Shown one piece after another: positions 1 through 64,000 of a DNA stretch of 64,000 nt (position 1 is its first letter; each line of letters begins with the position of its first letter). The translations under genes and the position numbers were made by a program. The DNA lies in NCBI RefSeq assembly GCF_000425865.1, contig NZ_AUEG01000005.1, positions 1 to 64,000 on the forward strand. The letters run 5' to 3'. Source of the DNA: Lacticigenium naphthae DSM 19658. GTDB taxonomy: Bacteria > Bacillota > Bacilli > Lactobacillales > Carnobacteriaceae_A. Under the pieces are notes generated by a model that saw only the letters and a list, made by a program, of their open reading frames with translations, was not told the DNA's origin and did not search any database.

Positions 1-49
1 CGGCATAACTTTTCCCCATAGAAACATCTAAAGCTAGTACATAAGTCAT
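1..49 (-). CDS. IS110-family transposase, N-terminal fragment
   Basis: Only the first 16 codons lie in the window; the gene runs off the left edge. The visible start is MTYVLALDVSMGKSYA, which matches the beginning of the DEDD catalytic domain of IS110-family transposases (the Asp of LDVS would be the first acidic residue). These enzymes use a RuvC-like DEDD domain plus a Tnp domain with a catalytic serine, and they are guided by a bridge RNA. The family call rests on one short motif, so a different RNase H-like transposase is possible. The gene reads outward, so its noncoding leader is positions 50 to about 240. Confidence 0.6.
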   Translation of the reverse strand, partial: MTYVLALDVSMGKSYA

Positions 50-240
50 ATTATTCCTCGCTTTCTTTTGTATTGAAAGACCATCACTGCTTCATTTCGT
101 GTCTTATTTCCTGTACTCGGACTCATGGTCCCACATACTTAAACCTGATTTAGAAATGACAGTGAGGGAGCTCAGTTTTTGTTTCGGACTCATAGTCCCT
201 GAGGCTTCAGTCGAGCTTCCTTTCACCCTTACTATACCTC
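50..240 (-). ncRNA. candidate bridge RNA / left-end leader of the IS110-like element
   Basis: This is the noncoding region directly upstream of the transposase start, where IS110-group elements encode their bridge RNA. On this stretch two nearly identical short hairpins occur: GGACTCATGGTCC at 119-131 and GGACTCATAGTCC at 186-198, 67 bp apart. A possible -10 box on the minus strand (TATAGT, complement of 231-236) would start a transcript near 224. Paired loops and a promoter near the left end fit a bridge RNA, but no covariance model could be run and the element boundary is not seen. Confidence 0.3.
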
Positions 241-251
241 TATAAAAGAAA

Positions 252-292
252 AATAGTAGGTAAAAACCACCGTCGTGGTCTTTACCTACTAA
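252..292 (-). terminator. intrinsic terminator after the VOC gene
   Basis: AGTAGGTAAA/TTTACCTACT arms with an inner ACCAC/GTGGT stem, followed on the minus strand by a T-rich stretch (TATTTTTCTTTT). It lies just past the stop codon of the VOC gene and separates that operon from the IS110 edge. Confidence 0.75.
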
Positions 293-315
293 TCTTAGTA
301 TGTTTTTTTATTCCT

Positions 316-756
316 TTATTCATTGGCTGCTTTTTTATCTTTCCATAACTGGATGCGTTCTTCATGGCTGACTTCTTTGTGGATCTGATGCAGCATCCAC
401 TGGTACCCGAAAGGATCTACAAAAATAGCATTGGCCACTCCGTGATCAGGTAGTTCTGTCACGGGCTGGATTTCCATGCACCCCTCTTTTAGTGCCTTTG
501 CATAGACTTCTTTTATATCTGACACGCTGACATTGAACCAAATCGTATTCGGATGTTCTGAAGTCGGCGCGTTTAATCCAAATGCAGGGTTTTCATCCAG
601 CATATGGAAACGAACCCCTTCTAATTCAAATACAACTTCATTTTCTCCTTTAGGTAAATCAGATACTTCGATCCGTTTGATTTCAAATATTTTTTCATAC
701 AAGTCTAAAGCTTTTAGACTATCCCCGCTGACAAAATCTATTTCAACACCGCTCAT
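316..756 (-). CDS. VOC-family (glyoxalase/PhnB-like) protein
   Basis: 146 aa, the length of a single VOC module made of paired beta-alpha-beta-beta-beta units. The N-terminal half contains VEIDFVSGDSLKALDLYEKIF, typical of the first VOC repeat; the second half has the NAIFVDPFGYQWMLHQIH segment, where DPFG-x-x-W is the usual closing signature. Such proteins bind a divalent metal and act as lyases, dioxygenases or antibiotic-binding proteins; the substrate cannot be told here. It starts 40 bp after azlD ends, with AAAGGAGG ahead of the ATG, so it may be cotranscribed with azlCD. A terminator follows at 252-292. Confidence 0.75.
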   Translation of the reverse strand: MSGVEIDFVSGDSLKALDLYEKIFEIKRIEVSDLPKGENEVVFELEGVRFHMLDENPAFGLNAPTSEHPNTIWFNVSVSDIKEVYAKALKEGCMEIQPVTELPDHGVANAIFVDPFGYQWMLHQIHKEVSHEERIQLWKDKKAANE

Positions 757-795
757 ATTTATCCTCCTTTGCTTTCTGTTTTATTCAAACTCATT

Positions 796-1122
796 TTAAG
801 TAAGAAAACGAATGAGCGCAAGAGAGATCACTCCTGTTATGACGATAACAAGTAAGTTTTTTGAGAGGACCGCACTCACTACTGTAGGCGTCGACGCCAG
901 TACATTTTCCCAATTCACAGTAGGCAAACTTCCGACTTCCTGGGTAAATAAGCTACTGAACCAAAAAGCGGCCATGATGACTAAAGGAACAAAGCTCAAA
1001 AATTCTGCTACTGACTGTGGTAAAGTAAGCTTTTTCAAAAAAATAAACGGCAAGACTCTCAGTAGCCAGGTGACGATACTCGCACCCACGATGGTATATA
1101 TCAGATATTCAGAAGAAGGCAT
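796..1122 (-). CDS. azlD: AzlD-family branched-chain amino acid transport protein
   Basis: 108 aa with about four hydrophobic segments, the size and layout of AzlD. It contains a VTWLLRVLPFIFLKK segment near residues 18-32, matching the conserved R-x-x-P-F/L region of the family. AzlD is the small partner of AzlC (LIV-E family) and together they export branched-chain amino acids or analogues across the membrane. It overlaps the end of azlC by 14 bp, so the two are translationally coupled. There is no adjacent AzlB-type Lrp regulator. Confidence 0.85.
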   Translation of the reverse strand: MPSSEYLIYTIVGASIVTWLLRVLPFIFLKKLTLPQSVAEFLSFVPLVIMAAFWFSSLFTQEVGSLPTVNWENVLASTPTVVSAVLSKNLLVIVITGVISLALIRFLT

Positions 1123-1816
1123 GTTTTATCACCACCCCAAACGTACATCCCAGAAGTGTCACGACAAGAATCAGCAGATTGCTCGGAATAAAAATGAGTC
1201 CGACATATACAAGTAAAAAAGTAAAACTGATCACCAGTAATTGCAGTGATCGGGGTGTTTTATTATCCGAAATGAACCGTAAATACAGCAATCCGATGAA
1301 CATGCCCACCATCGCAAAATCCAGTCCGAATGCATTCGGATCCCCGATATATTCGCCTACTACAGCTCCCAAAACGGAGAATGTTATCCAGGAAAGATAC
1401 GAGAGGATGTTCGCCGTATTGTACCAGCCAAAAGTCAGCTGATCGTTTGAATAATTCACTTTATTCATACCCAATGAGAATGTTTCGTCCGTCAGCAAAG
1501 TTCCGATCAGAATATTTTTTACCATACTGTCTTGTTTAAAATACGGTGCCACAGTCATGCTCAATAAAAGCAATCGTGAATTCACCAACAGTGTCGCTAA
1601 CACGATCGATAAAGTCGGGCTTAAACTACTCAATAAGCCTACAATAATAAACTGTGCCGACCCCGCATAGACAAACGTAGACAACAGAAAAACTGTAAAT
1701 GGATCTAGTCCGGCTGCTTTGCTTACAATACCAAAAGCTAACCCGATCCCTATGTATCCCAGCATTGTGGGGATGGCATCTTTTATTCCTGTTTGCATAT
1801 CCAAGTGTTCATCCAT
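1109..1816 (-). CDS. azlC: AzlC-family branched-chain amino acid exporter
   Basis: 235 aa integral membrane protein of the LIV-E family. It shows the conserved N-terminal GIKDAIPTMLGYIGIGLAFG stretch and the FVYAGSAQFIIVGLL motif (SAQF is diagnostic), followed by several more hydrophobic helices. The start at 1816 (MDEHLDM) is chosen because GGAGG lies 6 bp ahead of it; the open frame extends 25 codons further upstream but without a ribosome binding site. It acts with azlD, which overlaps its 3' end. A 31-bp sequence 38 bp upstream is repeated downstream of the lactate oxidase gene. Confidence 0.88.
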   Translation of the reverse strand: MDEHLDMQTGIKDAIPTMLGYIGIGLAFGIVSKAAGLDPFTVFLLSTFVYAGSAQFIIVGLLSSLSPTLSIVLATLLVNSRLLLLSMTVAPYFKQDSMVKNILIGTLLTDETFSLGMNKVNYSNDQLTFGWYNTANILSYLSWITFSVLGAVVGEYIGDPNAFGLDFAMVGMFIGLLYLRFISDNKTPRSLQLLVISFTFLLVYVGLIFIPSNLLILVVTLLGCTFGVVIKHAFF

Positions 1817-2282
1817 TTCGTTCCTCCATTCAACAAAGAAATGCACATATAACGTATATACTAGCAAAGAATGATAGAAATAGTAAGGCAAAAAAAGAAC
1901 CTTCTCATCGTTTGGACCACCTCGACATCCTCTCGTGCTTGCTGGGACAGTTCAGCTTCTTCGCAGTCACTGTCATTTTTCTATGCTTTCCTTCGTTTTT
2001 TTTCATAAAGACAGTCATCCTTTTGTCCATTTTTCTTTACTGTATCGAGTCGTGCCTTCTCTTCTTTTTATTAGAAAGAAAGTTTGTAGTGCTACTAAAC
2101 CTCATTTTTTGTTAAACTAGACATAGTTACAAGACAACTGAGTTAGCAGAAAAATCTTGCTGATGATCGACTATCTCTGTTTCGCATCAGACTAAGTATT
2201 TTAACCCTGATTTTTTGTCAGTTAACTATATTAGTGCTCCATTTTGAATATACTACTCAGGAAACCTACTAGGAGGATACTT
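1817..2282. other. 466-bp divergent intergenic region with one copy of a 31-bp repeat
   Basis: Between azlC (minus) and lactate oxidase (plus). It holds direct-repeat copy 1 (1854-1884), and presumably promoters for both genes. An imperfect inverted repeat CTGATG...CATCAG lies near 2160-2190. The stretch 1900-2110 is T-rich and open in one frame, but has no ribosome binding site and no recognisable protein, so I do not call a gene. Confidence 0.5.
1854..1884 (+). repeat. 31-bp direct repeat, copy 1
   Basis: Matches positions 3455-3485 at 29 of 31 bases; the last 19 or more bases (GCAAAGAATGATAGAAATA) are identical. The two copies flank the lactate oxidase gene at a distance of 1.6 kb. Confidence 0.8.
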
Positions 2283-3395
2283 ATGTCCGAAAATCATAAA
2301 AAAGTTTATGCTGCACCCTCAAAGATTCAAGATTTGGCTATTATCAACGTCTTTGATTTAGAAAAAGAAGCAGCTGGTCTGATACCAAAAGGTGGATTTG
2401 ATTATATATCCGGAGCCTCCGGAGAAGAATATACTAAAAAAATGAATATAACATCATTCAAACATAAAAGCATTATTCCCAGAGTCTTAGCGAATGTGGA
2501 GAAGCCAGATACAGCCACCACCATATTGGGCCATGACATTCCCGCTCCTATCATCATGGCACCCATCGCTGCCCACGGATTGGCGCACGAAACAAAAGAA
2601 GTCGGAACCGCAAAAGGAGTTTCTGCATTCGGTACGATCATGTCCATCAGTGCCTATTCTGGAGCTTCCTTTGCAGAAATCGAAGCCGGTTTGAACGGCT
2701 CTCCGCGTTGGTTCCAAATTTATATGAGCAAAGACGACCAGTTGAACAAAGACATTCTCGATGAAGCCAAAGCTGACGGCGCAACAGCTATTATTCTAAC
2801 AGCCGATGCCACACTCAGCGGCAATCGTGAAAGAGATATGCGCAATCAATTTGTCTATCCCTTTGGTATGCCGATCGTATCCCGTTATTTAACTGGCTCA
2901 GGAAAAGATATGTCCCTCAACAATATCTATGCACAATCCAAGCAAAAAATCAGTCCGAAAGATGTGGAGTTCTTAGTGGACTATTCTGGTCTGCCAGTGA
3001 TCGTCAAAGGGATCCAGGCTCCCGAAGATGCCTTGATCGCGATCGGTGCTGGTGCTTCTGCAATCTGGGTCTCTAATCATGGTGGCAGACAATTAGACGA
3101 AGCGCCTGGTTCGTTTGAAATGTTACCTGAAATCGCTGCAGTGGTACAAAAACGCGTACCGATCATTTTCGACAGCGGTATCCGCCGAGGCGAACATATA
3201 TTCAAAGCCTTAGCCAGTGGCGCAGACATCGTCGCTATTGGCCGTCCTGCACTCTTTGGACTTGCATTAGGTGGTTGGAAAGGTGTCCGGTCTGTATTTG
3301 ACTACTTCCAAACTGATTTGACCCGTGTCATGCAACTAGCCGGAACACAAGACATTGAACACATCAAACGAACAAGCCTGCACGAACAAAAGTAA
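2283..3395 (+). CDS. lox: L-lactate oxidase (FMN-dependent alpha-hydroxyacid oxidase)
   Basis: 370 aa. It oxidises L-lactate with O2 to pyruvate and H2O2 in the cytoplasm, using FMN in a TIM barrel. It resembles the Aerococcus viridans enzyme (374 aa) throughout, including [33 protein letters not shown]-like [13 protein letters not shown] and [13 protein letters not shown]. Expected active-site residues are present: Tyr41, Tyr147, Arg182, and His266/Arg269 in [10 protein letters not shown]. The FMN-phosphate segment [10 protein letters not shown] and [14 protein letters not shown] follow. The start is set by AGGAGG 6 bp ahead of ATG 2283. A glycolate or other hydroxyacid oxidase is less likely because the oxidase-specific stretches match lactate oxidase. 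Confidence 0.92.
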
Positions 3396-3454
3396 TTCCC
3401 AGTATGATAACTTTAAAAAGTCCTTCACACATTCAACAAAAGACTACACACAAA

Positions 3455-3485
3455 GTATACACTCGCAAAGAATGATAGAAATAGT
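3455..3485 (+). repeat. 31-bp direct repeat, copy 2
   Basis: Second copy of the sequence at 1854-1884 (29 of 31 bases equal), 60 bp past the lactate oxidase stop and just before its terminator. Confidence 0.8.
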
Positions 3486-3492
3486 CAGCTTA

Positions 3493-3537
3493 AAAAAAAC
3501 TCCTTTTCAATTTGATTTTGAAAAGGAGTTTTTTTAT
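3493..3537 (+). terminator. bidirectional intrinsic terminator
   Basis: AAAAAACTCCTTTTCAA pairs with TTGAAAAGGAGTTTTTT around a 7-base loop. It has T-runs on both strands and so can end both lactate oxidase and the convergent aldo/keto reductase gene. Confidence 0.9.
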
Positions 3538-3564
3538 TTGGGAATCTAATTTAGTTGTGCTTGA

Positions 3565-4545
3565 TCATTTATGTCCCACTATCTCATGTGGGGTATACGG
3601 TTCTTCTAAATAAGCGATATCTTCTACGCTTAATGAGACATCAAATGCTCCTACAAAATCATCCAGATATTTTTCTTTCGTGATTCCGACGATCGGAGCA
3701 GTTACTCCTTTGGCCCATAGCCAGGCTACTGAAACTTGACTACGTGTCACCCCCTGTTTATCGGCAATGACTTTGACTCTTTCTACAATGTTTTTATCTG
3801 TATCTTTGGTCGACTCATATTTTCTTTTGGCGATCTCATCTTCCTGGAATCGCTTAGAATCTGAATCTCCCCAGTCACGAGTCAGTCTTCCAGATGCAAG
3901 GGGACTATACGGAGCAAGAGCGACACCTGTTTCAAAACAATACGGATTCATTTCTCTTTCTTCTTCCCGATACAGTAAATTATAGTGCCCTTGCATCACT
4001 GAAAACTTCGTCCAGCCATTTCTTTCTGCACAATTCTGCGCCTGTTGAAATTGCCAGGCAAACATGCTTGATGCCCCTAAATAGTGTACTTTGCCGGCTT
4101 TAACCAAATCATGCAATGCAGCCATCGTTTCTTCAATAGGTGTGTGGTGATCCCACCGATGGATATACAGTAAATCGATATAATCTGTTTCTAGTCTTTT
4201 CAGACTTTCTTCGACTTCATGTAAAATATACTTGCGTGATAAGCCTTCTCCATTAGGGCCTTCATGCATCTTTCCGCTTACTTTCGTCGCAATGACTATT
4301 TCTTCCCGCTTTGCGTAGTCTTTCAACGCTTTTCCCATGATTTCTTCACTGCTGCCAAGTCCATATACATTGGCTGTATCAAAAAAGTTGATTCCCATAT
4401 CTAAAGATTTTTTTATGATTTTTCTTGACTGCTCCTCATCTAGTACCCAGGAATGGATCCATTTATTTGGATCGCCAAAACTCATCCCACCTAAACAAAT
4501 TTTAGATACTTCTAATCCCGTATTTCCAAGTCTTGTATATTCCAT
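3565..4545 (-). CDS. aldo/keto reductase (YajO/AKR-like)
   Basis: 326 aa, the usual length of a (beta/alpha)8 NADPH-dependent aldo/keto reductase. It has the starting MEYTRLGNTGLEVSKICLGG, the catalytic Asp-Tyr of NFFDTANVYGLGSSEE, the catalytic Lys in IVIATKVSG, and the His of YIDLLYIHRWD. The C-terminal GVTRSQVSVAWLWAKGVTAPI segment is the cofactor-binding part. The W/HSW insertion after GDPNKW is seen in YajO-type members. The substrate is unknown. The gene starts 11 bp after the phosphatase gene ends, so the two are probably one transcript. Confidence 0.85.
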   Translation of the reverse strand: MEYTRLGNTGLEVSKICLGGMSFGDPNKWIHSWVLDEEQSRKIIKKSLDMGINFFDTANVYGLGSSEEIMGKALKDYAKREEIVIATKVSGKMHEGPNGEGLSRKYILHEVEESLKRLETDYIDLLYIHRWDHHTPIEETMAALHDLVKAGKVHYLGASSMFAWQFQQAQNCAERNGWTKFSVMQGHYNLLYREEEREMNPYCFETGVALAPYSPLASGRLTRDWGDSDSKRFQEDEIAKRKYESTKDTDKNIVERVKVIADKQGVTRSQVSVAWLWAKGVTAPIVGITKEKYLDDFVGAFDVSLSVEDIAYLEEPYTPHEIVGHK

Positions 4546-4556
4546 GTAAATTCCTC

Positions 4557-5132
4557 CTAAATTGGTTGGCGAATAACTTCATTCAGCGTGAAGGTCTCGT
4601 CAATATAATCGTAAACGAATAGAGTCCCATTACCAAATCCCTTTTTTAGTTCCTTCATTGGATCCTGAATTTCTCTTAGAAAATTGAAACAAGCCCCACT
4701 ATGAGAAACCGCAAGAACATGTTCGTGGTCTTCATTTTCCATGAGACTCGTTAGCGTCCGAGTCATTCTATCTTTTACTTCATTCGAAGATTCCCCACCA
4801 AACTGCAAATAAAATGTTTCCGCATCTTTAGGTGTCAAATGTCGGTTTAACCGTTCACTTTCTCCCTCTAATTCTCCATAGTTCATCTCTTTCAAGCCTT
4901 TTAATCGTTTATAGGGTAGTTCTGTAATAAGTTCAAGTGTATCGCTGGCTCGTTCACTTGTGGAACAATAGGCTGCATCTAAATCGATCTGCTTTTCTTT
5001 AAAATAGGCTCTTGCGGCTCGTGCTTGTTCCTTTCCTTTTTTCGTTAAAGGAGAGTCACACCATCCTTGTATTTTATTGTGCAGATTAAATACCGTTTCA
5101 CCGTGTCGCATTAAATACAATTTTCTTACCAT
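4557..5132 (-). CDS. histidine phosphatase superfamily protein (phosphoglycerate mutase-like)
   Basis: 191 aa. The N-terminal MVRKLYLMRHGETVFN carries the RHG catalytic motif with the phosphorylated histidine at residue 10; QGWCDSPLTKKGKEQA is the typical next block; CSTSERASDTLEL holds the phosphate-binding arginine; EMNYGELEG has the acidic residue; and VSHSGAC has the second catalytic histidine. Such proteins dephosphorylate small sugars, nucleotides or peptides. It is probably cotranscribed with the downstream aldo/keto reductase. The true substrate is not predictable. Confidence 0.85.
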   Translation of the reverse strand: MVRKLYLMRHGETVFNLHNKIQGWCDSPLTKKGKEQARAARAYFKEKQIDLDAAYCSTSERASDTLELITELPYKRLKGLKEMNYGELEGESERLNRHLTPKDAETFYLQFGGESSNEVKDRMTRTLTSLMENEDHEHVLAVSHSGACFNFLREIQDPMKELKKGFGNGTLFVYDYIDETFTLNEVIRQPI

Positions 5133-5228
5133 AAAATTCCCCCTTTTAGAAATTACGGTTCTCTTTACACCTTAAGTTTACTGCTTATTTGAATAGGAAT
5201 CCATTTACAAAAAGAGTATATTGTAAAC

Positions 5229-5807
5229 CTACCTACTGAATTTATAAGGATCGCCTTTTGTTTCGGCTTTTTCAAACATTTTTTCCATACCCATTCCTCT
5301 CATTTCAGTGATCCTAGTAGCTAATTCCGCAGGAGGAATAGGCATATCAGATATGATCCAAGAAAGAGTCATACTACTCGATGCATTTGCATGATATTTT
5401 GTTGCAAAAACTAATTCTTTTGGCATCGTTTTTTTTCCATACAGTTTTTGGTGCCATTGAAGATCAAATGTTTCGCAATGGTTGAAAATATAGTCTTTGA
5501 GACAGTTTTGGTCTTCTTTCATGCAGGCTTCTTTCATAAAACGATGGTATTTCTTCATGTTTTTAAAAGAGAGTAGCAGTGAATCACGAAAATTTATATT
5601 CAAATTGTTTTCATCAAAATCAGGAATAATATATTTCTCATAAATAAATTGTATTAAGTCATTTTTATCTAAAAAATAATTATAAAAAGATTGACGACTG
5701 AGACCACTCTTAGTGGTCAATTGTTTAATGTTAATCGATTCGAGCGAGTTTTTTTCAAGTAAAAGTAAAAATTCATATGCAAACAGCTCTTTATTATTCT
5801 GACTCAT
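5229..5807 (-). CDS. TetR/AcrR-family transcriptional regulator
   Basis: 192 aa. The N-terminal TetR DNA-binding fold is seen as SINIKQLTTKSGLSRQSFYNYFLDK, with the SRQSFYNYF recognition helix. The C-terminal ligand and dimer domain is poorly conserved. It is on the same strand as the phosphatase gene about 100 bp downstream, and faces away from the small-protein/HTH pair across a 375-bp gap. It could regulate itself, the phosphatase pair, or both. A ligand cannot be proposed. Confidence 0.8.
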   Translation of the reverse strand: MSQNNKELFAYEFLLLLEKNSLESINIKQLTTKSGLSRQSFYNYFLDKNDLIQFIYEKYIIPDFDENNLNINFRDSLLLSFKNMKKYHRFMKEACMKEDQNCLKDYIFNHCETFDLQWHQKLYGKKTMPKELVFATKYHANASSSMTLSWIISDMPIPPAELATRITEMRGMGMEKMFEKAETKGDPYKFSR

Positions 5808-6093
5808 GATTTCCCCAACTTTCTTTTAGAGATAGATGCTATTTTTGAATTGTATTAAGCATTTTCAAAAATAATTTTTGGATAGTTCATAGCATAGTTA
5901 CTTTCATTGTATAACATCCATTCGAAAAGTAAATATCATGAAGGATTTAAGTTTTAGATGTCTTGTTTACTTATCTTCAATAAATCAACTTATCTTTTCT
6001 GTATAAAAAATTCTAATTGAAAAATAGATTTTACTATATCACCCTTTTTTTAATACAGCAATCTGGTATTACTAGTTTTTATATATTCCAAAG

Positions 6094-6126
6094 CAAGTTT
6101 ACTTGTCTAAATGCAAAGTATACTTG
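6094..6126 (+). promoter_or_regulatory. tandem operator-like palindromes
   Basis: CAAGTTTACTTG at 6094-6105 and CAAAGTATACTTG at 6114-6126 share the form CAAGT-nn-ACTTG. Their centres are 21 bp apart, two helical turns, and the second one overlaps the -35 box. This suits cooperative binding by the HTH protein encoded downstream (inference). Confidence 0.55.
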
Positions 6127-6152
6127 ACAAAATTTGTGTGAAGTACTAATCT
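6124..6152 (+). promoter_or_regulatory. promoter of the small membrane protein/HTH operon
   Basis: TTGACA (6124-6129), 17-bp spacer, TAATCT (6147-6152), about 25 bp ahead of the ribosome binding site. Confidence 0.65.
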
Positions 6153-6182
6153 TATAGTAACTTACTAGTGGGGGGAGATCAT

Positions 6183-6500
6183 ATGGATAAAAAGGATATT
6201 TTAAACAAAGCTCGCAAAGAGATGAGCGATGAACGAGAAGAACAGGTGAGATTGACAAGCTTTCGAATTGGCTGGTTAAGTGTATCTGCAATTATGATTG
6301 TATTGATCGGTCTAAGAGCCTATTTCAATGAATCTGCTTCAGATATTCTGATGATTTTAATGGCTCAGACCGCTGCCTCTTCTTTTTATCAGTATCGGTT
6401 ACTTGAAAAAAATAAAGGGTATCTTGTAGCTGGTATTCTTAGCACATTGGCCGTTTTACTCTCATTTGCGACTTTACTCAGTAACTATGGACTGTATTAA
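6183..6500 (+). CDS. small membrane protein, DUF6442-like
   Basis: 105 aa. A charged N-terminus (MDKKDILNKARKEMSDEREEQ) is followed by three hydrophobic segments at about residues 27-45, 50-68 and 77-100. The N-terminal DILxKARKE...DERE pattern resembles the DUF6442 family, which is usually found next to a small HTH regulator as here. No enzyme motif is present. The start at 6183 has GGGGGAGA about 4 bp ahead. The HTH gene begins one base past its stop codon. Confidence 0.65.
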   Translation: MDKKDILNKARKEMSDEREEQVRLTSFRIGWLSVSAIMIVLIGLRAYFNESASDILMILMAQTAASSFYQYRLLEKNKGYLVAGILSTLAVLLSFATLLSNYGLY

Positions 6501-6501
6501 G

Positions 6502-6717
6502 ATGAAAGAAGAAAATGAAGAGTTGATTTTACATAATCGCTTGAAAGTTGTTCGGGCAGAAAAAAATCTTACCCAAGGAAACTTGGCGGCTTTAGTTGGC
6601 GTCTCCAGACAAACGATTGGTTCGATCGAAACCGGACAGTTCAATCCTACAGCTAAACTGGCTCTGCTTTTATGTATTGCACTGGACAAAACATTTGAAG
6701 AATTATTTTACTTTTAG
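6502..6717 (+). CDS. small XRE-family HTH regulator (YozG-like)
   Basis: 71 aa, almost entirely a helix-turn-helix domain: NRLKVVRAEKNLTQGNLAALVGVSRQTIGSIETGQFNP, ending in FEELFYF as in many compact XRE regulators. It probably represses its own operon through the twin palindromes at 6094-6126. The start at 6502 lies directly after the preceding stop (translational coupling); an upstream ATG at 6487 would add five residues. There is no ligand domain. Confidence 0.82.
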   Translation: MKEENEELILHNRLKVVRAEKNLTQGNLAALVGVSRQTIGSIETGQFNPTAKLALLLCIALDKTFEELFYF

Positions 6718-6748
6718 TCCATATATGATATTTTTTACGTTAGAAAAA

Positions 6749-6793
6749 GTATAGGGGGGCAGAATTCTCATTCGAGATTCTGCCCCCCTATAC
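6749..6793 (-). terminator. terminator hairpin between convergent genes
   Basis: A long near-perfect hairpin: GTATAGGGGGGCAGAA.TCTC pairs with GAGATTCTGCCCCCCTATAC. On the minus strand it is followed by CTTTTTC, so it most likely ends the agmatine operon; it also lies after the HTH gene on the plus strand. Confidence 0.75.
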
Positions 6794-6816
6794 TCACATA
6801 ATTATTAATCTATGAT

Positions 6817-8205
6817 TTACAAACTCTTTCGATACAAGTATATACCATATAGTGTTGTGAGGAGTGTTCCAATGATCAAGGTCAGATGGTATAAAGGATC
6901 CCAACCATCACCTGTGACAAAGAGTAAGATAATACCCAGAGCGATAAATAAGAAACCGATGATACTGGATGCATACAATCCGAATTTCCCAAAAGGAATT
7001 TCATACGGTCTGACGATATCTTTGTCTACTTTTCTCAATTTAACGACGGTCGGAAATAGCCAGAGATAAGGTAGAAAGAAGATCAAGAAACTAAAGGACA
7101 GTATCGTCCAGAATGCATCGTTGGCATTTCCACTCAGTGTAAAATTCAAAATGATCAAGAATGTGGATATCAATCCCATTAATATATAAGAGTAATCGGG
7201 TGTATCAAATTTTTCATTCCGATGACCGAGTATTTTAGTATGTTTTGTGAATTCGACTTCGTCCAATACTTCTACGCCACCCAATGTCCAAGAAATCATG
7301 TTGGAAACCAAGGTGAATAAGGCAACGACCATCGTGACATTAAAGACGATTCCTGAAGCAGGTCCAAAGACAGTTGTTAGTTCTTGTAAAGCATAGAAGA
7401 AGCCGTCAAGTGGATCGACTGAGGCTGCGGGAATAGCCGCTAAAACGCCAAAGGTCCCGATAATGTACATAGCCGCAATCAATATCCCAGCCATGATAGT
7501 CATTTTCGGAATGTTTTTTTCAGGCTCATCTATTTTAGATGCAATGGAACTGATCAATTCAAATCCCAATAAATTGTAAACGATTGCGGAACTGTACGAA
7601 ATCGTGTCAAAGTTTAAGTTGAGCGCAAAACTGGAAAGGGAAAAGTCGTTTGCCAAACCATTTTGCATTGCGTACATCACACCCATTATCCCAAAGATGA
7701 TCAGTACACTCACTTTTAAGATTGCAGCGATATTTGTCACAGTCAGACTCAAATCTACTCCGCGTATACCAATAAATACAATCAACCAACACATCGCGAT
7801 AGCTAAAGTAGCTCCGGCAACGTTCCCCATTGAGGGGACATAAGCCATAGAGAACCAAGCACTAAACGCAATAAATACCGCCGGCATCCAGAAAGCTACA
7901 TTGACCCAGTAATACCAGGCCACCAGACTTGCTTGAAAAGGACCGAATGCTCGTTTGACCCAGGCATAGATCCCACCATCTTCAGGATAAGTTGCACCTA
8001 ATTCAGCATTAATGAGTCCATAAGGAATAAAGAACAAAATTGCAGTAAGTAACCACATAGTGATAGATGAAGCACCCATAGCTGCGGGGGCTACGAACGT
8101 ATCCAATACCACTATTCCTGTTACGGTGAAACTGACCATTTTAAAAAGACTGACTTTTGCGACATCTTTCTCGGCGACAATATTTTCGCCTATTTTTTCT
8201 TCCAT
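6817..8205 (-). CDS. aguD: APC-family permease, likely agmatine:putrescine antiporter
   Basis: 462 aa, about 12 transmembrane helices, amino acid-polyamine-organocation superfamily. The start of helix 1 carries FKMVSFTVTGIVVLDTFVAPAAMGAS, and EDGGIYAWVKRAFG is the conserved loop of this superfamily. As the last gene of an operon with agmatine deiminase and putrescine carbamoyltransferase, its expected job is to bring in agmatine and let out putrescine. The function is inferred from context; a general amino acid or polyamine permease is the alternative. ATG 8205 is preceded by AGAGGTGAGA at good distance; a GTG 9 bp upstream is less likely. Confidence 0.75.
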   Translation of the reverse strand: MEEKIGENIVAEKDVAKVSLFKMVSFTVTGIVVLDTFVAPAAMGASSITMWLLTAILFFIPYGLINAELGATYPEDGGIYAWVKRAFGPFQASLVAWYYWVNVAFWMPAVFIAFSAWFSMAYVPSMGNVAGATLAIAMCWLIVFIGIRGVDLSLTVTNIAAILKVSVLIIFGIMGVMYAMQNGLANDFSLSSFALNLNFDTISYSSAIVYNLLGFELISSIASKIDEPEKNIPKMTIMAGILIAAMYIIGTFGVLAAIPAASVDPLDGFFYALQELTTVFGPASGIVFNVTMVVALFTLVSNMISWTLGGVEVLDEVEFTKHTKILGHRNEKFDTPDYSYILMGLISTFLIILNFTLSGNANDAFWTILSFSFLIFFLPYLWLFPTVVKLRKVDKDIVRPYEIPFGKFGLYASSIIGFLFIALGIILLFVTGDGWDPLYHLTLIIGTLLTTLYGIYLYRKSL

Positions 8206-8242
8206 CCTTCTCACCTCTTATTGGAGTTTTTTAGTTCTTCTT

Positions 8243-9346
8243 CTACTTAGCTGAAGGTTGTTGCTGGGTAATACAGTGGATGTTCCCTCCGCCTAAGAGG
8301 ATTTCGCGGGCATATACACCCCGTATTTCTCTATCAGGGAAGATTTCACTTAAAACATCTTTAGCATTTTGATCATATTTTTCATCATTGAATAACGGCA
8401 GAATAATGGCATCGTTTGCTATATAGAAATTTGCATAGGAAGCAGCTTGACGGTCGCCTTCTTGTCTAGGCAACGTTCCATCGACTTTATCGACACCTTC
8501 ACTTTCTTCTTTTGTAATCAAGACTTCATTTGGAATGTGCAATTTATGGATCTCTAACTTTCTTCCCTTGGCATCCGTTTCATTTGTTAAATAATCGTAA
8601 GCCTTTTTGGAGCGAGGATATTGGGGATCATTTTCATCATCCGTCCATGCCAGTACAATAACACCTGGGGCGCAATAATGCATGATGTTGTCCACATGCC
8701 CATTTGTTTCATCCAGATAGATCCCTTCTGGAATCCACAACACTTTTTCGGCTCCCAAATATTTTGTTAAGTGCTCTTCGATTTCCGTTTTGCTCAATGT
8801 CGGATTTCTACTTTCATGTAACAGACACTCTTCGGTCACGATTACGGTCCCTTCCCCATCTGTGTGAATAGACCCGCCTTCTAGAATAAATTCTTCCAAT
8901 GAATAGTAATCAGTTCGTTCAATCTCACAGACTTTCCGGGCAACTTGATCATCTTTGTCCCACGGGAAATACAATCCATCAACTAGACCACCCCACGCAT
9001 TGAAGCGCCAATCTACACCTCTGACTTTTCCATCATCATTTTTGACAAATGTTGGACCGCTGTCGCGCATCCAGGAATCATCCACAGACATTTCCACGAC
9101 CCGGACTGAATCTTTTAACATGTCGCGTGCATTTTTAAATTGTCCCGGCGACACACACATCGTCACTTTTTCATATTCTACTATTGTATTCGCAACTTCC
9201 ACAAAAGCTTTTTGTGCGGGTTTTCCCCCTAGCCTCCAATTGTCTGTGCGCTCGGGCCAAATCATCCAGCAACCTTCATGGTGCTCAAATTCTCCCGGCA
9301 TTCTGTATCCATCTTTTTTAGGAGTGCCGCTCATTTTTTTTGCCAT
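8243..9346 (-). CDS. aguA: agmatine deiminase
   Basis: 367 aa, the normal length. It hydrolyses agmatine to N-carbamoylputrescine and ammonia. Family landmarks: [23 protein letters not shown] at the start, [20 protein letters not shown], the catalytic His in DETNGHVDN, and the nucleophile Cys358 in [13 protein letters not shown]. It has AAAGGAG 8 bp ahead of the ATG and follows the carbamoyltransferase by 23 bp. Together with the neighbouring genes it makes an energy- and acid-protecting agmatine pathway. Confidence 0.96.
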
Positions 9347-9369
9347 CTACAATTCTCCTTTCTATTGTT

Positions 9370-10416
9370 TTATAATTTTTCCAAAAATGCATTGATTTTA
9401 TTTTGATGCTGTTCACGTACTTCTTTGGAAGGATCTTTTACGTAGTGACGAGTAAAGTAAACAATGATCGCCATTTGTGCTGTCAAGCGGTTTTCGGATT
9501 GATCGAAGGCGACACTGTAGTCTCCTTCTAGCGCTTCTCTGGTGATTTCTTCCTTGTCATTTGCAGGGAGACAATGGAGTAACATCGCTCCTGGAGCTGC
9601 TTTTTCCATTAACTCTTTGGTAATGACATAGTCTGGCATAAAAGCAGCTAACCGTTCTTCTTTTTCATCCACTTGTGTTGTCCAGTAGAAACTGTCTCCA
9701 TAAACGACTGTGCATTCCGAAACTTTTTTGGTATCTTCTGTAATTTCATAGTGCGCTCCAGATTCCTGACAGTTTTTATCGGCTAGTTGCAACCATTTTT
9801 CTTCCATATGATATTTTTTAGGTCCAATTTGTTTGAAATTGATCCCGTATTTCGTACAGGTCAACAATAATGACCGGCATACATCCGTCTCATCTCCCAT
9901 AAAGGCAACAGTCAAATCTGTCAGTTCTTTTCCTTCGGGTAAATGTTCTTGCATCGTAAAGATATCCGCTAGCATTTGGGTAGGATGGTAAACCGTGTCC
10001 AGTCCATTAATAACTGGTACAGTTGCAGATTCTGTCAGTTTTTGAGTCGTTTCGCCATCATTTGTCCGGGCTACAATGACATCACACATCCTGGAAAGGA
10101 CCCTTGCTGTATCTTCAATGGTTTCCTTGGCTCCTAAATGAATATCCCGTTTGGATAGAAAAATTGCATGTCCACCAAGTAGAGTAGCGGCGGCTTCAAA
10201 AGAGACACGCGTGCGTGTAGAACCGGCTTCAAAAATCATTCCGACAGTTTTATTTTTAAATAATTCAGGAATAGCATTGTCTTTCCGTGCATTTTTTAGT
10301 AAAGTCATCAATTCAAGCATGTCGTCGATTTCATCTTTGGTAAATTCGTTCATCGTCAACATGTGTCTTAAATCCTTCTTGTTCAAATCCGTTGCACTGG
10401 ATGATGGTATCTTCAT
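9370..10416 (-). CDS. ptcA: putrescine carbamoyltransferase
   Basis: 348 aa. It converts N-carbamoylputrescine and phosphate to putrescine and carbamoyl phosphate. The carbamoyl-phosphate site is seen as AGSTRTRVSFE and HPTQMLADIF, plus HCLPA near the C-terminus. The YGDSFYWTTQVDEKE block and the extended C-terminal helix (KEVREQHQNKINAFLEKL) are features of putrescine rather than ornithine carbamoyltransferases. GGGGAG lies ahead of the ATG. It sits between the SSS transporter and agmatine deiminase. Confidence 0.93.
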   Translation of the reverse strand: MKIPSSSATDLNKKDLRHMLTMNEFTKDEIDDMLELMTLLKNARKDNAIPELFKNKTVGMIFEAGSTRTRVSFEAAATLLGGHAIFLSKRDIHLGAKETIEDTARVLSRMCDVIVARTNDGETTQKLTESATVPVINGLDTVYHPTQMLADIFTMQEHLPEGKELTDLTVAFMGDETDVCRSLLLTCTKYGINFKQIGPKKYHMEEKWLQLADKNCQESGAHYEITEDTKKVSECTVVYGDSFYWTTQVDEKEERLAAFMPDYVITKELMEKAAPGAMLLHCLPANDKEEITREALEGDYSVAFDQSENRLTAQMAIIVYFTRHYVKDPSKEVREQHQNKINAFLEKL

Positions 10417-10438
10417 ATAAATCTCCCCTTTATCTTTT

Positions 10439-11917
10439 TTAAATATATATATCTTCTAATGGTTTGGATCGATCACTTTTCTTCGTAAAGAGTGAAACGA
10501 TCACGATCAACACGATATTGACCAACGGGGGTACCAGCGTGAAAAATTCCCACGGTTCCGGTATGATCGTCTGCTGGATGATCCCTCCGAATACATTCAC
10601 CGATAATCCTCCAAGCATTCCGGCGATAATTCCATATGACGTTGCCCATTTAGCTTTCAAGGCAATAATGAATGGGAAAAACAGAACGCCGAACTGCAAA
10701 GTAAATGCAAAAACAGTCATGTCATAAATATTTGAACTCAACAAGCCAACTAAAGCGGCTAAGATCCCCGTCAACACAACGCAGTAGCGTGTCACTTTTA
10801 ATAAATAGTTCTGATCCACTACATCCGTTTTTTTCTTTTTTAAAAATAATGGATAAATAATATCATTCGAAAAAATGACGGCTGTGGCAAATAAAGAAGT
10901 ACTGGCACTCGACAAGATGGCTCCAATCAATGAAGCAACGAAGATGCCCAGTAAAACAGGATTCAACAATTCTTTGGCCAAATAAGGAATAAGTAATTCA
11001 CTGTCTTGGGCAATCAGACTGCCATCCAGTATGCCCGTGCTGATCAGTGTATGACCGATCAACGCTAAAAATACAGGAATAAATCCAAATGTCCAATACA
11101 AACTTCCAGAAATGATCATCCCTCTTTGCGCAGTCTTGGCATCTTTTGCCATCAACGCACGCTGAGCGATATCGGGGCTGGGAATATTCCCTAAAGCCAT
11201 TCCGGCCCACATAGAAACATATGTGATCCACGGCATCAATCCTTTTTCAGAAGGGATGAACTGCCAAAAATCGTCTGGTGTATGCGTGACGATTTCTCCC
11301 AATCCACCAGCTGCGTTATAACCAATCACGAGCAACAAAATCAATCCGATAAAAATGACGATCATTTGAATAAAATCTGTCCAGATAACAGCCAATAAGC
11401 CACCCATATAAGTGAAAGCCACAACAACTATCAGTGCAATGATATAACTCATAAAAAAGTTCAGATTGAATAATACCGAAAGAATTTTCCCGACTGCTAG
11501 AAGCTGAACAGCTGTCCAAATAACGAAAGTAGGGATCATCACGGCAGACGCTATATATCCGGTAGCGCTTCCAAATCTATGTGTATAAATTTCGCCGACC
11601 GAATTGATTTTTAAGCCTCTCAGGATCTTGACGAAAAAGAGCCCGATAATGATGAGCGATAAACCAGCAGCAAAAGGGTCTTCAATTACTCCGTATACCC
11701 CATCTTGAAATGCCGCACCCGTCCCACCAATGACTGTTCCCCCACCCCAAAAGGTAGCAAACACAGTTCCCACCACTAAGAATAAGGGCGCTCCTCGACT
11801 GGCAACTAAATAATCTTCTGCATTATTGATTCGCCTACTCGCTAGATTACTAACTAGGACTAGACTCCCTATAAAGAGAATAATGATCGCTAGTGGTACA
11901 ACATTGTTGAAAGACAC
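10439..11917 (-). CDS. sodium:solute symporter (SSS family)
   Basis: 492 aa with about 13 transmembrane helices. N-terminal FNNVVPLAIIILFIGSLVLVSNLASRR and RGAPLFLVVGTVFATFWGGGTVIGG are typical of the SSS family, as is SVGEIYTHRFGSATGYIAS. These carriers couple Na+ entry to uptake of sugars, amino acids or other solutes. It is the first gene of the agmatine operon, 22 bp ahead of ptcA, so it may import agmatine or a related amine; that would be unusual because the APC antiporter is also present. The start is GTG with GAGGAGGGAG 7 bp upstream. Confidence 0.85.
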   Translation of the reverse strand: MSFNNVVPLAIIILFIGSLVLVSNLASRRINNAEDYLVASRGAPLFLVVGTVFATFWGGGTVIGGTGAAFQDGVYGVIEDPFAAGLSLIIIGLFFVKILRGLKINSVGEIYTHRFGSATGYIASAVMIPTFVIWTAVQLLAVGKILSVLFNLNFFMSYIIALIVVVAFTYMGGLLAVIWTDFIQMIVIFIGLILLLVIGYNAAGGLGEIVTHTPDDFWQFIPSEKGLMPWITYVSMWAGMALGNIPSPDIAQRALMAKDAKTAQRGMIISGSLYWTFGFIPVFLALIGHTLISTGILDGSLIAQDSELLIPYLAKELLNPVLLGIFVASLIGAILSSASTSLFATAVIFSNDIIYPLFLKKKKTDVVDQNYLLKVTRYCVVLTGILAALVGLLSSNIYDMTVFAFTLQFGVLFFPFIIALKAKWATSYGIIAGMLGGLSVNVFGGIIQQTIIPEPWEFFTLVPPLVNIVLIVIVSLFTKKSDRSKPLEDIYI

Positions 11918-11971
11918 AATTTAACTCCCTCCTCTATAGTATTGTTCACGTTTTCACTACTCTACAATTTG

Positions 11972-12000
11972 ATTTTATATATAAAAAGTCACAAAGTCAA
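11972..12000 (-). promoter_or_regulatory. promoter of the agmatine operon
   Basis: On the minus strand TTGACT (complement of 11995-12000), 17-bp spacer, TAAAAT (complement of 11972-11977). It lies about 55 bp ahead of the SSS transporter start. Confidence 0.6.
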
Positions 12001-12026
12001 TAGACAATATGTAAAATTAACGTATT

Positions 12027-12056
12027 TTATGTCATTATTTATATGTGTTATGTCAT
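12027..12056. promoter_or_regulatory. direct repeats, possible Lrp-type operator
   Basis: TTATGTCAT occurs at 12027-12035 and again at 12048-12056, exactly 21 bp apart, just upstream of the agmatine operon promoter and between it and the divergent Lrp gene. Helically phased repeats suit an Lrp-type octamer; this is inference. Confidence 0.4.
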
Positions 12057-12146
12057 AATCGGACATTTTTTTACCTTATTGCGGTTTTCTTCCTTGTTTT
12101 AGTCTATTAGTTCGTGCTACTATAAGGTTGAGCTTACTTTATGTAA

Positions 12147-12182
12147 AGGAGGGAATTTCTCAGTTATTCAGTGAGAAAAATG
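12147..12182 (+). promoter_or_regulatory. hairpin between ribosome binding site and start of the Lrp gene
   Basis: AGGAGGG (12147-12153) is 32 bp from ATG 12186. In between, TTTCTCA (12156-12162) pairs with TGAGAAA (12172-12178). If folded, the effective gap to ATG 12186 becomes 9 bases. Translation may thus depend on the hairpin. Confidence 0.5.
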
Positions 12183-12185
12183 ACT

Positions 12186-12671
12186 ATGGCAAAAAAAGAA
12201 AAAAATTATGATCAAATCGACTTTAAAATTATCCAAGAATTATCTAAAGACGCAAGAAAATCCGTCGCAAAGATCGCCAAAAAGATCGATGTGAACGAAC
12301 GAACCGTGCGTAGAAGGATCGAAAAATTGATTGCAGACAATACTGTGCGTATCACGACCATTGTTGATCCCAGTAGTTTTGGATACAATGCCATTGCAGA
12401 CATCAACTTGAAAGTTGATGAACGCGTCTACAACAAATTCATAGAAGACTGCAAAGCCAATCCCAATGTTTGTTATATAGCAACCGGGTGGGGAAAAGCC
12501 AATTTATCCATTGAAACACGCTTTTTAGATAATGATGATATGTATAATTTTATCAACCGGACCTTACCCGAAACAGAAGGCGTAGAAGTCATCAACTATT
12601 TCATCATCCCTAAAATCATTTACAATATCGATGAATGGCTTCCCGTTCAAGATGATTTCAAAGAGGATTAA
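12186..12671 (+). CDS. Lrp/AsnC-family transcriptional regulator
   Basis: 161 aa. N-terminal AsnC-type HTH: QIDFKIIQELSKDARKSVAKIAKKIDVNERTVRRRIEKLI; C-terminal RAM/AsnC-ligand domain with the VCYIATGWGKANLSIETRF strand pair. Divergent to the agmatine operon, it is the likely regulator of that operon and itself. Starts are ambiguous (12171 GTG, 12180 ATG, 12186 ATG); 12186 is preferred because a hairpin would bring the AGGAGGG site to 9 bases from it. In several lactic acid bacteria agmatine operons are controlled by LuxR-type AguR instead, so an Lrp-type regulator here is a variant. Confidence 0.85.
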   Translation: MAKKEKNYDQIDFKIIQELSKDARKSVAKIAKKIDVNERTVRRRIEKLIADNTVRITTIVDPSSFGYNAIADINLKVDERVYNKFIEDCKANPNVCYIATGWGKANLSIETRFLDNDDMYNFINRTLPETEGVEVINYFIIPKIIYNIDEWLPVQDDFKED

Positions 12672-12689
12672 AATTCTTCTTTTTAAATA

Positions 12690-12735
12690 AAAAACTCTCA
12701 AGAGCACGATAGTTCATCTCTTGAGAGTTTTTTTG
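12690..12735. terminator. bidirectional intrinsic terminator
   Basis: AAAACTCTCAAGAG pairs with CTCTTGAGAGTTTT, with A- and T-runs on the two sides. It ends the Lrp gene on the plus strand; the last codons of the DUF488 gene lie inside its right arm. Confidence 0.85.
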
Positions 12736-13097
12736 TTCAATTGCTCTTCTATCCATTCTTTTAAGACGACTACATGATTCACTTCTCTGTCTTTTGCAGC
12801 ATACACTAAAGTGACCGGTTGCTTCTCTAACTGTTCTTGAATTTCCTTTAGAAATTTTTCTTTCTTTTCGTTCCTGTTTAACTCTTCCCTATAAACTTCT
12901 TTGAACCAACCAAATTTGTCTTTATCATGGTCAAATATTTTTCGCGTCTCAGTAGTAGGGGCTATTTCTTTTGGCCACCAGTCCTGTGTTAAGTTTTCTT
13001 TCTTTATTCCTCTCGGCCATAAGCGATCGACTAGTATCCGAAATCCGTCATCTTCCTCTACTTCATCATACGTTCGTTTCAATTGAATAGCATTCAT
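12714..13097 (-). CDS. DUF488-family protein
   Basis: 127 aa. Contains RILVDRLWPRGIKKE and the W-PKEIAP-T-RK-FDHD segment, then VTLVYAAKDREVNHVVVLKEW, which are the conserved blocks of DUF488 (YeaO-like). The biochemical role of the family is not established. The start at 13097 has AAAGGAG 6 bp ahead. The stop codon lies within the terminator stem shared with the Lrp gene. It is a single-gene unit between convergent and divergent neighbours. Confidence 0.85.
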   Translation of the reverse strand: MNAIQLKRTYDEVEEDDGFRILVDRLWPRGIKKENLTQDWWPKEIAPTTETRKIFDHDKDKFGWFKEVYREELNRNEKKEKFLKEIQEQLEKQPVTLVYAAKDREVNHVVVLKEWIEEQLNKKTLKR

Positions 13098-13183
13098 CCA
13101 ATTCTCCTTTCTAGAATAATACAATCTGTTCCTCAACTGTCAACGGAACAGAGATCACATAGGATCGGAAGCTTGCTGAATAA

Positions 13184-13210
13184 ATAGTTCGATTATAACT
13201 ATGATATAAT
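13184..13210 (+). promoter_or_regulatory. extended -10 promoter with adjoining inverted repeat
   Basis: TGATATAAT with the -10 at 13205-13210; ATAGTT (13184-13189) and AACTAT (13197-13202) form an inverted repeat right in front of it, a likely operator. The leader also has a CGTATT...AATACG hairpin near 13257-13274. Confidence 0.45.
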
Positions 13211-13313
13211 GCAGTAAATGTATTCACTAAATAATAGTACCTTTGTAACCAACACACTCGTATTTTTCTTAATACGAACACTTAAAAGAACAATAAGAAA
13301 GGTGGTCATGTCT

Positions 13314-14348
13314 ATGAAATCTGTACAAGTAACAGGATACGGAGATGTAGATAAGTTAGAATTAGTTGATCAAGCTATTCCAGAGCCCACAGAAACTGAG
13401 GTGCTGATCAAAGTCAAAGCCTGTGCAATAAACAACACAGAGATCTGGATGAGAGAAGGAGCTTACGGTGTAGGTTCAAAATCAGGATGGCGACCAGAAG
13501 GCGTTCAGTTTCCTCGCACCCCTGGATCTGATATAGCAGGAACTGTAGTGGAAATCGGGAAAGCTGTAGATAAATCCATGTTAGAAAAAGATGTTGTTCT
13601 TTTCCCATTTACCTCAAGTGGAAAACCGGGTTTGGAACATATAGCAGAGGACATGTCTTTCATCGGTTCTGAATACGACGGTGGTTATGCAGAATACGTA
13701 GCCTGGCCTGCAGATTTATGCTTTGATATGCCCCTTGCTGACTATACAGAAAGTTCGGTGTTTACAGTTAGCGGTTTGACGGCTTGGCATATGAACGAAC
13801 AAATCCATGTGCAACCTGGAGAAACAATACTGGTAACGGGAGCAAATGGTGGCGTTGGATCTTTGAATGTACAAATCGCCGCAAAAGTATTTGGAGCCAA
13901 AGTCATTGCAATCGTTGGCGACCTAGCTTTGGAAGATGAAATGAAAAAACTGGGGGCAAGCCATGTTTTATCCTATAAATCCGGTGATCTTGCCGAAGAA
14001 ATCATTCAGGTCAATGGAGGACCGGTCGACTCAGTACTCGATGTTGTCGGAGATGCCTTGTTCGCTACCTCTTTAAACGTCCTAAAAAAAGGCGGAAAAT
14101 TCTGTATCTCTGGATCTGCCGGTGGTCAGAAAACAGAGCTCGATTTTAGAACAGTCTATTTAAAACACATCACTCTTTACGGCTCTGTTTTGGGTACACG
14201 AGCAGAATTCAAGCGTCTGCTTCAAGCTGTATCTGAAGGGAAAATAAATCCAGTGATCGATCGTACCTTTCCTTTAGAAGAAGCACGTAAAGCGCAACTT
14301 TATTTTAAAAAAGCAGGAAAATTAGGAAAAGTGGTCTTACTTCCTTAA
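13314..14348 (+). CDS. MDR-family zinc-independent alcohol dehydrogenase/quinone oxidoreductase
   Basis: 344 aa. N-terminal GroES-like fold (VLIKVKACAINNTEIWMREGAYG, FPRTPGSDIAGTVVEIG) and a Rossmann domain with VTGANGGVGSLNVQIAAKVFGAKV. The zinc-ligand Cys and His residues of true alcohol dehydrogenases are not evident, so it is probably an NADPH:quinone oxidoreductase-like enzyme. Start 13314 is favoured over ATG 13308 because AAGGTGG lies 8 bp ahead. A TetR gene follows on the same strand about 200 bp downstream, after a terminator. Substrate unknown. Confidence 0.82.
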   Translation: MKSVQVTGYGDVDKLELVDQAIPEPTETEVLIKVKACAINNTEIWMREGAYGVGSKSGWRPEGVQFPRTPGSDIAGTVVEIGKAVDKSMLEKDVVLFPFTSSGKPGLEHIAEDMSFIGSEYDGGYAEYVAWPADLCFDMPLADYTESSVFTVSGLTAWHMNEQIHVQPGETILVTGANGGVGSLNVQIAAKVFGAKVIAIVGDLALEDEMKKLGASHVLSYKSGDLAEEIIQVNGGPVDSVLDVVGDALFATSLNVLKKGGKFCISGSAGGQKTELDFRTVYLKHITLYGSVLGTRAEFKRLLQAVSEGKINPVIDRTFPLEEARKAQLYFKKAGKLGKVVLLP

Positions 14349-14365
14349 CAATCAACTAGCGTTTG

Positions 14366-14400
14366 ATTTAAGCCATCTCTGTGGAGGTGGCTTAAATTTT
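14366..14400 (+). terminator. intrinsic terminator after the MDR gene
   Basis: ATTTAAGCCATCTC pairs with GAGGTGGCTTAAAT, followed by TTTTT. Confidence 0.85.
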
Positions 14401-14550
14401 TGGAAGTTCCCACATTTGACCTGATCCTGTACCGTGATATTTTTACCGAGTTAGAATAAGGTATAAATTTACTATTCCTTAACTGAAAATTACTGTGGAA
14501 CTGTTTTTCTAGTGGTACAATAAAGGAAACCATACGAAAGGATGCTCCGC

Positions 14551-15153
14551 ATGTCACGTAAGAAAAAATTTAGTGTAGAGGACCTTTACGATCAAACCCA
14601 TCATTTATTGATGGAGACTGGTTATGATCATTTTTCCTTTGGTTTACTAGCCGATCATTTAAACGTTTCTCGAGCAGCTATATACAAATATTATTCCAAT
14701 AAAGATGATTTGATCAATGATTATCTTACCTTTGAAATGAAAAAATTCTTGACCGAGTTTGAGGAGCTGGATTGGTCTGAAGATGTAGAAGAACATTTCA
14801 ATCAATTGTTTCAACTCATTTTTAATTACAGTGATGTTCACCAACTGTCGACTATGTTTCTTCAAAAACTCCACATTCAAGGAAAACAGCTAAAGGATAA
14901 AGAGAATATTTCCGAGATATTACACGAAATAATGTTAGGCCACATTCAATCATTTATTGTATCGGGACAAGAAAAAGGATATTTCAAATCCTCGATACCT
15001 GCTCCTTTGTTGATTTCAATGATTTTTCATAGTGTGATGATCGAAGATCGATCTGGTTTAACTTCATCAGAGCGGGCCATTTTTATCCGAGAAATCCTTG
15101 CACATGGTATTTTTCAAAGTGAAGAACGAAAACAGGACGAGCCAGAAAAATAA
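14551..15153 (+). CDS. TetR/AcrR-family transcriptional regulator
   Basis: 200 aa. DNA-binding part: YDQTHHLLMETGYDHFSFGLLADHLNVSRAAIYKYYSNKDDLINDYL, a clear TetR HTH. The C-terminal part is a variable ligand domain with the MHEI-like LHEIMLGHIQSFIVSGQEKGYF pattern found in many AcrR proteins. ATG 14551 is chosen because AAAGG lies about 9 bp ahead; an in-frame ATG at 14542 abuts that site. It converges on the ABC transporter pair, which, together with the MDR gene, is a candidate target. Confidence 0.85.
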   Translation: MSRKKKFSVEDLYDQTHHLLMETGYDHFSFGLLADHLNVSRAAIYKYYSNKDDLINDYLTFEMKKFLTEFEELDWSEDVEEHFNQLFQLIFNYSDVHQLSTMFLQKLHIQGKQLKDKENISEILHEIMLGHIQSFIVSGQEKGYFKSSIPAPLLISMIFHSVMIEDRSGLTSSERAIFIREILAHGIFQSEERKQDEPEK

Positions 15154-15191
15154 AAGCCATTCAAACAGGTACTGTTTGAATGGCTTTTATT
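15151..15191. terminator. bidirectional intrinsic terminator
   Basis: AAAAGCCATTCAAACAG pairs with CTGTTTGAATGGCTTTT around a 3-base loop. It starts within the TetR stop codon and serves both the TetR gene and the convergent ABC transporter operon. Confidence 0.9.
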
Positions 15192-15201
15192 GTATAGTCT
15201 G

Positions 15202-15894
15202 CTAAGCTAGCTGCGTATGGACTTCTTCTGTCAGTACGCCATCTTCGATTCGATAGACTCGATCACAGTAATCTAACATTCTTTCGTCATGCGTTACCAT
15301 TATAGCTGATTTTCCACGTAATTTGACTTGTTCAGCCATTAGTTGAACCACTTCATGTCCTCGCTTAGTATCTAAGCTAGATGTCGGTTCATCCGCCAGA
15401 ATGATATCCGGATCATTCATGAAGGCTCGCGCAATAGCGACCCGCTGACGCTCTCCGCCTGAACATTCATTTGGAAATTTGTTTTCTTTATTTTCGAGTC
15501 CAAGATCCTTTAACAATTGCAGAGCAAAGGCTCTATCTTCTTTTGAGACAGACCCCTTCATTTTTTTCACGATCAATAATTGATCCACGGCAGTTAAGTA
15601 CGGTATCAAGTTGGCTGTTTGAAGAATGAATCCAATTTGATTTAAACGCACAGAAGATAATTGTTTCTCATGTAAACTCGTTATATCCTGATTATTGATC
15701 AGTACCTGACCTTCAGTCGGTTTCAATAAGGCACCGGCGATACTCAAAAAAGTGCTTTTACCGGAGCCAGAAGGACCGACAATGGCCACAAATTCCCCTG
15801 CTTCGACTCGTACAGAAACGTTTTCTAACGCTGTAATTTCAAACTTGTTTTCTATATACTTTTTCGTTACATTTGTTAATTGAATACCTGTCAT
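15202..15894 (-). CDS. ABC transporter ATP-binding protein (MacB/LolD type)
   Basis: 230 aa. Walker A GPSGSGKST near residues 39-47, Q-loop at FILQTANLIPYLT, signature CSGGERQRVAIARA (C instead of the usual L), Walker B DIILADEPTSSLD and the H-loop MVTHDE. This is the MacB/LolD/FtsE-like subgroup that energises FtsX-type permeases. Its start overlaps the stop of the permease gene, so the pair forms one transporter. Possible roles are peptide, lipid or antimicrobial extrusion; the substrate is not predictable. Confidence 0.92.
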   Translation of the reverse strand: MTGIQLTNVTKKYIENKFEITALENVSVRVEAGEFVAIVGPSGSGKSTFLSIAGALLKPTEGQVLINNQDITSLHEKQLSSVRLNQIGFILQTANLIPYLTAVDQLLIVKKMKGSVSKEDRAFALQLLKDLGLENKENKFPNECSGGERQRVAIARAFMNDPDIILADEPTSSLDTKRGHEVVQLMAEQVKLRGKSAIMVTHDERMLDYCDRVYRIEDGVLTEEVHTQLA

Positions 15895-17018
15895 TATTCT
15901 ATCCTCCCTAAAGCTGTCAGTGGATCGATTTTAGAGATCCTAGCAACTGAAAACAGTGAACTCAAGACACTGATCACCAGTAAAACCGCACTATAAATGA
16001 CGACCATATTGGTCTCCAATTGGAACGGCATGGTCTCTGGTAAAGCTAAAACAGTCAGATAAGTCAATCCGATCCCGAGAAGAATACTGATCAATGACAA
16101 TACAAAGACCTGTGAAACCACAGAGCGCATAATGAACCCGTTGCTTCCTCCAATAGCCTTCAGCACACCAAATTGATGGGTTTTCTGGTTGGTCAATACA
16201 TAGAAAAACACTCCCAGAATGAAGGCAGAAATGATCATCAAGAACCAGAGCATCATCATTATCGTAGCATTTTCAGCCACATAGCCAGGAATCGCTTTGA
16301 TCGTTTCTTCTTTTGTTCCGTATTCTATTCCTGAACCAGGTTCACTCAAGGCAGCCATATTCACTTCATCACCTTGTATCGCTATCCCACTCACACTATC
16401 TTCTGCTCCATTCGCTAATTCTGGTTCAGAAAAGCGAATGTCACGAAAATCATCTGTTTGCGCGTAGAGAGCTGATTGATGATACAATGTTTTATTTTCT
16501 GTAAAGCCAACGATCGTCACTGCTTTATCGGTTCCGCTAAACTCGATTGAATCTCCAATACTATATCCTTCACTTTGTAAAGAAGCATCCGCAATAACTT
16601 GAGTTTGTTCACTGGTGTTCCATGTGCTCCCTTCCACTATATCCGGTTGCATAAAGGAATTGGGTTCGATCCCGATCAACACGACATCAGTGATTTTTTC
16701 ATTTTCGTTTGCTGTTCCTTCTTTGCGTACGGAAGTATTGAACGTGCTGATTTCCGCAGTATCCGTCACGCCCTCTTGTTTTGAAACCTCTTCAGAAAGT
16801 GAGCTTGAAATGTTTGATTTTGACAAACTATACTCCGAACCTTCTTCAAATACAATTCCCGTAATATCTGCTTGGCTCACTACACCCGTAGACAATGCGG
16901 ATAGTCCTGTTCCAAGGCCAGATAAAATAAAGACTAACCACGATATCAATACAATAATAAATCCGATCATGATAAATCGACCTTTTGAATACAGGAGCTC
17001 TTTTAAAGCTAATACCAT
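15894..17018 (-). CDS. ABC transporter permease, FtsX/MacB type
   Basis: 374 aa. One N-terminal helix (FIMIGFIIVLISWLVFILSGLG), a large extracytoplasmic domain at about residues 45-245 (MacB periplasmic-core-like), then three helices near 250-370 ending with VARISKIDPLTALGRIE. That layout is typical of FtsX-like permeases. The ATPase gene overlaps its stop. AGAGGGATATTA precedes the ATG. Confidence 0.88.
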   Translation of the reverse strand: MVLALKELLYSKGRFIMIGFIIVLISWLVFILSGLGTGLSALSTGVVSQADITGIVFEEGSEYSLSKSNISSSLSEEVSKQEGVTDTAEISTFNTSVRKEGTANENEKITDVVLIGIEPNSFMQPDIVEGSTWNTSEQTQVIADASLQSEGYSIGDSIEFSGTDKAVTIVGFTENKTLYHQSALYAQTDDFRDIRFSEPELANGAEDSVSGIAIQGDEVNMAALSEPGSGIEYGTKEETIKAIPGYVAENATIMMMLWFLMIISAFILGVFFYVLTNQKTHQFGVLKAIGGSNGFIMRSVVSQVFVLSLISILLGIGLTYLTVLALPETMPFQLETNMVVIYSAVLLVISVLSSLFSVARISKIDPLTALGRIE

Positions 17019-17185
17019 TAATATCCCTCTTTCTTTTTAAAAAATTACTTGCAAAATTAATTGTACACCAAAGTTACACTTGTGTCACTTATTTTTTAGA
17101 TTGTTTATTTAAAAAGAAAAAAAGAGTTTTTCAAACGATAGCATCCTTTCTTTTTCATCAACAAGTATTGTCGGTTTTCCACTAA

Positions 17186-17225
17186 AAAAGCCAAAAACAT
17201 GGAAACTTCCATGTTTTTGGCTTCG
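17186..17225 (-). terminator. intrinsic terminator after pdxT
   Basis: AAGCCAAAAACATGGAA pairs with TTCCATGTTTTTGGCTT; on the minus strand a T-run (TTTTTTAG) follows. Confidence 0.88.
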
Positions 17226-17274
17226 TTCAATCTATTAATTCATTGAATATTTTTAAATCATTCCAAAAGATAGA

Positions 17275-17850
17275 TCACTTACCGATTTTATCTAAAAAAT
17301 AGTTCAAGACTGCATAGTCTTCCGTTAATTCAGGATGGTGAGCAGTCACTAGCACGTTATCTTGTTCTGCAGCGACGATTTTCCCATCAAAGGTAGCTAG
17401 GACCTTAACGTCTGGGCCAACAGACTGAATGTAAGGGGCGCGAATAAATACTGCTTCAACTTCCTGATCGATCCCCTCGAAATTTAATGACGTTTCAAAG
17501 CTAGCCACTTGTCTTCCGAAACCATTCCGTTCGACTTCCATATCAATAAAACCTAGTCGTAAGTCATCCGTTTTGTGACTTTTGTCCGTGCTGCACAGGA
17601 TAAGGCCTGCACACGTTCCAAAAATGGCTTTACCTTCTTTATGAAAAGAATGCAGACGATCTTCCAGGCCTTGTTCCCGGATAAGTCGACCGATCGCCGT
17701 CGATTCTCCGCCGGGAATGATCAAGCCATCTAAACCTTCTAAATCTTCTGCTTTCTTGACCGATACTGCTTTTACTCCTAATACTTTCAAAGCCAGAAGG
17801 TGTTCTCTAACCGCACCCTGTACAGCAAGGACTCCTATAGTTATTGCCAT
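17275..17850 (-). CDS. pdxT: pyridoxal 5'-phosphate synthase glutaminase subunit PdxT
   Basis: 191 aa. It releases ammonia from glutamine and channels it to PdxS. Start IGVLAVQGAVREH, oxyanion region LIIPGGESTAIGRL, catalytic cysteine in IFGTCAGLIL (about residue 79), and the His-Glu pair in TAHHPELTED near the C-terminus, all normal for the class I-like PdxT/SNO family. ATG 17850 lies 2 bp past the pdxS stop and has GAGG 9 bp ahead; a TTG 9 bp upstream is less likely. Operon pdxS-pdxT. Confidence 0.96.
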   Translation of the reverse strand: MAITIGVLAVQGAVREHLLALKVLGVKAVSVKKAEDLEGLDGLIIPGGESTAIGRLIREQGLEDRLHSFHKEGKAIFGTCAGLILCSTDKSHKTDDLRLGFIDMEVERNGFGRQVASFETSLNFEGIDQEVEAVFIRAPYIQSVGPDVKVLATFDGKIVAAEQDNVLVTAHHPELTEDYAVLNYFLDKIGK

Positions 17851-17852
17851 AC

Positions 17853-18743
17853 TTACCAACCTCGTTCCTGCATTCGCTCATCCTGCTGGAGATGACTGAT
17901 TTCGATCCCTTTCATGGGTTCACCCAAGTCTTTAGAAATTTCAGCCAACAATGCATAGTCTTCATAATTCGTGGTTGCCCGAACGATAGCACGCGCAAAT
18001 TTTTCCGGTGATTCCGATTTGAAGATGCCCGAACCAACAAACACGCCATCTGCTCCAAGGCTCATCATCAATGCAGCATCAGCCGGTGTAGCTACACCGC
18101 CGGCAGCAAAGTTGACAACTGGTAATTTGCCAAGTTCTTTCACTTCTTTCACTAATTCGTATGGCGCACCTATGTCTCTAGCGAATGTCATCAATTCATC
18201 GTTTGATTTAGTAGAAAGGACAGAAATTTGGCTATTCACTTTTCTGATGTGACGAACAGCTTCAACGATATTTCCGGTTCCGGGTTCACCTTTCGTGCGA
18301 AGCATAGATGCCCCTTCACCGATACGACGTAGAGCTTCCCCTAAATCACGACAGCCACAGACAAATGGAACAACATAATCGGATTTCAATAAATGAAATT
18401 CTTCATCGGCCGGAGTCAATACTTCACTCTCATCAATATAATCCACGCCCATCGATTCCAAAATACGTGCTTCAGAAATATGACCGATACGTGCTTTTGC
18501 CATGACCGGTATACTGACGGCATTCATGACTTCTTCAATGATTTTAGGATTAGCCATTCGAGCAACTCCGCCAGCTTTCCGTATATCAGATGGCACGCGT
18601 TCCAAGGCCATGACCGCAACGGCTCCAGCAGCTTCAGCAATTTTGGCTTGTTCGGCATTGACTACGTCCATGATGACGCCGCCTTTTTGCATTTTAGCCA
18701 TCCCACGTTTAACTCTTTCGCTTCCAATCGTTCTTTTACTCAT
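17853..18743 (-). CDS. pdxS: pyridoxal 5'-phosphate synthase subunit PdxS
   Basis: 296 aa (beta/alpha)8 barrel that forms the 12-mer core of PLP synthase, making PLP from ribose 5-phosphate, glyceraldehyde 3-phosphate and ammonia. Typical stretches: [18 protein letters not shown] (second catalytic region and Lys), [35 protein letters not shown] (Lys of the K-A-R-I-G-H motif), [15 protein letters not shown] and [15 protein letters not shown]. Start 18743 has AGGAGG 8 bp ahead. PdxR is divergent. Confidence 0.97.
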
Positions 18744-18768
18744 AATTATTTCCTCCTGAATGTTCATA

Positions 18769-18844
18769 CTTAACTCACGTTAAGTATACGCATAAGTTAA
18801 GTCGTAACCTACATCCAATTGGACCCTAATTAACCCATCCAATT
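18769..18844. promoter_or_regulatory. pdxS/pdxR divergent operator region
   Basis: A perfect inverted repeat CTTAAC-tcac-GTTAAG at 18769-18784, next to a minus-strand -10 box (TATACT, about 18783-18788) with a poor -35. Two direct repeats ATCCAATT at 18813-18820 and 18837-18844 lie closer to pdxR. They are candidate PdxR binding sites; the poor -35 would fit activation by PdxR. Confidence 0.4.
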
Positions 18845-18887
18845 TTGTGTTACACTAAAATAAAATACAGAAGAAAGAGGAAATCTT

Positions 18888-20282
18888 ATGGAAAATTGGA
18901 TCATCGATCAAGATGGATCTCTGCCCCTTTATCAGAAAATCATGTTTTTAATAGAAGAAAAAATCAAATCTGGAGAATTGATCCCTGGTACCCGTTTGCC
19001 TTCTGAAAGAAAATTGGCTGAAGCATTGAACGTGAACCGGTCCACTGTGATCCGGGCCATGGAGGAATTGACGGCTCAAGGTGTGCTCAATAGAAAGAAG
19101 GGCAGCGGAACATATGTAAACCCAGATAAATGGGGACTGCAGACAAAGCCCTTGATCAATTGGGGAACTTCACTTACCAATGAAAACTTAAAAAGAAAAA
19201 GCGAATACGAACAGGCAGCTGAAAAATTGCGGGCACAAAAATCAGAAAACACCCTGGACCTATCTACTGGTGTCCTCCCTTCTGAATTATTGCCGGCACT
19301 TCAGTCACCCAGTTTATCTTGGAAAGAACTCGTCCAGCAGGAAAAAGAACAGACTCCCCGTAATACGGGTATTCACTCTTTAAGAGAAAGTGTCCAGTCG
19401 TATCTTAAAATAACGTATCAGATGACTGTTCCGCTAGAGGAAATCATGATCACCTCTGGCACACAAAATGCGTTGTTTCTTATCTCACAAGGACTATTGA
19501 AACCAGGAGATGCCGTTGGTATCGAAGCACCCTCCTACTTTTATTCGCTTCGCTTGTTTCAAGCAGCCGGTCTACGTATCATTCCCATATCAATGGATGC
19601 GGAAGGGATGACTGTCAATGGATTACAGGAAGCATCTATCAACTATCCACTTAAGATGATCTTTCTCAATCCCATCTTTCAAAACCCGACCGGCTTGGTA
19701 ATAAGTCCTCAGCGAAAAGCAGAGATCCTAGAATATTGTCTGATGAAACGAATCCCCATCGTTGAGGATGACGCATACGGCGGCTTAACTTTCGACCAGT
19801 CAGTCGCCAATTCCCCTTTAAAAAAGATGGATAAGCAGCAACAAGTCATTTATTTAGGTACCTTATCTAAATTCGCCGGGCATCATTTACGCATCGGCTG
19901 GATGATCGGTCCAGAGACTATCCTGAAAGAATTGGCAGATATTCGCGTTCAAATCGATTCAGAACTGAGCTTTCTGCCCCAATTTATGGCCGACCATTTT
20001 TTACGGACCGAGATGGCCGAGCATCAGGAAAAAATTAAAAACGAATTACGACAAAGAGCCCGCAACCTGGAGCAATGGTTGCGAGCAGAGTTTGGAGATG
20101 ATATAGAATTTGAGTCTGCTAAGGGAGGCTTTCATCTGTATTGCCATTTTCCCAACAAATCAGAAACAGAAGTTGATGGGATTCTAATGGACTTGCTGCA
20201 AAAGAAAATTATCGTTTCAAAAGGACAGAAGTTTGGCGATCAGACGAATGGATTTCGATTGAGTTTTGTGAACTTTAGATAG
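18888..20282 (+). CDS. pdxR: PdxR, MocR-type GntR/aminotransferase regulator
   Basis: 464 aa. N-terminal GntR winged helix (SLPLYQKIMFLIEEKIKSG, RLPSERKLAEALNVNRSTVIRAMEEL), a linker, then a fold-type I aminotransferase domain. The PLP lysine is expected in the TLSKFAGHHLRIGW segment, and NPIFQNPTG and EDDAYGG match PLP-contact loops. MocR proteins next to pdxST activate it when PLP is low. It is divergent from pdxS with a 144-bp control region, so the PdxR identity is strong. Confidence 0.93.
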   Translation: MENWIIDQDGSLPLYQKIMFLIEEKIKSGELIPGTRLPSERKLAEALNVNRSTVIRAMEELTAQGVLNRKKGSGTYVNPDKWGLQTKPLINWGTSLTNENLKRKSEYEQAAEKLRAQKSENTLDLSTGVLPSELLPALQSPSLSWKELVQQEKEQTPRNTGIHSLRESVQSYLKITYQMTVPLEEIMITSGTQNALFLISQGLLKPGDAVGIEAPSYFYSLRLFQAAGLRIIPISMDAEGMTVNGLQEASINYPLKMIFLNPIFQNPTGLVISPQRKAEILEYCLMKRIPIVEDDAYGGLTFDQSVANSPLKKMDKQQQVIYLGTLSKFAGHHLRIGWMIGPETILKELADIRVQIDSELSFLPQFMADHFLRTEMAEHQEKIKNELRQRARNLEQWLRAEFGDDIEFESAKGGFHLYCHFPNKSETEVDGILMDLLQKKIIVSKGQKFGDQTNGFRLSFVNFR

Positions 20283-20369
20283 AAACTTTACATGTACTTA
20301 TTTATATTCAAACGGGGTTGTCGTGGATCGTTTTTTACTTGGAACAAGTATTCATTTCATTGATGTAGC

Positions 20370-20401
20370 CAAGAATAATTAGGTCATCTAAGTTATTCTT
20401 T
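20370..20401. terminator. weak hairpin between convergent pdxR and SDR genes
   Basis: AAGAATAA-TTAG and CTAA-TTATTCTT arms without a long T-run, immediately beyond the SDR stop. It probably acts as a weak terminator. Confidence 0.35.
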
Positions 20402-21200
20402 AGCGCATAACAGATCCGCCTGAAATTTTGACCGTTTCTCCCACAATGTTTTCCGCAGCATCCGTCAATAAAAAAGCAATCGTATTGGCGACTTCAGTTG
20501 AAGTGGTGATGCGTCCAGATGGTATTTTTTCACTTTCGATTTTAAATTGTTCTTTAAAACTATTATTTTCCCGTGTTGCTTTTGAGCGAATAGCGTCCCT
20601 TCCCATTTTTGTATCTACGTATCCTGGACAGACAGCATTGACGCGGATATTGTGTCTAATGGCTTCCAAAGCAAACGACTGAGTAAACCCATTTAGTGCA
20701 AACTTGGAACCCACATAAGCAGTTCCTCCGTAAGTACCTCTTAGGCCAGACAGAGACGAAATATTGACGATCGCACCTTTTTTATTTTTCTTCATAGACT
20801 CATAAATTTGTTGACTCAAAAGAATAGGTACAGTGTAGTTTAACTGCATGATTTTCTCTAACACTTCTTGTGTTAACTCTTCTATTATTCCACCACCACT
20901 TATTCCTGCTGAATTGACCAACAGAGAGATAGGTCCCAATTGTTCTTCTGCGAGATGAACTAAACGCTCTCTTTCAGAAGCGATGGTCAAATCCGCCACT
21001 ACCGCACTAACTTTCGCATTCGGTAGTTGATTTTCAATGTCTTCTTTCAGTTGGTCCAATACAGACCTTTTTCTCCCGGTAACCGTCACAGCTGCTCCCA
21101 TTGCAGCGAGAACCTTTGCTGTTTCATAACCGATTCCACCAGTAGCTCCTGTAATTAAAGCATGTTTACCCGTAAAAACGTCAGATGAAAAAATAGACAT
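20400..21200 (-). CDS. short-chain dehydrogenase/reductase
   Basis: 266 aa. Cofactor motif ALITGATGGIGYETAKVL, NSAGISGGG (NAG motif), the catalytic Ser-Tyr-Lys in NISSLSGLRGTYGGTAYVGSKFALNGF, and RVNAVCPGYVDT, all classical SDR. The VTGRKR following the second strand suggests NADP(H). The substrate is unknown. It is a single-gene unit with its start codon next to a good ribosome binding site (AGGAGG). Confidence 0.9.
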   Translation of the reverse strand: MSIFSSDVFTGKHALITGATGGIGYETAKVLAAMGAAVTVTGRKRSVLDQLKEDIENQLPNAKVSAVVADLTIASERERLVHLAEEQLGPISLLVNSAGISGGGIIEELTQEVLEKIMQLNYTVPILLSQQIYESMKKNKKGAIVNISSLSGLRGTYGGTAYVGSKFALNGFTQSFALEAIRHNIRVNAVCPGYVDTKMGRDAIRSKATRENNSFKEQFKIESEKIPSGRITTSTEVANTIAFLLTDAAENIVGETVKISGGSVMR

Positions 21201-21596
21201 AGTATTCCTCCTAAGTTGTTTACATTATTTATGAACTGGTTGTTCTGGTAAATAAGAACTGCACCTTATGTAGGTAGCAGTTTTGGCAACTTCTACGCCT
21301 CCTTTTCACAGCATTACACGATAATCGGTTTACCATGGAAACAAAAGGTCAGCTAAATGTACTTGATAGGTACACAGTAGGTAAAGAGTTATCTAGGATG
21401 TTGTATGTCAATGCCGCAGAGTTTCTAAAAGCTGATGAATACACAAACCTAAAATAATGAGCTGACCGAATAAGTGAGCGACCTGCAGTGAAACGGGCAC
21501 TTGATTAAACATTTCGATTATGCACATCGTCCAATCAAATAAATGTTAGTACGCTCACTTGACCTCCTAAGTGATTAGCATGTTTGAAGTTTACTT
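21201..21596. other. 396-bp intergenic region with one doubtful small open frame
   Basis: Between the SDR and DMT genes, both on the minus strand. A 40-codon plus-strand frame (21335-21457, METKGQLNVLDRYTVGKEL...) lacks a ribosome binding site and resembles nothing I know, so it is probably remnant DNA. I see no RNA gene. Confidence 0.4.
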
Positions 21597-22508
21597 TTAT
21601 ATGTTGATCAAAATAAGTGCGATAATAGTCATGACAATGGCTAGCTGATTCTTAGGTGCAATTTTTTCTCTATAAATGAGTAAACCACCTATATTTATTA
21701 ATACGATACTCCCGGCACTATATATAGGAAAAGCCACTGAGGTCTTCAATGTATCAAGTGACAGAATTAAAAAGTAAGAAGAAAATAAATTCGGAATGCC
21801 TACTGCAAAACCAGTAAGTACATCCTTCATTTTTGCTTTCCCCTTTGTATTCACAGTGTATGTAACACTAATTATAAAGGCAACGAAAAATATTGCAAAA
21901 AGAAAAACATCTTTATAATCATTTAAGGCATACTTCTGATAAATTTTATTTGAAAATTCTGCCATTCCACCAAAGATAAAAAGAAACAAGAGTGTTGGTT
22001 TAAAATCAAATGTTTTGATAGACTTTTTAGACAAATTAATAATAACGATCGATACTAATGATAATAGAATGCCTACCCACTGAATAGAAGTTGGAAATTC
22101 TCTCCAAATGATAATCGAAAAAATCATTGGAATAAGTATTCCTAACTTTGCCACTGTCCCAGATATACCTACACCATTATCTTTTACACTTTTTTGATAA
22201 TAAGTAAACGACAAGAAAAAGAAAACACCTGATATTCCGCCAATAATGATTCCCCAGACAATACTTGAATAGGGTGATAAAATGTGTTGATTGTCTACAA
22301 ATAATAAGGATACATCCTCTATAAAAGAAGTTTCTCGGATTACTCCATTTAAAAGTCTTCCGTAAATAATCATAATAAAACTCGTGACAAATGCAATAAA
22401 ATAATTAGCACTTGTAATGACGTATCTATTTGAATCTGTGTTTTCCGTATATTTAAAAATAAGTGCAATTGACGCACTACATAAAATGGCTAAAAATAAA
22501 TAAACCAT
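21597..22508 (-). CDS. DMT-superfamily (EamA-like) transporter
   Basis: 303 aa, about ten hydrophobic helices in two five-helix halves, as in the drug/metabolite transporter superfamily. A segment around residues 118-145 (KDNGVGISGTVAKLGILIPM) is the loop and helix typical of such exporters; the second half ends in PIYSAGSIVLINIGGLLIYRE. The substrate is unknown. The likely promoter is an extended -10 (TGGTATACT, complement of 22580-22588). Confidence 0.8.
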   Translation of the reverse strand: MVYLFLAILCSASIALIFKYTENTDSNRYVITSANYFIAFVTSFIMIIYGRLLNGVIRETSFIEDVSLLFVDNQHILSPYSSIVWGIIIGGISGVFFFLSFTYYQKSVKDNGVGISGTVAKLGILIPMIFSIIIWREFPTSIQWVGILLSLVSIVIINLSKKSIKTFDFKPTLLFLFIFGGMAEFSNKIYQKYALNDYKDVFLFAIFFVAFIISVTYTVNTKGKAKMKDVLTGFAVGIPNLFSSYFLILSLDTLKTSVAFPIYSAGSIVLINIGGLLIYREKIAPKNQLAIVMTIIALILINI

Positions 22509-22918
22509 AACTCCTCCTTTTAAACTAGCTGAAGCTTCTCGATCTAATTAAATTTGATTGAGAAGTTATTCTGATTTCAAGTATACCATTTGAATTAGTT
22601 TGTCGAACAATATAAGTGTCACATTAGATCAGCAACGGAGAAGGTGCTCGGTTCGATAGTAACTTCTTTTTATTTGTACTTTCAAAAGGGAGTTTATTCT
22701 GTTTGACGACTTGTTCCAAGATTTTTTTTAGGTAAATCATCCTAACTATTCCCCCTACCATAAAATCATTGTCTTATTGTTTTGATATGTTTAAATATAG
22801 ATTTCTCTAAACCCCTGAGCTTCATTTGGATTTGCTCTCATCTATAGGATTCATTCTTACTCATCGTCAAAAGAGACCGCAACGTTATATCCAACGTTAC
22901 GATCTCTTTTACTTATTA
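22509..22918. other. 410-bp intergenic region upstream of DMT gene and downstream of suf
   Basis: Holds the DMT promoter (near 22580) and the suf terminator (22869-22912). The middle part, 22620-22860, shows no gene, RNA or repeat that I can recognise. Confidence 0.5.
22869..22912 (-). terminator. terminator of the suf operon
   Basis: AAAGAGACCGCAACGTT and AACGTTACGATCTCTTT form an imperfect hairpin just past sufB, with TTTTG on the minus strand. Confidence 0.7.
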
Positions 22919-24313
22919 TTAACCCACTGACCCTTCCATCTCAAAACTGATGAGACGGTTGAGTTCAACGGCGTATTCCATCGGGAGTTCTTTGGTGAAG
23001 GGTTCAACGAATCCCATGACGATCATTTCGGTCGCAGTTTCTTCGCTCAATCCACGACTCATCAAGTAATACAATTGCTCTTCAGAAATTTTAGAAACTT
23101 TCGCTTCGTGTTCTAAAGAGACGTTTGAGTTGTGGATCTCGTTAAATGGAATGGTATCGGATTTCGATTTGTCGTCCATAATGATGGTGTCGCACTCGAT
23201 ATGAGAAATAGAGCCACCAGAGTTCTTCCCAAAGGTCACTTGTCCACGGTAGTTTACTTCTCCACCATCTTTTGCGATCGACTTGGAGACAATGGAGCTA
23301 CTTGTGTTGGGCGCATTGTGGATCATTTTTGCACCGGTATCTTGGTTCTGGCCTTCGCCAGCCATGGCGATAGACAACATGGTCCCGCGTGCTCCCGGTC
23401 CATTTAAGTGAACACTGGGGTATTTCATAGTTATTTTGGATCCAAGGTTTCCATCGATCCATTCCATGGTTGCGCCAGCTTCTGCGTGTGCACGTTTGGT
23501 CACGAGGTTATAGACATTGTCTGACCAGTTTTGAATCGTGGTATAGCGACAATAGGCATCTTTCTTCACAACGATTTCTACTATAGCAGCGTGTAAACTA
23601 CTAGCAGAAAATGTTGGGGCCGTACAGCCTTCTACGTAATGGACGCTGGCCCCTTCATCGACAACGATCAGTGTACGTTCAAATTGACCCATGCCTTCAT
23701 CATTGATACGGAAATACATTTGTAACGGCACTTCACATTTCACGCCTTTGGGAACATAGATGAACGTTCCACCAGACCAGACAGAAGAGTTTAAGGCAGC
23801 CAATTTGTTATCGGTTGGCGGAACAACTGTCCCGAAATGCTCCTTAAATATTTCTGGGTATTCTTTTAAGGCAGTGTCTGTATCGGTGAAGACGATCCCC
23901 AATTTTTCATATTCTTCTTTCATGTTGTGGTACACAACTTCCGATTCGTATTGCGCACCTGAACCGGCTAGATACTGACGTTCGGCTTGTGGGACACCTA
24001 ACCGTTCAAAGGTTTCTTTGATTTTTTCTGGAACATCTTCCCAGCTGCGTTCTGCACGTTCACTCGATTTCCGGTAATAGGTGATCGCATCGAAATCAAT
24101 GTCATTTAAATTTGCGCCCCATTGTGGCATCGGGCGTTTCAAATAATGATCATACGCTTTTAACCGGTAATCCAACATCCATTGCGGTTCTTCTTTTCGA
24201 CCAGAAATGTCCCGAATGATATCTTCGTTTAATCCCTTACCGGTTGTATAAACTGATTCGACTTCATCATGAAATCCATACTGGTATTCTTGCTTTTCTG
24301 GTACGTCTGCCAT
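22919..24313 (-). CDS. sufB: Fe-S cluster assembly scaffold SufB
   Basis: 464 aa, the usual length. It forms the SufBCD scaffold on which [4Fe-4S] clusters are built with sulfur from SufS/SufU. Typical blocks: [90 protein letters not shown], and [26 protein letters not shown], with beta-helix domain. It is the last gene of sufCDSUB. Confidence 0.97.
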
Positions 24314-24330
24314 AGTATTTTCTCCCTTCC

Positions 24331-27317
<2,987 letters not shown>

Positions 27318-27329
27318 GTGTCTGCCTCC

Positions 27330-28100
27330 TTATTCTTCGATCGTTATCTGTAAGCCTAATTCTTCACTTAAGCCTTTGTAGCCCTCTTCTTCTAGTCGTT
27401 TGGCCAGTTCGGCCCCACCTGTTTTGACGACGCGGCCATCCATCATGATATGGACAACGTCGGGGGTGATGTAATTGAGCAAGCGTTGGTAATGAGTGAT
27501 GATCAATGCACCAAAACCTTCTCCGCGCATGGCATTGACGCCTTTGGAGACGACTTGTAACGCATCGATGTCTAGACCTGAGTCGATCTCATCCAAAATT
27601 GCAAAAGTCGGTTCGATCATTAACAACTGCAGGATCTCGTTCCGTTTTTTCTCTCCGCCAGAGAAGCCTTCATTTAAGTACCGCTCTGCCATTTCTTCTG
27701 GCATATCTAAGATGCTCATCTTTTCATCCAGTTTTTTTATAAACTTCAAAACGGAAATCTTGTCGTCATCTTCCCTTCGTGCATTGATGGCTGCACGCAT
27801 GAATTCTGCGTTGGTCACGCCGGCAATTTCACTTGGGTATTGTACAGCTAAAAACAAGCCAGCGCGTGCTCTTTCGTCTACTGCTAATTCAAGTACATTT
27901 ACTCCATCTAGTAACACTTCTCCTTGTGTGACTTCAAAACTTGGATGGCCCATGATAGCTGCAGCTAAAGTAGATTTACCCGTTCCATTCGGTCCCATGA
28001 TAGCGTGGATTTCATTGGTCTTCATGGTCAGATCGACGCCTTTTAAAATTTCTTTTCCTTCTATTGAAACATGTAGGTCTTTGACTTCTAATACAGACAT
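27330..28100 (-). CDS. sufC: Fe-S cluster assembly ATPase SufC
   Basis: 256 aa ABC-type ATPase. Walker A MGPNGTGKSTLAAAIMG, signature LNEGFSGGEKKRNEILQLL, Walker B FAILDEIDSGLDIDAL and the H-loop IITHYQRLL are the SufC versions. ATG 28100 has AAAGGA 8 bp ahead; an ATG 6 bp upstream is less well spaced. It is first in sufCDSUB. Confidence 0.97.
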   Translation of the reverse strand: MSVLEVKDLHVSIEGKEILKGVDLTMKTNEIHAIMGPNGTGKSTLAAAIMGHPSFEVTQGEVLLDGVNVLELAVDERARAGLFLAVQYPSEIAGVTNAEFMRAAINARREDDDKISVLKFIKKLDEKMSILDMPEEMAERYLNEGFSGGEKKRNEILQLLMIEPTFAILDEIDSGLDIDALQVVSKGVNAMRGEGFGALIITHYQRLLNYITPDVVHIMMDGRVVKTGGAELAKRLEEEGYKGLSEELGLQITIEE

Positions 28101-28180
28101 GATCATTTTCCTTTCTCATTGAGTAGATTGATAATTTGGTCGTTGTTTACAGTGCCTAAATCCTTAGTCTTTCCTCTTTA

Positions 28181-28209
28181 ATTGTAGTGTAATTGAGAAT
28201 GTTTCGCAA
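28181..28209 (-). promoter_or_regulatory. promoter of the suf operon
   Basis: Minus strand TTGCGA (complement of 28204-28209), 17-bp spacer, TACAAT (complement of 28181-28186), about 80 bp ahead of sufC. Confidence 0.6.
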
Positions 28210-28376
28210 CTAAATCTCCAACCTCTCAGGTAGAACGTTCCTCTTCTCACACGCTTTCTCAAAAGGTATCCTTCCCTTTGCGCCCCCTTGCAAATTAGAG
28301 GAGAAACATGTGGAATAATTTCGCTTTTTTCACAAAAAAGGTATACTGAAACCAAAGAAAAAGGAGGAATGAGACT

Positions 28377-29204
28377 ATGAGTTTAACCGAAACAACAACC
28401 CTGGCTAATGGAGTAGAAATGCCCCGTTTTGGATTAGGCGTCTGGCAGGCAGAAGACGGAGAAGAAGTGATCCATGCGGTCAAATGGGCTTTGGAAGCTG
28501 GTTATCGTGCCATCGATACAGCTGCAGCTTATCAAAATGAAGAGGGCGTCGGCGAAGGGATTCGCCAATCTGGAATCAGTCGCGAAGATCTGTTCATCAC
28601 GACCAAAGTCGCCAACCGCGATCAAGGATACGATGAAACAATAGCTGCCTTCGATAAAAGTTTAGAGCGTTTGGGAACAGATTATGTAGATCTATACCTG
28701 ATCCACTGGCCGATCGCCAGTTCTTTCGTAGATACATGGAAAGCCCTTGAAAAGATTTATACAGATGGGCGCGCCAAAGCCATCGGTGTCTGCAATTTCC
28801 ATCCGCATCATTTGGATACCCTATTAAAATCCGCAGAGATCGTTCCGATGGTCAACCAGATCGAATTGCATCCGTTACTTTCACAAAAAGAAGTACGTGA
28901 CTACTGTGCTAAAAAGAATATCGCAGTCGAAGCTTATTCTCCACTTGGCAGTGGCGGACTGCTACAAAACAAACAATTGGAAGCCATTGGTGAAAAATAC
29001 GGGAAATCTGTTGCGCAAGTCTTGTTGCGTTGGGACTGGCAACTCGGCATCATCACGATCCCAAAATCCGTTCACCAAAATCGCATCAAAGAAAATGCCG
29101 ATATTTTTGATTTTGCCTTAGCCGCTGAAGACATGGCGCTGATCAACGCCATGAACAAAGACGAACGATTTGGCTGGAACCCCAATCGATTTGACGACAA
29201 ATAA
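28377..29204 (+). CDS. aldo/keto reductase (2,5-diketogluconate reductase/methylglyoxal reductase-like)
   Basis: 275 aa, a small AKR. Start TLANGVEMPRFGLGVWQA, catalytic Asp and Tyr in YRAIDTAAAYQNEEGVGEGI, Lys in DLFITTKVANRD, His in YVDLYLIHWPI, and the C-terminal NADPH-binding IITIPKSVHQNRIKENADIFDF. Likely NADPH-dependent reduction of aldehydes or keto-sugars. AAAGGAGG lies 10 bp ahead of the ATG. The gene is followed by the hairpin repeat array, which starts within 10 bp of the stop codon. Confidence 0.92.
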   Translation: MSLTETTTLANGVEMPRFGLGVWQAEDGEEVIHAVKWALEAGYRAIDTAAAYQNEEGVGEGIRQSGISREDLFITTKVANRDQGYDETIAAFDKSLERLGTDYVDLYLIHWPIASSFVDTWKALEKIYTDGRAKAIGVCNFHPHHLDTLLKSAEIVPMVNQIELHPLLSQKEVRDYCAKKNIAVEAYSPLGSGGLLQNKQLEAIGEKYGKSVAQVLLRWDWQLGIITIPKSVHQNRIKENADIFDFALAAEDMALINAMNKDERFGWNPNRFDDK

Positions 29205-29421
29205 AGAGTGTGAAGGCGACTGTCCTGGCTCGACTGGAAAATAGGGCTGCACAGGACAGAGCATCCTGCACATGGCCAAGCAGCATCTTTTTCCCGAGAG
29301 CCAAGGAGCCGCAACTCATTTTCAATCAAAGAGTGAAGCTTTGCGTTAAGAAATGAGGGGGCTGGAGCAGGGCAGAACAAGATTCGCCAGAATCGGTGAA
29401 GACGACTGTCCTGGCTCGACT

Positions 29422-29590
29422 GGAAGGAGGAACTTCCGCGCCACTCAGCTTGTAGAAGCTAAAAAAGTGTCGCAAAAGGAGTCGATTCGCGACAGTGAAA
29501 CCCGGCAATAGCTCCAAGTGTCCATTACCGGATCGAATCGCGACACTCAAAGAAGAAACACCATCTTAATGGCGCACAAACTATCCAATC
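29422..29590 (+). repeat. 169-bp direct repeat, copy 1
   Basis: Begins GGAAGGAGGAACTTCC and ends CTATCCAATC. Near-identical to 29831-29999, with only scattered substitutions. Includes two hairpins, TGTCGC/GCGACA and AGTGTC/GACACT. Confidence 0.85.
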
Positions 29591-29669
29591 AGGTCACTTT
29601 GATCGAGTATTGGAAGCTAAGTGTCCAGATAGCAGCACGATCTGGACATTTAGCTTGTTTTTTCTCTAG

Positions 29670-29744
29670 GAGTGTCCTCTATCAAGTCGAATCACGACAC
29701 TCAAACAAGAAACACCATCTCAATGGCGCACAAACTATCCAATC
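29670..29744 (+). repeat. partial repeat copy with GAGTGTC/GACACTC hairpin
   Basis: Carries the second hairpin and shared tail of the 169-bp unit but not its first half; the arms GAGTGTC (29670-29676) and GACACTC (29696-29702) pair perfectly. Confidence 0.75.
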
Positions 29745-29830
29745 GCGTCACTTATTCCACAATCGAAAGCTGAGTGTCCCGAAAGTGTCTCGATTGAGAC
29801 ACTCAGCAACCCAATCTTTCTGAAAAGACC

Positions 29831-29999
29831 GGAAGGAGGAACTTCCGCGCCACTCAGTTTGTAGAAGCTAAAAAAGTGTCGCAAAAGGAGTCGAATCGCG
29901 ACAGTGAAACCCGCCAGTAGCTCCAAGTGTCCATTACCGGATCGAATCGCGACACTCAAACAAGAAACACCATCTCAGTGGCCTGCAATCTATCCAATC
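29831..29999 (+). repeat. 169-bp direct repeat, copy 2
   Basis: Same length and order as 29422-29590; substitutions include GCTTG to TTTG at the start and GGCGCACAAA to GGCCTGCAAT near the end. Confidence 0.85.
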
Positions 30000-30052
30000 C
30001 GGATGTCGGGTCTGCTTTTTTGAGCACGTTTCAGAAAATTAAGTCCGCAAAA

Positions 30053-30094
30053 ACAAAAAGAGGTTGAGCTAAGTAGCTCAACCTCTTTTTGTTT
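30053..30094 (-). terminator. terminator of the metNIQ operon
   Basis: AAAAAGAGGTTGAGCTA pairs with TAGCTCAACCTCTTTTT around a 2-base loop, just past the metQ stop. Confidence 0.92.
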
Positions 30095-30098
30095 ACCT

Positions 30099-30935
30099 TT
30101 ATTCACTAACGGGTACGACTGCGCCATCCCATTGTTCCAAAATAAAGTCTTGTGTTTCCTCAGAACGTAATACTTCTACCAATTTTACAATGCGTTCATC
30201 TTCTGCATCCTCAGAACGAACTGCCACGATATTTGCGTAGGGAGATGAACTGCTTTCCAAAGCGATCGCATCATCCAGTGGGCTTAAATCTTGGTCCACG
30301 GCGAAGTTTGAGTTGATGAAAATGACATCCCCTTCGTCTTGTTGGTATAAAGTCGTCAATAGAGCTGCATCGTACTCGTATTCAAATTGTAGATCGCGTT
30401 CGTTCTCAACGATATCATCAAAACTGGCATCTACTAGATCGACTGATTCATCCACTTTGATCAAGCCGGCTTCTTGTAGGATCCCCAGCACGCGGCCATG
30501 ATCAGCTACACTGCTACTAGCTAAAATAGTAGCTCCATCAGGCAAATCGCTCAAATTGGTGTGACGCTGAGAATAAGCACCCAGTGGTTCGATATGGATT
30601 GCACCAGCGTTGACAAAATCAAAATCATTTTCTTCTACCTGCGCCTCAAAGAATGGAATGTGCTGGAAATAGTTGGCATCGATATCGCCATCGCTTAAAG
30701 CCATGTTGGGAATAATATAATCGTTGTACGTCTCGATTTCTAGCTCAATGCCTTCTTCAGCTAAAACAGGCGCCACGAATTCTAGAATTTCCGCATGCGG
30801 TACATTTGTTGCTCCGACAGTCAACACTTGATTCTCTTCTGTTTCTGTGGCTGCCTCATCCCCAGAATCGCTATTTCCACAAGCACCCAATACCAATACT
30901 GTACTCAAAAACGTTACCCCTACCAATTTTTTCAT
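30099..30935 (-). CDS. metQ: methionine ABC transporter substrate-binding lipoprotein MetQ
   Basis: 278 aa. Lipoprotein signal with lipobox VLGAC about residue 20; mature part starts with an acidic linker. NlpA family features: LTVGATNVPHAEILEFVAPVLAEEGIELEIETYNDY-like opening, NMALSDGDIDANYFQHIPFFE, and FINSNFAVDQDLSPLDDAIALE. It binds methionine outside the membrane and hands it to MetI. The second of two adjacent ATG codons is better spaced from GGGGG. Last gene of metNIQ. Confidence 0.94.
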   Translation of the reverse strand: MKKLVGVTFLSTVLVLGACGNSDSGDEAATETEENQVLTVGATNVPHAEILEFVAPVLAEEGIELEIETYNDYIIPNMALSDGDIDANYFQHIPFFEAQVEENDFDFVNAGAIHIEPLGAYSQRHTNLSDLPDGATILASSSVADHGRVLGILQEAGLIKVDESVDLVDASFDDIVENERDLQFEYEYDAALLTTLYQQDEGDVIFINSNFAVDQDLSPLDDAIALESSSSPYANIVAVRSEDAEDERIVKLVEVLRSEETQDFILEQWDGAVVPVSE

Positions 30936-30962
30936 CATTTTTCCCCCTATATATCTAATTGA

Positions 30963-31670
30963 TTATCTTTTATCTATTTTATTTACGACAATATCTCCAA
31001 CAAATTGTATAGCAAATACTATGAGTAAAATGACCACCGTTGCTACTAATGTGACGGTCGCCTGGTTGCGTTGGAACCCTTCTAGATAAGCAAGATTTCC
31101 CAAACCACCTGCCCCGATCACTCCTGCCATAGCTGTGTAGCCAACTAATGAAATGGCCGTGACCGTTATTCCCGAAACAATCGATGGTAAACTTTCCGGA
31201 ATATATACTTTCCAAATCATTTCCCATTTGGATGCCCCCATCGCTTCAGCCGCCTCGATGACCCCTTTATCGATCTCGCGTAGGCCCGTTTCAACCAGTC
31301 GACCATAAAACGGAGCTGCCGAAAGGATCAATGCCGGCAAACCTGCAGTGGGCCCGGTCATGCTATCTAATATAGCTTTCGTAAACGGGATCAACAACAC
31401 GATCAATATCAAAAACGGTATGGATCGGAATACATTTACAAAAAAGGAAACAACTTTATACGATCCTCGCGCCCATAACGACTCTTTCCCACGTGATTCG
31501 AATAATAGCAATCCGATCAATATACCTAAAATAAATACCGCACTAACGGAAAACGCCGTCATATAAATGGTTTCTTGGGTTGCTTCCCAAACTTTCGGCC
31601 AGCGCACTTCTGTGAAGTCTGTATAATCTGCCAGCACGCTTAGGATCATTCCATTATTGAAGGGCATCAT
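30963..31670 (-). CDS. metI: methionine ABC transporter permease MetI
   Basis: 235 aa. Five or six transmembrane helices; MetI-type N-terminus ETIYMTAFSVSAVFILGILIGLLLF, RSIPFLILIVLLIPF, and the EAA loop EAAEAMGASKWEMIWKVYIPESLP that docks on MetN. It overlaps metN by 17 bp and has GGAGG 6 bp ahead of its start. Confidence 0.95.
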   Translation of the reverse strand: MMPFNNGMILSVLADYTDFTEVRWPKVWEATQETIYMTAFSVSAVFILGILIGLLLFESRGKESLWARGSYKVVSFFVNVFRSIPFLILIVLLIPFTKAILDSMTGPTAGLPALILSAAPFYGRLVETGLREIDKGVIEAAEAMGASKWEMIWKVYIPESLPSIVSGITVTAISLVGYTAMAGVIGAGGLGNLAYLEGFQRNQATVTLVATVVILLIVFAIQFVGDIVVNKIDKR

Positions 31671-32691
31671 TCAACACCTCCACTTCTACTCGGTAAACCC
31701 TAAACTCTTTGATAGCTTCTTCTACTGCAGCTTCTTCTCCCAATAACTGGATCGTCAAGGTTCCGATCGGTGTTTCTTGGGTCGATTGCATACTTCCTTG
31801 AATAATATTGACGTCTACATTAAATGATCGGCTCACATGAGAAATCACAGGTGCTTGCGCGCTACCTCCATGGAACAATAACCGGATCAATTTTCCTTCA
31901 GGATAGGTTTTAAGTAATTCGCGTAAAACTTCATCCGTATCTTCACTATCCGGATCGGAGTCTTGCCGGATGAACCGTTTTGTTGTGGGATGGGCCGGGT
32001 GTTTGAACAAGGACAGTACCTCTCCTTCTTCCACGACTTTGCCTCCATCCATCACAGCCATCCGGTGACAAATTTTTCTGACCACATGCATCTCATGCGT
32101 GATCATGACGATCGTTAGATTCATCTTTTTATTGATCGAAACCAACAAATCCAATACATCATCGGTCGTCTGGGGGTCTAAGGCACTTGTAGCTTCATCA
32201 CACAACAATACTTGTGGTTCATTCGCCAAGGCTCTCGCGATCCCCACACGCTGCTTTTGCCCACCGGAGAGTTGTGCTGGGTATGCGTCTTCTCTTCCCT
32301 GCAATCCCACTAATTCAATCAGTTCTTTTGCTCTTTTGATCCGTTCTGTTTTTTCCACTTTCGCGATTTCTAGTGGAAAACAAATATTTTCTAGAACAGT
32401 TCGACTCCAGAGTAAATTGAAATGCTGGAAAATCATGCCGATGGCTCGTCTCTCTTTCCGTAATGCTTGTCCGCTCATTGTGGAGATGATTTTATCATTC
32501 AACGTGACTGTCCCGCTTGTCGGTTTTTCCAACCCATTTAGCATTCGGACCAAGGTACTTTTACCTGCACCGGAGTATCCGACGATGCCGAAAATTTCAC
32601 CTGACTGGATCGTTAAATTGACAGCATCGACCGCTTTGACCGCTTTGTTTTTACCAGTAAATTCCTTTGACACATCTTTTAAAGTGATCAT
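31654..32691 (-). CDS. metN: methionine ABC transporter ATP-binding protein MetN
   Basis: 345 aa, the usual length. Walker A GYSGAGKSTLVRMLNG, Q-loop MIFQHFNLL, signature LSGGQKQRVGIARAL, Walker B VLLCDEATSALDP, H-loop MITHEM, plus the C-terminal NIL regulatory domain (about residues 260-345, LLFHGGSAQAPVISHVSR...) that senses methionine. ATG 32691 has AGAGAGG 9 bp ahead. The open frame continues upstream into the T-box leader but this is not coding. Confidence 0.95.
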   Translation of the reverse strand: MITLKDVSKEFTGKNKAVKAVDAVNLTIQSGEIFGIVGYSGAGKSTLVRMLNGLEKPTSGTVTLNDKIISTMSGQALRKERRAIGMIFQHFNLLWSRTVLENICFPLEIAKVEKTERIKRAKELIELVGLQGREDAYPAQLSGGQKQRVGIARALANEPQVLLCDEATSALDPQTTDDVLDLLVSINKKMNLTIVMITHEMHVVRKICHRMAVMDGGKVVEEGEVLSLFKHPAHPTTKRFIRQDSDPDSEDTDEVLRELLKTYPEGKLIRLLFHGGSAQAPVISHVSRSFNVDVNIIQGSMQSTQETPIGTLTIQLLGEEAAVEEAIKEFRVYRVEVEVLNDALQ

Positions 32692-32721
32692 CCTGTCCAT
32701 CCTCTCTGAAAATTTGGGTAT

Positions 32722-33032
32722 AAAAAAAGTCCTTTTCAAGTCTATCAACTTAAAAAGGACGAAAGAGGTCTTCCGTGGTTCCACCTTTGTTCGTTGTCTT
32801 ATCGCTAAAACAACCTCACCCAGTACTTGAACACAAAGTGTATTCGCATACTGCGGCACGTTATCGGGTGCAACCGGGAGGAGTTTGTGTTTCCATTCAC
32901 TCATCCTGCTCAAAGACCATCTTCCATTTTGATTGTAATACTTCATTTCACCACACTGAAGCTCTCTTTGATTACCCTCTAAAATGTACTCTTCTTTTCA
33001 ACGCTCATTGTATTTTAATGTTTGTTTAATGT
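32722..33032 (-). ncRNA. T-box leader of metNIQ
   Basis: The conserved T-box sequence GGTGGAACCACG is found on the minus strand (complement of 32774-32785). Downstream is the terminator: GTCCTTTTTAAGT pairing with ACTTGAAAAGGAC followed by seven Ts (complement of 32722-32760). Upstream is the long Stem I region. The amino acid is inferred to be methionine from the genes it controls; ATG triplets are present in Stem I but I cannot place the specifier loop with certainty. Uncharged tRNA would let transcription continue. Confidence 0.92.
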
Positions 33033-33038
33033 GAATGT

Positions 33039-33068
33039 AGTTTAGCAAATCTTTGAATCACTTGTCAA
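33039..33068 (-). promoter_or_regulatory. promoter of the metNIQ T-box transcript
   Basis: TTGACA (complement of 33063-33068), 18-bp spacer, TAAACT (complement of 33039-33044). Confidence 0.7.
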
Positions 33069-33115
33069 CTACTTTTTTTAGAATAATCATTTCTTTTTGG
33101 ACCGCTTCGTTTTCC

Positions 33116-33481
33116 CTACACTTCAATGGCTGGCATCTCATCTTGTAATGCTTCAAAATCAGCATCCACCACTTCAGTTAATTCCATGATCCAATTATTT
33201 TCTGGTTCTGGATCATTCAGTAATTCCGGATTATCCAGGACCTCTTTATGCACACGAATGACCTTCCCAGAAACTGGGGCAGTCAGTTCTGTAACAGCTT
33301 TGGCTCCTTCAACACCCATGATCGTTTCATTGGCAGTAATGGTTTCTCGTTCATGAGGCAACTCCGCAAACATGACCTCTCCGATATCATCTTGTGCCTT
33401 AGGGGAAAGACCGATAACGACAGTTCCGCCTCTTTTCTCAACCCATAACCCACTTCTTGTAAATTTTTTATTCTCTGACAC
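33116..33481 (-). CDS. gcvH: glycine cleavage H-like (lipoyl carrier) protein
   Basis: 121 aa. The biotinyl/lipoyl domain with the lipoyl-lysine in VEGAKAVTELTAPVSGKVI, and the GEVMFAELPHERE part of GcvH. No gcvT or gcvP gene is close, so it may serve as a stand-alone lipoyl or octanoyl relay, as in several Firmicutes. The start is GTG 33481 with AAGGAG 9 bp upstream. It follows the Spx/ArsC-like gene by 15 bp and rodA, suggesting an operon with no obvious functional link. Confidence 0.9.
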   Translation of the reverse strand: MSENKKFTRSGLWVEKRGGTVVIGLSPKAQDDIGEVMFAELPHERETITANETIMGVEGAKAVTELTAPVSGKVIRVHKEVLDNPELLNDPEPENNWIMELTEVVDADFEALQDEMPAIEV

Positions 33482-33495
33482 AGCACGCCACTCCT

Positions 33496-33852
33496 TTATT
33501 TCTTCCAGTTTTTTTCGTATTCCGTTTCTTTAAATCCAATTGTGATTTTATCCTCTTCAACAGCTAACGGTCGTTTGATCAACATTCCATCGCTGCTTAG
33601 CCATTCAGCTGCTTCTTCTTTTGACATTGTCGGAAGTTTTTCTTTTAAATTCAATTTCCGATAAGCTTGTCCACTTGTATTGAAGAAAGCTTTCACTGGT
33701 TTATCTGTTTTGTCGAAATAAGTAAGTAGCTCCTCTTTAGTTGGAGCCGTTTCTTTTAACGACACGAATGTATAGGCCTGATTTTCTTGTTCCAGCCATT
33801 GTTTGGCTTTTTTGCATGTCGTACAGGTAGGATGACAATAGAAAGTAATCAT
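33496..33852 (-). CDS. Spx/ArsC-family (YusI/YffB-like) protein
   Basis: 118 aa thioredoxin-fold protein. N-terminal HPTCTTCKKAKQWLE holds the CTTC redox motif; RPLAVEEDKITIGF contains the family RP-L-x-V ending. ArsC-type arsenate reductase and Spx-like functions are both possible; the short form matches the YusI/YffB group of unknown role. ATG 33852 has AAAGGAGG ahead. Confidence 0.85.
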   Translation of the reverse strand: MITFYCHPTCTTCKKAKQWLEQENQAYTFVSLKETAPTKEELLTYFDKTDKPVKAFFNTSGQAYRKLNLKEKLPTMSKEEAAEWLSSDGMLIKRPLAVEEDKITIGFKETEYEKNWKK

Positions 33853-33869
33853 ACATTTCCTCCTTTTTA

Positions 33870-35045
33870 TCAATGGAAGTCTTCACCGTCTCCAGAAAAC
33901 ATGTAACTCTTATAATGATACCGCATGGACATAACCAATCCTATCCCCATCATATTTCCAAGTAAAGAAGAACCGCCTTGGGAAATGAACGGTAAAGGGA
34001 TCCCGGTCAAAGGAAGCAAACCAATATTCATGCCAATATTTTCTAGCACGTGAAAAGCGATCATCATAATGACTCCTGTTGCAATATAGCTATAAAACTC
34101 ATTTTTGGTTTGAAACACAACATTGATCATCTGATAGATCAATAAAAAGTACAAGAAAATCAGGAATGCTCCACCTAAGAATCCAAAGTTTTCTGCAATT
34201 GTTGTGAATATCATATCTGACTCTCTGACCGGCACATAAACTTCAGAAACACCGAACCCTTTTCCAAAAACTTGCCCTGAACCAATCGATTTGATTGCTT
34301 GCATCAATTGGTACGAAGCATTGGATGCATCGTGATACGGATCTATCCAAGAATCTATCCGCGCAAACTGGTACGGTTTGAATCCAAACTGCAGCAACAA
34401 TTCACGATTGTAGACTACCAGAACGAGCAGTCCCACTGCGAAGGTAGCTCCGGTAAGGAAGATGGGCAATAATATTTTCCATTGGATCCCAGAAATCAAA
34501 ATGATGCCCACCATAATCGCTAAATAAACCAAAGTGGTCCCTAAGTCATTTTGCATAAGAACAAGGCCAATCATGGGTGCTGATAGCAATACGATTTTCC
34601 CAAGCAGCAACCAGTCACTCTGGGTTTCGTGTTTTGTATAATGGCTATTGTGCATCGTTACGATGCGGGCAAGTTCCAGAATATAGGCAATTTTGACGAC
34701 TTCTGAGGGCTGAAACGTCAGTGGACCAATTTTAAACCAACTGCGTGCTCCCGTTCGTAAAGCCGTGGGGCGATCATAAAATAACAAGACGAGGATCAGC
34801 AACAGTACTCCTCCTGCATACGCATAGGGAGCTAATTTCCATAATTGTTCCGAATCGAACTGCATGATCACAAATACCGCAACAGCTCCTACAATATACC
34901 AGGCGACTTGCATGATCGTTGCCCGAAGACTCCCCGTATCCATTAAATAAGTCGTTGAATAAATAGTCGCGACACTCATCAAACCAAGCAGTAAAACCGA
35001 TAAAATGATGCCATAGTCTATTTTTGATTGTTTTTCATTGTTCAT
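33870..35045 (-). CDS. rodA: FtsW/RodA/SpoVE-family peptidoglycan polymerase
   Basis: 391 aa, ten predicted helices (SEDS glycosyltransferase). ARSWFKIGPLTFQPSEVVKIAYI is the conserved loop, NDLGTTLVYLAIM holds the TLVYL block, YQLMQAIKSIGSGQVFGKG and GIPLPFISQGGSSLLGNMMGIGLV are the SEDS C-terminal motifs. The protein polymerises peptidoglycan glycan strands with its class B PBP. RodA or FtsW cannot be told apart without phylogeny; the lack of division genes nearby makes RodA likelier. Confidence 0.88.
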   Translation of the reverse strand: MNNEKQSKIDYGIILSVLLLGLMSVATIYSTTYLMDTGSLRATIMQVAWYIVGAVAVFVIMQFDSEQLWKLAPYAYAGGVLLLILVLLFYDRPTALRTGARSWFKIGPLTFQPSEVVKIAYILELARIVTMHNSHYTKHETQSDWLLLGKIVLLSAPMIGLVLMQNDLGTTLVYLAIMVGIILISGIQWKILLPIFLTGATFAVGLLVLVVYNRELLLQFGFKPYQFARIDSWIDPYHDASNASYQLMQAIKSIGSGQVFGKGFGVSEVYVPVRESDMIFTTIAENFGFLGGAFLIFLYFLLIYQMINVVFQTKNEFYSYIATGVIMMIAFHVLENIGMNIGLLPLTGIPLPFISQGGSSLLGNMMGIGLVMSMRYHYKSYMFSGDGEDFH

Positions 35046-35401
35046 CCTTTTACTCCTTCAAATATAAAGCTATCCGTTCCCTATTCTAGCATAAAGTACA
35101 CTCTGAGTAATTATATAAGAAACGCCCGGAAATCGAAAGCCTGTTTCGCAATCTTCCAGAAAAAGTCCCCTTTTTTGTTGTCAGTCAAAACGATCCCGCC
35201 CATTTCTTAGATTTTTTTGAAGCTCTGCAATGAAATCTTTCTTCCAGACTTAAGACAATAAGTTTAGCTATTTCAGCAGCTTTTACATTGCCTCCTACGT
35301 GCTTTTTTCAACCTATTTAAGTTAGTGAATTGAACGAAAAAACCGTGAATCAAGAGCGCTTCTCTTGGTCCACAGTTTCAATACACTTTTCACGTCTCAC
35401 C
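35046..35401. other. 356-bp intergenic region
   Basis: Between rodA (start) and the P-type ATPase pseudogene (stop). A hairpin at about 35338-35378 (AACCGTG...CAAGAG with CTCTTG...CACAGTT) may be the ATPase terminator. The rest shows no gene or RNA that I recognise. Confidence 0.45.
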
Positions 35402-38065
35402 TTATTTATTTCGTCTTATTCGACTGATCGTTTTTTCGATTTCTACAAGTATGAACAGCACTGACCCTATTCCAAATGGGATGCTCCATAATTGCCACTC
35501 TACTGCTTCTGTTTTAAATATCGTCTGCATGAAAGGCACATACGTCAAGAAGAGTTGCAATAGAATCAACGTGAACGAAACAGCGAATGCAATTTTGTTA
35601 TCAAAGAATCCTTTTTTAAATGCAAACCCGTTTTGCGCACGGATATTGAACATATAAAACATGTCTGCGATCGCAATACTATTCACCGTTACCGTGCTTG
35701 CAACAAGGACACTGTAGCCATTGTTTATGAGCCAATAATTAGCAAAAACACTGGCTCCTGCTAAAAATATAGCGACATAAACTAAGCGAAATACTTCGTA
35801 GCTATCGACTAAGCCCGTTTCTTTCGGACGCGGGGGTCGGTTCATTATATCTGGATCTGCAGGTTCATAAACAAATGCAAAGGAAAGCGTGATAGCCGTC
35901 ACCATATTGATCCATAAAATTTGAACCGGTCGCATCGGCATCGTTAACCCTAAAAGGATACTGATAAATACGATCAGTCCTAATCCATAACTTGTTGGAA
36001 GCAAGAAATCGATCGATTTTTTAATATTCGCATACACCCGCCTGCCTTCGCGGACGGCATTTATGATCGTTTCAAAATCATCATCCGTCAACACCATATC
36101 TGCGGCATCTTAGGCAGTTTCGGTTCCTTTTATTCCCATTGAGACCCCAATATCTGCTTTTTTCAATGCGGGGGCATCATTCACACCATCACCCGTCATC
36201 GAAATCGTCATGCCTATTTCTTGAAGTGCCGTGACGATTTGAAGCTTATTATCCGGACTCATACGGGCAAATACATTGTGTGTTTTTACAGCTTCTCTCA
36301 CTTCTTCTTCACTCATCTGGTCCAGCTGTTGCCCACTTAAAGCTCCTTCTCCGTTGGTCAATCCAATTTGTTTCCCAATAGACACTGCAGTGTCTGGATG
36401 ATCACCTGTAATCATTTTGATTGTGATCCCTGCCTGTTTAGCTTGTTGGACTGCATCGATGACCGCTTCTCTTGGAGGATCGATGATCCCAGCCAATCCG
36501 ATGAATTCAACTCCCGATTCAACATCTTCAATTTCTAAAGATTCCTCATCAGGATCAACTTCCTTACATGCCACACCAATGACACGCTCTCCTTTAGCTG
36601 TCATTTTAGCCATTCTTTCTTGCCAGATGTCACGATCAAAATCGCTCTCTTGTTTTTCTGCTAGAGAGAAAAGTTTATCGGGTGCCCCTTTCAAGAAGAT
36701 TTGTCGTTTTCCATCGTCCCATTCGATCAAACGTGCAACAAAATTGTAGTCTGTGTCAAAAGGAATCGTATCGATCGTTTGAAAATCCTGCTTATCTTTG
36801 TCAACTTTTTTAGCCAACGTCAGAAAGCAAGCATCCGTGGGCTCTCCGTTGATTATCCATTTCCCGTCCTCTTGTGAGAGACTAGAGTCGTTGGCTATCT
36901 GTCCACCCCGAATCAATTTATCCAAATCAGGGTGTTCGTCTAATGATACCTCTTTCCCATCCAATTCGATCGTTCCTTCTGGCGCATAGCCTCTACCTGT
37001 GACTTTGTAAGTATGCTCAGTCGTCATAATATCTTGGACGGTCATTTCGTTTTTTGTGAGGGTCCCCGTTTTATCAGTATTGATGACATTGACAGCACCC
37101 AATGTTTCGACAGAAGGCAAACTTTTTACGATCGCATGTTCTTTAGCCATTTTTTGGACTCCAATAGCCATCGTCATCGACAGGATCGCTGGTAACCCTT
37201 CAGGAATAGTCCCTACGACCATCGTAATGACAGCAAGGAACAATTCACCTTGTTCGTAATCGCGAAAGAAATAAGCAAATGCAAATAGAAAAACGCCTAG
37301 AATGATCACGGCAATGGAATTCATTTTGGCCACTTTATCGGTTTGTTTCATCAAAGGTGTCTTCGTTTCCCTTACTTCCGCCATCGATTCGCTGATCTGG
37401 CCGATCTGTATTTGGTCGCCTATTTCGACAACGATCCCTAACCCGTTTCCTTTGGTCACATTCGTGGATGAAAAAGCCATATTCGTACGATCCCCTAAAA
37501 CGGTATCCTTTGCTACTGCCTCCGTTTGTTTTTCGACAGATTCCGATTCCCCCGTCAGAGAAGATTCTTGAATTCTCAAATTCCCCGACTGAACGATACG
37601 CAAATCTGCCGGGACACTGTCCCCGGCTTCTAGGTAAATAAGATCACCTGGCACGATGGTTTCAGCTTCTACATCCATTCGCTTCCCTTCGCGGATGACA
37701 GTTGCATCAATGGACAGCATATTTTGAATGCTTTTGAGCGCTTCTTCTGCTTTACTTTCCTGAAAGAAACCAATCAATGCATTGGCAAAAATCACAACGA
37801 TAATAACCGCTGCATCAATGTATTGCCCCAATAATAAAGTGATGACTGCCGAAGCGATCAGAATATAAATAACACCACTTCGAAATTGTTTGAGGAATTT
37901 CATCCATTTCGATTCGGTATCTTTTTCAGTTAGTTTATTTTTTCCGTAATGTTCCAATCTCTGTTTAGCTTCACTAGATGACAACCCCTCTTTTTGATCG
38001 GTTCCCAACTTTTCTATTACCTCTCCGGTTTCTTCATTGAACCATTTTGTTTTTTTCTGACTCAT
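35402..38065 (-). pseudogene. cation-transporting P-type ATPase, interrupted by one in-frame TAA
   Basis: 888 codons in a single frame, with a TAA at codon 652 (complement of 36110-36112). The pump is otherwise complete: cytoplasmic SSLTGESE, PEGLPAILSMTMAIG in helix M4, phosphorylation site INTDKTGTLTKNE, MITGDHPDTA, and TGDGVNDAPALKKADIGVSMG. The stop replaces a residue in the conserved block GTETA-x-DAADMVLTDDDF, where AAA (Lys) is usual, so AAA to TAA is the likely change. Helices M5-M10 (35402-36109) are intact and start with an ATG without a ribosome binding site. P2A-type Ca2+ or related cation pump; a sequencing error is possible. Confidence 0.85.
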
Positions 38066-38181
38066 CTCTTTTCCCCCATTTTTCGATCCGCTATTTCCTT
38101 CGACCTGTTCCGATTTCCTGTTTGTTGTGTCCAGTATACTGGCTGTAATTTTCTAGTGCAAACTATACACTTAGAGTAAAT

Positions 38182-38214
38182 AAAAAGACTGAAACAATTG
38201 TTTCAGTCTTTTTG
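38182..38214 (-). terminator. terminator after the YihY gene
   Basis: AAAAAGACTGAAAC pairs with GTTTCAGTCTTTTT around AATT, just past the YihY-family stop. Confidence 0.9.
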
Positions 38215-38215
38215 C

Positions 38216-39223
38216 TTACTCCTCATTTGTTGCTTCTCGTTCTCTTTCTTTCAAACTATTTACTTTAGTCAGTTTGCGTTGCAGTAAATATGTCTGGTCT
38301 TTTGGATACATTTCTTGTCCAGATTCTTCTACTTCCTGTTTTCTCTGCTGACGCTGATTGAATGTGACTGTCGAGTCTCCTGTTTTCCATTCAAAGTGAA
38401 TCGTGTTGACTACAGCACCTAGCAATACTATTATGCTCGATAAATATAAAAAGAGCATGAGCGCAATGAAGGTTCCAAATGTCGCATTTGTTACAGCGTC
38501 TCCTCCAACGAAGTGAAGATAAACAGAAAATAGTTCGGATAACAATATCCACCCTACAGTTGCAAATACTGCACCTGGCAAGGCATATTTTATTTTCAAG
38601 TGATGAGAAGGCACAAAGTTATATACAAGTGTAAAAAGTACAATCAATATAACAAGTAGGACAAACCATTTTAAGGATAAAATTTGTTCGATCAACGGAA
38701 AATTTATTCCGATCAAATTTTCTACAAACCCTAAAATAGCTTCACCAAAAATAAAGACACCGATGACAATAGCAACGGCTAAGAAAATTAGCCCCATAAT
38801 AAGAAAGGACATTGCCCGAGCCAACAAGAAATTGTTGGTTTCTTTTGCTCCATATACTTGGTTGAGGACGCGTTTAGTAATGCTGATAATTTTACTAGCA
38901 GACCAAAACGAAGTTACTAAACCAATGGAAATAGCCCCCCCACTCCCACTCTCTAAGTAATTGAGAAGGATGGGTTCCAATACATTGTAAATGTCTCCTG
39001 GCAAGGCTGCCTGTAAGTAAGGAAGAACTTCCCCTGGGTCGATTGGAAAAAATGGAATAATATTGGCTACGACCAGTAAGATCGGAAATAATGAGAGCAA
39101 AATGAAATAGGCCATTTCTGCTGCATTCTGTGTTACTGCAGCACGAGTGAAACTTGCCTGCGAAATTTTAATAAACCGAACTGCCTTATCTTTTTTTGAC
39201 TGTGTCATTTGCTGTTCAACCAT
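38216..39223 (-). CDS. YihY/BrkB-family membrane protein
   Basis: 335 aa, six hydrophobic segments. AAVTQNAAEMAYFILLSLFPILLVVANIIPF is the hallmark start of the YihY/virulence-factor BrkB family; LVTSFWSASKIISITKRVLNQVYG and SVYLHFVGGDAVTNATFGTFIALMLFLYLSSIIVLLGAVVN follow. The function is unproven; the family was once mislabelled ribonuclease BN. The start is ambiguous among ATGs at 39250, 39238 and 39223; 39223 has GATGGGATG ahead. Confidence 0.85.
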   Translation of the reverse strand: MVEQQMTQSKKDKAVRFIKISQASFTRAAVTQNAAEMAYFILLSLFPILLVVANIIPFFPIDPGEVLPYLQAALPGDIYNVLEPILLNYLESGSGGAISIGLVTSFWSASKIISITKRVLNQVYGAKETNNFLLARAMSFLIMGLIFLAVAIVIGVFIFGEAILGFVENLIGINFPLIEQILSLKWFVLLVILIVLFTLVYNFVPSHHLKIKYALPGAVFATVGWILLSELFSVYLHFVGGDAVTNATFGTFIALMLFLYLSSIIVLLGAVVNTIHFEWKTGDSTVTFNQRQQRKQEVEESGQEMYPKDQTYLLQRKLTKVNSLKEREREATNEE

Positions 39224-39432
39224 TGCTTCACATCCCATCACCCTTTTCATTTACTATACCATAGAGCTTAAAAAGGATGAAAACGAACGGATTCAAAAAT
39301 AGACCGTAGTAAGTAGCAAGTGGGCATCTCTTTTGTCTGTGCCGGATTCTTTACTTGAACCAAATAGGAACAAGGTTCATTTTTAAAGATTAAGCATTGC
39401 ACACCTCAATCTTCTAGAGGACACTTTAACTA

Positions 39433-39473
39433 TCTAAAAAAAGAGACTGAAAGTTTCCTTTCAATCCCTTTAA
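39433..39473 (-). terminator. terminator after the DUF2969 gene
   Basis: GGGATTGAAAGG pairs imperfectly with CTTTCAGTCTC, followed on the minus strand by seven Ts. Confidence 0.8.
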
Positions 39474-39485
39474 ATAATCATACGA

Positions 39486-39719
39486 TTATTGATGCAAGTT
39501 ATAATTCATTACAATTTGATGCACAGCTTCTTCGACAGTTGAATAACTCGCCTTTTTCCCAGATGGAAAAATAGCCTCTGCCATCTTATCTGTTTCTTGG
39601 TGTACAAGACCGATCGATTGACCTTTGATTTCAATAGATAATTCTGTTACTTCTTCTGAATTCATTTTTGTTTCAACAATTTCGATTTCATTTTCGGATT
39701 TTTTATTTCTACGTCCCAT
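39486..39719 (-). CDS. DUF2969-family protein
   Basis: 77 aa, basic N-terminus MGRRNKKSENEIEI, then IEIKGQSIGLVHQETDKMAEAIFPSGKKASYSTVEEAVHQIVMNYNLHQ. This matches the small DUF2969 proteins of Lactobacillales. AGAGGAG precedes ATG 39719. Function unknown. It lies 45 bp beyond the Na/Pi transporter gene and is probably cotranscribed. Confidence 0.8.
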   Translation of the reverse strand: MGRRNKKSENEIEIVETKMNSEEVTELSIEIKGQSIGLVHQETDKMAEAIFPSGKKASYSTVEEAVHQIVMNYNLHQ

Positions 39720-39763
39720 TCTTTTCTCCTCTATTCTTTTAATCATTTTTTCCTGTTTTCTTG

Positions 39764-41491
39764 TTATTCAATTGCACCTTCCGCAGTTACATTCGGAGCT
39801 AGCTCACTCGTAGCAACATTCTTTTTCTGATAAGGATAACGAATCCCTAGAGTATGTTTTGCAATTTTAACAGAATGATCACTGATTCGTTCTAAATTCG
39901 AAACGATATCAACAAATAGAATGCCTTCAGAGGGAACACCTTTTCCTTTGTTTAAACGTTTGATGTATTTTTTACGAATATCCTTTTCTAACTGATTGAT
40001 TTCTTTTTCACGCTGGATCACTTCACCTGCTAAAGAATAATTGTTTTCTGAAAAAGACCGTATAGATTCAGCAATGTTTTTTTCAACTAAGTTAAACAGA
40101 AGTACTAGATCTTCATCAAAAAATACTTTTTCGATTTCTATATCAGTAGCACCTTTTTTTATTGATTTTTTCGCAGCCTTGCGCGCCTCTTGAATATTCT
40201 TCAAGATATTTTCACAATGGTCCCCGATCCGTTCCAAGTATTTCGTTACATCCATAATCACACCATGTTCACTCACACTATGGATCGGTAACTCTACATT
40301 GGAAATGAGCATCAAATACTCTGTTAAATTCACATCGATATCATTTACTACTTCTTCCAAATGCATCATGTCTTGTCGACTTTTCGGATCTTGTTTGTTG
40401 TAGTAACTAAACATAGATTTAAATTCTTCCATTACAAATTCACCCATTTGACCGACTTCTAATTTTGCCTGGTTCAAAGCCATCGTAGGAGCAGTTTGAA
40501 TGATAGACTGATCTAAATGTGAACTATCGTATTCCAATATAGATTCTTGTCCGGGAATTAATTTCGTTACAAAATTAGCAAGATGATTGATAAACCACAT
40601 TTGAATCAAAACATTGCTGATATTGAAAATCCCATGTGCAAAAGCAATCGTCATTTCAGGATTCAAACTTAGTCTTGTAGCTAAAGAAGACATAAAAACG
40701 GTAAATGGACTGATAATAATTACAATCATTATCGTTCCAATTAAGTTAAAGATCACATGAGAAGCAGATGTCCGCTTAGCGGCAACACTTGCACCCATAG
40801 ACGCTAAAATCGCAGTAATAGTTGTTCCAATGTTATTCCCAAATAATACAGGCAATGCAGCTTCTAAAGTAATACTTCCATGTCCATATAATTCTTGTAA
40901 AATTCCAATAGTTGCACTCGAACTTTGTAATAAAACTGTTAATCCCGTTCCAGCAAACACCCCTAAAATTGGGCTTTCCGATAAACTCAACATGATTTCT
41001 TTAAACACTGGTAAGGTTTCTAATGGTTCCATACCAGCTCCCATCAATTCTAATCCATAAAACAATCCGCCAAAACCAAAAATGATTTGACCCATGCTGT
41101 TTACAAAAGGATTTTTAAAGAAAAAGAGTAAAAAGGCACCGAGAGCTAAAATAGGTAAGGCATAGGCCCCGATATCTACTCCAATAATGAAGGCCGTAAT
41201 CGTGGTCCCAATATTTGCACCCATTATGACACCAATAGCTTGCTTTAATGTCATGAATCCAGCGCTTACCAACCCAACTGCCAATACAGTTGCTCCTGAG
41301 CTACTCTGAATCATAACGGTTATGAAAACACCAGCAAGTATTGCACGCAAAGGTGTCTTGGTAAATCGATTTAAAATTTCCCGTAAGTTGTCTCCGGCAG
41401 ACCGTTGCAGTCCATCTCCCATGTATTTCAGACCAAACAAGAAAATTCCTAGCCCGCCTAAAAATTGGAACAACATTGCTTGTATATCCAC
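39764..41491 (-). CDS. Na/Pi cotransporter family protein with PhoU-like domain
   Basis: 575 aa. Two repeats of the NptA motif (QSSSGATVLAVGLVSAGFMTLKQAIGVIMGANIGTT and QSSSATIGILQELYGHGSITLEAALPVLFGNNIGTT), about eight helices, and a C-terminal helical domain from about residue 340 (PhoU-like). It takes up phosphate with Na+, and the PhoU-like part probably regulates it. DUF2969 follows in the same operon. Confidence 0.92.
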   Translation of the reverse strand: MDIQAMLFQFLGGLGIFLFGLKYMGDGLQRSAGDNLREILNRFTKTPLRAILAGVFITVMIQSSSGATVLAVGLVSAGFMTLKQAIGVIMGANIGTTITAFIIGVDIGAYALPILALGAFLLFFFKNPFVNSMGQIIFGFGGLFYGLELMGAGMEPLETLPVFKEIMLSLSESPILGVFAGTGLTVLLQSSSATIGILQELYGHGSITLEAALPVLFGNNIGTTITAILASMGASVAAKRTSASHVIFNLIGTIMIVIIISPFTVFMSSLATRLSLNPEMTIAFAHGIFNISNVLIQMWFINHLANFVTKLIPGQESILEYDSSHLDQSIIQTAPTMALNQAKLEVGQMGEFVMEEFKSMFSYYNKQDPKSRQDMMHLEEVVNDIDVNLTEYLMLISNVELPIHSVSEHGVIMDVTKYLERIGDHCENILKNIQEARKAAKKSIKKGATDIEIEKVFFDEDLVLLFNLVEKNIAESIRSFSENNYSLAGEVIQREKEINQLEKDIRKKYIKRLNKGKGVPSEGILFVDIVSNLERISDHSVKIAKHTLGIRYPYQKKNVATSELAPNVTAEGAIE

Positions 41492-41710
41492 AAAAATACC
41501 TCCAGAATTTTAATTGCATTGCGTATAAGCATGTATGTAGTTTTATGCCCTATTTTTTATAGTAAATCTTCTCTGTTCAAATAGAAATAACATTTTTAAT
41601 AAAATTAGAAAAAATTTATTTGTTTCGACACAATTTTGTCCTATGTTTGTCATAAAGCAACCAATATACTCAACTTGATAGTACCATAACAAAAACAATT
41701 GAACCAAAAA

Positions 41711-41747
41711 AAAAAAGAACAAGGATAATGTTGCTCCTCGTTCTTCT
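41711..41747 (-). terminator. terminator of the carbamoyltransferase-like gene
   Basis: AAGAACGAGGA pairs with TCCTTGTTCTT on the minus strand, followed by a run of about twelve Ts. Confidence 0.9.
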
Positions 41748-41757
41748 TTATATTTCA

Positions 41758-42708
41758 TTATTTAATTAATTCAACTAAGGCCGCTTTTTGAATGTGTAGC
41801 CGATTTTCGGTTCCATCGTATACAACAGAATGTTCACTATCTAAAATTTCTGCCGAGACTTCTTCTCCACGATGAGCTGGTAAACAATGCATAAAGATAT
41901 AGTCATCTTTGGCTTCTGCTACAAGTTCTTCATTCACTTGATAGTCTTTAAAGATTCTCATATTCGCTGAAACATCTGCTGTCGCACCTAATTTTGTCCA
42001 TCCATCAGTCATAACGACATCAGCATTTTTCACTGCCTTTTTAGGATCATGGGTCAATTCAATGGTGGTCTTGGTTTGGGAAGCAATTTTTTCTGCTCGT
42101 TCTATAACGACTGGAAGAGGTTCATACCCTTTCGGTGTAGCTACAGAAACATCCATTCCCATCAATGCACACCCTTCTAGTAGCGAATGGGTGATATTAT
42201 TATTCCCATCTCCTAAATAAGCTAATTTTATGCCTTCTAGGTGTCCTTTTTTCTCATAAATCGTCATTAAATCAGATAGGACTTGCATTGGAAAATGCTC
42301 ATCAGTCAAGCCATTAATAATCGGGATAGACGCATTTTCAGCTAATTCCTCAATTATGTCATGTGAAAAAGTACGGACCATCAACGCATCTACAAATCGT
42401 GATAAAACCTGTGCAGTATCTGCAACTGTTTCACGTGCTCCCAATTTTAAATCGGTGGGACTGAAAAAGACTGCATGACCACCTAGTTGTGTCATACCTA
42501 CTTCAAATGAGAGACGTGTACGTGTAGAATCTTTTTCGAAAACCATTCCAAGAGATTTGCCTTCCAACACACGGTGACTTTTTCCTTCGCGTAATTCTTT
42601 CTTCATGCGAATGGCCTCTAAAATCATTACCTCTATTTCTTTAGCTGTTAAATCTGTCATGGTCAAAATATGTTTCAATACTTTTCCATTTCTTTTTGTT
42701 TCTTTCAT
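41758..42708 (-). CDS. argF: ornithine carbamoyltransferase-like protein with altered active-site motifs
   Basis: 316 aa. The carbamoyl-phosphate motif STRTR (about residues 61-65) and HCLPAHRGEEV (about 274-284) are conserved, and the overall length and C-terminus match anabolic ArgF. Two usually strict motifs differ: HPxQ reads FPMQ (F139-P140-M141-Q142) and the ornithine loop D-x-W-x-S-M-G reads DGWTKLG (D235 to G241). The enzyme may be an inactive or repurposed paralog, or may use another amine. ATG 42708 has AAGGAGG 9 bp ahead. It is monocistronic with a leader terminator. Confidence 0.75.
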   Translation of the reverse strand: MKETKRNGKVLKHILTMTDLTAKEIEVMILEAIRMKKELREGKSHRVLEGKSLGMVFEKDSTRTRLSFEVGMTQLGGHAVFFSPTDLKLGARETVADTAQVLSRFVDALMVRTFSHDIIEELAENASIPIINGLTDEHFPMQVLSDLMTIYEKKGHLEGIKLAYLGDGNNNITHSLLEGCALMGMDVSVATPKGYEPLPVVIERAEKIASQTKTTIELTHDPKKAVKNADVVMTDGWTKLGATADVSANMRIFKDYQVNEELVAEAKDDYIFMHCLPAHRGEEVSAEILDSEHSVVYDGTENRLHIQKAALVELIK

Positions 42709-42734
42709 ACACAACATCCTCCTTATAATTTTTT

Positions 42735-42768
42735 AGCCAAAAAAAATACCCTTAAAAAGGGCATTAAT
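42735..42768 (-). promoter_or_regulatory. possible attenuator upstream of the argF-like gene
   Basis: On the minus strand GCCCTT-TTT-AAGGGT is followed by eight Ts, only about 20 bp ahead of the AAGGAGG site. The promoter (TTGCAA, 17 bp, TTAAAT; 42799-42827) lies upstream, so the terminator is in the leader of this gene. Confidence 0.5.
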
Positions 42769-42991
42769 TTAACTCATTTGTTTTTAACTCTGTAATTAAT
42801 TTAAACATAAATAGAAGCGAATTGCAAAGCGATCACGATAAGGCTAACTTTTAAGTACAGTGAGTCTAGTTGTAATAGGTGATTTCACCAAGTGGAACAG
42901 TCCTTGACGCCCCCAGTTGCACTGGGAACATTATTGGGCAAATGATGCAACGCTTGATTTCCTAAAAATAGCCATCGCAACTGCTTCCTTG

Positions 42992-44080
42992 CTAATTAAT
43001 TGATTCAAATTTGAATTTCTGCCACGGCTTAATATAATCCAGTAGTAGTCTTTCTTCAGCAACAATCGATCCAACTACATTTGTTTTACCCGAATTTTCC
43101 ATTGGTAGCTTTGTCAATTGCAGTTCGCCAGCATAGTGAGCATATAAGGAGGTTTCAATTAAAATATCGCCAATTTCCATATTTTTTGTATGGAATGGTT
43201 CAAATTCATGACCTTTGTACTTCACTCGACTTTGTGTAGAGCGAATAACATAATCTGACACGTCACCACGATTGAAGTGAAATTCTTCTAAAACGATTTT
43301 CTTTTCGATTTCTGGAATATTTTCTACTAGCTCACATTTCATCGTTATTCTGTATGGATCGATTTGGCTCAACTCTTTTAATTCTTCTTCAGAAGCAAAA
43401 GAATTAGCAATGATCACGTCGTCTATAACTTCAGTTGCCCAAAGATGTTTCGCTTGGACTGCAATAGGTAAGTCACGGTGCATTTCTAAAGTGCACAAGC
43501 CTTCATCTAATGGCCACGGGCCAATTGATGCATTTTTTGAATTAACAAAAGCAGCCGTCCGAATTCCTTGATCTTTGTATTGTTTGCTTGTTTGAATAAA
43601 ATGCTCATAGTTTAATCCCGTATAGCGATGTGGATAAAAATTATGGCAACCAAGTAATTTACTTTTATCAGCTTGATAAGCGAGAATGTTTTCTAAATAT
43701 TTTGTTCCGCTACTAATATTTAATTCAATAGCTAAGTCTTGTGGATTGAACGTCATAATTGCTTCTTCATTTCCTGTAAAGCCCATGTCTAATCGGATGC
43801 CATCTGCTCCAATATCTTTGAAAAAGGTCAAATCTGTATAATCAATTTCCAATTCTCCAAAAACTTTCGGACTTACATCAGCTATTACTTCCATATCAAA
43901 TTGTTTCGCATATGCAATAACTTCTTTAAAATCAGCAACAATTTGTTCCTTATCTCCTTCTACAGATAGCAAACAAGTAAAGATCCTTGAAAAGTTATAG
44001 TTTGCAGCCAGTTCGATGTAGTCTTTAATATCCTGAATGGAACTATGGTTGGGGTAAACGGATATGCCCAATTTTCTCAT
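42992..44080 (-). CDS. mupG: MupG-like 6-phospho-N-acetylmuramidase (DUF871)
   Basis: 362 aa. LGISVYPNHSSIQDIKDYIELAANYNFSRIFTCLLSVEGDK at the N-terminus, GADGIRLDMGFTG, and NFYPHRYTGLNYEHFIQTSKQYKDQGIRTAAFV are typical of the family, which includes S. aureus MupG that splits MurNAc-6-phosphate-GlcNAc in peptidoglycan recycling. The start at 44080 (MRKLG) uses GGTG 6 bp ahead. It follows the EIIC gene set with a 250-bp gap, perhaps with its own promoter. Confidence 0.88.
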   Translation of the reverse strand: MRKLGISVYPNHSSIQDIKDYIELAANYNFSRIFTCLLSVEGDKEQIVADFKEVIAYAKQFDMEVIADVSPKVFGELEIDYTDLTFFKDIGADGIRLDMGFTGNEEAIMTFNPQDLAIELNISSGTKYLENILAYQADKSKLLGCHNFYPHRYTGLNYEHFIQTSKQYKDQGIRTAAFVNSKNASIGPWPLDEGLCTLEMHRDLPIAVQAKHLWATEVIDDVIIANSFASEEELKELSQIDPYRITMKCELVENIPEIEKKIVLEEFHFNRGDVSDYVIRSTQSRVKYKGHEFEPFHTKNMEIGDILIETSLYAHYAGELQLTKLPMENSGKTNVVGSIVAEERLLLDYIKPWQKFKFESIN

Positions 44081-44329
44081 GTTAGTCACCATTTCCTTTC
44101 TCTGATCGGTGGGAATAATAAGATGCTTCGGTATCTTTTTCACTTGATGAACGGGGAGCTTGTTTCTCAATCACAATAAACCCTATCCGATTTTAAAAAA
44201 ACACGTTTAGTGTGTATATTTACAGTTGAACAATAAACAAGCCCAGCATTATTCGTTAAAATGAATTTGCCGTAGTGAAGTGAGCATTCGTTTTACTCTT
44301 TTTAGTGGTTTCTTCACATTTGTTTCTTT

Positions 44330-44746
44330 TCAACTATAAGAATGTTCTATTTGAGATAACATTTTTAGAAATCTTCTTTTTTTCAAAAACGACCATATGA
44401 CCCCGACAACTGCATCATTTATTTGCTGCATTCTACCCTGAGATTCTATTTCTTCAGTGTAATCTAAAGTACACTGATTGTTATTTTCAGAAGTAATATC
44501 ATATTTTACGTGAAAAGTATTTTTATTTGTCACGGTGGAGTAATGGTAGGCTTTTCCTTTTTCAAATTTCAAAATGTTGATTGTCGCCTTACTTTTATCA
44601 TTAAACTCTTTAACGTATTCAAACCCGTCTAAATCTTCATCTTCAACGTTTCTGTTTATTTGCTGATGAATATCTTCTTGAACAGATTTCTTTAATACAT
44701 CCGATAAATATTCAGCTGGAATGTTCATCTTTTTAGAAATGTGCAC
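44330..44746 (-). CDS. DUF3284-family protein
   Basis: 138 aa. MHISKKMNIPAEYLSDVLKKSVQEDI and the beta-strand-rich middle (YHYSTVTNKNTFHVKYDIT) match the DUF3284 family. Such proteins lie beside PTS EIIC genes in Lactobacillales; they look like SRPBCC-type lipid- or ligand-binding folds, but no function is shown. It starts 2 bp past the small membrane protein gene. Confidence 0.75.
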   Translation of the reverse strand: MHISKKMNIPAEYLSDVLKKSVQEDIHQQINRNVEDEDLDGFEYVKEFNDKSKATINILKFEKGKAYHYSTVTNKNTFHVKYDITSENNNQCTLDYTEEIESQGRMQQINDAVVGVIWSFLKKRRFLKMLSQIEHSYS

Positions 44747-44748
44747 TT

Positions 44749-44922
44749 TTACTCCTCCTTGTCGATATCTACCTTACTGTTTTTTATTATTAAAATTCCA
44801 ATAACTATGAAAGAAATTCCAGAAATCATACTTAAGACATCATATTCTCCACTGTTCAAATTTGAACTTCCCAAAATGATTAACCCTCCTAAACTACAGA
44901 GAAATAATCCCCACTTGCTCAT
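44749..44922 (-). CDS. small two-helix membrane protein
   Basis: 57 aa with two hydrophobic segments (about 4-21 and 33-49) around a short linker, ending in an acidic, charged tail (SKVDIDKEE). GAGGGCGA precedes ATG 44922. It lies between the EIIC and DUF3284 genes, so it may be a minor partner of that PTS unit. I do not recognise the family. Confidence 0.6.
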   Translation of the reverse strand: MSKWGLFLCSLGGLIILGSSNLNSGEYDVLSMISGISFIVIGILIIKNSKVDIDKEE

Positions 44923-45001
44923 TTTTAATCGCCCTCCAATCAATATGTAAGATATAGTCCCAGTAAAGTATTTTTACTGGGACTATATCCTTTAAAAATA
45001 G

Positions 45002-46405
45002 TTATTTATTATGAACTTCTTCTATATTAATTTTATTAGCTGATTTAACAAACGGTATCCAAATAAGGAATGAAACTGTCATGGCCAAGAGTGTTACAAG
45101 TGGTGCCCGCCAGTCTGCCCCGGTTGCTAAGAAAGATAAAAGTAACGGTGGAGTAACCCAGGCTACCTGTTGCGACACTGGGTTTACTAGTCCCCAAATA
45201 GTTGCAAAATAACCAATACTCACAGATATAACTGGAGTCAATAAGAATGGAATAAACATAATTGGATTTAAAACGATCGGCAATCCAAACATGATTGGTT
45301 CATTAATATTAAATATTCCAGGTCCTATAGATAGTTTTGATACGGTCAAATAATCTTTCCGTTTTGAAAAGATCAACATAGCAATGATCAAGACAATTGT
45401 ACCACCTGATCCGCCATACCAAGCATACGCATCAAATGATCCACGAACCCACATGTAACCTTCGGAAGCTACTAGTTCAGCTCCTCCTTCTTGGAATAGA
45501 TTCACATTATGTAACTGTGCTACTCCAAAAACTCCTTCTAATATTGGAGCCAAAACATTTGGGCCATGAATTCCAAAGAACCAAAATATTTGAACGAATA
45601 AAGTTGTTAGTATTATAGCTCCAAACCCTTGGGATAACCCCAATAATGGCAACGCAATAGTTTCTTGTAACCATCCGAGGAATGTTAATCCAGGGACCAT
45701 TAAAGAAAATAACCAGTAAAAGATACTTACTGCATAAATAGCTACAGTAGCTGGAATTATAGAAGCAAATGCTTTAGAAACTGCAGGTGGAACTGATTCA
45801 GGTAATTTAATAGTAATATTTAGTATCATTAATTTGTTAAAAATCATTGTAGAAACAAAACCTATGATCATTGCTGTAAAAAAGAAGTTGCTGTCTAAAT
45901 TATTCAATGGAAGCCATCCCCAGCCAACTGCGTTGATATCTGTTGCTGTTGCTGACCATCCAGCTTCATTAATTGCACTAATGGTTTCCGGGTTCAAATT
46001 CAATCCTGTGATCCCACCAGAAAACGAGAAAGTTATTCCGGCTAATGATGCAGCAGTGGCAACTATACCACCAGACAACTCATTTACACCATATGCTTTT
46101 GCCAGATTATATCCCCAAGAAAAAACAAATATTAAACCTGCCACAGCTAACGTTCCGTTCCATACATACCCATTTATTGAGATGATTTGACTAATCACGG
46201 GTATGGAATTTCCATCATATCCTTCAATGAATTGAGGCGGTAAATCACGTAATATGGCATTTAACATAACCGCAACAGAACCTGCCATTGTTGCTGGCAA
46301 AGTTCCAATGAAGGCATCTCTTAAAGCAACTAAATGTTTCTCAGCACCAATCGCACCTGCGATAGGTAAAATATATTTTTCTAACCATTGAGTAAGCTTG
46401 TTCAT
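45002..46405 (-). CDS. PTS lactose/cellobiose-type EIIC
   Basis: 467 aa, about ten helices. The family motif GPGIFNINEPIMFGLPIVLNP is present, as are AIGAEKHLVALRDAFIGTLPATMAGS and WFFGIHGPNVLAPI. This subunit carries the sugar through the membrane while EIIA and EIIB phosphorylate it; no EIIA or EIIB gene is in the operon. The linked MupG and ROK genes suggest the substrate is a MurNAc-containing disaccharide or muropeptide sugar. AGGAGG precedes the ATG. Confidence 0.85.
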   Translation of the reverse strand: MNKLTQWLEKYILPIAGAIGAEKHLVALRDAFIGTLPATMAGSVAVMLNAILRDLPPQFIEGYDGNSIPVISQIISINGYVWNGTLAVAGLIFVFSWGYNLAKAYGVNELSGGIVATAASLAGITFSFSGGITGLNLNPETISAINEAGWSATATDINAVGWGWLPLNNLDSNFFFTAMIIGFVSTMIFNKLMILNITIKLPESVPPAVSKAFASIIPATVAIYAVSIFYWLFSLMVPGLTFLGWLQETIALPLLGLSQGFGAIILTTLFVQIFWFFGIHGPNVLAPILEGVFGVAQLHNVNLFQEGGAELVASEGYMWVRGSFDAYAWYGGSGGTIVLIIAMLIFSKRKDYLTVSKLSIGPGIFNINEPIMFGLPIVLNPIMFIPFLLTPVISVSIGYFATIWGLVNPVSQQVAWVTPPLLLSFLATGADWRAPLVTLLAMTVSFLIWIPFVKSANKINIEEVHNK

Positions 46406-46521
46406 TTTAAACCTCCTTGTTTTCTTTTCTTATTTTTATATAGAGATATCACTTCTTTTTCCATCTCTCCCTTCTTTTCTAGATATCTCTTTTGAAACCA
46501 TTTTTTGGATGGTACTGAGTA

Positions 46522-47685
46522 CTAGTGAAATAATTTTTTCAAAAACAGGACTGAAGCTCCCAATAATGTCATGTTTTCTCCTAAATCACTCACATACAAG
46601 TTGATGCCCTTTTTCAATTTATCTGTTAGGGCTTTTTCCGTAATTGTTTTTTTTATAATCGGCATTAAGAATTCTTGACTTTTCAATACTCCTCCGCCTA
46701 ATACAATAACCTCTGGATCAACAGTATGAATGTAGTTTACGATCCCCACACCTATATATTCTCCGACTTTTTCCAAGACTTGAATATATTCTGTCTCTCC
46801 TTGTTTTGCCAACTGATATATTTTTTCGGGAGAAATATCTGAGGGGATATTTTCAATCTCTTCTCTTGCTGTCTTTACAATTCCTTCTCCGGTGATATAT
46901 GTTTCGAGACAACCTTTATTCCCACAGCCACATTGCCTTCCATGCATAGAAATTGTTGTATGCCCTATTTCTCCAGCAGTATCATGAGCCCCTCGGGACA
47001 AAGTCCCATCCGTGATGATTCCAGAACCTACCCCTCTGCCAATATTGATTACTGAAAAACTATCGCCTTTTTTATTTTTCCCAAACCAAAATTCGCCTAA
47101 TGCCATTGCTCGCGAATTGTTTTCTACCATAACCGGTAAATTCAATTCTTTTTCTAGACTTTCTTTGATTGGGATATTTTTCAGTCCTGAGTCAGAGGAA
47201 AATAAACAGGTGCCCTGTTCAATATCTACAACTCCATGCATTGCTACACCGATGCCTAGTATTTTTTCCGAATCTACTGCAGATGTTTTTATTATTTCTC
47301 TTATTTTTTTTACTAATTCCTTGAGAAATTTTTCTTTAGACAGTGAGGAGGACTGTGAAATTTCTTTTTTAATTAAAATTTCTCCCACTAAATTTGAAAT
47401 CATGACTCTCAAATGCGTTGAGCTCGCGTCCACACTTACCACAAAGTACCCATCTTCTTTCAATAACAAGAGTGTAGGTTTTCTTCCACCTTCGGATTCT
47501 CCTAAATGACTTTCTTTTACTAACTCTTCTTCAATCAATTCTTTTACAATCTTACTTACCGTAGGAGGTGTGATTTTTGTTTGTTTGGCGATTTTCGCTC
47601 TAGAAATCGGACCATTTAACCGAATACTATTTAATATTAAGCGCTTATTAGCCAGTTTCATCATTTCAAATGTTCCTCTATCCAT
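46522..47685 (-). CDS. ROK-family transcriptional repressor
   Basis: 387 aa. N-terminal MarR-like HTH (LNGPISRAKIAKQTKITPPTVSKIVKELIEEELV), then an ROK sugar-kinase-like domain with GIGVAMHGVVD, and the zinc site HGRQCGCGNKGCLETY. Such proteins (XylR/NagC type) repress sugar operons. A perfect palindrome and promoter lie upstream (47725-47779), so self-repression is likely. First gene of the muropeptide-sugar operon. Confidence 0.9.
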   Translation of the reverse strand: MDRGTFEMMKLANKRLILNSIRLNGPISRAKIAKQTKITPPTVSKIVKELIEEELVKESHLGESEGGRKPTLLLLKEDGYFVVSVDASSTHLRVMISNLVGEILIKKEISQSSSLSKEKFLKELVKKIREIIKTSAVDSEKILGIGVAMHGVVDIEQGTCLFSSDSGLKNIPIKESLEKELNLPVMVENNSRAMALGEFWFGKNKKGDSFSVINIGRGVGSGIITDGTLSRGAHDTAGEIGHTTISMHGRQCGCGNKGCLETYITGEGIVKTAREEIENIPSDISPEKIYQLAKQGETEYIQVLEKVGEYIGVGIVNYIHTVDPEVIVLGGGVLKSQEFLMPIIKKTITEKALTDKLKKGINLYVSDLGENMTLLGASVLFLKKLFH

Positions 47686-47724
47686 ATTTCTATCCTCTTC
47701 TCTAAGTTACTTGCTTACTTAATT

Positions 47725-47742
47725 AACTTAATTTATTAAGTT
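47725..47742 (-). promoter_or_regulatory. ROK operator palindrome
   Basis: AACTTAATTTATTAAGTT, an 8-2-8 perfect palindrome placed directly downstream of the -10 box of the ROK promoter. Confidence 0.65.
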
Positions 47743-47750
47743 ATAAATGT

Positions 47751-47779
47751 AGTGTACACAAAACGGAATCATATGTAAA
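47751..47779 (-). promoter_or_regulatory. promoter of the ROK-EIIC operon
   Basis: TTTACA (complement of 47774-47779), 17-bp spacer, TACACT (complement of 47751-47756), followed by the palindromic operator near the expected start of transcription. Confidence 0.7.
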
Positions 47780-47801
47780 CCCTTTCTTCTATTTCGAATG
47801 A

Positions 47802-47849
47802 AAAAGAGGAAAGAAACAGATCCTATTAGCTGTTTCTTTCCTCTTTAAA
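47802..47849. terminator. intrinsic terminator between ROK and prenyltransferase genes
   Basis: AAAGAGGAAAGAAACAG pairs with CTGTTTCTTTCCTCTTT. It lies beyond the prenyltransferase stop on the minus strand, and ends its transcript before the ROK promoter. Confidence 0.8.
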
Positions 47850-47975
47850 ATCTTTAAGTGAGATGAATAAATAAAAATTAGTAGCTGACTTTTTTGTGCA
47901 GCGATTCATTTCATAATTATTACTTTAGTCTTTACAGACCTAGAGATCTTTTTGTGTATGTTATTTGAAGCAGCG

Positions 47976-48917
47976 TTAAACGAAGAATAAACTGAGGCCC
48001 AACAAGACTATTTCAACTACACTGAATAAAACAGTGTTTTTAATTGCTACAACAAATGTTTCTTCTTTTACTTGACGTTTATTAAACTGATCCAAATTTC
48101 TCTTGATCAATGGAAGAGTTAAAAACGTTCCCAAGAGTATTGGATGTAATAATCTCAGCAGAACAGCTAATAAAATCACACCATAACTTGAATACATCAA
48201 TATATTAAATAAAATCACGGCCTGTTTTTTGCCAATATAAAAAGGGAGTGTAAAACGGTGATTCGTGATATCTTGTTCTAAATCGCATGTGTTATTTGCC
48301 AACATGATGTTCGCAATCAAAAAGACTGTTGGTAAAGAGACCAAAAATGTGCTCAAAATTTCAATATAGTTTCCTGATAATAAAAATTCCGGGTGATCGA
48401 ATTGAAGTTGAATCAGAATGTTATTGACATCATTAACAAATAGGGTAATGAAAAATATTCCAAATCCCATTGTCAATCCTGATAAAATTTCTCCCAGAGG
48501 TGTTCGAGAAATCGGGATTGGGCCAAAAGTATAGAATATTCCAATAAAGAATGCCACTCCTCCCATTAATAGTAAAAGGAAGTTTGTTCTAAGTACAAGT
48601 ACCAAACCAATTAAAGTCGAGACAACAAGCATGCCCAGTATAAGCTGAATAACTGTTTTTTCTGCTAAACCCGATTGACCAATGACATTAACTTCCTGTT
48701 TGTATTTTTTATCTTTAGCTTTTTGATAGTCCATCAGATTATTGATTGCTGTTGTGGTCATATCAAATACTAACATTGCAATAAAAAATAGTACTGTATT
48801 TGTCCAATCGATTTGATTGAAATAATATAAAGAGAATAATATTCCTAATAAAAACGGAATGAGACTGGCTATTTTTGTTTGAATCTCTACTAATCTTAAA
48901 AAAATTTTCAGCGTCAT
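47976..48917 (-). CDS. UbiA-family prenyltransferase (MenA/DmkA-like)
   Basis: 313 aa, eight to nine helices. First Asp-rich site in TTTAINNLMDYQKAK (N-x-x-x-D form), second in MLANNTCDLEQDITNHRFTLP. The YGP-like FYTFGPIPISRTPLGE stretch marks MenA-type enzymes. It would attach a polyprenyl chain to 1,4-dihydroxy-2-naphthoate. Together with Ndh2 and the polyprenyl synthase across the divergent promoter it matches the DmkA role in extracellular electron transfer loci. Confidence 0.85.
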   Translation of the reverse strand: MTLKIFLRLVEIQTKIASLIPFLLGILFSLYYFNQIDWTNTVLFFIAMLVFDMTTTAINNLMDYQKAKDKKYKQEVNVIGQSGLAEKTVIQLILGMLVVSTLIGLVLVLRTNFLLLLMGGVAFFIGIFYTFGPIPISRTPLGEILSGLTMGFGIFFITLFVNDVNNILIQLQFDHPEFLLSGNYIEILSTFLVSLPTVFLIANIMLANNTCDLEQDITNHRFTLPFYIGKKQAVILFNILMYSSYGVILLAVLLRLLHPILLGTFLTLPLIKRNLDQFNKRQVKEETFVVAIKNTVLFSVVEIVLLGLSLFFV

Positions 48918-49123
48918 ATGCTAACCTTCATTTCTTGTTATTTAATAGTTATTCTAATCTGTTTTTTCACAAAACAAATTATTTACTCTGTCTATTATTA
49001 ACAAAATCACTGACACACGCAAGTCTTTTTTATTTCTAAAATCAATTCTTAATTACGGAAACCTCCTGAGTAACATGAAAATCAGCAACTTTATGAAGAA
49101 AATATGTACACTGCTAAAATATC

Positions 49124-49152
49124 TAGACAATATAATTTCACTTTGTTATAAT
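49124..49152 (+). promoter_or_regulatory. promoter of ndh2
   Basis: TAGACA (49124-49129), 17-bp spacer, TATAAT (49147-49152). Confidence 0.7.
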
Positions 49153-49204
49153 AAGCTTTGCGCCATGTGAATTTGCGCACAGTCTTTGCAATTATTTTAA
49201 TCAG

Positions 49205-49249
49205 TAGACTATTCTTTTTAATAGAGGGGAAAGAATAGTCTATTATTTT
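49205..49249 (+). promoter_or_regulatory. terminator-like hairpin in the ndh2 leader
   Basis: TAGACTATTCTTT (49205-49217) and AAAGAATAGTCTA (49230-49242) form a perfect 13-bp stem, followed by TTATTTTG. It lies between the promoter and the gene, about 40 bp ahead of the start codon; a smaller TGCGC/GCGCA hairpin precedes it. Confidence 0.55.
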
Positions 49250-49286
49250 GTAACGAGTACCTATATATATTCTGAGGAGTGGAAAA

Positions 49287-51140
49287 ATGACACAAAGGAA
49301 CATTATTGTTGTCGGTGCAGGCTTTGCCGGCGTTGCAGCAACCAAACAATTAGCCAAACGCTTCAAAAAGAATGAAGATGTCACAATTACTTTAATTGAT
49401 CGTCATTCTTATCAAACATACATGACCGAATTACATGAAGTAGCCGGGGGACGCGTTGAGCCTGAAGCAATTCAATTCGATTTACAACGTTTGTTTAGTC
49501 GCAAAAAAAATGTGAACCTCGTAACTGACAATGTAGTCGATATTGATCATGATGAAAAAGTTGTTAAAACTGAGCATGGTTCGTATAGCTTTGACTACCT
49601 TGTATTAGGAATGGGTGGAGAACCAAATGATTTCGGTACGCCAGGTGTAAAAGAAAATGCATTTACACTTTGGTCCATGGAAGATGCAATTGAAATCCGC
49701 CAACATATCGAGGAAACCGTCGCTAGAGCTGCACTGGAACGGGATGCAGCAAAACGTAAAGCAATGCTGACTTTCACAGTCTGTGGTTCAGGATTTACAG
49801 GAATTGAAATGATTGGAGAACTTGCTGATTGGAAAGAAAGATTAGCTAAAGATAATAAAATCGATCCTAAAGAAATCTCTTTGATCGTAGTTGAAGCAGT
49901 ACCAACCATTTTAAATATGATTTCTCGCAAAAATGCTGAAAAAGCTGAACGTTATATGGAAAAACGCGGAATTCAATTATTAAAAAGTTCGCCAATTGTT
50001 AAAGTAGAATCAGATTTCATTGAATTGAAGTCTGGAGAAAAAATCCCTACTCATACATTAATCTGGACTGCTGGTGTAAAAGCAAACTCGGATACTGATG
50101 AGTTTGATATGGAGCAAGCTCGAGCAGGTCGTTTGGTAGCCAATCAATACATGGAAGCAAAAGGATTTGAACATGTCTATGTAATTGGTGACTTAGTCTA
50201 TTACGAAGAAGATGGGGTCCCTACTCCGCAAATCGTTCAAGCAGCTGAACAAACAGGTCATACCGCTGCAAAAAACATTATCGCAGACATAGAAGGAACA
50301 GAAAAACATATACATGAAAGCAATTATCAAGGATTTATGGTCTCTATCGGTTCTACGTATGGAGTTGCCGAGTTGATGGGCAAATATAATTTATCTGGTT
50401 TCTTTGCTATTTTAGTTAAACATTTGGTCAACTTATTGTATTTCTTCGAAATCCGTTCCGGTTATTATGCAGTACAGTATATATTCCATGAGTTCTTCCA
50501 CATCAGAGATCATAGAAATATATTCCGCGGTCATCTTTCCCGCTACGGTAATGTTTTATGGAGCGTTCCTTTACGTGTTTTCTATGGTAGCATGTGGCTT
50601 ATTGAAGGTCTTAAGAAAGCATTTGGGCTATTCGGTGCTACAAGCTGGTTTGGGGATACAGTCACTCTTCCATTCTCTTGGTTACAAGATGTTACTTCTG
50701 GAGCTACAGAGGCAGCTGAAACAACCACACCTGCTGAGCCTGTATTTGGTCTAAACTATGTCTATGGCGAAGAACCTATGATGATTTTCTCTGACGCACC
50801 AGATTGGTTCGAATCTATTATGGAAGTAATGGTACCTAACGCTGATATCGCACTCCTTTTCCAAAAATTCATGACACTCGTAGAAATTGGAATTGGATTA
50901 GCATTGATTGCAGGTCTCTTCACTTGGCTGGTTAATGCAGTGACCATTGCTCTCGTTGTCAGCTTCACTCTCTCTGGAATGTTTTATTGGGTGAACATCT
51001 GGTTCATATTTGTAGCCGTCGCGTTAATGAATGGTTCAGGTCGTGCATTTGGTTTAGATTACTATGTCATTCCTTGGATCCAAAAAATGGTTGGCAAGTG
51101 GTGGTATGGTAAGCCCAAATCCATGTATAGCCAAAAATAA
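49287..51140 (+). CDS. ndh2: type II NADH dehydrogenase Ndh2 with C-terminal membrane domain
   Basis: 617 aa, longer than the usual 400-450 aa of a plain NDH-2. N-terminal FAD site IIVVGAGFAGVAATKQLAKRF, NADH site VCGSGFTGIEMIGELADW, and VIGDLVYYEEDG plus QAAEQTGHTAAKNI. After about residue 460 comes a C-terminal segment with several hydrophobic helices, as in the Listeria-type Ndh2 of extracellular electron transfer. It passes electrons from NADH to a (demethyl)menaquinone. GAGGAG precedes the ATG. Confidence 0.9.
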   Translation: MTQRNIIVVGAGFAGVAATKQLAKRFKKNEDVTITLIDRHSYQTYMTELHEVAGGRVEPEAIQFDLQRLFSRKKNVNLVTDNVVDIDHDEKVVKTEHGSYSFDYLVLGMGGEPNDFGTPGVKENAFTLWSMEDAIEIRQHIEETVARAALERDAAKRKAMLTFTVCGSGFTGIEMIGELADWKERLAKDNKIDPKEISLIVVEAVPTILNMISRKNAEKAERYMEKRGIQLLKSSPIVKVESDFIELKSGEKIPTHTLIWTAGVKANSDTDEFDMEQARAGRLVANQYMEAKGFEHVYVIGDLVYYEEDGVPTPQIVQAAEQTGHTAAKNIIADIEGTEKHIHESNYQGFMVSIGSTYGVAELMGKYNLSGFFAILVKHLVNLLYFFEIRSGYYAVQYIFHEFFHIRDHRNIFRGHLSRYGNVLWSVPLRVFYGSMWLIEGLKKAFGLFGATSWFGDTVTLPFSWLQDVTSGATEAAETTTPAEPVFGLNYVYGEEPMMIFSDAPDWFESIMEVMVPNADIALLFQKFMTLVEIGIGLALIAGLFTWLVNAVTIALVVSFTLSGMFYWVNIWFIFVAVALMNGSGRAFGLDYYVIPWIQKMVGKWWYGKPKSMYSQK

Positions 51141-51160
51141 ATTTTTTTCTCAGTAAAACA

Positions 51161-51205
51161 AAAAGAATGAAGGGAGATTTACTCTCTCCTTCATTCTTTT
51201 TTTAT
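51161..51205 (+). terminator. terminator after ndh2
   Basis: AAAGAATGAAGGGAGA pairs with TCTCTCCTTCATTCTTT, followed by a T-run. Confidence 0.88.
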
Positions 51206-51244
51206 CGTATACTAGGAATTAGTTAGAAGAAAGGAGGAGAGTTT

Positions 51245-52225
51245 ATGGAAGTACATCCTATTTGGAATAATTATCCGGAATTAAAAAAACAGCTAGAAAA
51301 TACTATCAGTGTTATTGATACAGAGATTTTTATTCGGAATAAAGACATCGAAGATGCTATATTAGACATGCTCCATTCAGGAGGAAAACTCCTCCGTCCT
51401 GCTTTTGTTCATCTGTTTTCAACTTTCGGAGATGATCATTCTCCAAAAAGAGCTCAACATATTGCAGCAGCAGTAGAATTACTCCATACTGCAACTTTGA
51501 TTCATGATGATATCATCGATGATGCTGAGGAACGCAGACAACAAATCTCCATTCAGGCAAAATATGGGAAAAATATAGCCGTATATGCGGGAGATTACTT
51601 GTTTACAGTAGTATTCAAACTTCTTTCAGAATACGCTCGTTCCTTTGATCACTTAGTGTTTAACTCAAGAGGCATGGAGCGTATACTAATGGGCGAGTTA
51701 AATCAACTACATTTACGCTATAAAGAAGACATGACTATTCGAAACTATCTTACTCAAATTTCTGGTAAAACTGCTCAGTTGTTTGCTTTGGCATGTTATG
51801 CAGGTTCCATCGAAGGACAGAGCTCTCATAAGTTTTCTTTGAATAGTTATTATTTGGGTAATCATATTGGTATGGCTTTTCAAATCATAGATGACATTTT
51901 AGATTATACTCAAACACCCGAACAGTTGGGAAAACCGGTATTAGAAGATGTGCGTCAAGGAGTATATTCAGCACCTTTAATTTATGCCTTACAAAAAGAC
52001 AAAGATACCATTCTTCCCTATTTAAGAAAAAAAGAAAGTATGACCGAGGCTGATGTCTTAAAAGTCAGAGATTTAGTAATAACAGCAGGCGGTGTAAAAG
52101 AAGCCCAACTATTAGCAGAAAAGTACACGGAAAAAGCTTTGCAGCGAATCGCTAGTTTACCTGAAACAAATGAAAAAAAAATCATTGAAGAAATCACACA
52201 CATGATGTTGTACCGTAAAATTTGA
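51245..52225 (+). CDS. polyprenyl synthetase (DmkB/HepT-like)
   Basis: 326 aa trans-isoprenyl diphosphate synthase. LLHTATLIHDDIIDDAEERR carries the first Asp-rich motif, and FQIIDDILDYTQTPEQLGKPVLEDVRQG the second. Such an enzyme makes the long side chain for menaquinone. It follows ndh2 by about 100 bp after a terminator and has AAAGGAGG ahead of its ATG. As in the extracellular electron transfer locus, DmkB would supply DmkA. Confidence 0.9.
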   Translation: MEVHPIWNNYPELKKQLENTISVIDTEIFIRNKDIEDAILDMLHSGGKLLRPAFVHLFSTFGDDHSPKRAQHIAAAVELLHTATLIHDDIIDDAEERRQQISIQAKYGKNIAVYAGDYLFTVVFKLLSEYARSFDHLVFNSRGMERILMGELNQLHLRYKEDMTIRNYLTQISGKTAQLFALACYAGSIEGQSSHKFSLNSYYLGNHIGMAFQIIDDILDYTQTPEQLGKPVLEDVRQGVYSAPLIYALQKDKDTILPYLRKKESMTEADVLKVRDLVITAGGVKEAQLLAEKYTEKALQRIASLPETNEKKIIEEITHMMLYRKI

Positions 52226-52238
52226 TGTTTCTGAACAC

Positions 52239-52302
52239 TAAAATACCCCATTTTGCAGAAAAAAGATTCGCTCTCTTTTTTCACAAGATGGGGTATTTTT
52301 AA
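52239..52302. terminator. bidirectional terminator between dmkB-like gene and V-ATPase operon
   Basis: AAAATACCCCAT and ATGGGGTATTTT arms close a larger loop with an inner AAAAAGA...TCTTTTTT stem. It follows both convergent genes. Confidence 0.8.
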
Positions 52303-52931
52303 AACTTGTTTGACGATTTTTGGATATTTTCTTTTACCACTTTTAATCGTGTAAACTCTTCTCGTTCTTTTTCTTCTAATTCTGATTCAATTTCATTTTT
52401 AGCTGTTTCTAATTTCGGTATCGATATATTTTTTAAAGCATTTGCTCTTTTTTGCGTTTTCCGAATATTATTAGCCAAACGATAAGCCGAATTTTCTATA
52501 ACGGACAATTGAATAGTCAGCTTTTTTACTTCTTCAAAGGCTACTCGTGCTTCGTCTAGAGAAGCACTTGTACTATAAAAAGCATAACTAGGGCGTGTCG
52601 GAGATTCTTCAAAATCAATAAGTGGAATTTCCGTTCCCATTACACTTCGAACTTTCATTTGAATAGAGTCTTCAATCGGGACAGTCGCTGCTATTTCTTG
52701 AACGTTATGAATTCCAGATTGAATATTTGCCTGCTCTAGGGCTTTATAGGCTCTACGAAATGTCTGATCGATTTCTTTTTGAATAGTCTCGGCTTTTGCG
52801 ACTAATGCCATGATCTCATTAATCAAAATTGTTCGTTTTCTATCCATCAAGCTATAACCTTGTTCAGACAGTGCTAATGTCTTCGATACTTGCATCAAAT
52901 TACCTTTAGTTGGTGTGAAATCTTCAACCAC
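52299..52931 (-). CDS. ntpD: V-type ATPase subunit D
   Basis: 210 aa. Central rotor stalk; long coiled-coil at both ends (about residues 1-60 and 130-205), with the family core FTPTKGNLMQVSKTLALSEQGYSLMDRKRTIL and ASLDEARVAFEEVKK. GTG 52931 has AGGAAGG 8 bp ahead and lies 5 bp beyond the ntpB stop. Last gene of the operon. Confidence 0.93.
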   Translation of the reverse strand: MVEDFTPTKGNLMQVSKTLALSEQGYSLMDRKRTILINEIMALVAKAETIQKEIDQTFRRAYKALEQANIQSGIHNVQEIAATVPIEDSIQMKVRSVMGTEIPLIDFEESPTRPSYAFYSTSASLDEARVAFEEVKKLTIQLSVIENSAYRLANNIRKTQKRANALKNISIPKLETAKNEIESELEEKEREEFTRLKVVKENIQKSSNKF

Positions 52932-52936
52932 AAAGA

Positions 52937-54316
52937 TCACCTTCCTACTTTATAATATTGATTTAATAGTTCCGTATCTATTCTATCCAATTCGTGACGA
53001 GGTAAGATACGCAACAATTCCCATGCTTTTTCCAAGGTTTCTTCTATTGAGCGACTCTCATCTTTTTCTTGACCAATAAATTCTCTTTCAAATTTATTCC
53101 CAAATTCGATATATTTCTTGTCTATATCCGACAGCTCATCCTCACCTATTACAGAGGCCAAAGAACGAGCATCCGTTACCCTAGAATATGAGGCAAATAA
53201 CTGATTGGCAACATCTTGATGATCTTCTCGTGTAAAGCCTTTCCCGATTCCATCTTTCATTAGGCGAGAAAGGGAAGGGAGAACATTGATTGGCGGATAG
53301 ATAGATTTTCCTTCTAGTGATCGATCCAAAACGATTTGACCTTCCGTTATATACCCTGTTAAATCAGGAATAGGATGCGTAATATCATCATTCGGCATTG
53401 TCAGAATGGGAATTTGCGTAACAGAACCTGGTTTGTCTGCTAAAATCCCCGCGCGTTCATATAAACTTGCTAAATCACTATATAAATACCCTGGATAACC
53501 TTTCCGTGAAGGTATTTCTTGTTTTGAAGCAGACACTTCTCTTAATGCTTCGCAGTAAGAAGTCATATCTGTCATAACGACTAGGATATGCATACCTAAA
53601 TCAAAAGCTAAATACTCAGCAGCCGTAAGAGCCACCTTAGGGGTGATCAACCTCTCAACAACAGGATCGTCAGCCAAATTCAAGAACATCGTTACGTGGT
53701 CTAAAACACCGCTCTCTTCAAACGTTCTTTTAAAATAATCAGCGACGTCATGCTTCACTCCCATTGCTGCGAAAACTATTCCGAATTCTTCTTCTTCCTC
53801 AGTTTTGAGGCTTGCTTGTCTCACTATCTGGGCAGCTAACTGGTCGTGTGGAAGTCCATCACCCGAGAAAATAGGTAATTTTTGTCCACGAATCAGAGTG
53901 GTCAATGCATCAATTGCTGAGACTCCAGTTTGAATAAAGTTTCTTGGGTATTCTCGAGATACTGGATTCATCGGAAGTCCATTCACATCTCTTTTTACCA
54001 CATAATTTATCTCTCCAAGTCCATCAATAGGCCTTCCGATCCCGTCAAATGTTCTTCCCAATATTTCTGGAGCTAAAGGGAGTTCCATTGCGTGACCAGT
54101 AAGTTTTGTATGGGTATTATCTAAAGACATGTTAGCAGTAGACTCAAAAACTTGTATGACTGCTTTATTTTCATACATTTCTATGATCCTACCTAATTTA
54201 TGTTCTTCTCTTTCCACTACAAACTCTACAATATCATCATATGCCGCATCTTGAATTCCTTCCAAAACTACAAGAGGGCCATTTATCGAGTCAAGACCTA
54301 AATATTCAATTGCCAC
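52937..54316 (-). CDS. ntpB: V-type ATPase subunit B
   Basis: 459 aa, regulatory non-catalytic subunit. [66 protein letters not shown], and [45 protein letters not shown] are the conserved blocks. The start is GTG with GGAGGGA ahead. It forms A3B3 with subunit A. Confidence 0.97.
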
Positions 54317-54328
54317 TTGATTCCCTCC

Positions 54329-56095
54329 TTAAGCATTTTTTTCCATAATTTTATTGTAGAATAGATCGATTTGTTCATAATAATTGTCTAACAGTTCTAA
54401 TTTATCATTTGGAACATCATATTTTATAGAAATAATCTTTGGGAAAATGTCTTCGTTTAATAAAAGAGACATTGGCATTCCTATGGCAATTAGAGACCGA
54501 CATTTTTCCCGAAGATAGAGGATGATCGCCATCATCTTAGCTTGTTTATCCAACGGAACGGCTGTGTCATCTGCGTGAAACGCATTTTGTTGAAGAAATC
54601 CAAGTCGGATCACTCGTGCAATTTCAATGGTCAATTTTTGATCATCCGGTAATACATCGTTACCAATTAATTTGACTACTTCCATTAAGGCACTTTCTTG
54701 ATGCAATATTTCCATCAATTGGCTTCGATTGCTAACAAAATCAGGGGATACATTATCACGATACCATGCAGCCAAATCACCCACATATTCGCTGTAACTT
54801 TTGAGCCAGTGAATAGCTGGATAATGTCTTTCGTAGGCAAGAGCTTTGTCTAGTCCCCAGAAACAACGAACAAATCGTTTGGTCTGTTGGGTCACGGGTT
54901 CAGAAAAATCTCCTCCTTGTGGAGAAACTGCACCGATGATCGACACTGATCCTTCTGTTTCATTCAAATTCTGCATCAATCCTGCTCTTTCATAAAAAGA
55001 TGCAATTCGACTTGCCAAATATGCTGGAAAGCCTTCTTCTGCAGGCATTTCTTCCAATCTGCCCGATAGTTCCCTTAATGCCTCGGCCCATCTAGAAGTA
55101 GAATCGGCCATGATGGCTACATCATATCCCATGTCACGGTAATATTCTGCTAGTGTAACTCCGGTATATATCGAAGCCTCTCTAGCTGCTACTGGCATGT
55201 TGGAAGTATTCGCAATTAATGCCGTCCGTTCCATAAGAGAATTTCCCGATTTAGGATCTTCTAATTTTGAAAAATCTTCTAAAACTTCTGTCATTTCATT
55301 TCCACGTTCTCCACAACCAATGTAGATAATAATATCTGCATCGGAATATTTTGCAATTTGATGCTGCATCATTGTTTTACCGGTCCCGAACCCTCCAGGT
55401 ATAGCTGCAGTTCCACCTTTAGCAATTGGGAATAATGTATCCACTACCCTTTGCCCTGTAACTAATGGAATTGTACTCTCGTATCGTTTACTTACTGGTC
55501 GCGGTATACGTATTGGCCATTCTTGAGCCAATTTTACATCTATGATCGATAAATCTAATTGTTGAATTTTCACTATAGTTTCTTCGATTGTATATTCTCC
55601 ATCATTAGCTATTTCTATAACAGTGCCTTCAACATTTGGTGGAACCATCGCTTTGTGCATAATAGTTTTGGTTTCAGGTACTTCGGCGATAATTGTTCCA
55701 CCCAACACTTCCTGGCCAACTGCAACTAATAAGTGTACTTGCCATTTTTTTTCGGTATTTAAAGGAGTCACTTCAACTCCTTTTTTAATAAAATCTCCAC
55801 TGATTTTTTCAATATCTTTTAGTGGCCTTTCTATGCCGTCAAATATATTATTCAAGATTCCTGGTCCAAGGATGACACTCATTGGGTAACCAGTCGAATA
55901 AACAGGTTCACCCGGTTTCATTCCTGAAGTTTCTTCGTACACCTGGATCGTTGTCATTTTACTATTTAAAGAAATGACTTCTCCAATTAATTTCTGACGT
56001 CCCACAAAAACTTTTTCGGCCATTTGAAACAACGTTCTTCCTTTAACATAAACTACCGGTCCATTTATACCATAAACTTTACCTAATTCTTTCAC
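54329..56095 (-). CDS. ntpA: V-type ATPase catalytic subunit A
   Basis: 588 aa. P-loop PGGFGTGKTMMQ at about residues 233-244, VYIGCGERGNEMTEVL (catalytic Glu), the long non-homologous insert, and EGFPAYLASRIASFYERAG. ATP hydrolysis in A3B3 turns the D/F stalk. GTG start 2 bp past ntpE. Confidence 0.97.
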   Translation of the reverse strand: MKELGKVYGINGPVVYVKGRTLFQMAEKVFVGRQKLIGEVISLNSKMTTIQVYEETSGMKPGEPVYSTGYPMSVILGPGILNNIFDGIERPLKDIEKISGDFIKKGVEVTPLNTEKKWQVHLLVAVGQEVLGGTIIAEVPETKTIMHKAMVPPNVEGTVIEIANDGEYTIEETIVKIQQLDLSIIDVKLAQEWPIRIPRPVSKRYESTIPLVTGQRVVDTLFPIAKGGTAAIPGGFGTGKTMMQHQIAKYSDADIIIYIGCGERGNEMTEVLEDFSKLEDPKSGNSLMERTALIANTSNMPVAAREASIYTGVTLAEYYRDMGYDVAIMADSTSRWAEALRELSGRLEEMPAEEGFPAYLASRIASFYERAGLMQNLNETEGSVSIIGAVSPQGGDFSEPVTQQTKRFVRCFWGLDKALAYERHYPAIHWLKSYSEYVGDLAAWYRDNVSPDFVSNRSQLMEILHQESALMEVVKLIGNDVLPDDQKLTIEIARVIRLGFLQQNAFHADDTAVPLDKQAKMMAIILYLREKCRSLIAIGMPMSLLLNEDIFPKIISIKYDVPNDKLELLDNYYEQIDLFYNKIMEKNA

Positions 56096-56098
56096 GAT

Positions 56099-56686
56099 TT
56101 AATCTTCCTCCTTTGTGTAATCAAAAGAGAAGTTGGCCTGCGCATCCTCTAATTTCCTTAAAAAGGATTGATCTATTAACAGCCGTCTCGACTGAACAAC
56201 ACCCCGTGTTCCACCAATAAAAGGACGAGTGGAGACAGTTATCGAATGATTTGCATATTCCTCTAATAGTGGGATAAGCTCTTCATCATTCTCATCTATA
56301 TATATCATTACTTCTTCATCTTTAGCAATCGTTAAAATTTTATCTATCTGTCTTTTGAGCAGAGAAATATACTCTTCCGTTTTCATAAATTGTTCAATGC
56401 GTTCTCGTAATTGTTTGAATACATTTTCTTTCAGTTGCTGTTGTTTTTTATAAATAGATCTTTGCTGTTGTAATTGCTTTTGGACAATGCGTTTATTACT
56501 TTCTTTTTTGAGTATCTCTTTTTCTGTTTCAACTTCAATTGATGCCTTTTTTCTTTTCGTTTCTTTTTGTTCTTCATACATTTGTTTTAAAGATCTTTTG
56601 TACTGTTCAACTTGTTCTTGTACTTCTTTTTCTATATGATTAAACGCCATCTCTTGAAAGAGAATAATTTTTTCATCATTATTCAT
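56099..56686 (-). CDS. ntpE: V-type ATPase subunit E (peripheral stalk)
   Basis: 195 aa. A highly charged coiled-coil N-terminal half (EKEVQEQVEQYKRSLKQMYEE...) followed by a C-terminal globular part ending in FIGGTRGVVQSRRLLIDQSFLRKLE, the subunit E ending that holds the top of A3B3. It forms the peripheral stalk with the G-type subunit encoded first in the operon. Confidence 0.9.
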   Translation of the reverse strand: MNNDEKIILFQEMAFNHIEKEVQEQVEQYKRSLKQMYEEQKETKRKKASIEVETEKEILKKESNKRIVQKQLQQQRSIYKKQQQLKENVFKQLRERIEQFMKTEEYISLLKRQIDKILTIAKDEEVMIYIDENDEELIPLLEEYANHSITVSTRPFIGGTRGVVQSRRLLIDQSFLRKLEDAQANFSFDYTKEED

Positions 56687-56702
56687 AGCAATCACCCACT
56701 AA

Positions 56703-57011
56703 TTAGAGTTTTATGCCAATAGCTTCATTAACATAATTAGTAATAAAATCTTCTTTTCTCCCTGTACCATAACGGTCTGGGATTTCTACAAGTAGAGGTT
56801 GTTTATAATTTAATCGGACATCGGAAACTATTTCTGGAAATTCTTCTGCAATTTTTTCTGTAATCAATATGATTGCATACTCTTTATTTTGGACTGCTTT
56901 CAGCAGCTCCTTTTTTACATCTGTTTTTCCATGGACAACTACACCTTCGACGCCAGCTAAACGCATACCTGTATAGGTATTGATATTTTCACTAATTAAA
57001 TACATTTTCAT
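56703..57011 (-). CDS. ntpG: V-type ATPase subunit F
   Basis: 102 aa, a small Rossmann-like fold: MKMYLISENINTYTGMRLAGVEGVVV, YAIILITEKIAEEF, PLLVEIPDRYGTGRKEDFITNYVNEAIGI. Central stalk partner of subunit D (called NtpG in Enterococcus). It starts 3 bp beyond the ntpK stop. Confidence 0.92.
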   Translation of the reverse strand: MKMYLISENINTYTGMRLAGVEGVVVHGKTDVKKELLKAVQNKEYAIILITEKIAEEFPEIVSDVRLNYKQPLLVEIPDRYGTGRKEDFITNYVNEAIGIKL

Positions 57012-57014
57012 TTC

Positions 57015-57473
57015 TTATAACTGTCCTAATATCATGAAGGAGATAATTAAGCCATATAAAGCGATCCCTTCGGCCAACCCTACAAATATTAGGGAACGAC
57101 CAAATATAGAATCATCTTCACTAATAGCCCCTAAAGCCGCTGACGCAGCGCTGGCAACTGCGACGCCACCTCCAATACAAGATAAGCCCGTAACTAAAGC
57201 AGCCGCAATGTATCCCATTCCAGTAGCAAACCCAGGAGTAGATGTGAGTGTCGCTTCTGCAGTAGAAGATACCTCAGTTGCTGCAACATGTAAATCTGGG
57301 GAATAGGCTAAGATTGTCGCTAAAACAATTCCACCAAAAATAGAAAGGATATTTACGGTTAATGATTTCTTGTAACGATTACGTGATTTTTTCCCAGAAA
57401 AATAATAAGAAAATGGCACTACGAAACCTAAAAACAGGGTGATGACCAACGTGATTTTTATAAGCATACTCAT
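57015..57473 (-). CDS. ntpK: V-type ATPase proteolipid subunit K (c ring)
   Basis: 152 aa, four predicted helices: about 4-24, 38-57, 85-117 and 123-150. The ion-binding carboxylate is Glu135 in LIFVGLAEGIALYGLI. The third helix (YIAAALVTGLSCIGGGVAVASAASAALGAI) shows no Gln at the place used for Na+ binding in Enterococcus hirae, and the first two helices do not look like a second copy of the hairpin. So the ring may carry H+ rather than Na+, with one carboxylate per subunit. Confidence 0.93.
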   Translation of the reverse strand: MSMLIKITLVITLFLGFVVPFSYYFSGKKSRNRYKKSLTVNILSIFGGIVLATILAYSPDLHVAATEVSSTAEATLTSTPGFATGMGYIAAALVTGLSCIGGGVAVASAASAALGAISEDDSIFGRSLIFVGLAEGIALYGLIISFMILGQL

Positions 57474-57488
57474 TTAAAATTCCTCATT

Positions 57489-59426
57489 TCAATTTTTATT
57501 TATGTGATTGATAAACTGTCTTCCGTCACCTTTATAAAAGTGACTAAAAATTTCATAAAATTCTAAACGCAATACTTGGATCCCAACGACTAACCCCTCT
57601 AATAAGGTAACAAAAATATTTCCTAAAATAACGACCAACCAATTAATGCTCCCGCCATCTGTTGCTCCCGCTAACATCATCACTACCTGCATCATTGCAC
57701 CATGACTTACAGCAAATGCGCCCACACGAACAAAGGAAATTGTATTAGAAACATAGCTCAAAACAACTTCAAATATTTCAAAAAAAGCTTGTACGAGCAA
57801 AGTCCCTTTACCTCCATCTTGTCGTGGTATATGCTCGATCCTCGCTAATATCGGTTGTTCAAAAGCAATCAGCAGTAAAGGAACTCCAAACATAATTAAC
57901 AATAAGAAAGTTGCTGGTAGAGGTTGATTCAGCATATACAGTCCTATAATACCAATCATAGAAGTGTAAAAGAGTAAGCCGGCTAGACCATTCCGATCGA
58001 AAATAGCCTCTCCTGTTTCCTTTTCATGAACTTTATTATATATATTGAAAAATAAAGTTGTGAAAATAAGAAATACCCCGAATAGAATCGCTACTACAAA
58101 AATCGTATTGATAGATCCCAAAAAGGGCAACGTCGACATGGCGGTCAACGGATGGAGCCAAAGAGCAGGAATGATTTCTTCAAATCCAAATACACTACCA
58201 TACAGTACTCCAAATAGAGCAGAAAACATTCCAGCTAGGCCGATGATCCCCCCCAAATCCATTTGTTTTTGTTTATATAACGTAAAACCAACTAGAGCTA
58301 AAATTAAGCCCTGACCTACATCTCCAAACATTGCACCGAAAAGCAAAGAATACGTTGATGCAATTAACCAAGTTGGATCAAATTCTTTGTAGTTTGGAAC
58401 ACCATACATTTTTATAAACATTTCATATGGACGAAAAATGCCAATATTATTTATCTTCGTGGGGGGTATCACCTCCTTTTCGTCTTCATCATTTTCCACG
58501 ATCACAATCACATTAGGATCGGGATCCGTTTCTTTTGCAAACTGTTTCGCTTCTCTTGAAGGCATCCAGCCTCGAAGTAAATAACGGGTTTCTTTTTGGA
58601 CATTCTCATCATGTGTTAATGCAGCATATTTTCGAATATTAAAATGATTATTCAACTTCTCCAAGCGATTCTTGACTCTTATGATGGGAAACCTATAGGG
58701 ACGCAAGATTTTGTTGATGATTTCTTGATTATCTGTAATATGCTTTTCTAGCGTATTGATTTCCTGCATCAATTTTTCTTTATTTTCTTTGGGGGTTCCA
58801 GTAAAATCATCTGGAATAAAAATCCTCTCCCAATTCATTGAGACATACATCGCATCTACACGTTGTAGACTCGTGATAGGTGTGAAATAAACACCATAAG
58901 TGTATTTTTCGTCTTGCGTACATTCAATGAAAATGGATGCAGTCATATCATATACATACTTTTTGAATTTTAAATAATTATCATTCGTGAATCTCCCAAA
59001 TCTAAACCGTATACTATCCATTTTCAATATTTTTTCTAAGGGATAATCTAAATTTTCAAAAGGCTTTACTAAATCTAAAGATTCTTGCTTTTTATCTTTT
59101 ACAGTTTGATATTGGACAACTTTCTGATGATAAGGATTGGTATCTTTTTCTAATTGTTTAATCAAATGTTGGATAGTCTCTAATGTAGCATTATTTTCTT
59201 CAACATTTTGCACATCTTCGAGCGCATCTGGACCAATATAATCAATCAATATATTGATTCTTTCGAGATATTCTTTAAATGGACTAGAACTTACATATGG
59301 TCGCAAAGTTTTTGCTCCATATAATTCAGTCAATGCATTTTCTAAATGAATTTGATATTTAGACAAATACACATCAACCATACGGTCTATATCGTCTTTT
59401 GGACCAGAAATAGTTAGCATTTTCAT
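57489..59426 (-). CDS. ntpI: V-type ATPase subunit I (stator a-type subunit)
   Basis: 645 aa. Large cytoplasmic N-terminal half (about 1-330), then about seven to eight helices with DVGQGLILALVGF and VVLSYVSNTISFVRVGAFAVSHGAMMQVVMML; the conserved arginine of the ion channel lies in the SFVRVGAFA stretch. Start 59426 (MKML) has AGGTG 9 bp ahead; a GTG 12 bp upstream overlaps the subunit C stop. Confidence 0.93.
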   Translation of the reverse strand: MKMLTISGPKDDIDRMVDVYLSKYQIHLENALTELYGAKTLRPYVSSSPFKEYLERINILIDYIGPDALEDVQNVEENNATLETIQHLIKQLEKDTNPYHQKVVQYQTVKDKKQESLDLVKPFENLDYPLEKILKMDSIRFRFGRFTNDNYLKFKKYVYDMTASIFIECTQDEKYTYGVYFTPITSLQRVDAMYVSMNWERIFIPDDFTGTPKENKEKLMQEINTLEKHITDNQEIINKILRPYRFPIIRVKNRLEKLNNHFNIRKYAALTHDENVQKETRYLLRGWMPSREAKQFAKETDPDPNVIVIVENDEDEKEVIPPTKINNIGIFRPYEMFIKMYGVPNYKEFDPTWLIASTYSLLFGAMFGDVGQGLILALVGFTLYKQKQMDLGGIIGLAGMFSALFGVLYGSVFGFEEIIPALWLHPLTAMSTLPFLGSINTIFVVAILFGVFLIFTTLFFNIYNKVHEKETGEAIFDRNGLAGLLFYTSMIGIIGLYMLNQPLPATFLLLIMFGVPLLLIAFEQPILARIEHIPRQDGGKGTLLVQAFFEIFEVVLSYVSNTISFVRVGAFAVSHGAMMQVVMMLAGATDGGSINWLVVILGNIFVTLLEGLVVGIQVLRLEFYEIFSHFYKGDGRQFINHINKN

Positions 59427-59434
59427 TTTGGTAA

Positions 59435-60508
59435 TCACCTGTTATCCCCCTTTTCACGTGACTTGTATTCTTTAACACCAATCATTTCCTGAATTTCATC
59501 AGGTCTTCTATCATAGTGAATCGCTTCTATAACAGTGGTAAGTTTATCTACTTCTTCTTCTTTTTTTGTTAAATAACTATATAAGGAAATTACAGAATAA
59601 GGATCTTTTTTTCTTTGCTGTTCGATAATTTGTTTCAACAAATTATCTGAAAGAATTTCTAACTCTACTCCATTTTCAATATTCTCCATATACTTACTGT
59701 ATTTCGTGTCATTTACTATTTTCCAAAACTCATCTAAATCCTTCGCATGAATTAATTTTGTTAATTCATTTTCTCGTAATTTATGTTGAATAGGAATAAT
59801 CAGCGTAATAATTTGTTCCGGTGGCAAATTATAAAACTTTTTATACCGATAAATAAACATTATATTTAACAAATCAAATTTCGTTCCATATAATTTTTCA
59901 AATATCTTCTGTTCTTTTTTATTTAATAATTGATTTTTTGATTTCCAAATTTGTTGAAAAGCAAAAGTATCCAACGCCGTTTCGTAATCAAACAATCGAG
60001 GAGACTGTAGACTTTCCAGCGACTCGATAGCTTTATAATAACGACTCCCTTTCAACACTTCCCGGTATTCATTTAACGAAGACGCTGCTCTTAAAGCCTC
60101 AAAATCTAAATTGGAATGTTTTTTTAAATGACCTAAATACTCATCGCTGATTTCTTCATAAATTTCGTCTATATCAAAAGCTTTTCGTAAGAATTTTTTC
60201 AATACACTCACTTCATAAGTGATACCATAAATTTTCAAAAACTCTCTTTGCTTGAAATTAGCAAAGTGGTATAACTTATTCATGCTTTCATAAATAGAGG
60301 CATTAAGTAAGGCCTCAAGATGGCTTCGATACATCTTTGTTTTAGGAATATCTTCAAATAGATGGCGGTATTCAGGCTGTTTTTTTAGAAAAGAGACAAC
60401 CTCAATAGAGGAATTAAGATAGGTCATGTCTACAAAGGAAGATTTACTTAAAAGTTTGCCTTCCATACCGCGAATTTTTGTTACTATAGCAATATATTCA
60501 TTTGGCAA
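59435..60508 (-). CDS. ntpC: V-type ATPase subunit C (AC39/d-type)
   Basis: 357 aa, all helical funnel protein joining the rotor stalk to the c ring. NLNIMFIYRYKKFYNLPPEQI-like LLNIMFIYRYKKFYNLP and the KDPYSVISLYSYLTKKEEEVDKLTTVIEAI ending are the family pattern (vATP-synt_AC39). The start is likely TTG 60508 with GAGGTG 6 bp ahead; GTG 60517 is the alternative but abuts that site. Confidence 0.88.
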   Translation of the reverse strand: MPNEYIAIVTKIRGMEGKLLSKSSFVDMTYLNSSIEVVSFLKKQPEYRHLFEDIPKTKMYRSHLEALLNASIYESMNKLYHFANFKQREFLKIYGITYEVSVLKKFLRKAFDIDEIYEEISDEYLGHLKKHSNLDFEALRAASSLNEYREVLKGSRYYKAIESLESLQSPRLFDYETALDTFAFQQIWKSKNQLLNKKEQKIFEKLYGTKFDLLNIMFIYRYKKFYNLPPEQIITLIIPIQHKLRENELTKLIHAKDLDEFWKIVNDTKYSKYMENIENGVELEILSDNLLKQIIEQQRKKDPYSVISLYSYLTKKEEEVDKLTTVIEAIHYDRRPDEIQEMIGVKEYKSREKGDNR

Positions 60509-60518
60509 TCGACTCACC

Positions 60519-60830
60519 TCAAAGTTTAATCATGTTTTCAAAAAGTTCTTCAATGATTTCTACCTGTTTATTTTGAAATTCTGTTTCTAAAACCTCAATT
60601 TCTAGTTGATATTGCCGATCTAATTCAACTTGTTTCTTATTCTCTGTCTCTTGGAAATGTTTTTGAACTTCAGCAATCACTTCTTGAGTTTCCTCTTTAA
60701 GCTCTTTTTCAAATTGCATTTGTTCTTTCTCGAATTGTTGTCTGATTTCCTCTTTTTTTTCACTAATAGAATCTTTTATACTCACAGTTTTTTGTTCAAT
60801 TTGATAAAGTTCATCGATGACCGGATTCAT
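60519..60830 (-). CDS. ntpF: V-type ATPase G/H-like peripheral stalk subunit
   Basis: 103 aa, nearly all coiled coil, rich in Glu, Lys and Gln (SEKKEEIRQQFEKEQMQFEKEL...). This is expected for the subunit that pairs with E in the peripheral stalk (NtpF in Enterococcus). AAAGGAGG precedes ATG 60830. First gene of the operon; a TATACT box sits near 60859-60864 on the minus strand. Confidence 0.82.
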   Translation of the reverse strand: MNPVIDELYQIEQKTVSIKDSISEKKEEIRQQFEKEQMQFEKELKEETQEVIAEVQKHFQETENKKQVELDRQYQLEIEVLETEFQNKQVEIIEELFENMIKL

Positions 60831-61106
60831 TAAAAACCCTCCTTTCTCTTTCTTATTAAGTATACCTCGCAAATACAAATAAGAAAAATAAATGCTAATT
60901 ATAATTTTCTTCTATTTTAAAAAAGAGTCTTTCATTCCGCCATACCACTAATCGCTTATGCAAGTTAGTTGTTTCACAAGAACACTTTCACTAAATTAAA
61001 ATCATTTATTTTTCAACTACTTTCAGTATTATACTCCTAAATAATTTTGATACAATAGTAATAACATTATTATATGTTTAGATTTTTATTGCGAAAGTCG
61101 TCTTTA

Positions 61107-61595
61107 TCAAAAATAAAACAGTTGATAAACTAGACCCCCACATGATATTAAGAAAATAACTGTTTCTGTAAATTTCCCCGTAGTATAAAAAATTCTTTTG
61201 AATCCGAACTGTATACGCTTATTATAAATTGGCTGGAGCCATGCTACACCTGTTTTTGAAAAAGAGTCTTCTACCATATGGCTAATGTATCCGAGTATAA
61301 ACCAATCTCCCCATTCTATTGGCAATTGTAAATGAAAGAGAATAAACCGACTCAGATACAAGAAGAAAAAAATCCCTACAATAGAATGTGCAAGTCCCCT
61401 ATGTCCAAATATTTTTCCTACAATGTGACTGACTCCTTGTAGCCTTCTTCCAATATATGATCTTGGATGATCTATATCCGGAAAAACAGATCCAATTCCT
61501 AACGCAACTACGTTTCCAATGAAGAGGGAATCCGTTGACATCAATAGTGGTAATGCGAGTGCATAAGTAACTGTTACGTGTGTTTTATAGAGCAT
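61107..61595 (-). CDS. YdjM-like metal-dependent hydrolase family membrane protein
   Basis: 162 aa, four hydrophobic segments. The family histidine/aspartate signature is visible: YKTHVTVTYALALP, SVFPDIDHPRSYIGRR and GHRGLAHSIVGIFF (the D-I-D-H and H-R-x-x-x-H pair). DUF457/YdjM proteins are often called metal-dependent hydrolases but the substrate is unknown. AAGGAG precedes ATG 61595. Confidence 0.82.
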   Translation of the reverse strand: MLYKTHVTVTYALALPLLMSTDSLFIGNVVALGIGSVFPDIDHPRSYIGRRLQGVSHIVGKIFGHRGLAHSIVGIFFFLYLSRFILFHLQLPIEWGDWFILGYISHMVEDSFSKTGVAWLQPIYNKRIQFGFKRIFYTTGKFTETVIFLISCGGLVYQLFYF

Positions 61596-62056
61596 ATTTT
61601 TCTCCTTAAATTTTATTCTATATATATATTGATCAACTTCCATCCAAATCATGCTAATTTTAATAATAATGTATCGGCAAGACAATTATTTGATTTTTTT
61701 TGCCCATTTTCATGAAGATCTTTGTTAGGTGGCTTTAAAGAATTAATAAACAAGAAAGTTTGGACAGGGATAGTCAGACCTCCTCATCTAATTTCTAATG
61801 AGCTAAATGGGTTTTCTGCTTGGTATTTCTATTATGTCATACGAATTCTTTGAATTTCTTCTGTACAGTCTTGCCCTTTTATAGACTACCACCCGTTAAC
61901 AGATGATTTTTATCGACTGTTAACTAAAACTTTCAAACAATATACTGTTGACATCGGAACAAAAGGTGGAAACTATTGTAGAAAATCATATGATTAGATT
62001 ACATAATGTAAATCATTAAATAAAAAGATCAATACTCCCATGTTCATTAAAAATAA

Positions 62057-62103
62057 AAAAAGTTCAAAAAGTTGATATAACAACCTTTTGAACTCTTTTT
62101 TAT
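62057..62103 (+). terminator. orphan intrinsic terminator
   Basis: AAAAAGTTCAAAAAGTTG pairs with CAACCTTTTGAACTCTTTTT and ends in a T-run. There is no obvious gene just upstream. Confidence 0.6.
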
Positions 62104-62160
62104 TTGTTTAACACTTGAATTTAAAGCTTTTCAAATGGAGACGAGGGGTTTAGAAGAGCC

Positions 62161-62346
62161 TTGATAATGTGATTTAACAATGTACAATATTCGAGTATAT
62201 ATAATAGAAGAAACTATTTCATAGCACAATAGCTATCAATACAAAATAAGCACGTATGCAAGGACTATATGCAAGGTTTTACTGCAAGTGTTTGTGCAGG
62301 GCAATGGGGAAATAGGCCACTCTTTTATAGAGTGGTTTTATTTTGT
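62161..62346 (+). ncRNA. candidate small RNA with promoter and terminator
   Basis: Promoter TTGATA (62161-62166), 16-bp spacer, TACAAT (62183-62188). About 150 bp later comes CCACTC-TTTTATA-GAGTGG followed by TTTTATTTTG (near 62322-62346), a proper terminator. Between them TGCAAG recurs three times (ATGCAAGG, ATGCAAGG, TGCAAG) ahead of GCAGGG. No good protein frame fits, so a small regulatory RNA is the simplest reading. Confidence 0.4.
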
Positions 62347-62523
62347 CTTCGTACGCTGCATTATAAATTTGATCCATAAAATAATTAGCTTAATGATTCA
62401 GTGTATCCTAAAATACAACTCTAGTAAACAGCACTATGCTTATAGGCTTTATATGAGCTTATTAGAACGCTATTCCCCATTTATACAACTAGCAAAGTGA
62501 ACGTTCAAAAACGCTTAAATCGA

Positions 62524-62640
62524 TTAAATATGCCTCTGGCGATGAGTCTGCCCTTCTCTTACCTCTAGTGTAGAAAATAAAATGAATACCAATAAACCTA
62601 TTATAAATAACATGAGTGGATAAATTGATAATGTGGCCAT
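62524..62640 (-). CDS. doubtful small single-helix membrane peptide or gene remnant
   Basis: 38 codons: MATLSIYPLMLFIIGLLVFI then a charged tail rich in Arg and His. It has one strong membrane segment but no ribosome binding site; the frame continues upstream (ERHRNAGTKAL) to a stop, so it may be the 3' remnant of a larger gene. Confidence 0.2.
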   Translation of the reverse strand: MATLSIYPLMLFIIGLLVFILFSTLEVREGQTHRQRHI

Positions 62641-62771
62641 CAATGCTTTAGTGCCGGCATTTCGGTGTCTCTCATGGTAATCCTAAGGTCATTTCAGATA
62701 GCTTCGTGAAACGTTATAGGTCAGCAATGTACACATGGCTTGTGTGCTGGTCATAAGAATACGTTTTGTAA

Positions 62772-62984
62772 TTATATATGAGATGTGGTATCTGCGTTCC
62801 GTGAATAGCCTAAACTGTAAGCCGTATATAATGCCCTCGCTAAGTCGTATTCAGATAGCTTCATTAGTTCGTATATCTCTTCCATACCTATATCTTTTTG
62901 ATCGTCAATGATAACTGTATCAACTTCCTTTTTAAATTGGCTGTAAAGCTCATCTGCTTTTGTTTTCTTTGGTGTGCTTATCAT
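62772..62984 (-). CDS. hypothetical protein
   Basis: 70 aa, soluble and mostly helical: KADELYSQFKKEVDTVIIDDQKDIGMEEIYELMKLSEYDLARALYTAYSLGYSRNAD. GGAG lies 9 bp ahead of the ATG, so it is likely translated. I do not recognise a family. The setting with small neighbours suggests an accessory or phage-related origin. Confidence 0.5.
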   Translation of the reverse strand: MISTPKKTKADELYSQFKKEVDTVIIDDQKDIGMEEIYELMKLSEYDLARALYTAYSLGYSRNADTTSHI

Positions 62985-63080
62985 ATGTAAAAACTCCTAT
63001 CACTATTTTTTTAAAATTAACGGCTTGTATTTAATATTAATGTTACGGATCATACACCTGCCACAACTACTTTAAAGGTA

Positions 63081-63575
63081 TTAATTATCCAGGGCTTCTT
63101 TTAAGTGTTTCACTTTAGACAACCGTTCCTCTAACTTCACAATATTCTGGCCATAATTATTATCGCCATCATCCTTTAAACGCTGCAATCCTATTTCTAA
63201 TAATGCTAGTTCACTAGAATAATCTTGTTTCTTTCTGTATATCTTAGCAAGATACAGTAAACCGCCTGGGGAATAGAAACCTTTAGCCATGGCTTGCACG
63301 AAATACTCTTCGGCTTCATCAAATTGTTTATTCTTGTATGATTCAATGCCTTTAGTTTGAAGTGAGAAGCCCATGTCTTCACTCCTTATTTTCATTATAG
63401 AATCATCTGTAACTTGTTCACGTTGCTTCATTTCTTTTCTGAAATCCTCTAAGTTGTTACTATCTCTTGAAGAAGCTAGTTCTTTTACTTTTTAAATAAA
63501 ATTCATCTGAATACTCCTCCATTCTTCTGTTTTGCACATCCCACTCTCCACCGATTCTTCACTATATCTACTCAT
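63081..63575 (-). pseudogene. TPR-like protein gene with two compensating frameshifts or one stop
   Basis: The 3' part (116 codons from 63431) has a tetratricopeptide look: SLQTKGIESYKNKQFDEAEEYFVQAMAKGFY and GLLYLAKIYRKKQDYSSELALLEIGLQRL. Upstream the same frame begins MSRYSEES at 63575 but hits TAA at 63492-63494. In a neighbouring frame the middle reads GGEWDVQNRRMEEYSDEFYL, which joins naturally to VKELASSRDSNNLEDFRKE after an A-run. The simplest history is one lost base near GAATCGG and one gained A at the A-run. Ribosome binding before 63431 is poor. Confidence 0.65.
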
Positions 63576-63648
63576 CACCTATACCCATTGTATCTTTTTC
63601 GAAAACCCTTTCCAACACATTTTCACAAATACTTGTGTGATTGTAATT

Positions 63649-63694
63649 ACAATATCAAAAGACTACCCAACTGAATGGATAGCCTTTTGATATG
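63649..63694 (-). terminator. terminator of the small gene at 63695-63874
   Basis: ATATCAAAAGGCTATCC pairs with GGGTAGTCTTTTGATAT. It starts right after the stop codon. Confidence 0.75.
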
Positions 63695-63874
63695 TTAAAC
63701 CAGCATTGAATCAATTTCTTTAAGCATAATCTTCTTTTTAAGTTCACGTTGTTCCGTTTCACTTAAAGTAGATTTTCCACTATTTGCAAACCGTTCTTGC
63801 ATGCGTGTGATATACTCATCTTTTGTAATATCTTCAGTAGTGAGCTTATTTCCCAATCTAATTTCTTTTTCCAT
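63695..63874 (-). CDS. small hypothetical protein, paralog of the next gene
   Basis: 59 aa, charged and helical: MEKEIRLGNKLTTEDITKD, then NSGKSTLSETEQREL and KEIDSMLV at the end. A very good AAAGGAGGTGAT site lies ahead of the ATG, so it is surely translated. The ending resembles that of the gene upstream (63916-64000). I do not recognise the family. Confidence 0.75.
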   Translation of the reverse strand: MEKEIRLGNKLTTEDITKDEYITRMQERFANSGKSTLSETEQRELKKKIMLKEIDSMLV

Positions 63875-63915
63875 TTTATCACCTCCTTTATTTTATTGAA
63901 TCAGCACTAAAAATA

Positions 63916-64000
63916 TTATCTCAATAAACTATCTATTTTAAATTTGATTCTAATCTTTTGTTTTTCTCTTTTTGTGAGTGAAGATTTAGCCAATAACTTA
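63916..64000 (-). CDS. partial small hypothetical protein (C-terminus)
   Basis: The last 28 codons of a gene that runs off the right edge: ...LLAKSSLTKREKQK... KIDSLLR. The pattern (G/A)KS(T/S)L...KIM/RIK...IDS(M/L)L is shared with the next gene, so they are probably tandem paralogues in one operon. Confidence 0.55.
   Translation of the reverse strand, partial: KLLAKSSLTKREKQKIRIKFKIDSLLR

Follow-up and report, generated by a model that had tools for sequence, protein, structure and literature searches.

The large intergenic block at positions 29205-30050 of the window (the whole 64,000-nt stretch of Lacticigenium naphthae DSM 19658 DNA analyzed here) contains an array of inverted half-sites that alternate on a lattice of 51 bp, a length close to five helical turns. 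On the strength of these sequence patterns, we tentatively favor, with somewhat less than even confidence, the interpretation that this array belongs to a class of dispersed intergenic, helically phased arrays that would be bound by a putative protein. The geometry is fixed, the half-sites are conserved, their would-be stems present no clear compensatory change and the repeats follow the phase of the helix; a DNA-level binding platform would be the simplest account of these properties taken together.

Composition of the repeat block

The block lies between an aldo/keto-reductase-like gene (ending at 29204) and a convergent metQ-like gene (ending at 30099), both names being read by eye from the translations. 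Three repeat families compose it: A (29205-29425), B (29418-30002) and C, which is represented by half an element (about 30001-30044). A 21-bp inverted repeat separates the array from the metQ-like gene (Table 1). The segment 29205-29401 was matched almost end to end at five other places of the same genome (89-93% identity), and A1 units stand in tandem on contig C7 (5.2 copies of 120 nt).

Table 1. Features of the repeat block, with further A elements (positions refer to the window unless a locus is named)
Feature	Positions	Strand	Remarks
A element, type A2, ~120-nt unit	29205..29325	+	directly 3' of the aldo/keto-reductase-like stop codon (29204)
A element, type A1, 5' part only (full units ~120 nt)	29326..29401	+	
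30-nt start of second A2 unit, fused to B array	29396..29425	+	97% (family D3)
B array, 51-bp lattice, alternating TGTC / GACA half-site cores	29418..30002	+	
First 176-nt copy in higher-order unit	29418..29593	+	D1
Dyad unit s4, long stem, then T-rich stretch	29616..29654	+	inverted repeat I3
Partial third copy	29671..29753	+	D2, 87% over 83 nt
Dyad unit s4 with two alternative folds	29769..29807	+	
Second 176-nt copy	29827..30002	+	D1, 93% identical to first
C element, 3' half, terminator-like; 5' arm missing here	30001..30044	+	sequence matches
21-bp perfect inverted repeat, A/T flanks	30051..30094	.	I1; bidirectional terminator-like hairpin
A elements	window 29205-29425; L013 3574-4247, 12233-12978; L015 3737-4110; L019 3444-3639; L022 2616-2659		

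The repeats reported in the initial annotation are real, since two direct 176-nt copies and a partial further copy are present (Table 1). Its 169-bp unit is indeed repeated, but forms only part of a higher-order repeat whose basic unit is 51 bp. The 30-bp side repeats that it described also exist (29210-29239 and 29396-29425, 97% identical) but belong to family A and not to B, and the constant tail that it assigned to the unit had to be reassigned: the sequence after 30001 belongs to the third family, C. Both of the alternative folds that it named are found around 29769-29807. It was also right to discard a protein frame, as none fits the arrays, and CRISPR spacing: CRISPR arrays combine identical repeats with unique spacers, whereas the stretches between the half-sites are here themselves repeated.

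Six terminator-like hairpins were found in 29150-30150 versus 1.1 expected. The B array presents three perfect 7-bp stems against a shuffled mean of 0.30, although the best of 100 shuffles also reached three. Across 25 arrays, none of these stems was found in L159 and several arrays did no better than their best shuffle; perfect stems alone are the weaker evidence that the repeats exceed chance. No match to the block was obtained in phage and plasmid collections.

A 51-bp lattice in the L. naphthae genome

The TGTC and GACA half-sites of the B lattice alternate at 23 and 28 bp, and the higher-order unit of 255 bp corresponds to 5 x 51. When the B array of the window was compared with itself, the self-match at lag 51 was 0.43 (mean 0.26, z 5.2); lags 102, 153, 204, 255 and 307 also gave peaks. 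The initial annotation had envisaged a family of elements and the locus is in fact not unique: the similarity search of the genome yielded at least 89 matches (40 of the 51 candidate places scored). All 17 B/D arrays examined in this genome, which had been found beforehand by similarity or as tandem repeats, showed the lag-51 period in self-comparison (z 2.9 to 6.6). Multiples of this lag, up to 306, were observed in the arrays of sufficient length, and z did not exceed 1.9 at lags 50 and 52 in 16 of the 17, the exception being L114 (at 51-52). Class D arrays possess other half-sites (GAAGTTG / CAACTTC) on the same 51-bp lattice. Tandem units of 255 and 306 nt identified by TRF equal 5 x 51 and 6 x 51, and higher-order units of 255, 256 or 306 nt are homogenised inside arrays (83-94% matches).

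A period scan from 30 to 100 for which no motif was chosen returned 17 noncoding segments at 51 versus 10 at all other periods, in stretches most of which had been picked for known arrays. By our count, these 17 segments represent about 13 distinct arrays (three arrays were split), and arrays inside one genome are non-independent samples. Three of the 10 segments at other periods were at 85, a third of 255. Among 20 stretches of 20 kb taken at spread positions, two contained new 51-bp arrays. The 25.5-bp distance between dyad axes was given no weight, because any periodic array with one axis has another halfway.

Coding repeats were considered and rejected: 51 is a multiple of 3, so that a frame stays open mechanically in some arrays, and several arrays carry 1-bp shifts (lags 154, 256 and 307), contrary to a coding-repeat reading.

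Arrays in other genomes

Searches by DNA similarity did not extend the family to other genomes: only one of 40 matched (G033), and only with the C part. The evidence from other genomes comes from motif-free period scans. G002 was chosen without knowledge of arrays and its stretches were positioned blind to them; the same scan placed eight of its nine noncoding arrays at 51 or 52, the first array being met within 40 kb and the rest in 140 kb more at spread positions. All six noncoding arrays of G023 and the single arrays of G020 and G022 were also at 51 or 52, in stretches that, for G020, G022 and most of G023, had been picked for known arrays. One weak array at 52 and one at 77 were found in G028. 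G002, G020, G022 and G023 belong to one genus (g3), which is another genus of the family of L. naphthae, and thus do not represent four independent lineages. Arrays of period 51-52 were absent from the samples of G005 and G008 (200 kb each), G033, G026 and G027 (100 kb each), G007 (60 kb), G006 (40 kb) and G003 (20 kb).

G265, a member of another family, presented three short lag-51 segments in 60 kb chosen for pattern hits; no lag near 51 was found in five further stretches of this genome or in two G023 stretches taken without known arrays. Pattern matches outside the L. naphthae genome are at background level: among 394 other genomes, one pattern search matched 17 against about 30 for its backward control (by our count), and a second matched 3 against 4. 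These searches served only to point to G020, G022, G023 and G265, where the period scans constitute the evidence. In one lag analysis the best lags of L155-L159 were circular, the region having been chosen by lag 51; the later period scans are free of this fault. We make no claim that stem sequences are conserved from one genome to another, since such an argument would be circular.

The sequences themselves differ among these genomes. G023 contains six related arrays, its query had no match in G020 or G022, and the G020 array had none in G023 or G022. The shared property is the geometry, carried by several sequence families and not by one. Searches of the open-licence PMC literature listed no earlier description of such arrays.

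Conservation of half-sites and pairing

Judged from the alignments, the half-sites are conserved as sequences rather than as pairs. Across 21 B copies from 10 arrays, whose mean pairwise identity is 76%, the six half-site cores were 96.8% identical relative to 81.6% for the other columns, a comparison with mild circularity since the cores were chosen for recurring in the consensus. The true core position was the best of 176 circular shifts, and the core centres alternate at 28/23/28/23/28 bp. This alignment was sequence-based, required about 140 or more of the 176 nt to be matched and dropped shorter matches. Paired cells amounted to 88.1% versus 88.0% in shuffles and the second pair of each stem was broken in 9 of the 21 copies. 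Cells changed on both sides numbered 4 against 1.8 in shuffles, a value reached by 41 of 500 shuffles. The long-stem unit s4 stayed within about two rows of the shuffles at every pair position in an ungapped set of 20 distinct rows (25 matches minus three reverse-strand duplicates and two identical rows). The hairpins of the initial annotation present no compensatory change clearly beyond shuffles. An apparent covariation signal was set aside: it was obtained with units placed by best pairing, and the sequence-based and s4 alignments show none or little.

In G002, the consensus units of four arrays, built by folding at the period without anchors, have the blocks TGTCGAACTC and GAGTNTGCACTTTT in common, and the stretches between these blocks differ (an ungapped comparison gave 23 to 41 identical columns out of 51-52). 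A fifth array that was grouped with them in the phasing analysis, L195, proved unrelated, with 19-22 of 51 columns alike. The anchored comparison gave 99.3% and 98.6% for the cores versus 68.1% and 78.3% (25 of 30 units), figures that are inflated because the units were picked by anchors inside those blocks. In the would-be stem of G002, 16 of 17 units leave one position unpaired, and the following position is a G-T in 15 of 17. Among the arrays, L178 of G265 (5401-5575) most resembles one under selection for pairing: it presents hairpins at 51-bp spacing with stems of 12-13 bp and both arms changed together.

Helical phasing

Ten harmonics were ranked in each of 12 array families, with the period fitted per array (range 50.4 to 52.7). 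The fifth harmonic of AT-AT (WW) steps, about 10.2 bp, was the strongest in seven families and ranked second in three. The exceptions were the TGAGT group of G002 (rank 4) and G022a (rank 6). For GC-GC (SS) steps the fifth harmonic was first in seven of the 12 families and ranked 8 or 9 in three. Its mean share was 25.6% for AT-AT and 18.5% for GC-GC versus 10% expected, and ordinary control segments of 600 nt were flat (n = 306). A phasing of 10.2 bp is a pattern that DNA laid on a protein surface may show.

RNA folding

The RNA fold of the B array of the window had a z of -5.5, and none of 100 shuffles was as good. Five 150-nt pieces of other arrays had z values of -1.9, -1.8, +0.6, -2.6 and -0.3. 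Three A pieces gave -1.98 (29205..29325), -0.17 and -1.47, at best modestly better than shuffles. At gathering score, Rfam gave no match to the element; it returned a T-box elsewhere in the window and a single tRNA across eight loci. No promoter-like site was found in 29150-30150. The T-box leader (RF00230, 116 bits) lies at 32752-33010 on the minus strand and overlaps the start of a long ABC-transporter ATPase ORF (31654-32946).

Candidate explanations

If the arrays are binding platforms, a putative sequence-specific protein, dimeric or polymerising, would occupy the half-sites in register with the helix. It would then wrap or stack along the array into a large nucleoprotein assembly, comparable to that of ParB on the tandem sopC centromere, and such assemblies may organise or insulate the chromosome at many intergenic points. 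Recombination and slippage would account for the spread and growth of array copies. Because one genome can hold arrays with different half-sites (GAGTGTC, GAAGTTG), a single protein for all of them is not obvious. The fold of the window array and the T-rich stretch after one of its dyads count against a binding platform, as do the compensated stems of G265 and the excess of double-changed cells. We regard as more doubtful a wider reading in which a Lactobacillales lineage would possess a chromosome-wide system: a putative dyad-recognising, DNA-wrapping protein acting on dozens of satellite-like arrays, with a conserved geometry (51-52 bp, five turns) and sequences in fast turnover, for which eukaryotic centromere satellites offer a likeness.

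A serious rival, although we judge it unlikely, is that the arrays are neutral satellites, grown by slippage and unequal recombination to which palindromes are prone, with the 51-bp unit as a mutational product that requires no protein. The homogenised higher-order units within arrays and the sequence turnover between genomes are in line with this, and it stays serious because the position bias is not significant (p 0.06) and no partner is known. Such a process would nevertheless leave unexplained why one fixed period recurs with different sequences in several genomes, why half-sites are selectively conserved between loci and why the steps are phased at about 10.2 bp, three properties that a protein-binding lattice would account for. 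We consider it quite unlikely that these are non-autonomous mobile palindromic elements (REP/BIME/MITE-like) whose hairpins would be acted upon by a transposase. The REP/BIME-like label of the initial annotation captures the alternating inverted motifs, the intergenic placement and the many dispersed copies in one genome; genome-particular sequences would also fit, as REPs are reported to be specific to a species or strain (PMC2817692). By eye, three B arrays, those of the window, L016 6060 and L016 16530, begin near a common GGAAGGA-like motif, but others begin at other phases. The label does not extend to the 51-bp geometry and the array-specific sequences, which are unlike REPs, nor to the transposase that it had brought up: the Y1_Tnp domain (PF01797, Y1/RAYT) was found 0 times in the genome versus in 5 of 14 control genomes by the same search, which covers the Y1 family only. 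This negative result is also the sole one that bears on the target for a mobilising enzyme suggested by the initial annotation. Moreover, the complementary mutations reported for Stenotrophomonas BIMEs in the account of PMC2817692 are not clear in these arrays.

An RNA-level role, with transcribed arrays acting as terminators, 3'-UTR structures or protein-binding RNA, appears improbable. The structured RNA proposed by the initial annotation agrees with the folding of the window array and with the T-rich stretch that follows the hairpin at 29616-29654. A elements lie close 3' of stop codons, as do C elements in the places where these were seen, and the array strand equals the gene strand in eight of the nine B/D arrays between tandem genes (in one placement; the ORF limits of the other differ). 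Yet the stems vary without covariation clearly beyond shuffles, pieces of other arrays fold with z from -2.6 to +0.6 only, the Rfam and promoter searches above were negative for the element, and RNA pairing gives no grounds for phasing at about 10.2 bp.

Bacterial intergenic repeats are usually sorted by sequence, and what is conserved here is a helix-matched spacing, retained in several genomes whose array sequences differ. Should a protein recognise this lattice, the arrays would represent a new way of marking bacterial chromosomes. They would also offer a simple example, in bacteria, of satellite DNA that evolves fast while its function is conserved. Neutral arrays, too, would require a mutational process, one that generates units of 51-52 bp.

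Comparison with known systems

The closest working likeness may be sopC, and the closest layout that of BIMEs. The sopC site of the F plasmid (parS-F) is described as twelve 43-bp repeats, in each of which a dimer binds a 16-bp inverted repeat (PMC9178275). Our arrays similarly consist of tandem fixed-length repeats that each hold an inverted repeat; they differ in their length of 51-52 bp, their separated half-sites, their dispersal in many places on the chromosome and their array-specific sequence. A centromere of the sopC type also has its own partition genes and a centromere-binding protein; the neighbours of the window array resemble, by eye, aldo/keto reductase and MetQ. BIMEs and REPs of proteobacteria are presented as intergenic, regularly spaced palindromic units of alternating orientation (PMC2817692), a description that also applies to these arrays and their many copies. 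The differences are the 51-bp lattice, the lack of clear compensatory change and a genome (G000) without a RAYT-type domain; membership in the REP/RAYT group fails because of the 0 matches to Y1. The gyrase motif, including the gyrase sites of BIME-2, is reported to be symmetric and long, with AT/GC content periodic at 10.75 bp over 130 bp (PMC6379681). Our arrays are likewise symmetric and long with periodic AT/GC content, but gyrase seems not to be the best fit: in strong gyrase sites (SGS) a cleavage core is flanked by arms of about 47 bp with a 10.75-bp period, and the arrays present about 10.2 bp and conserved half-sites. Pneumococcal BOX elements are modular and intergenic with a repeated internal module, as are these arrays, but their module lengths and sequences appear to differ.

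Genomic distribution and other repeats

The position bias of the arrays is not significant: 11 were placed between convergent, 20 between tandem and 4 between divergent genes (35 of 38 arrays) versus 49, 161 and 69 (p 0.06), with mechanical gene calls and two placement analyses that class some arrays differently. Contigs C1, C2 and C4, which rank among the four largest and total about 1.05 Mb, had no A, B or D match among the matches listed, and no 51-bp segment in samples of 300 kb. The gene dnaA and parS-like sites are located on C2; these chromosomal sites, which we take to be parS-like from the motif TGTTTCACGTGAAACA, are separate from the arrays. There is a hint that the arrays cluster regionally, perhaps distant from the origin, a hint confounded by an incomplete similarity search (which missed L257 and L258) and by assembly breaks at repeats.

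A elements comprise the types A1 and A2, in tandem at 120 nt or alternating at 242 nt, and often start with AGAGAGTG, located at the 3' end of a gene or overlapping it. Mechanically called ORF ends overlap an A repeat at L013 ~18360, L016 ~17606, L019 ~3627 and L022 ~2627. Many intergenic places of the genome (L023-L032, L115-L119 and others) carry C elements in the form of terminator-like 3' hairpins, and a 37-nt piece of G033, a genome of another family, is similar to a C element. Two more tandem arrays in L016 (2486-2775 and 11769-12076), with units of about 125-127 nt, are distinct from A, B and C by eye. Finally, G033 contains on its contig C1 (1041871, 1463686 and 1618639) three identical 45-nt AAGTTG/CAACTT dyads with a promoter-like TTGACA, which look like an unrelated repeat.
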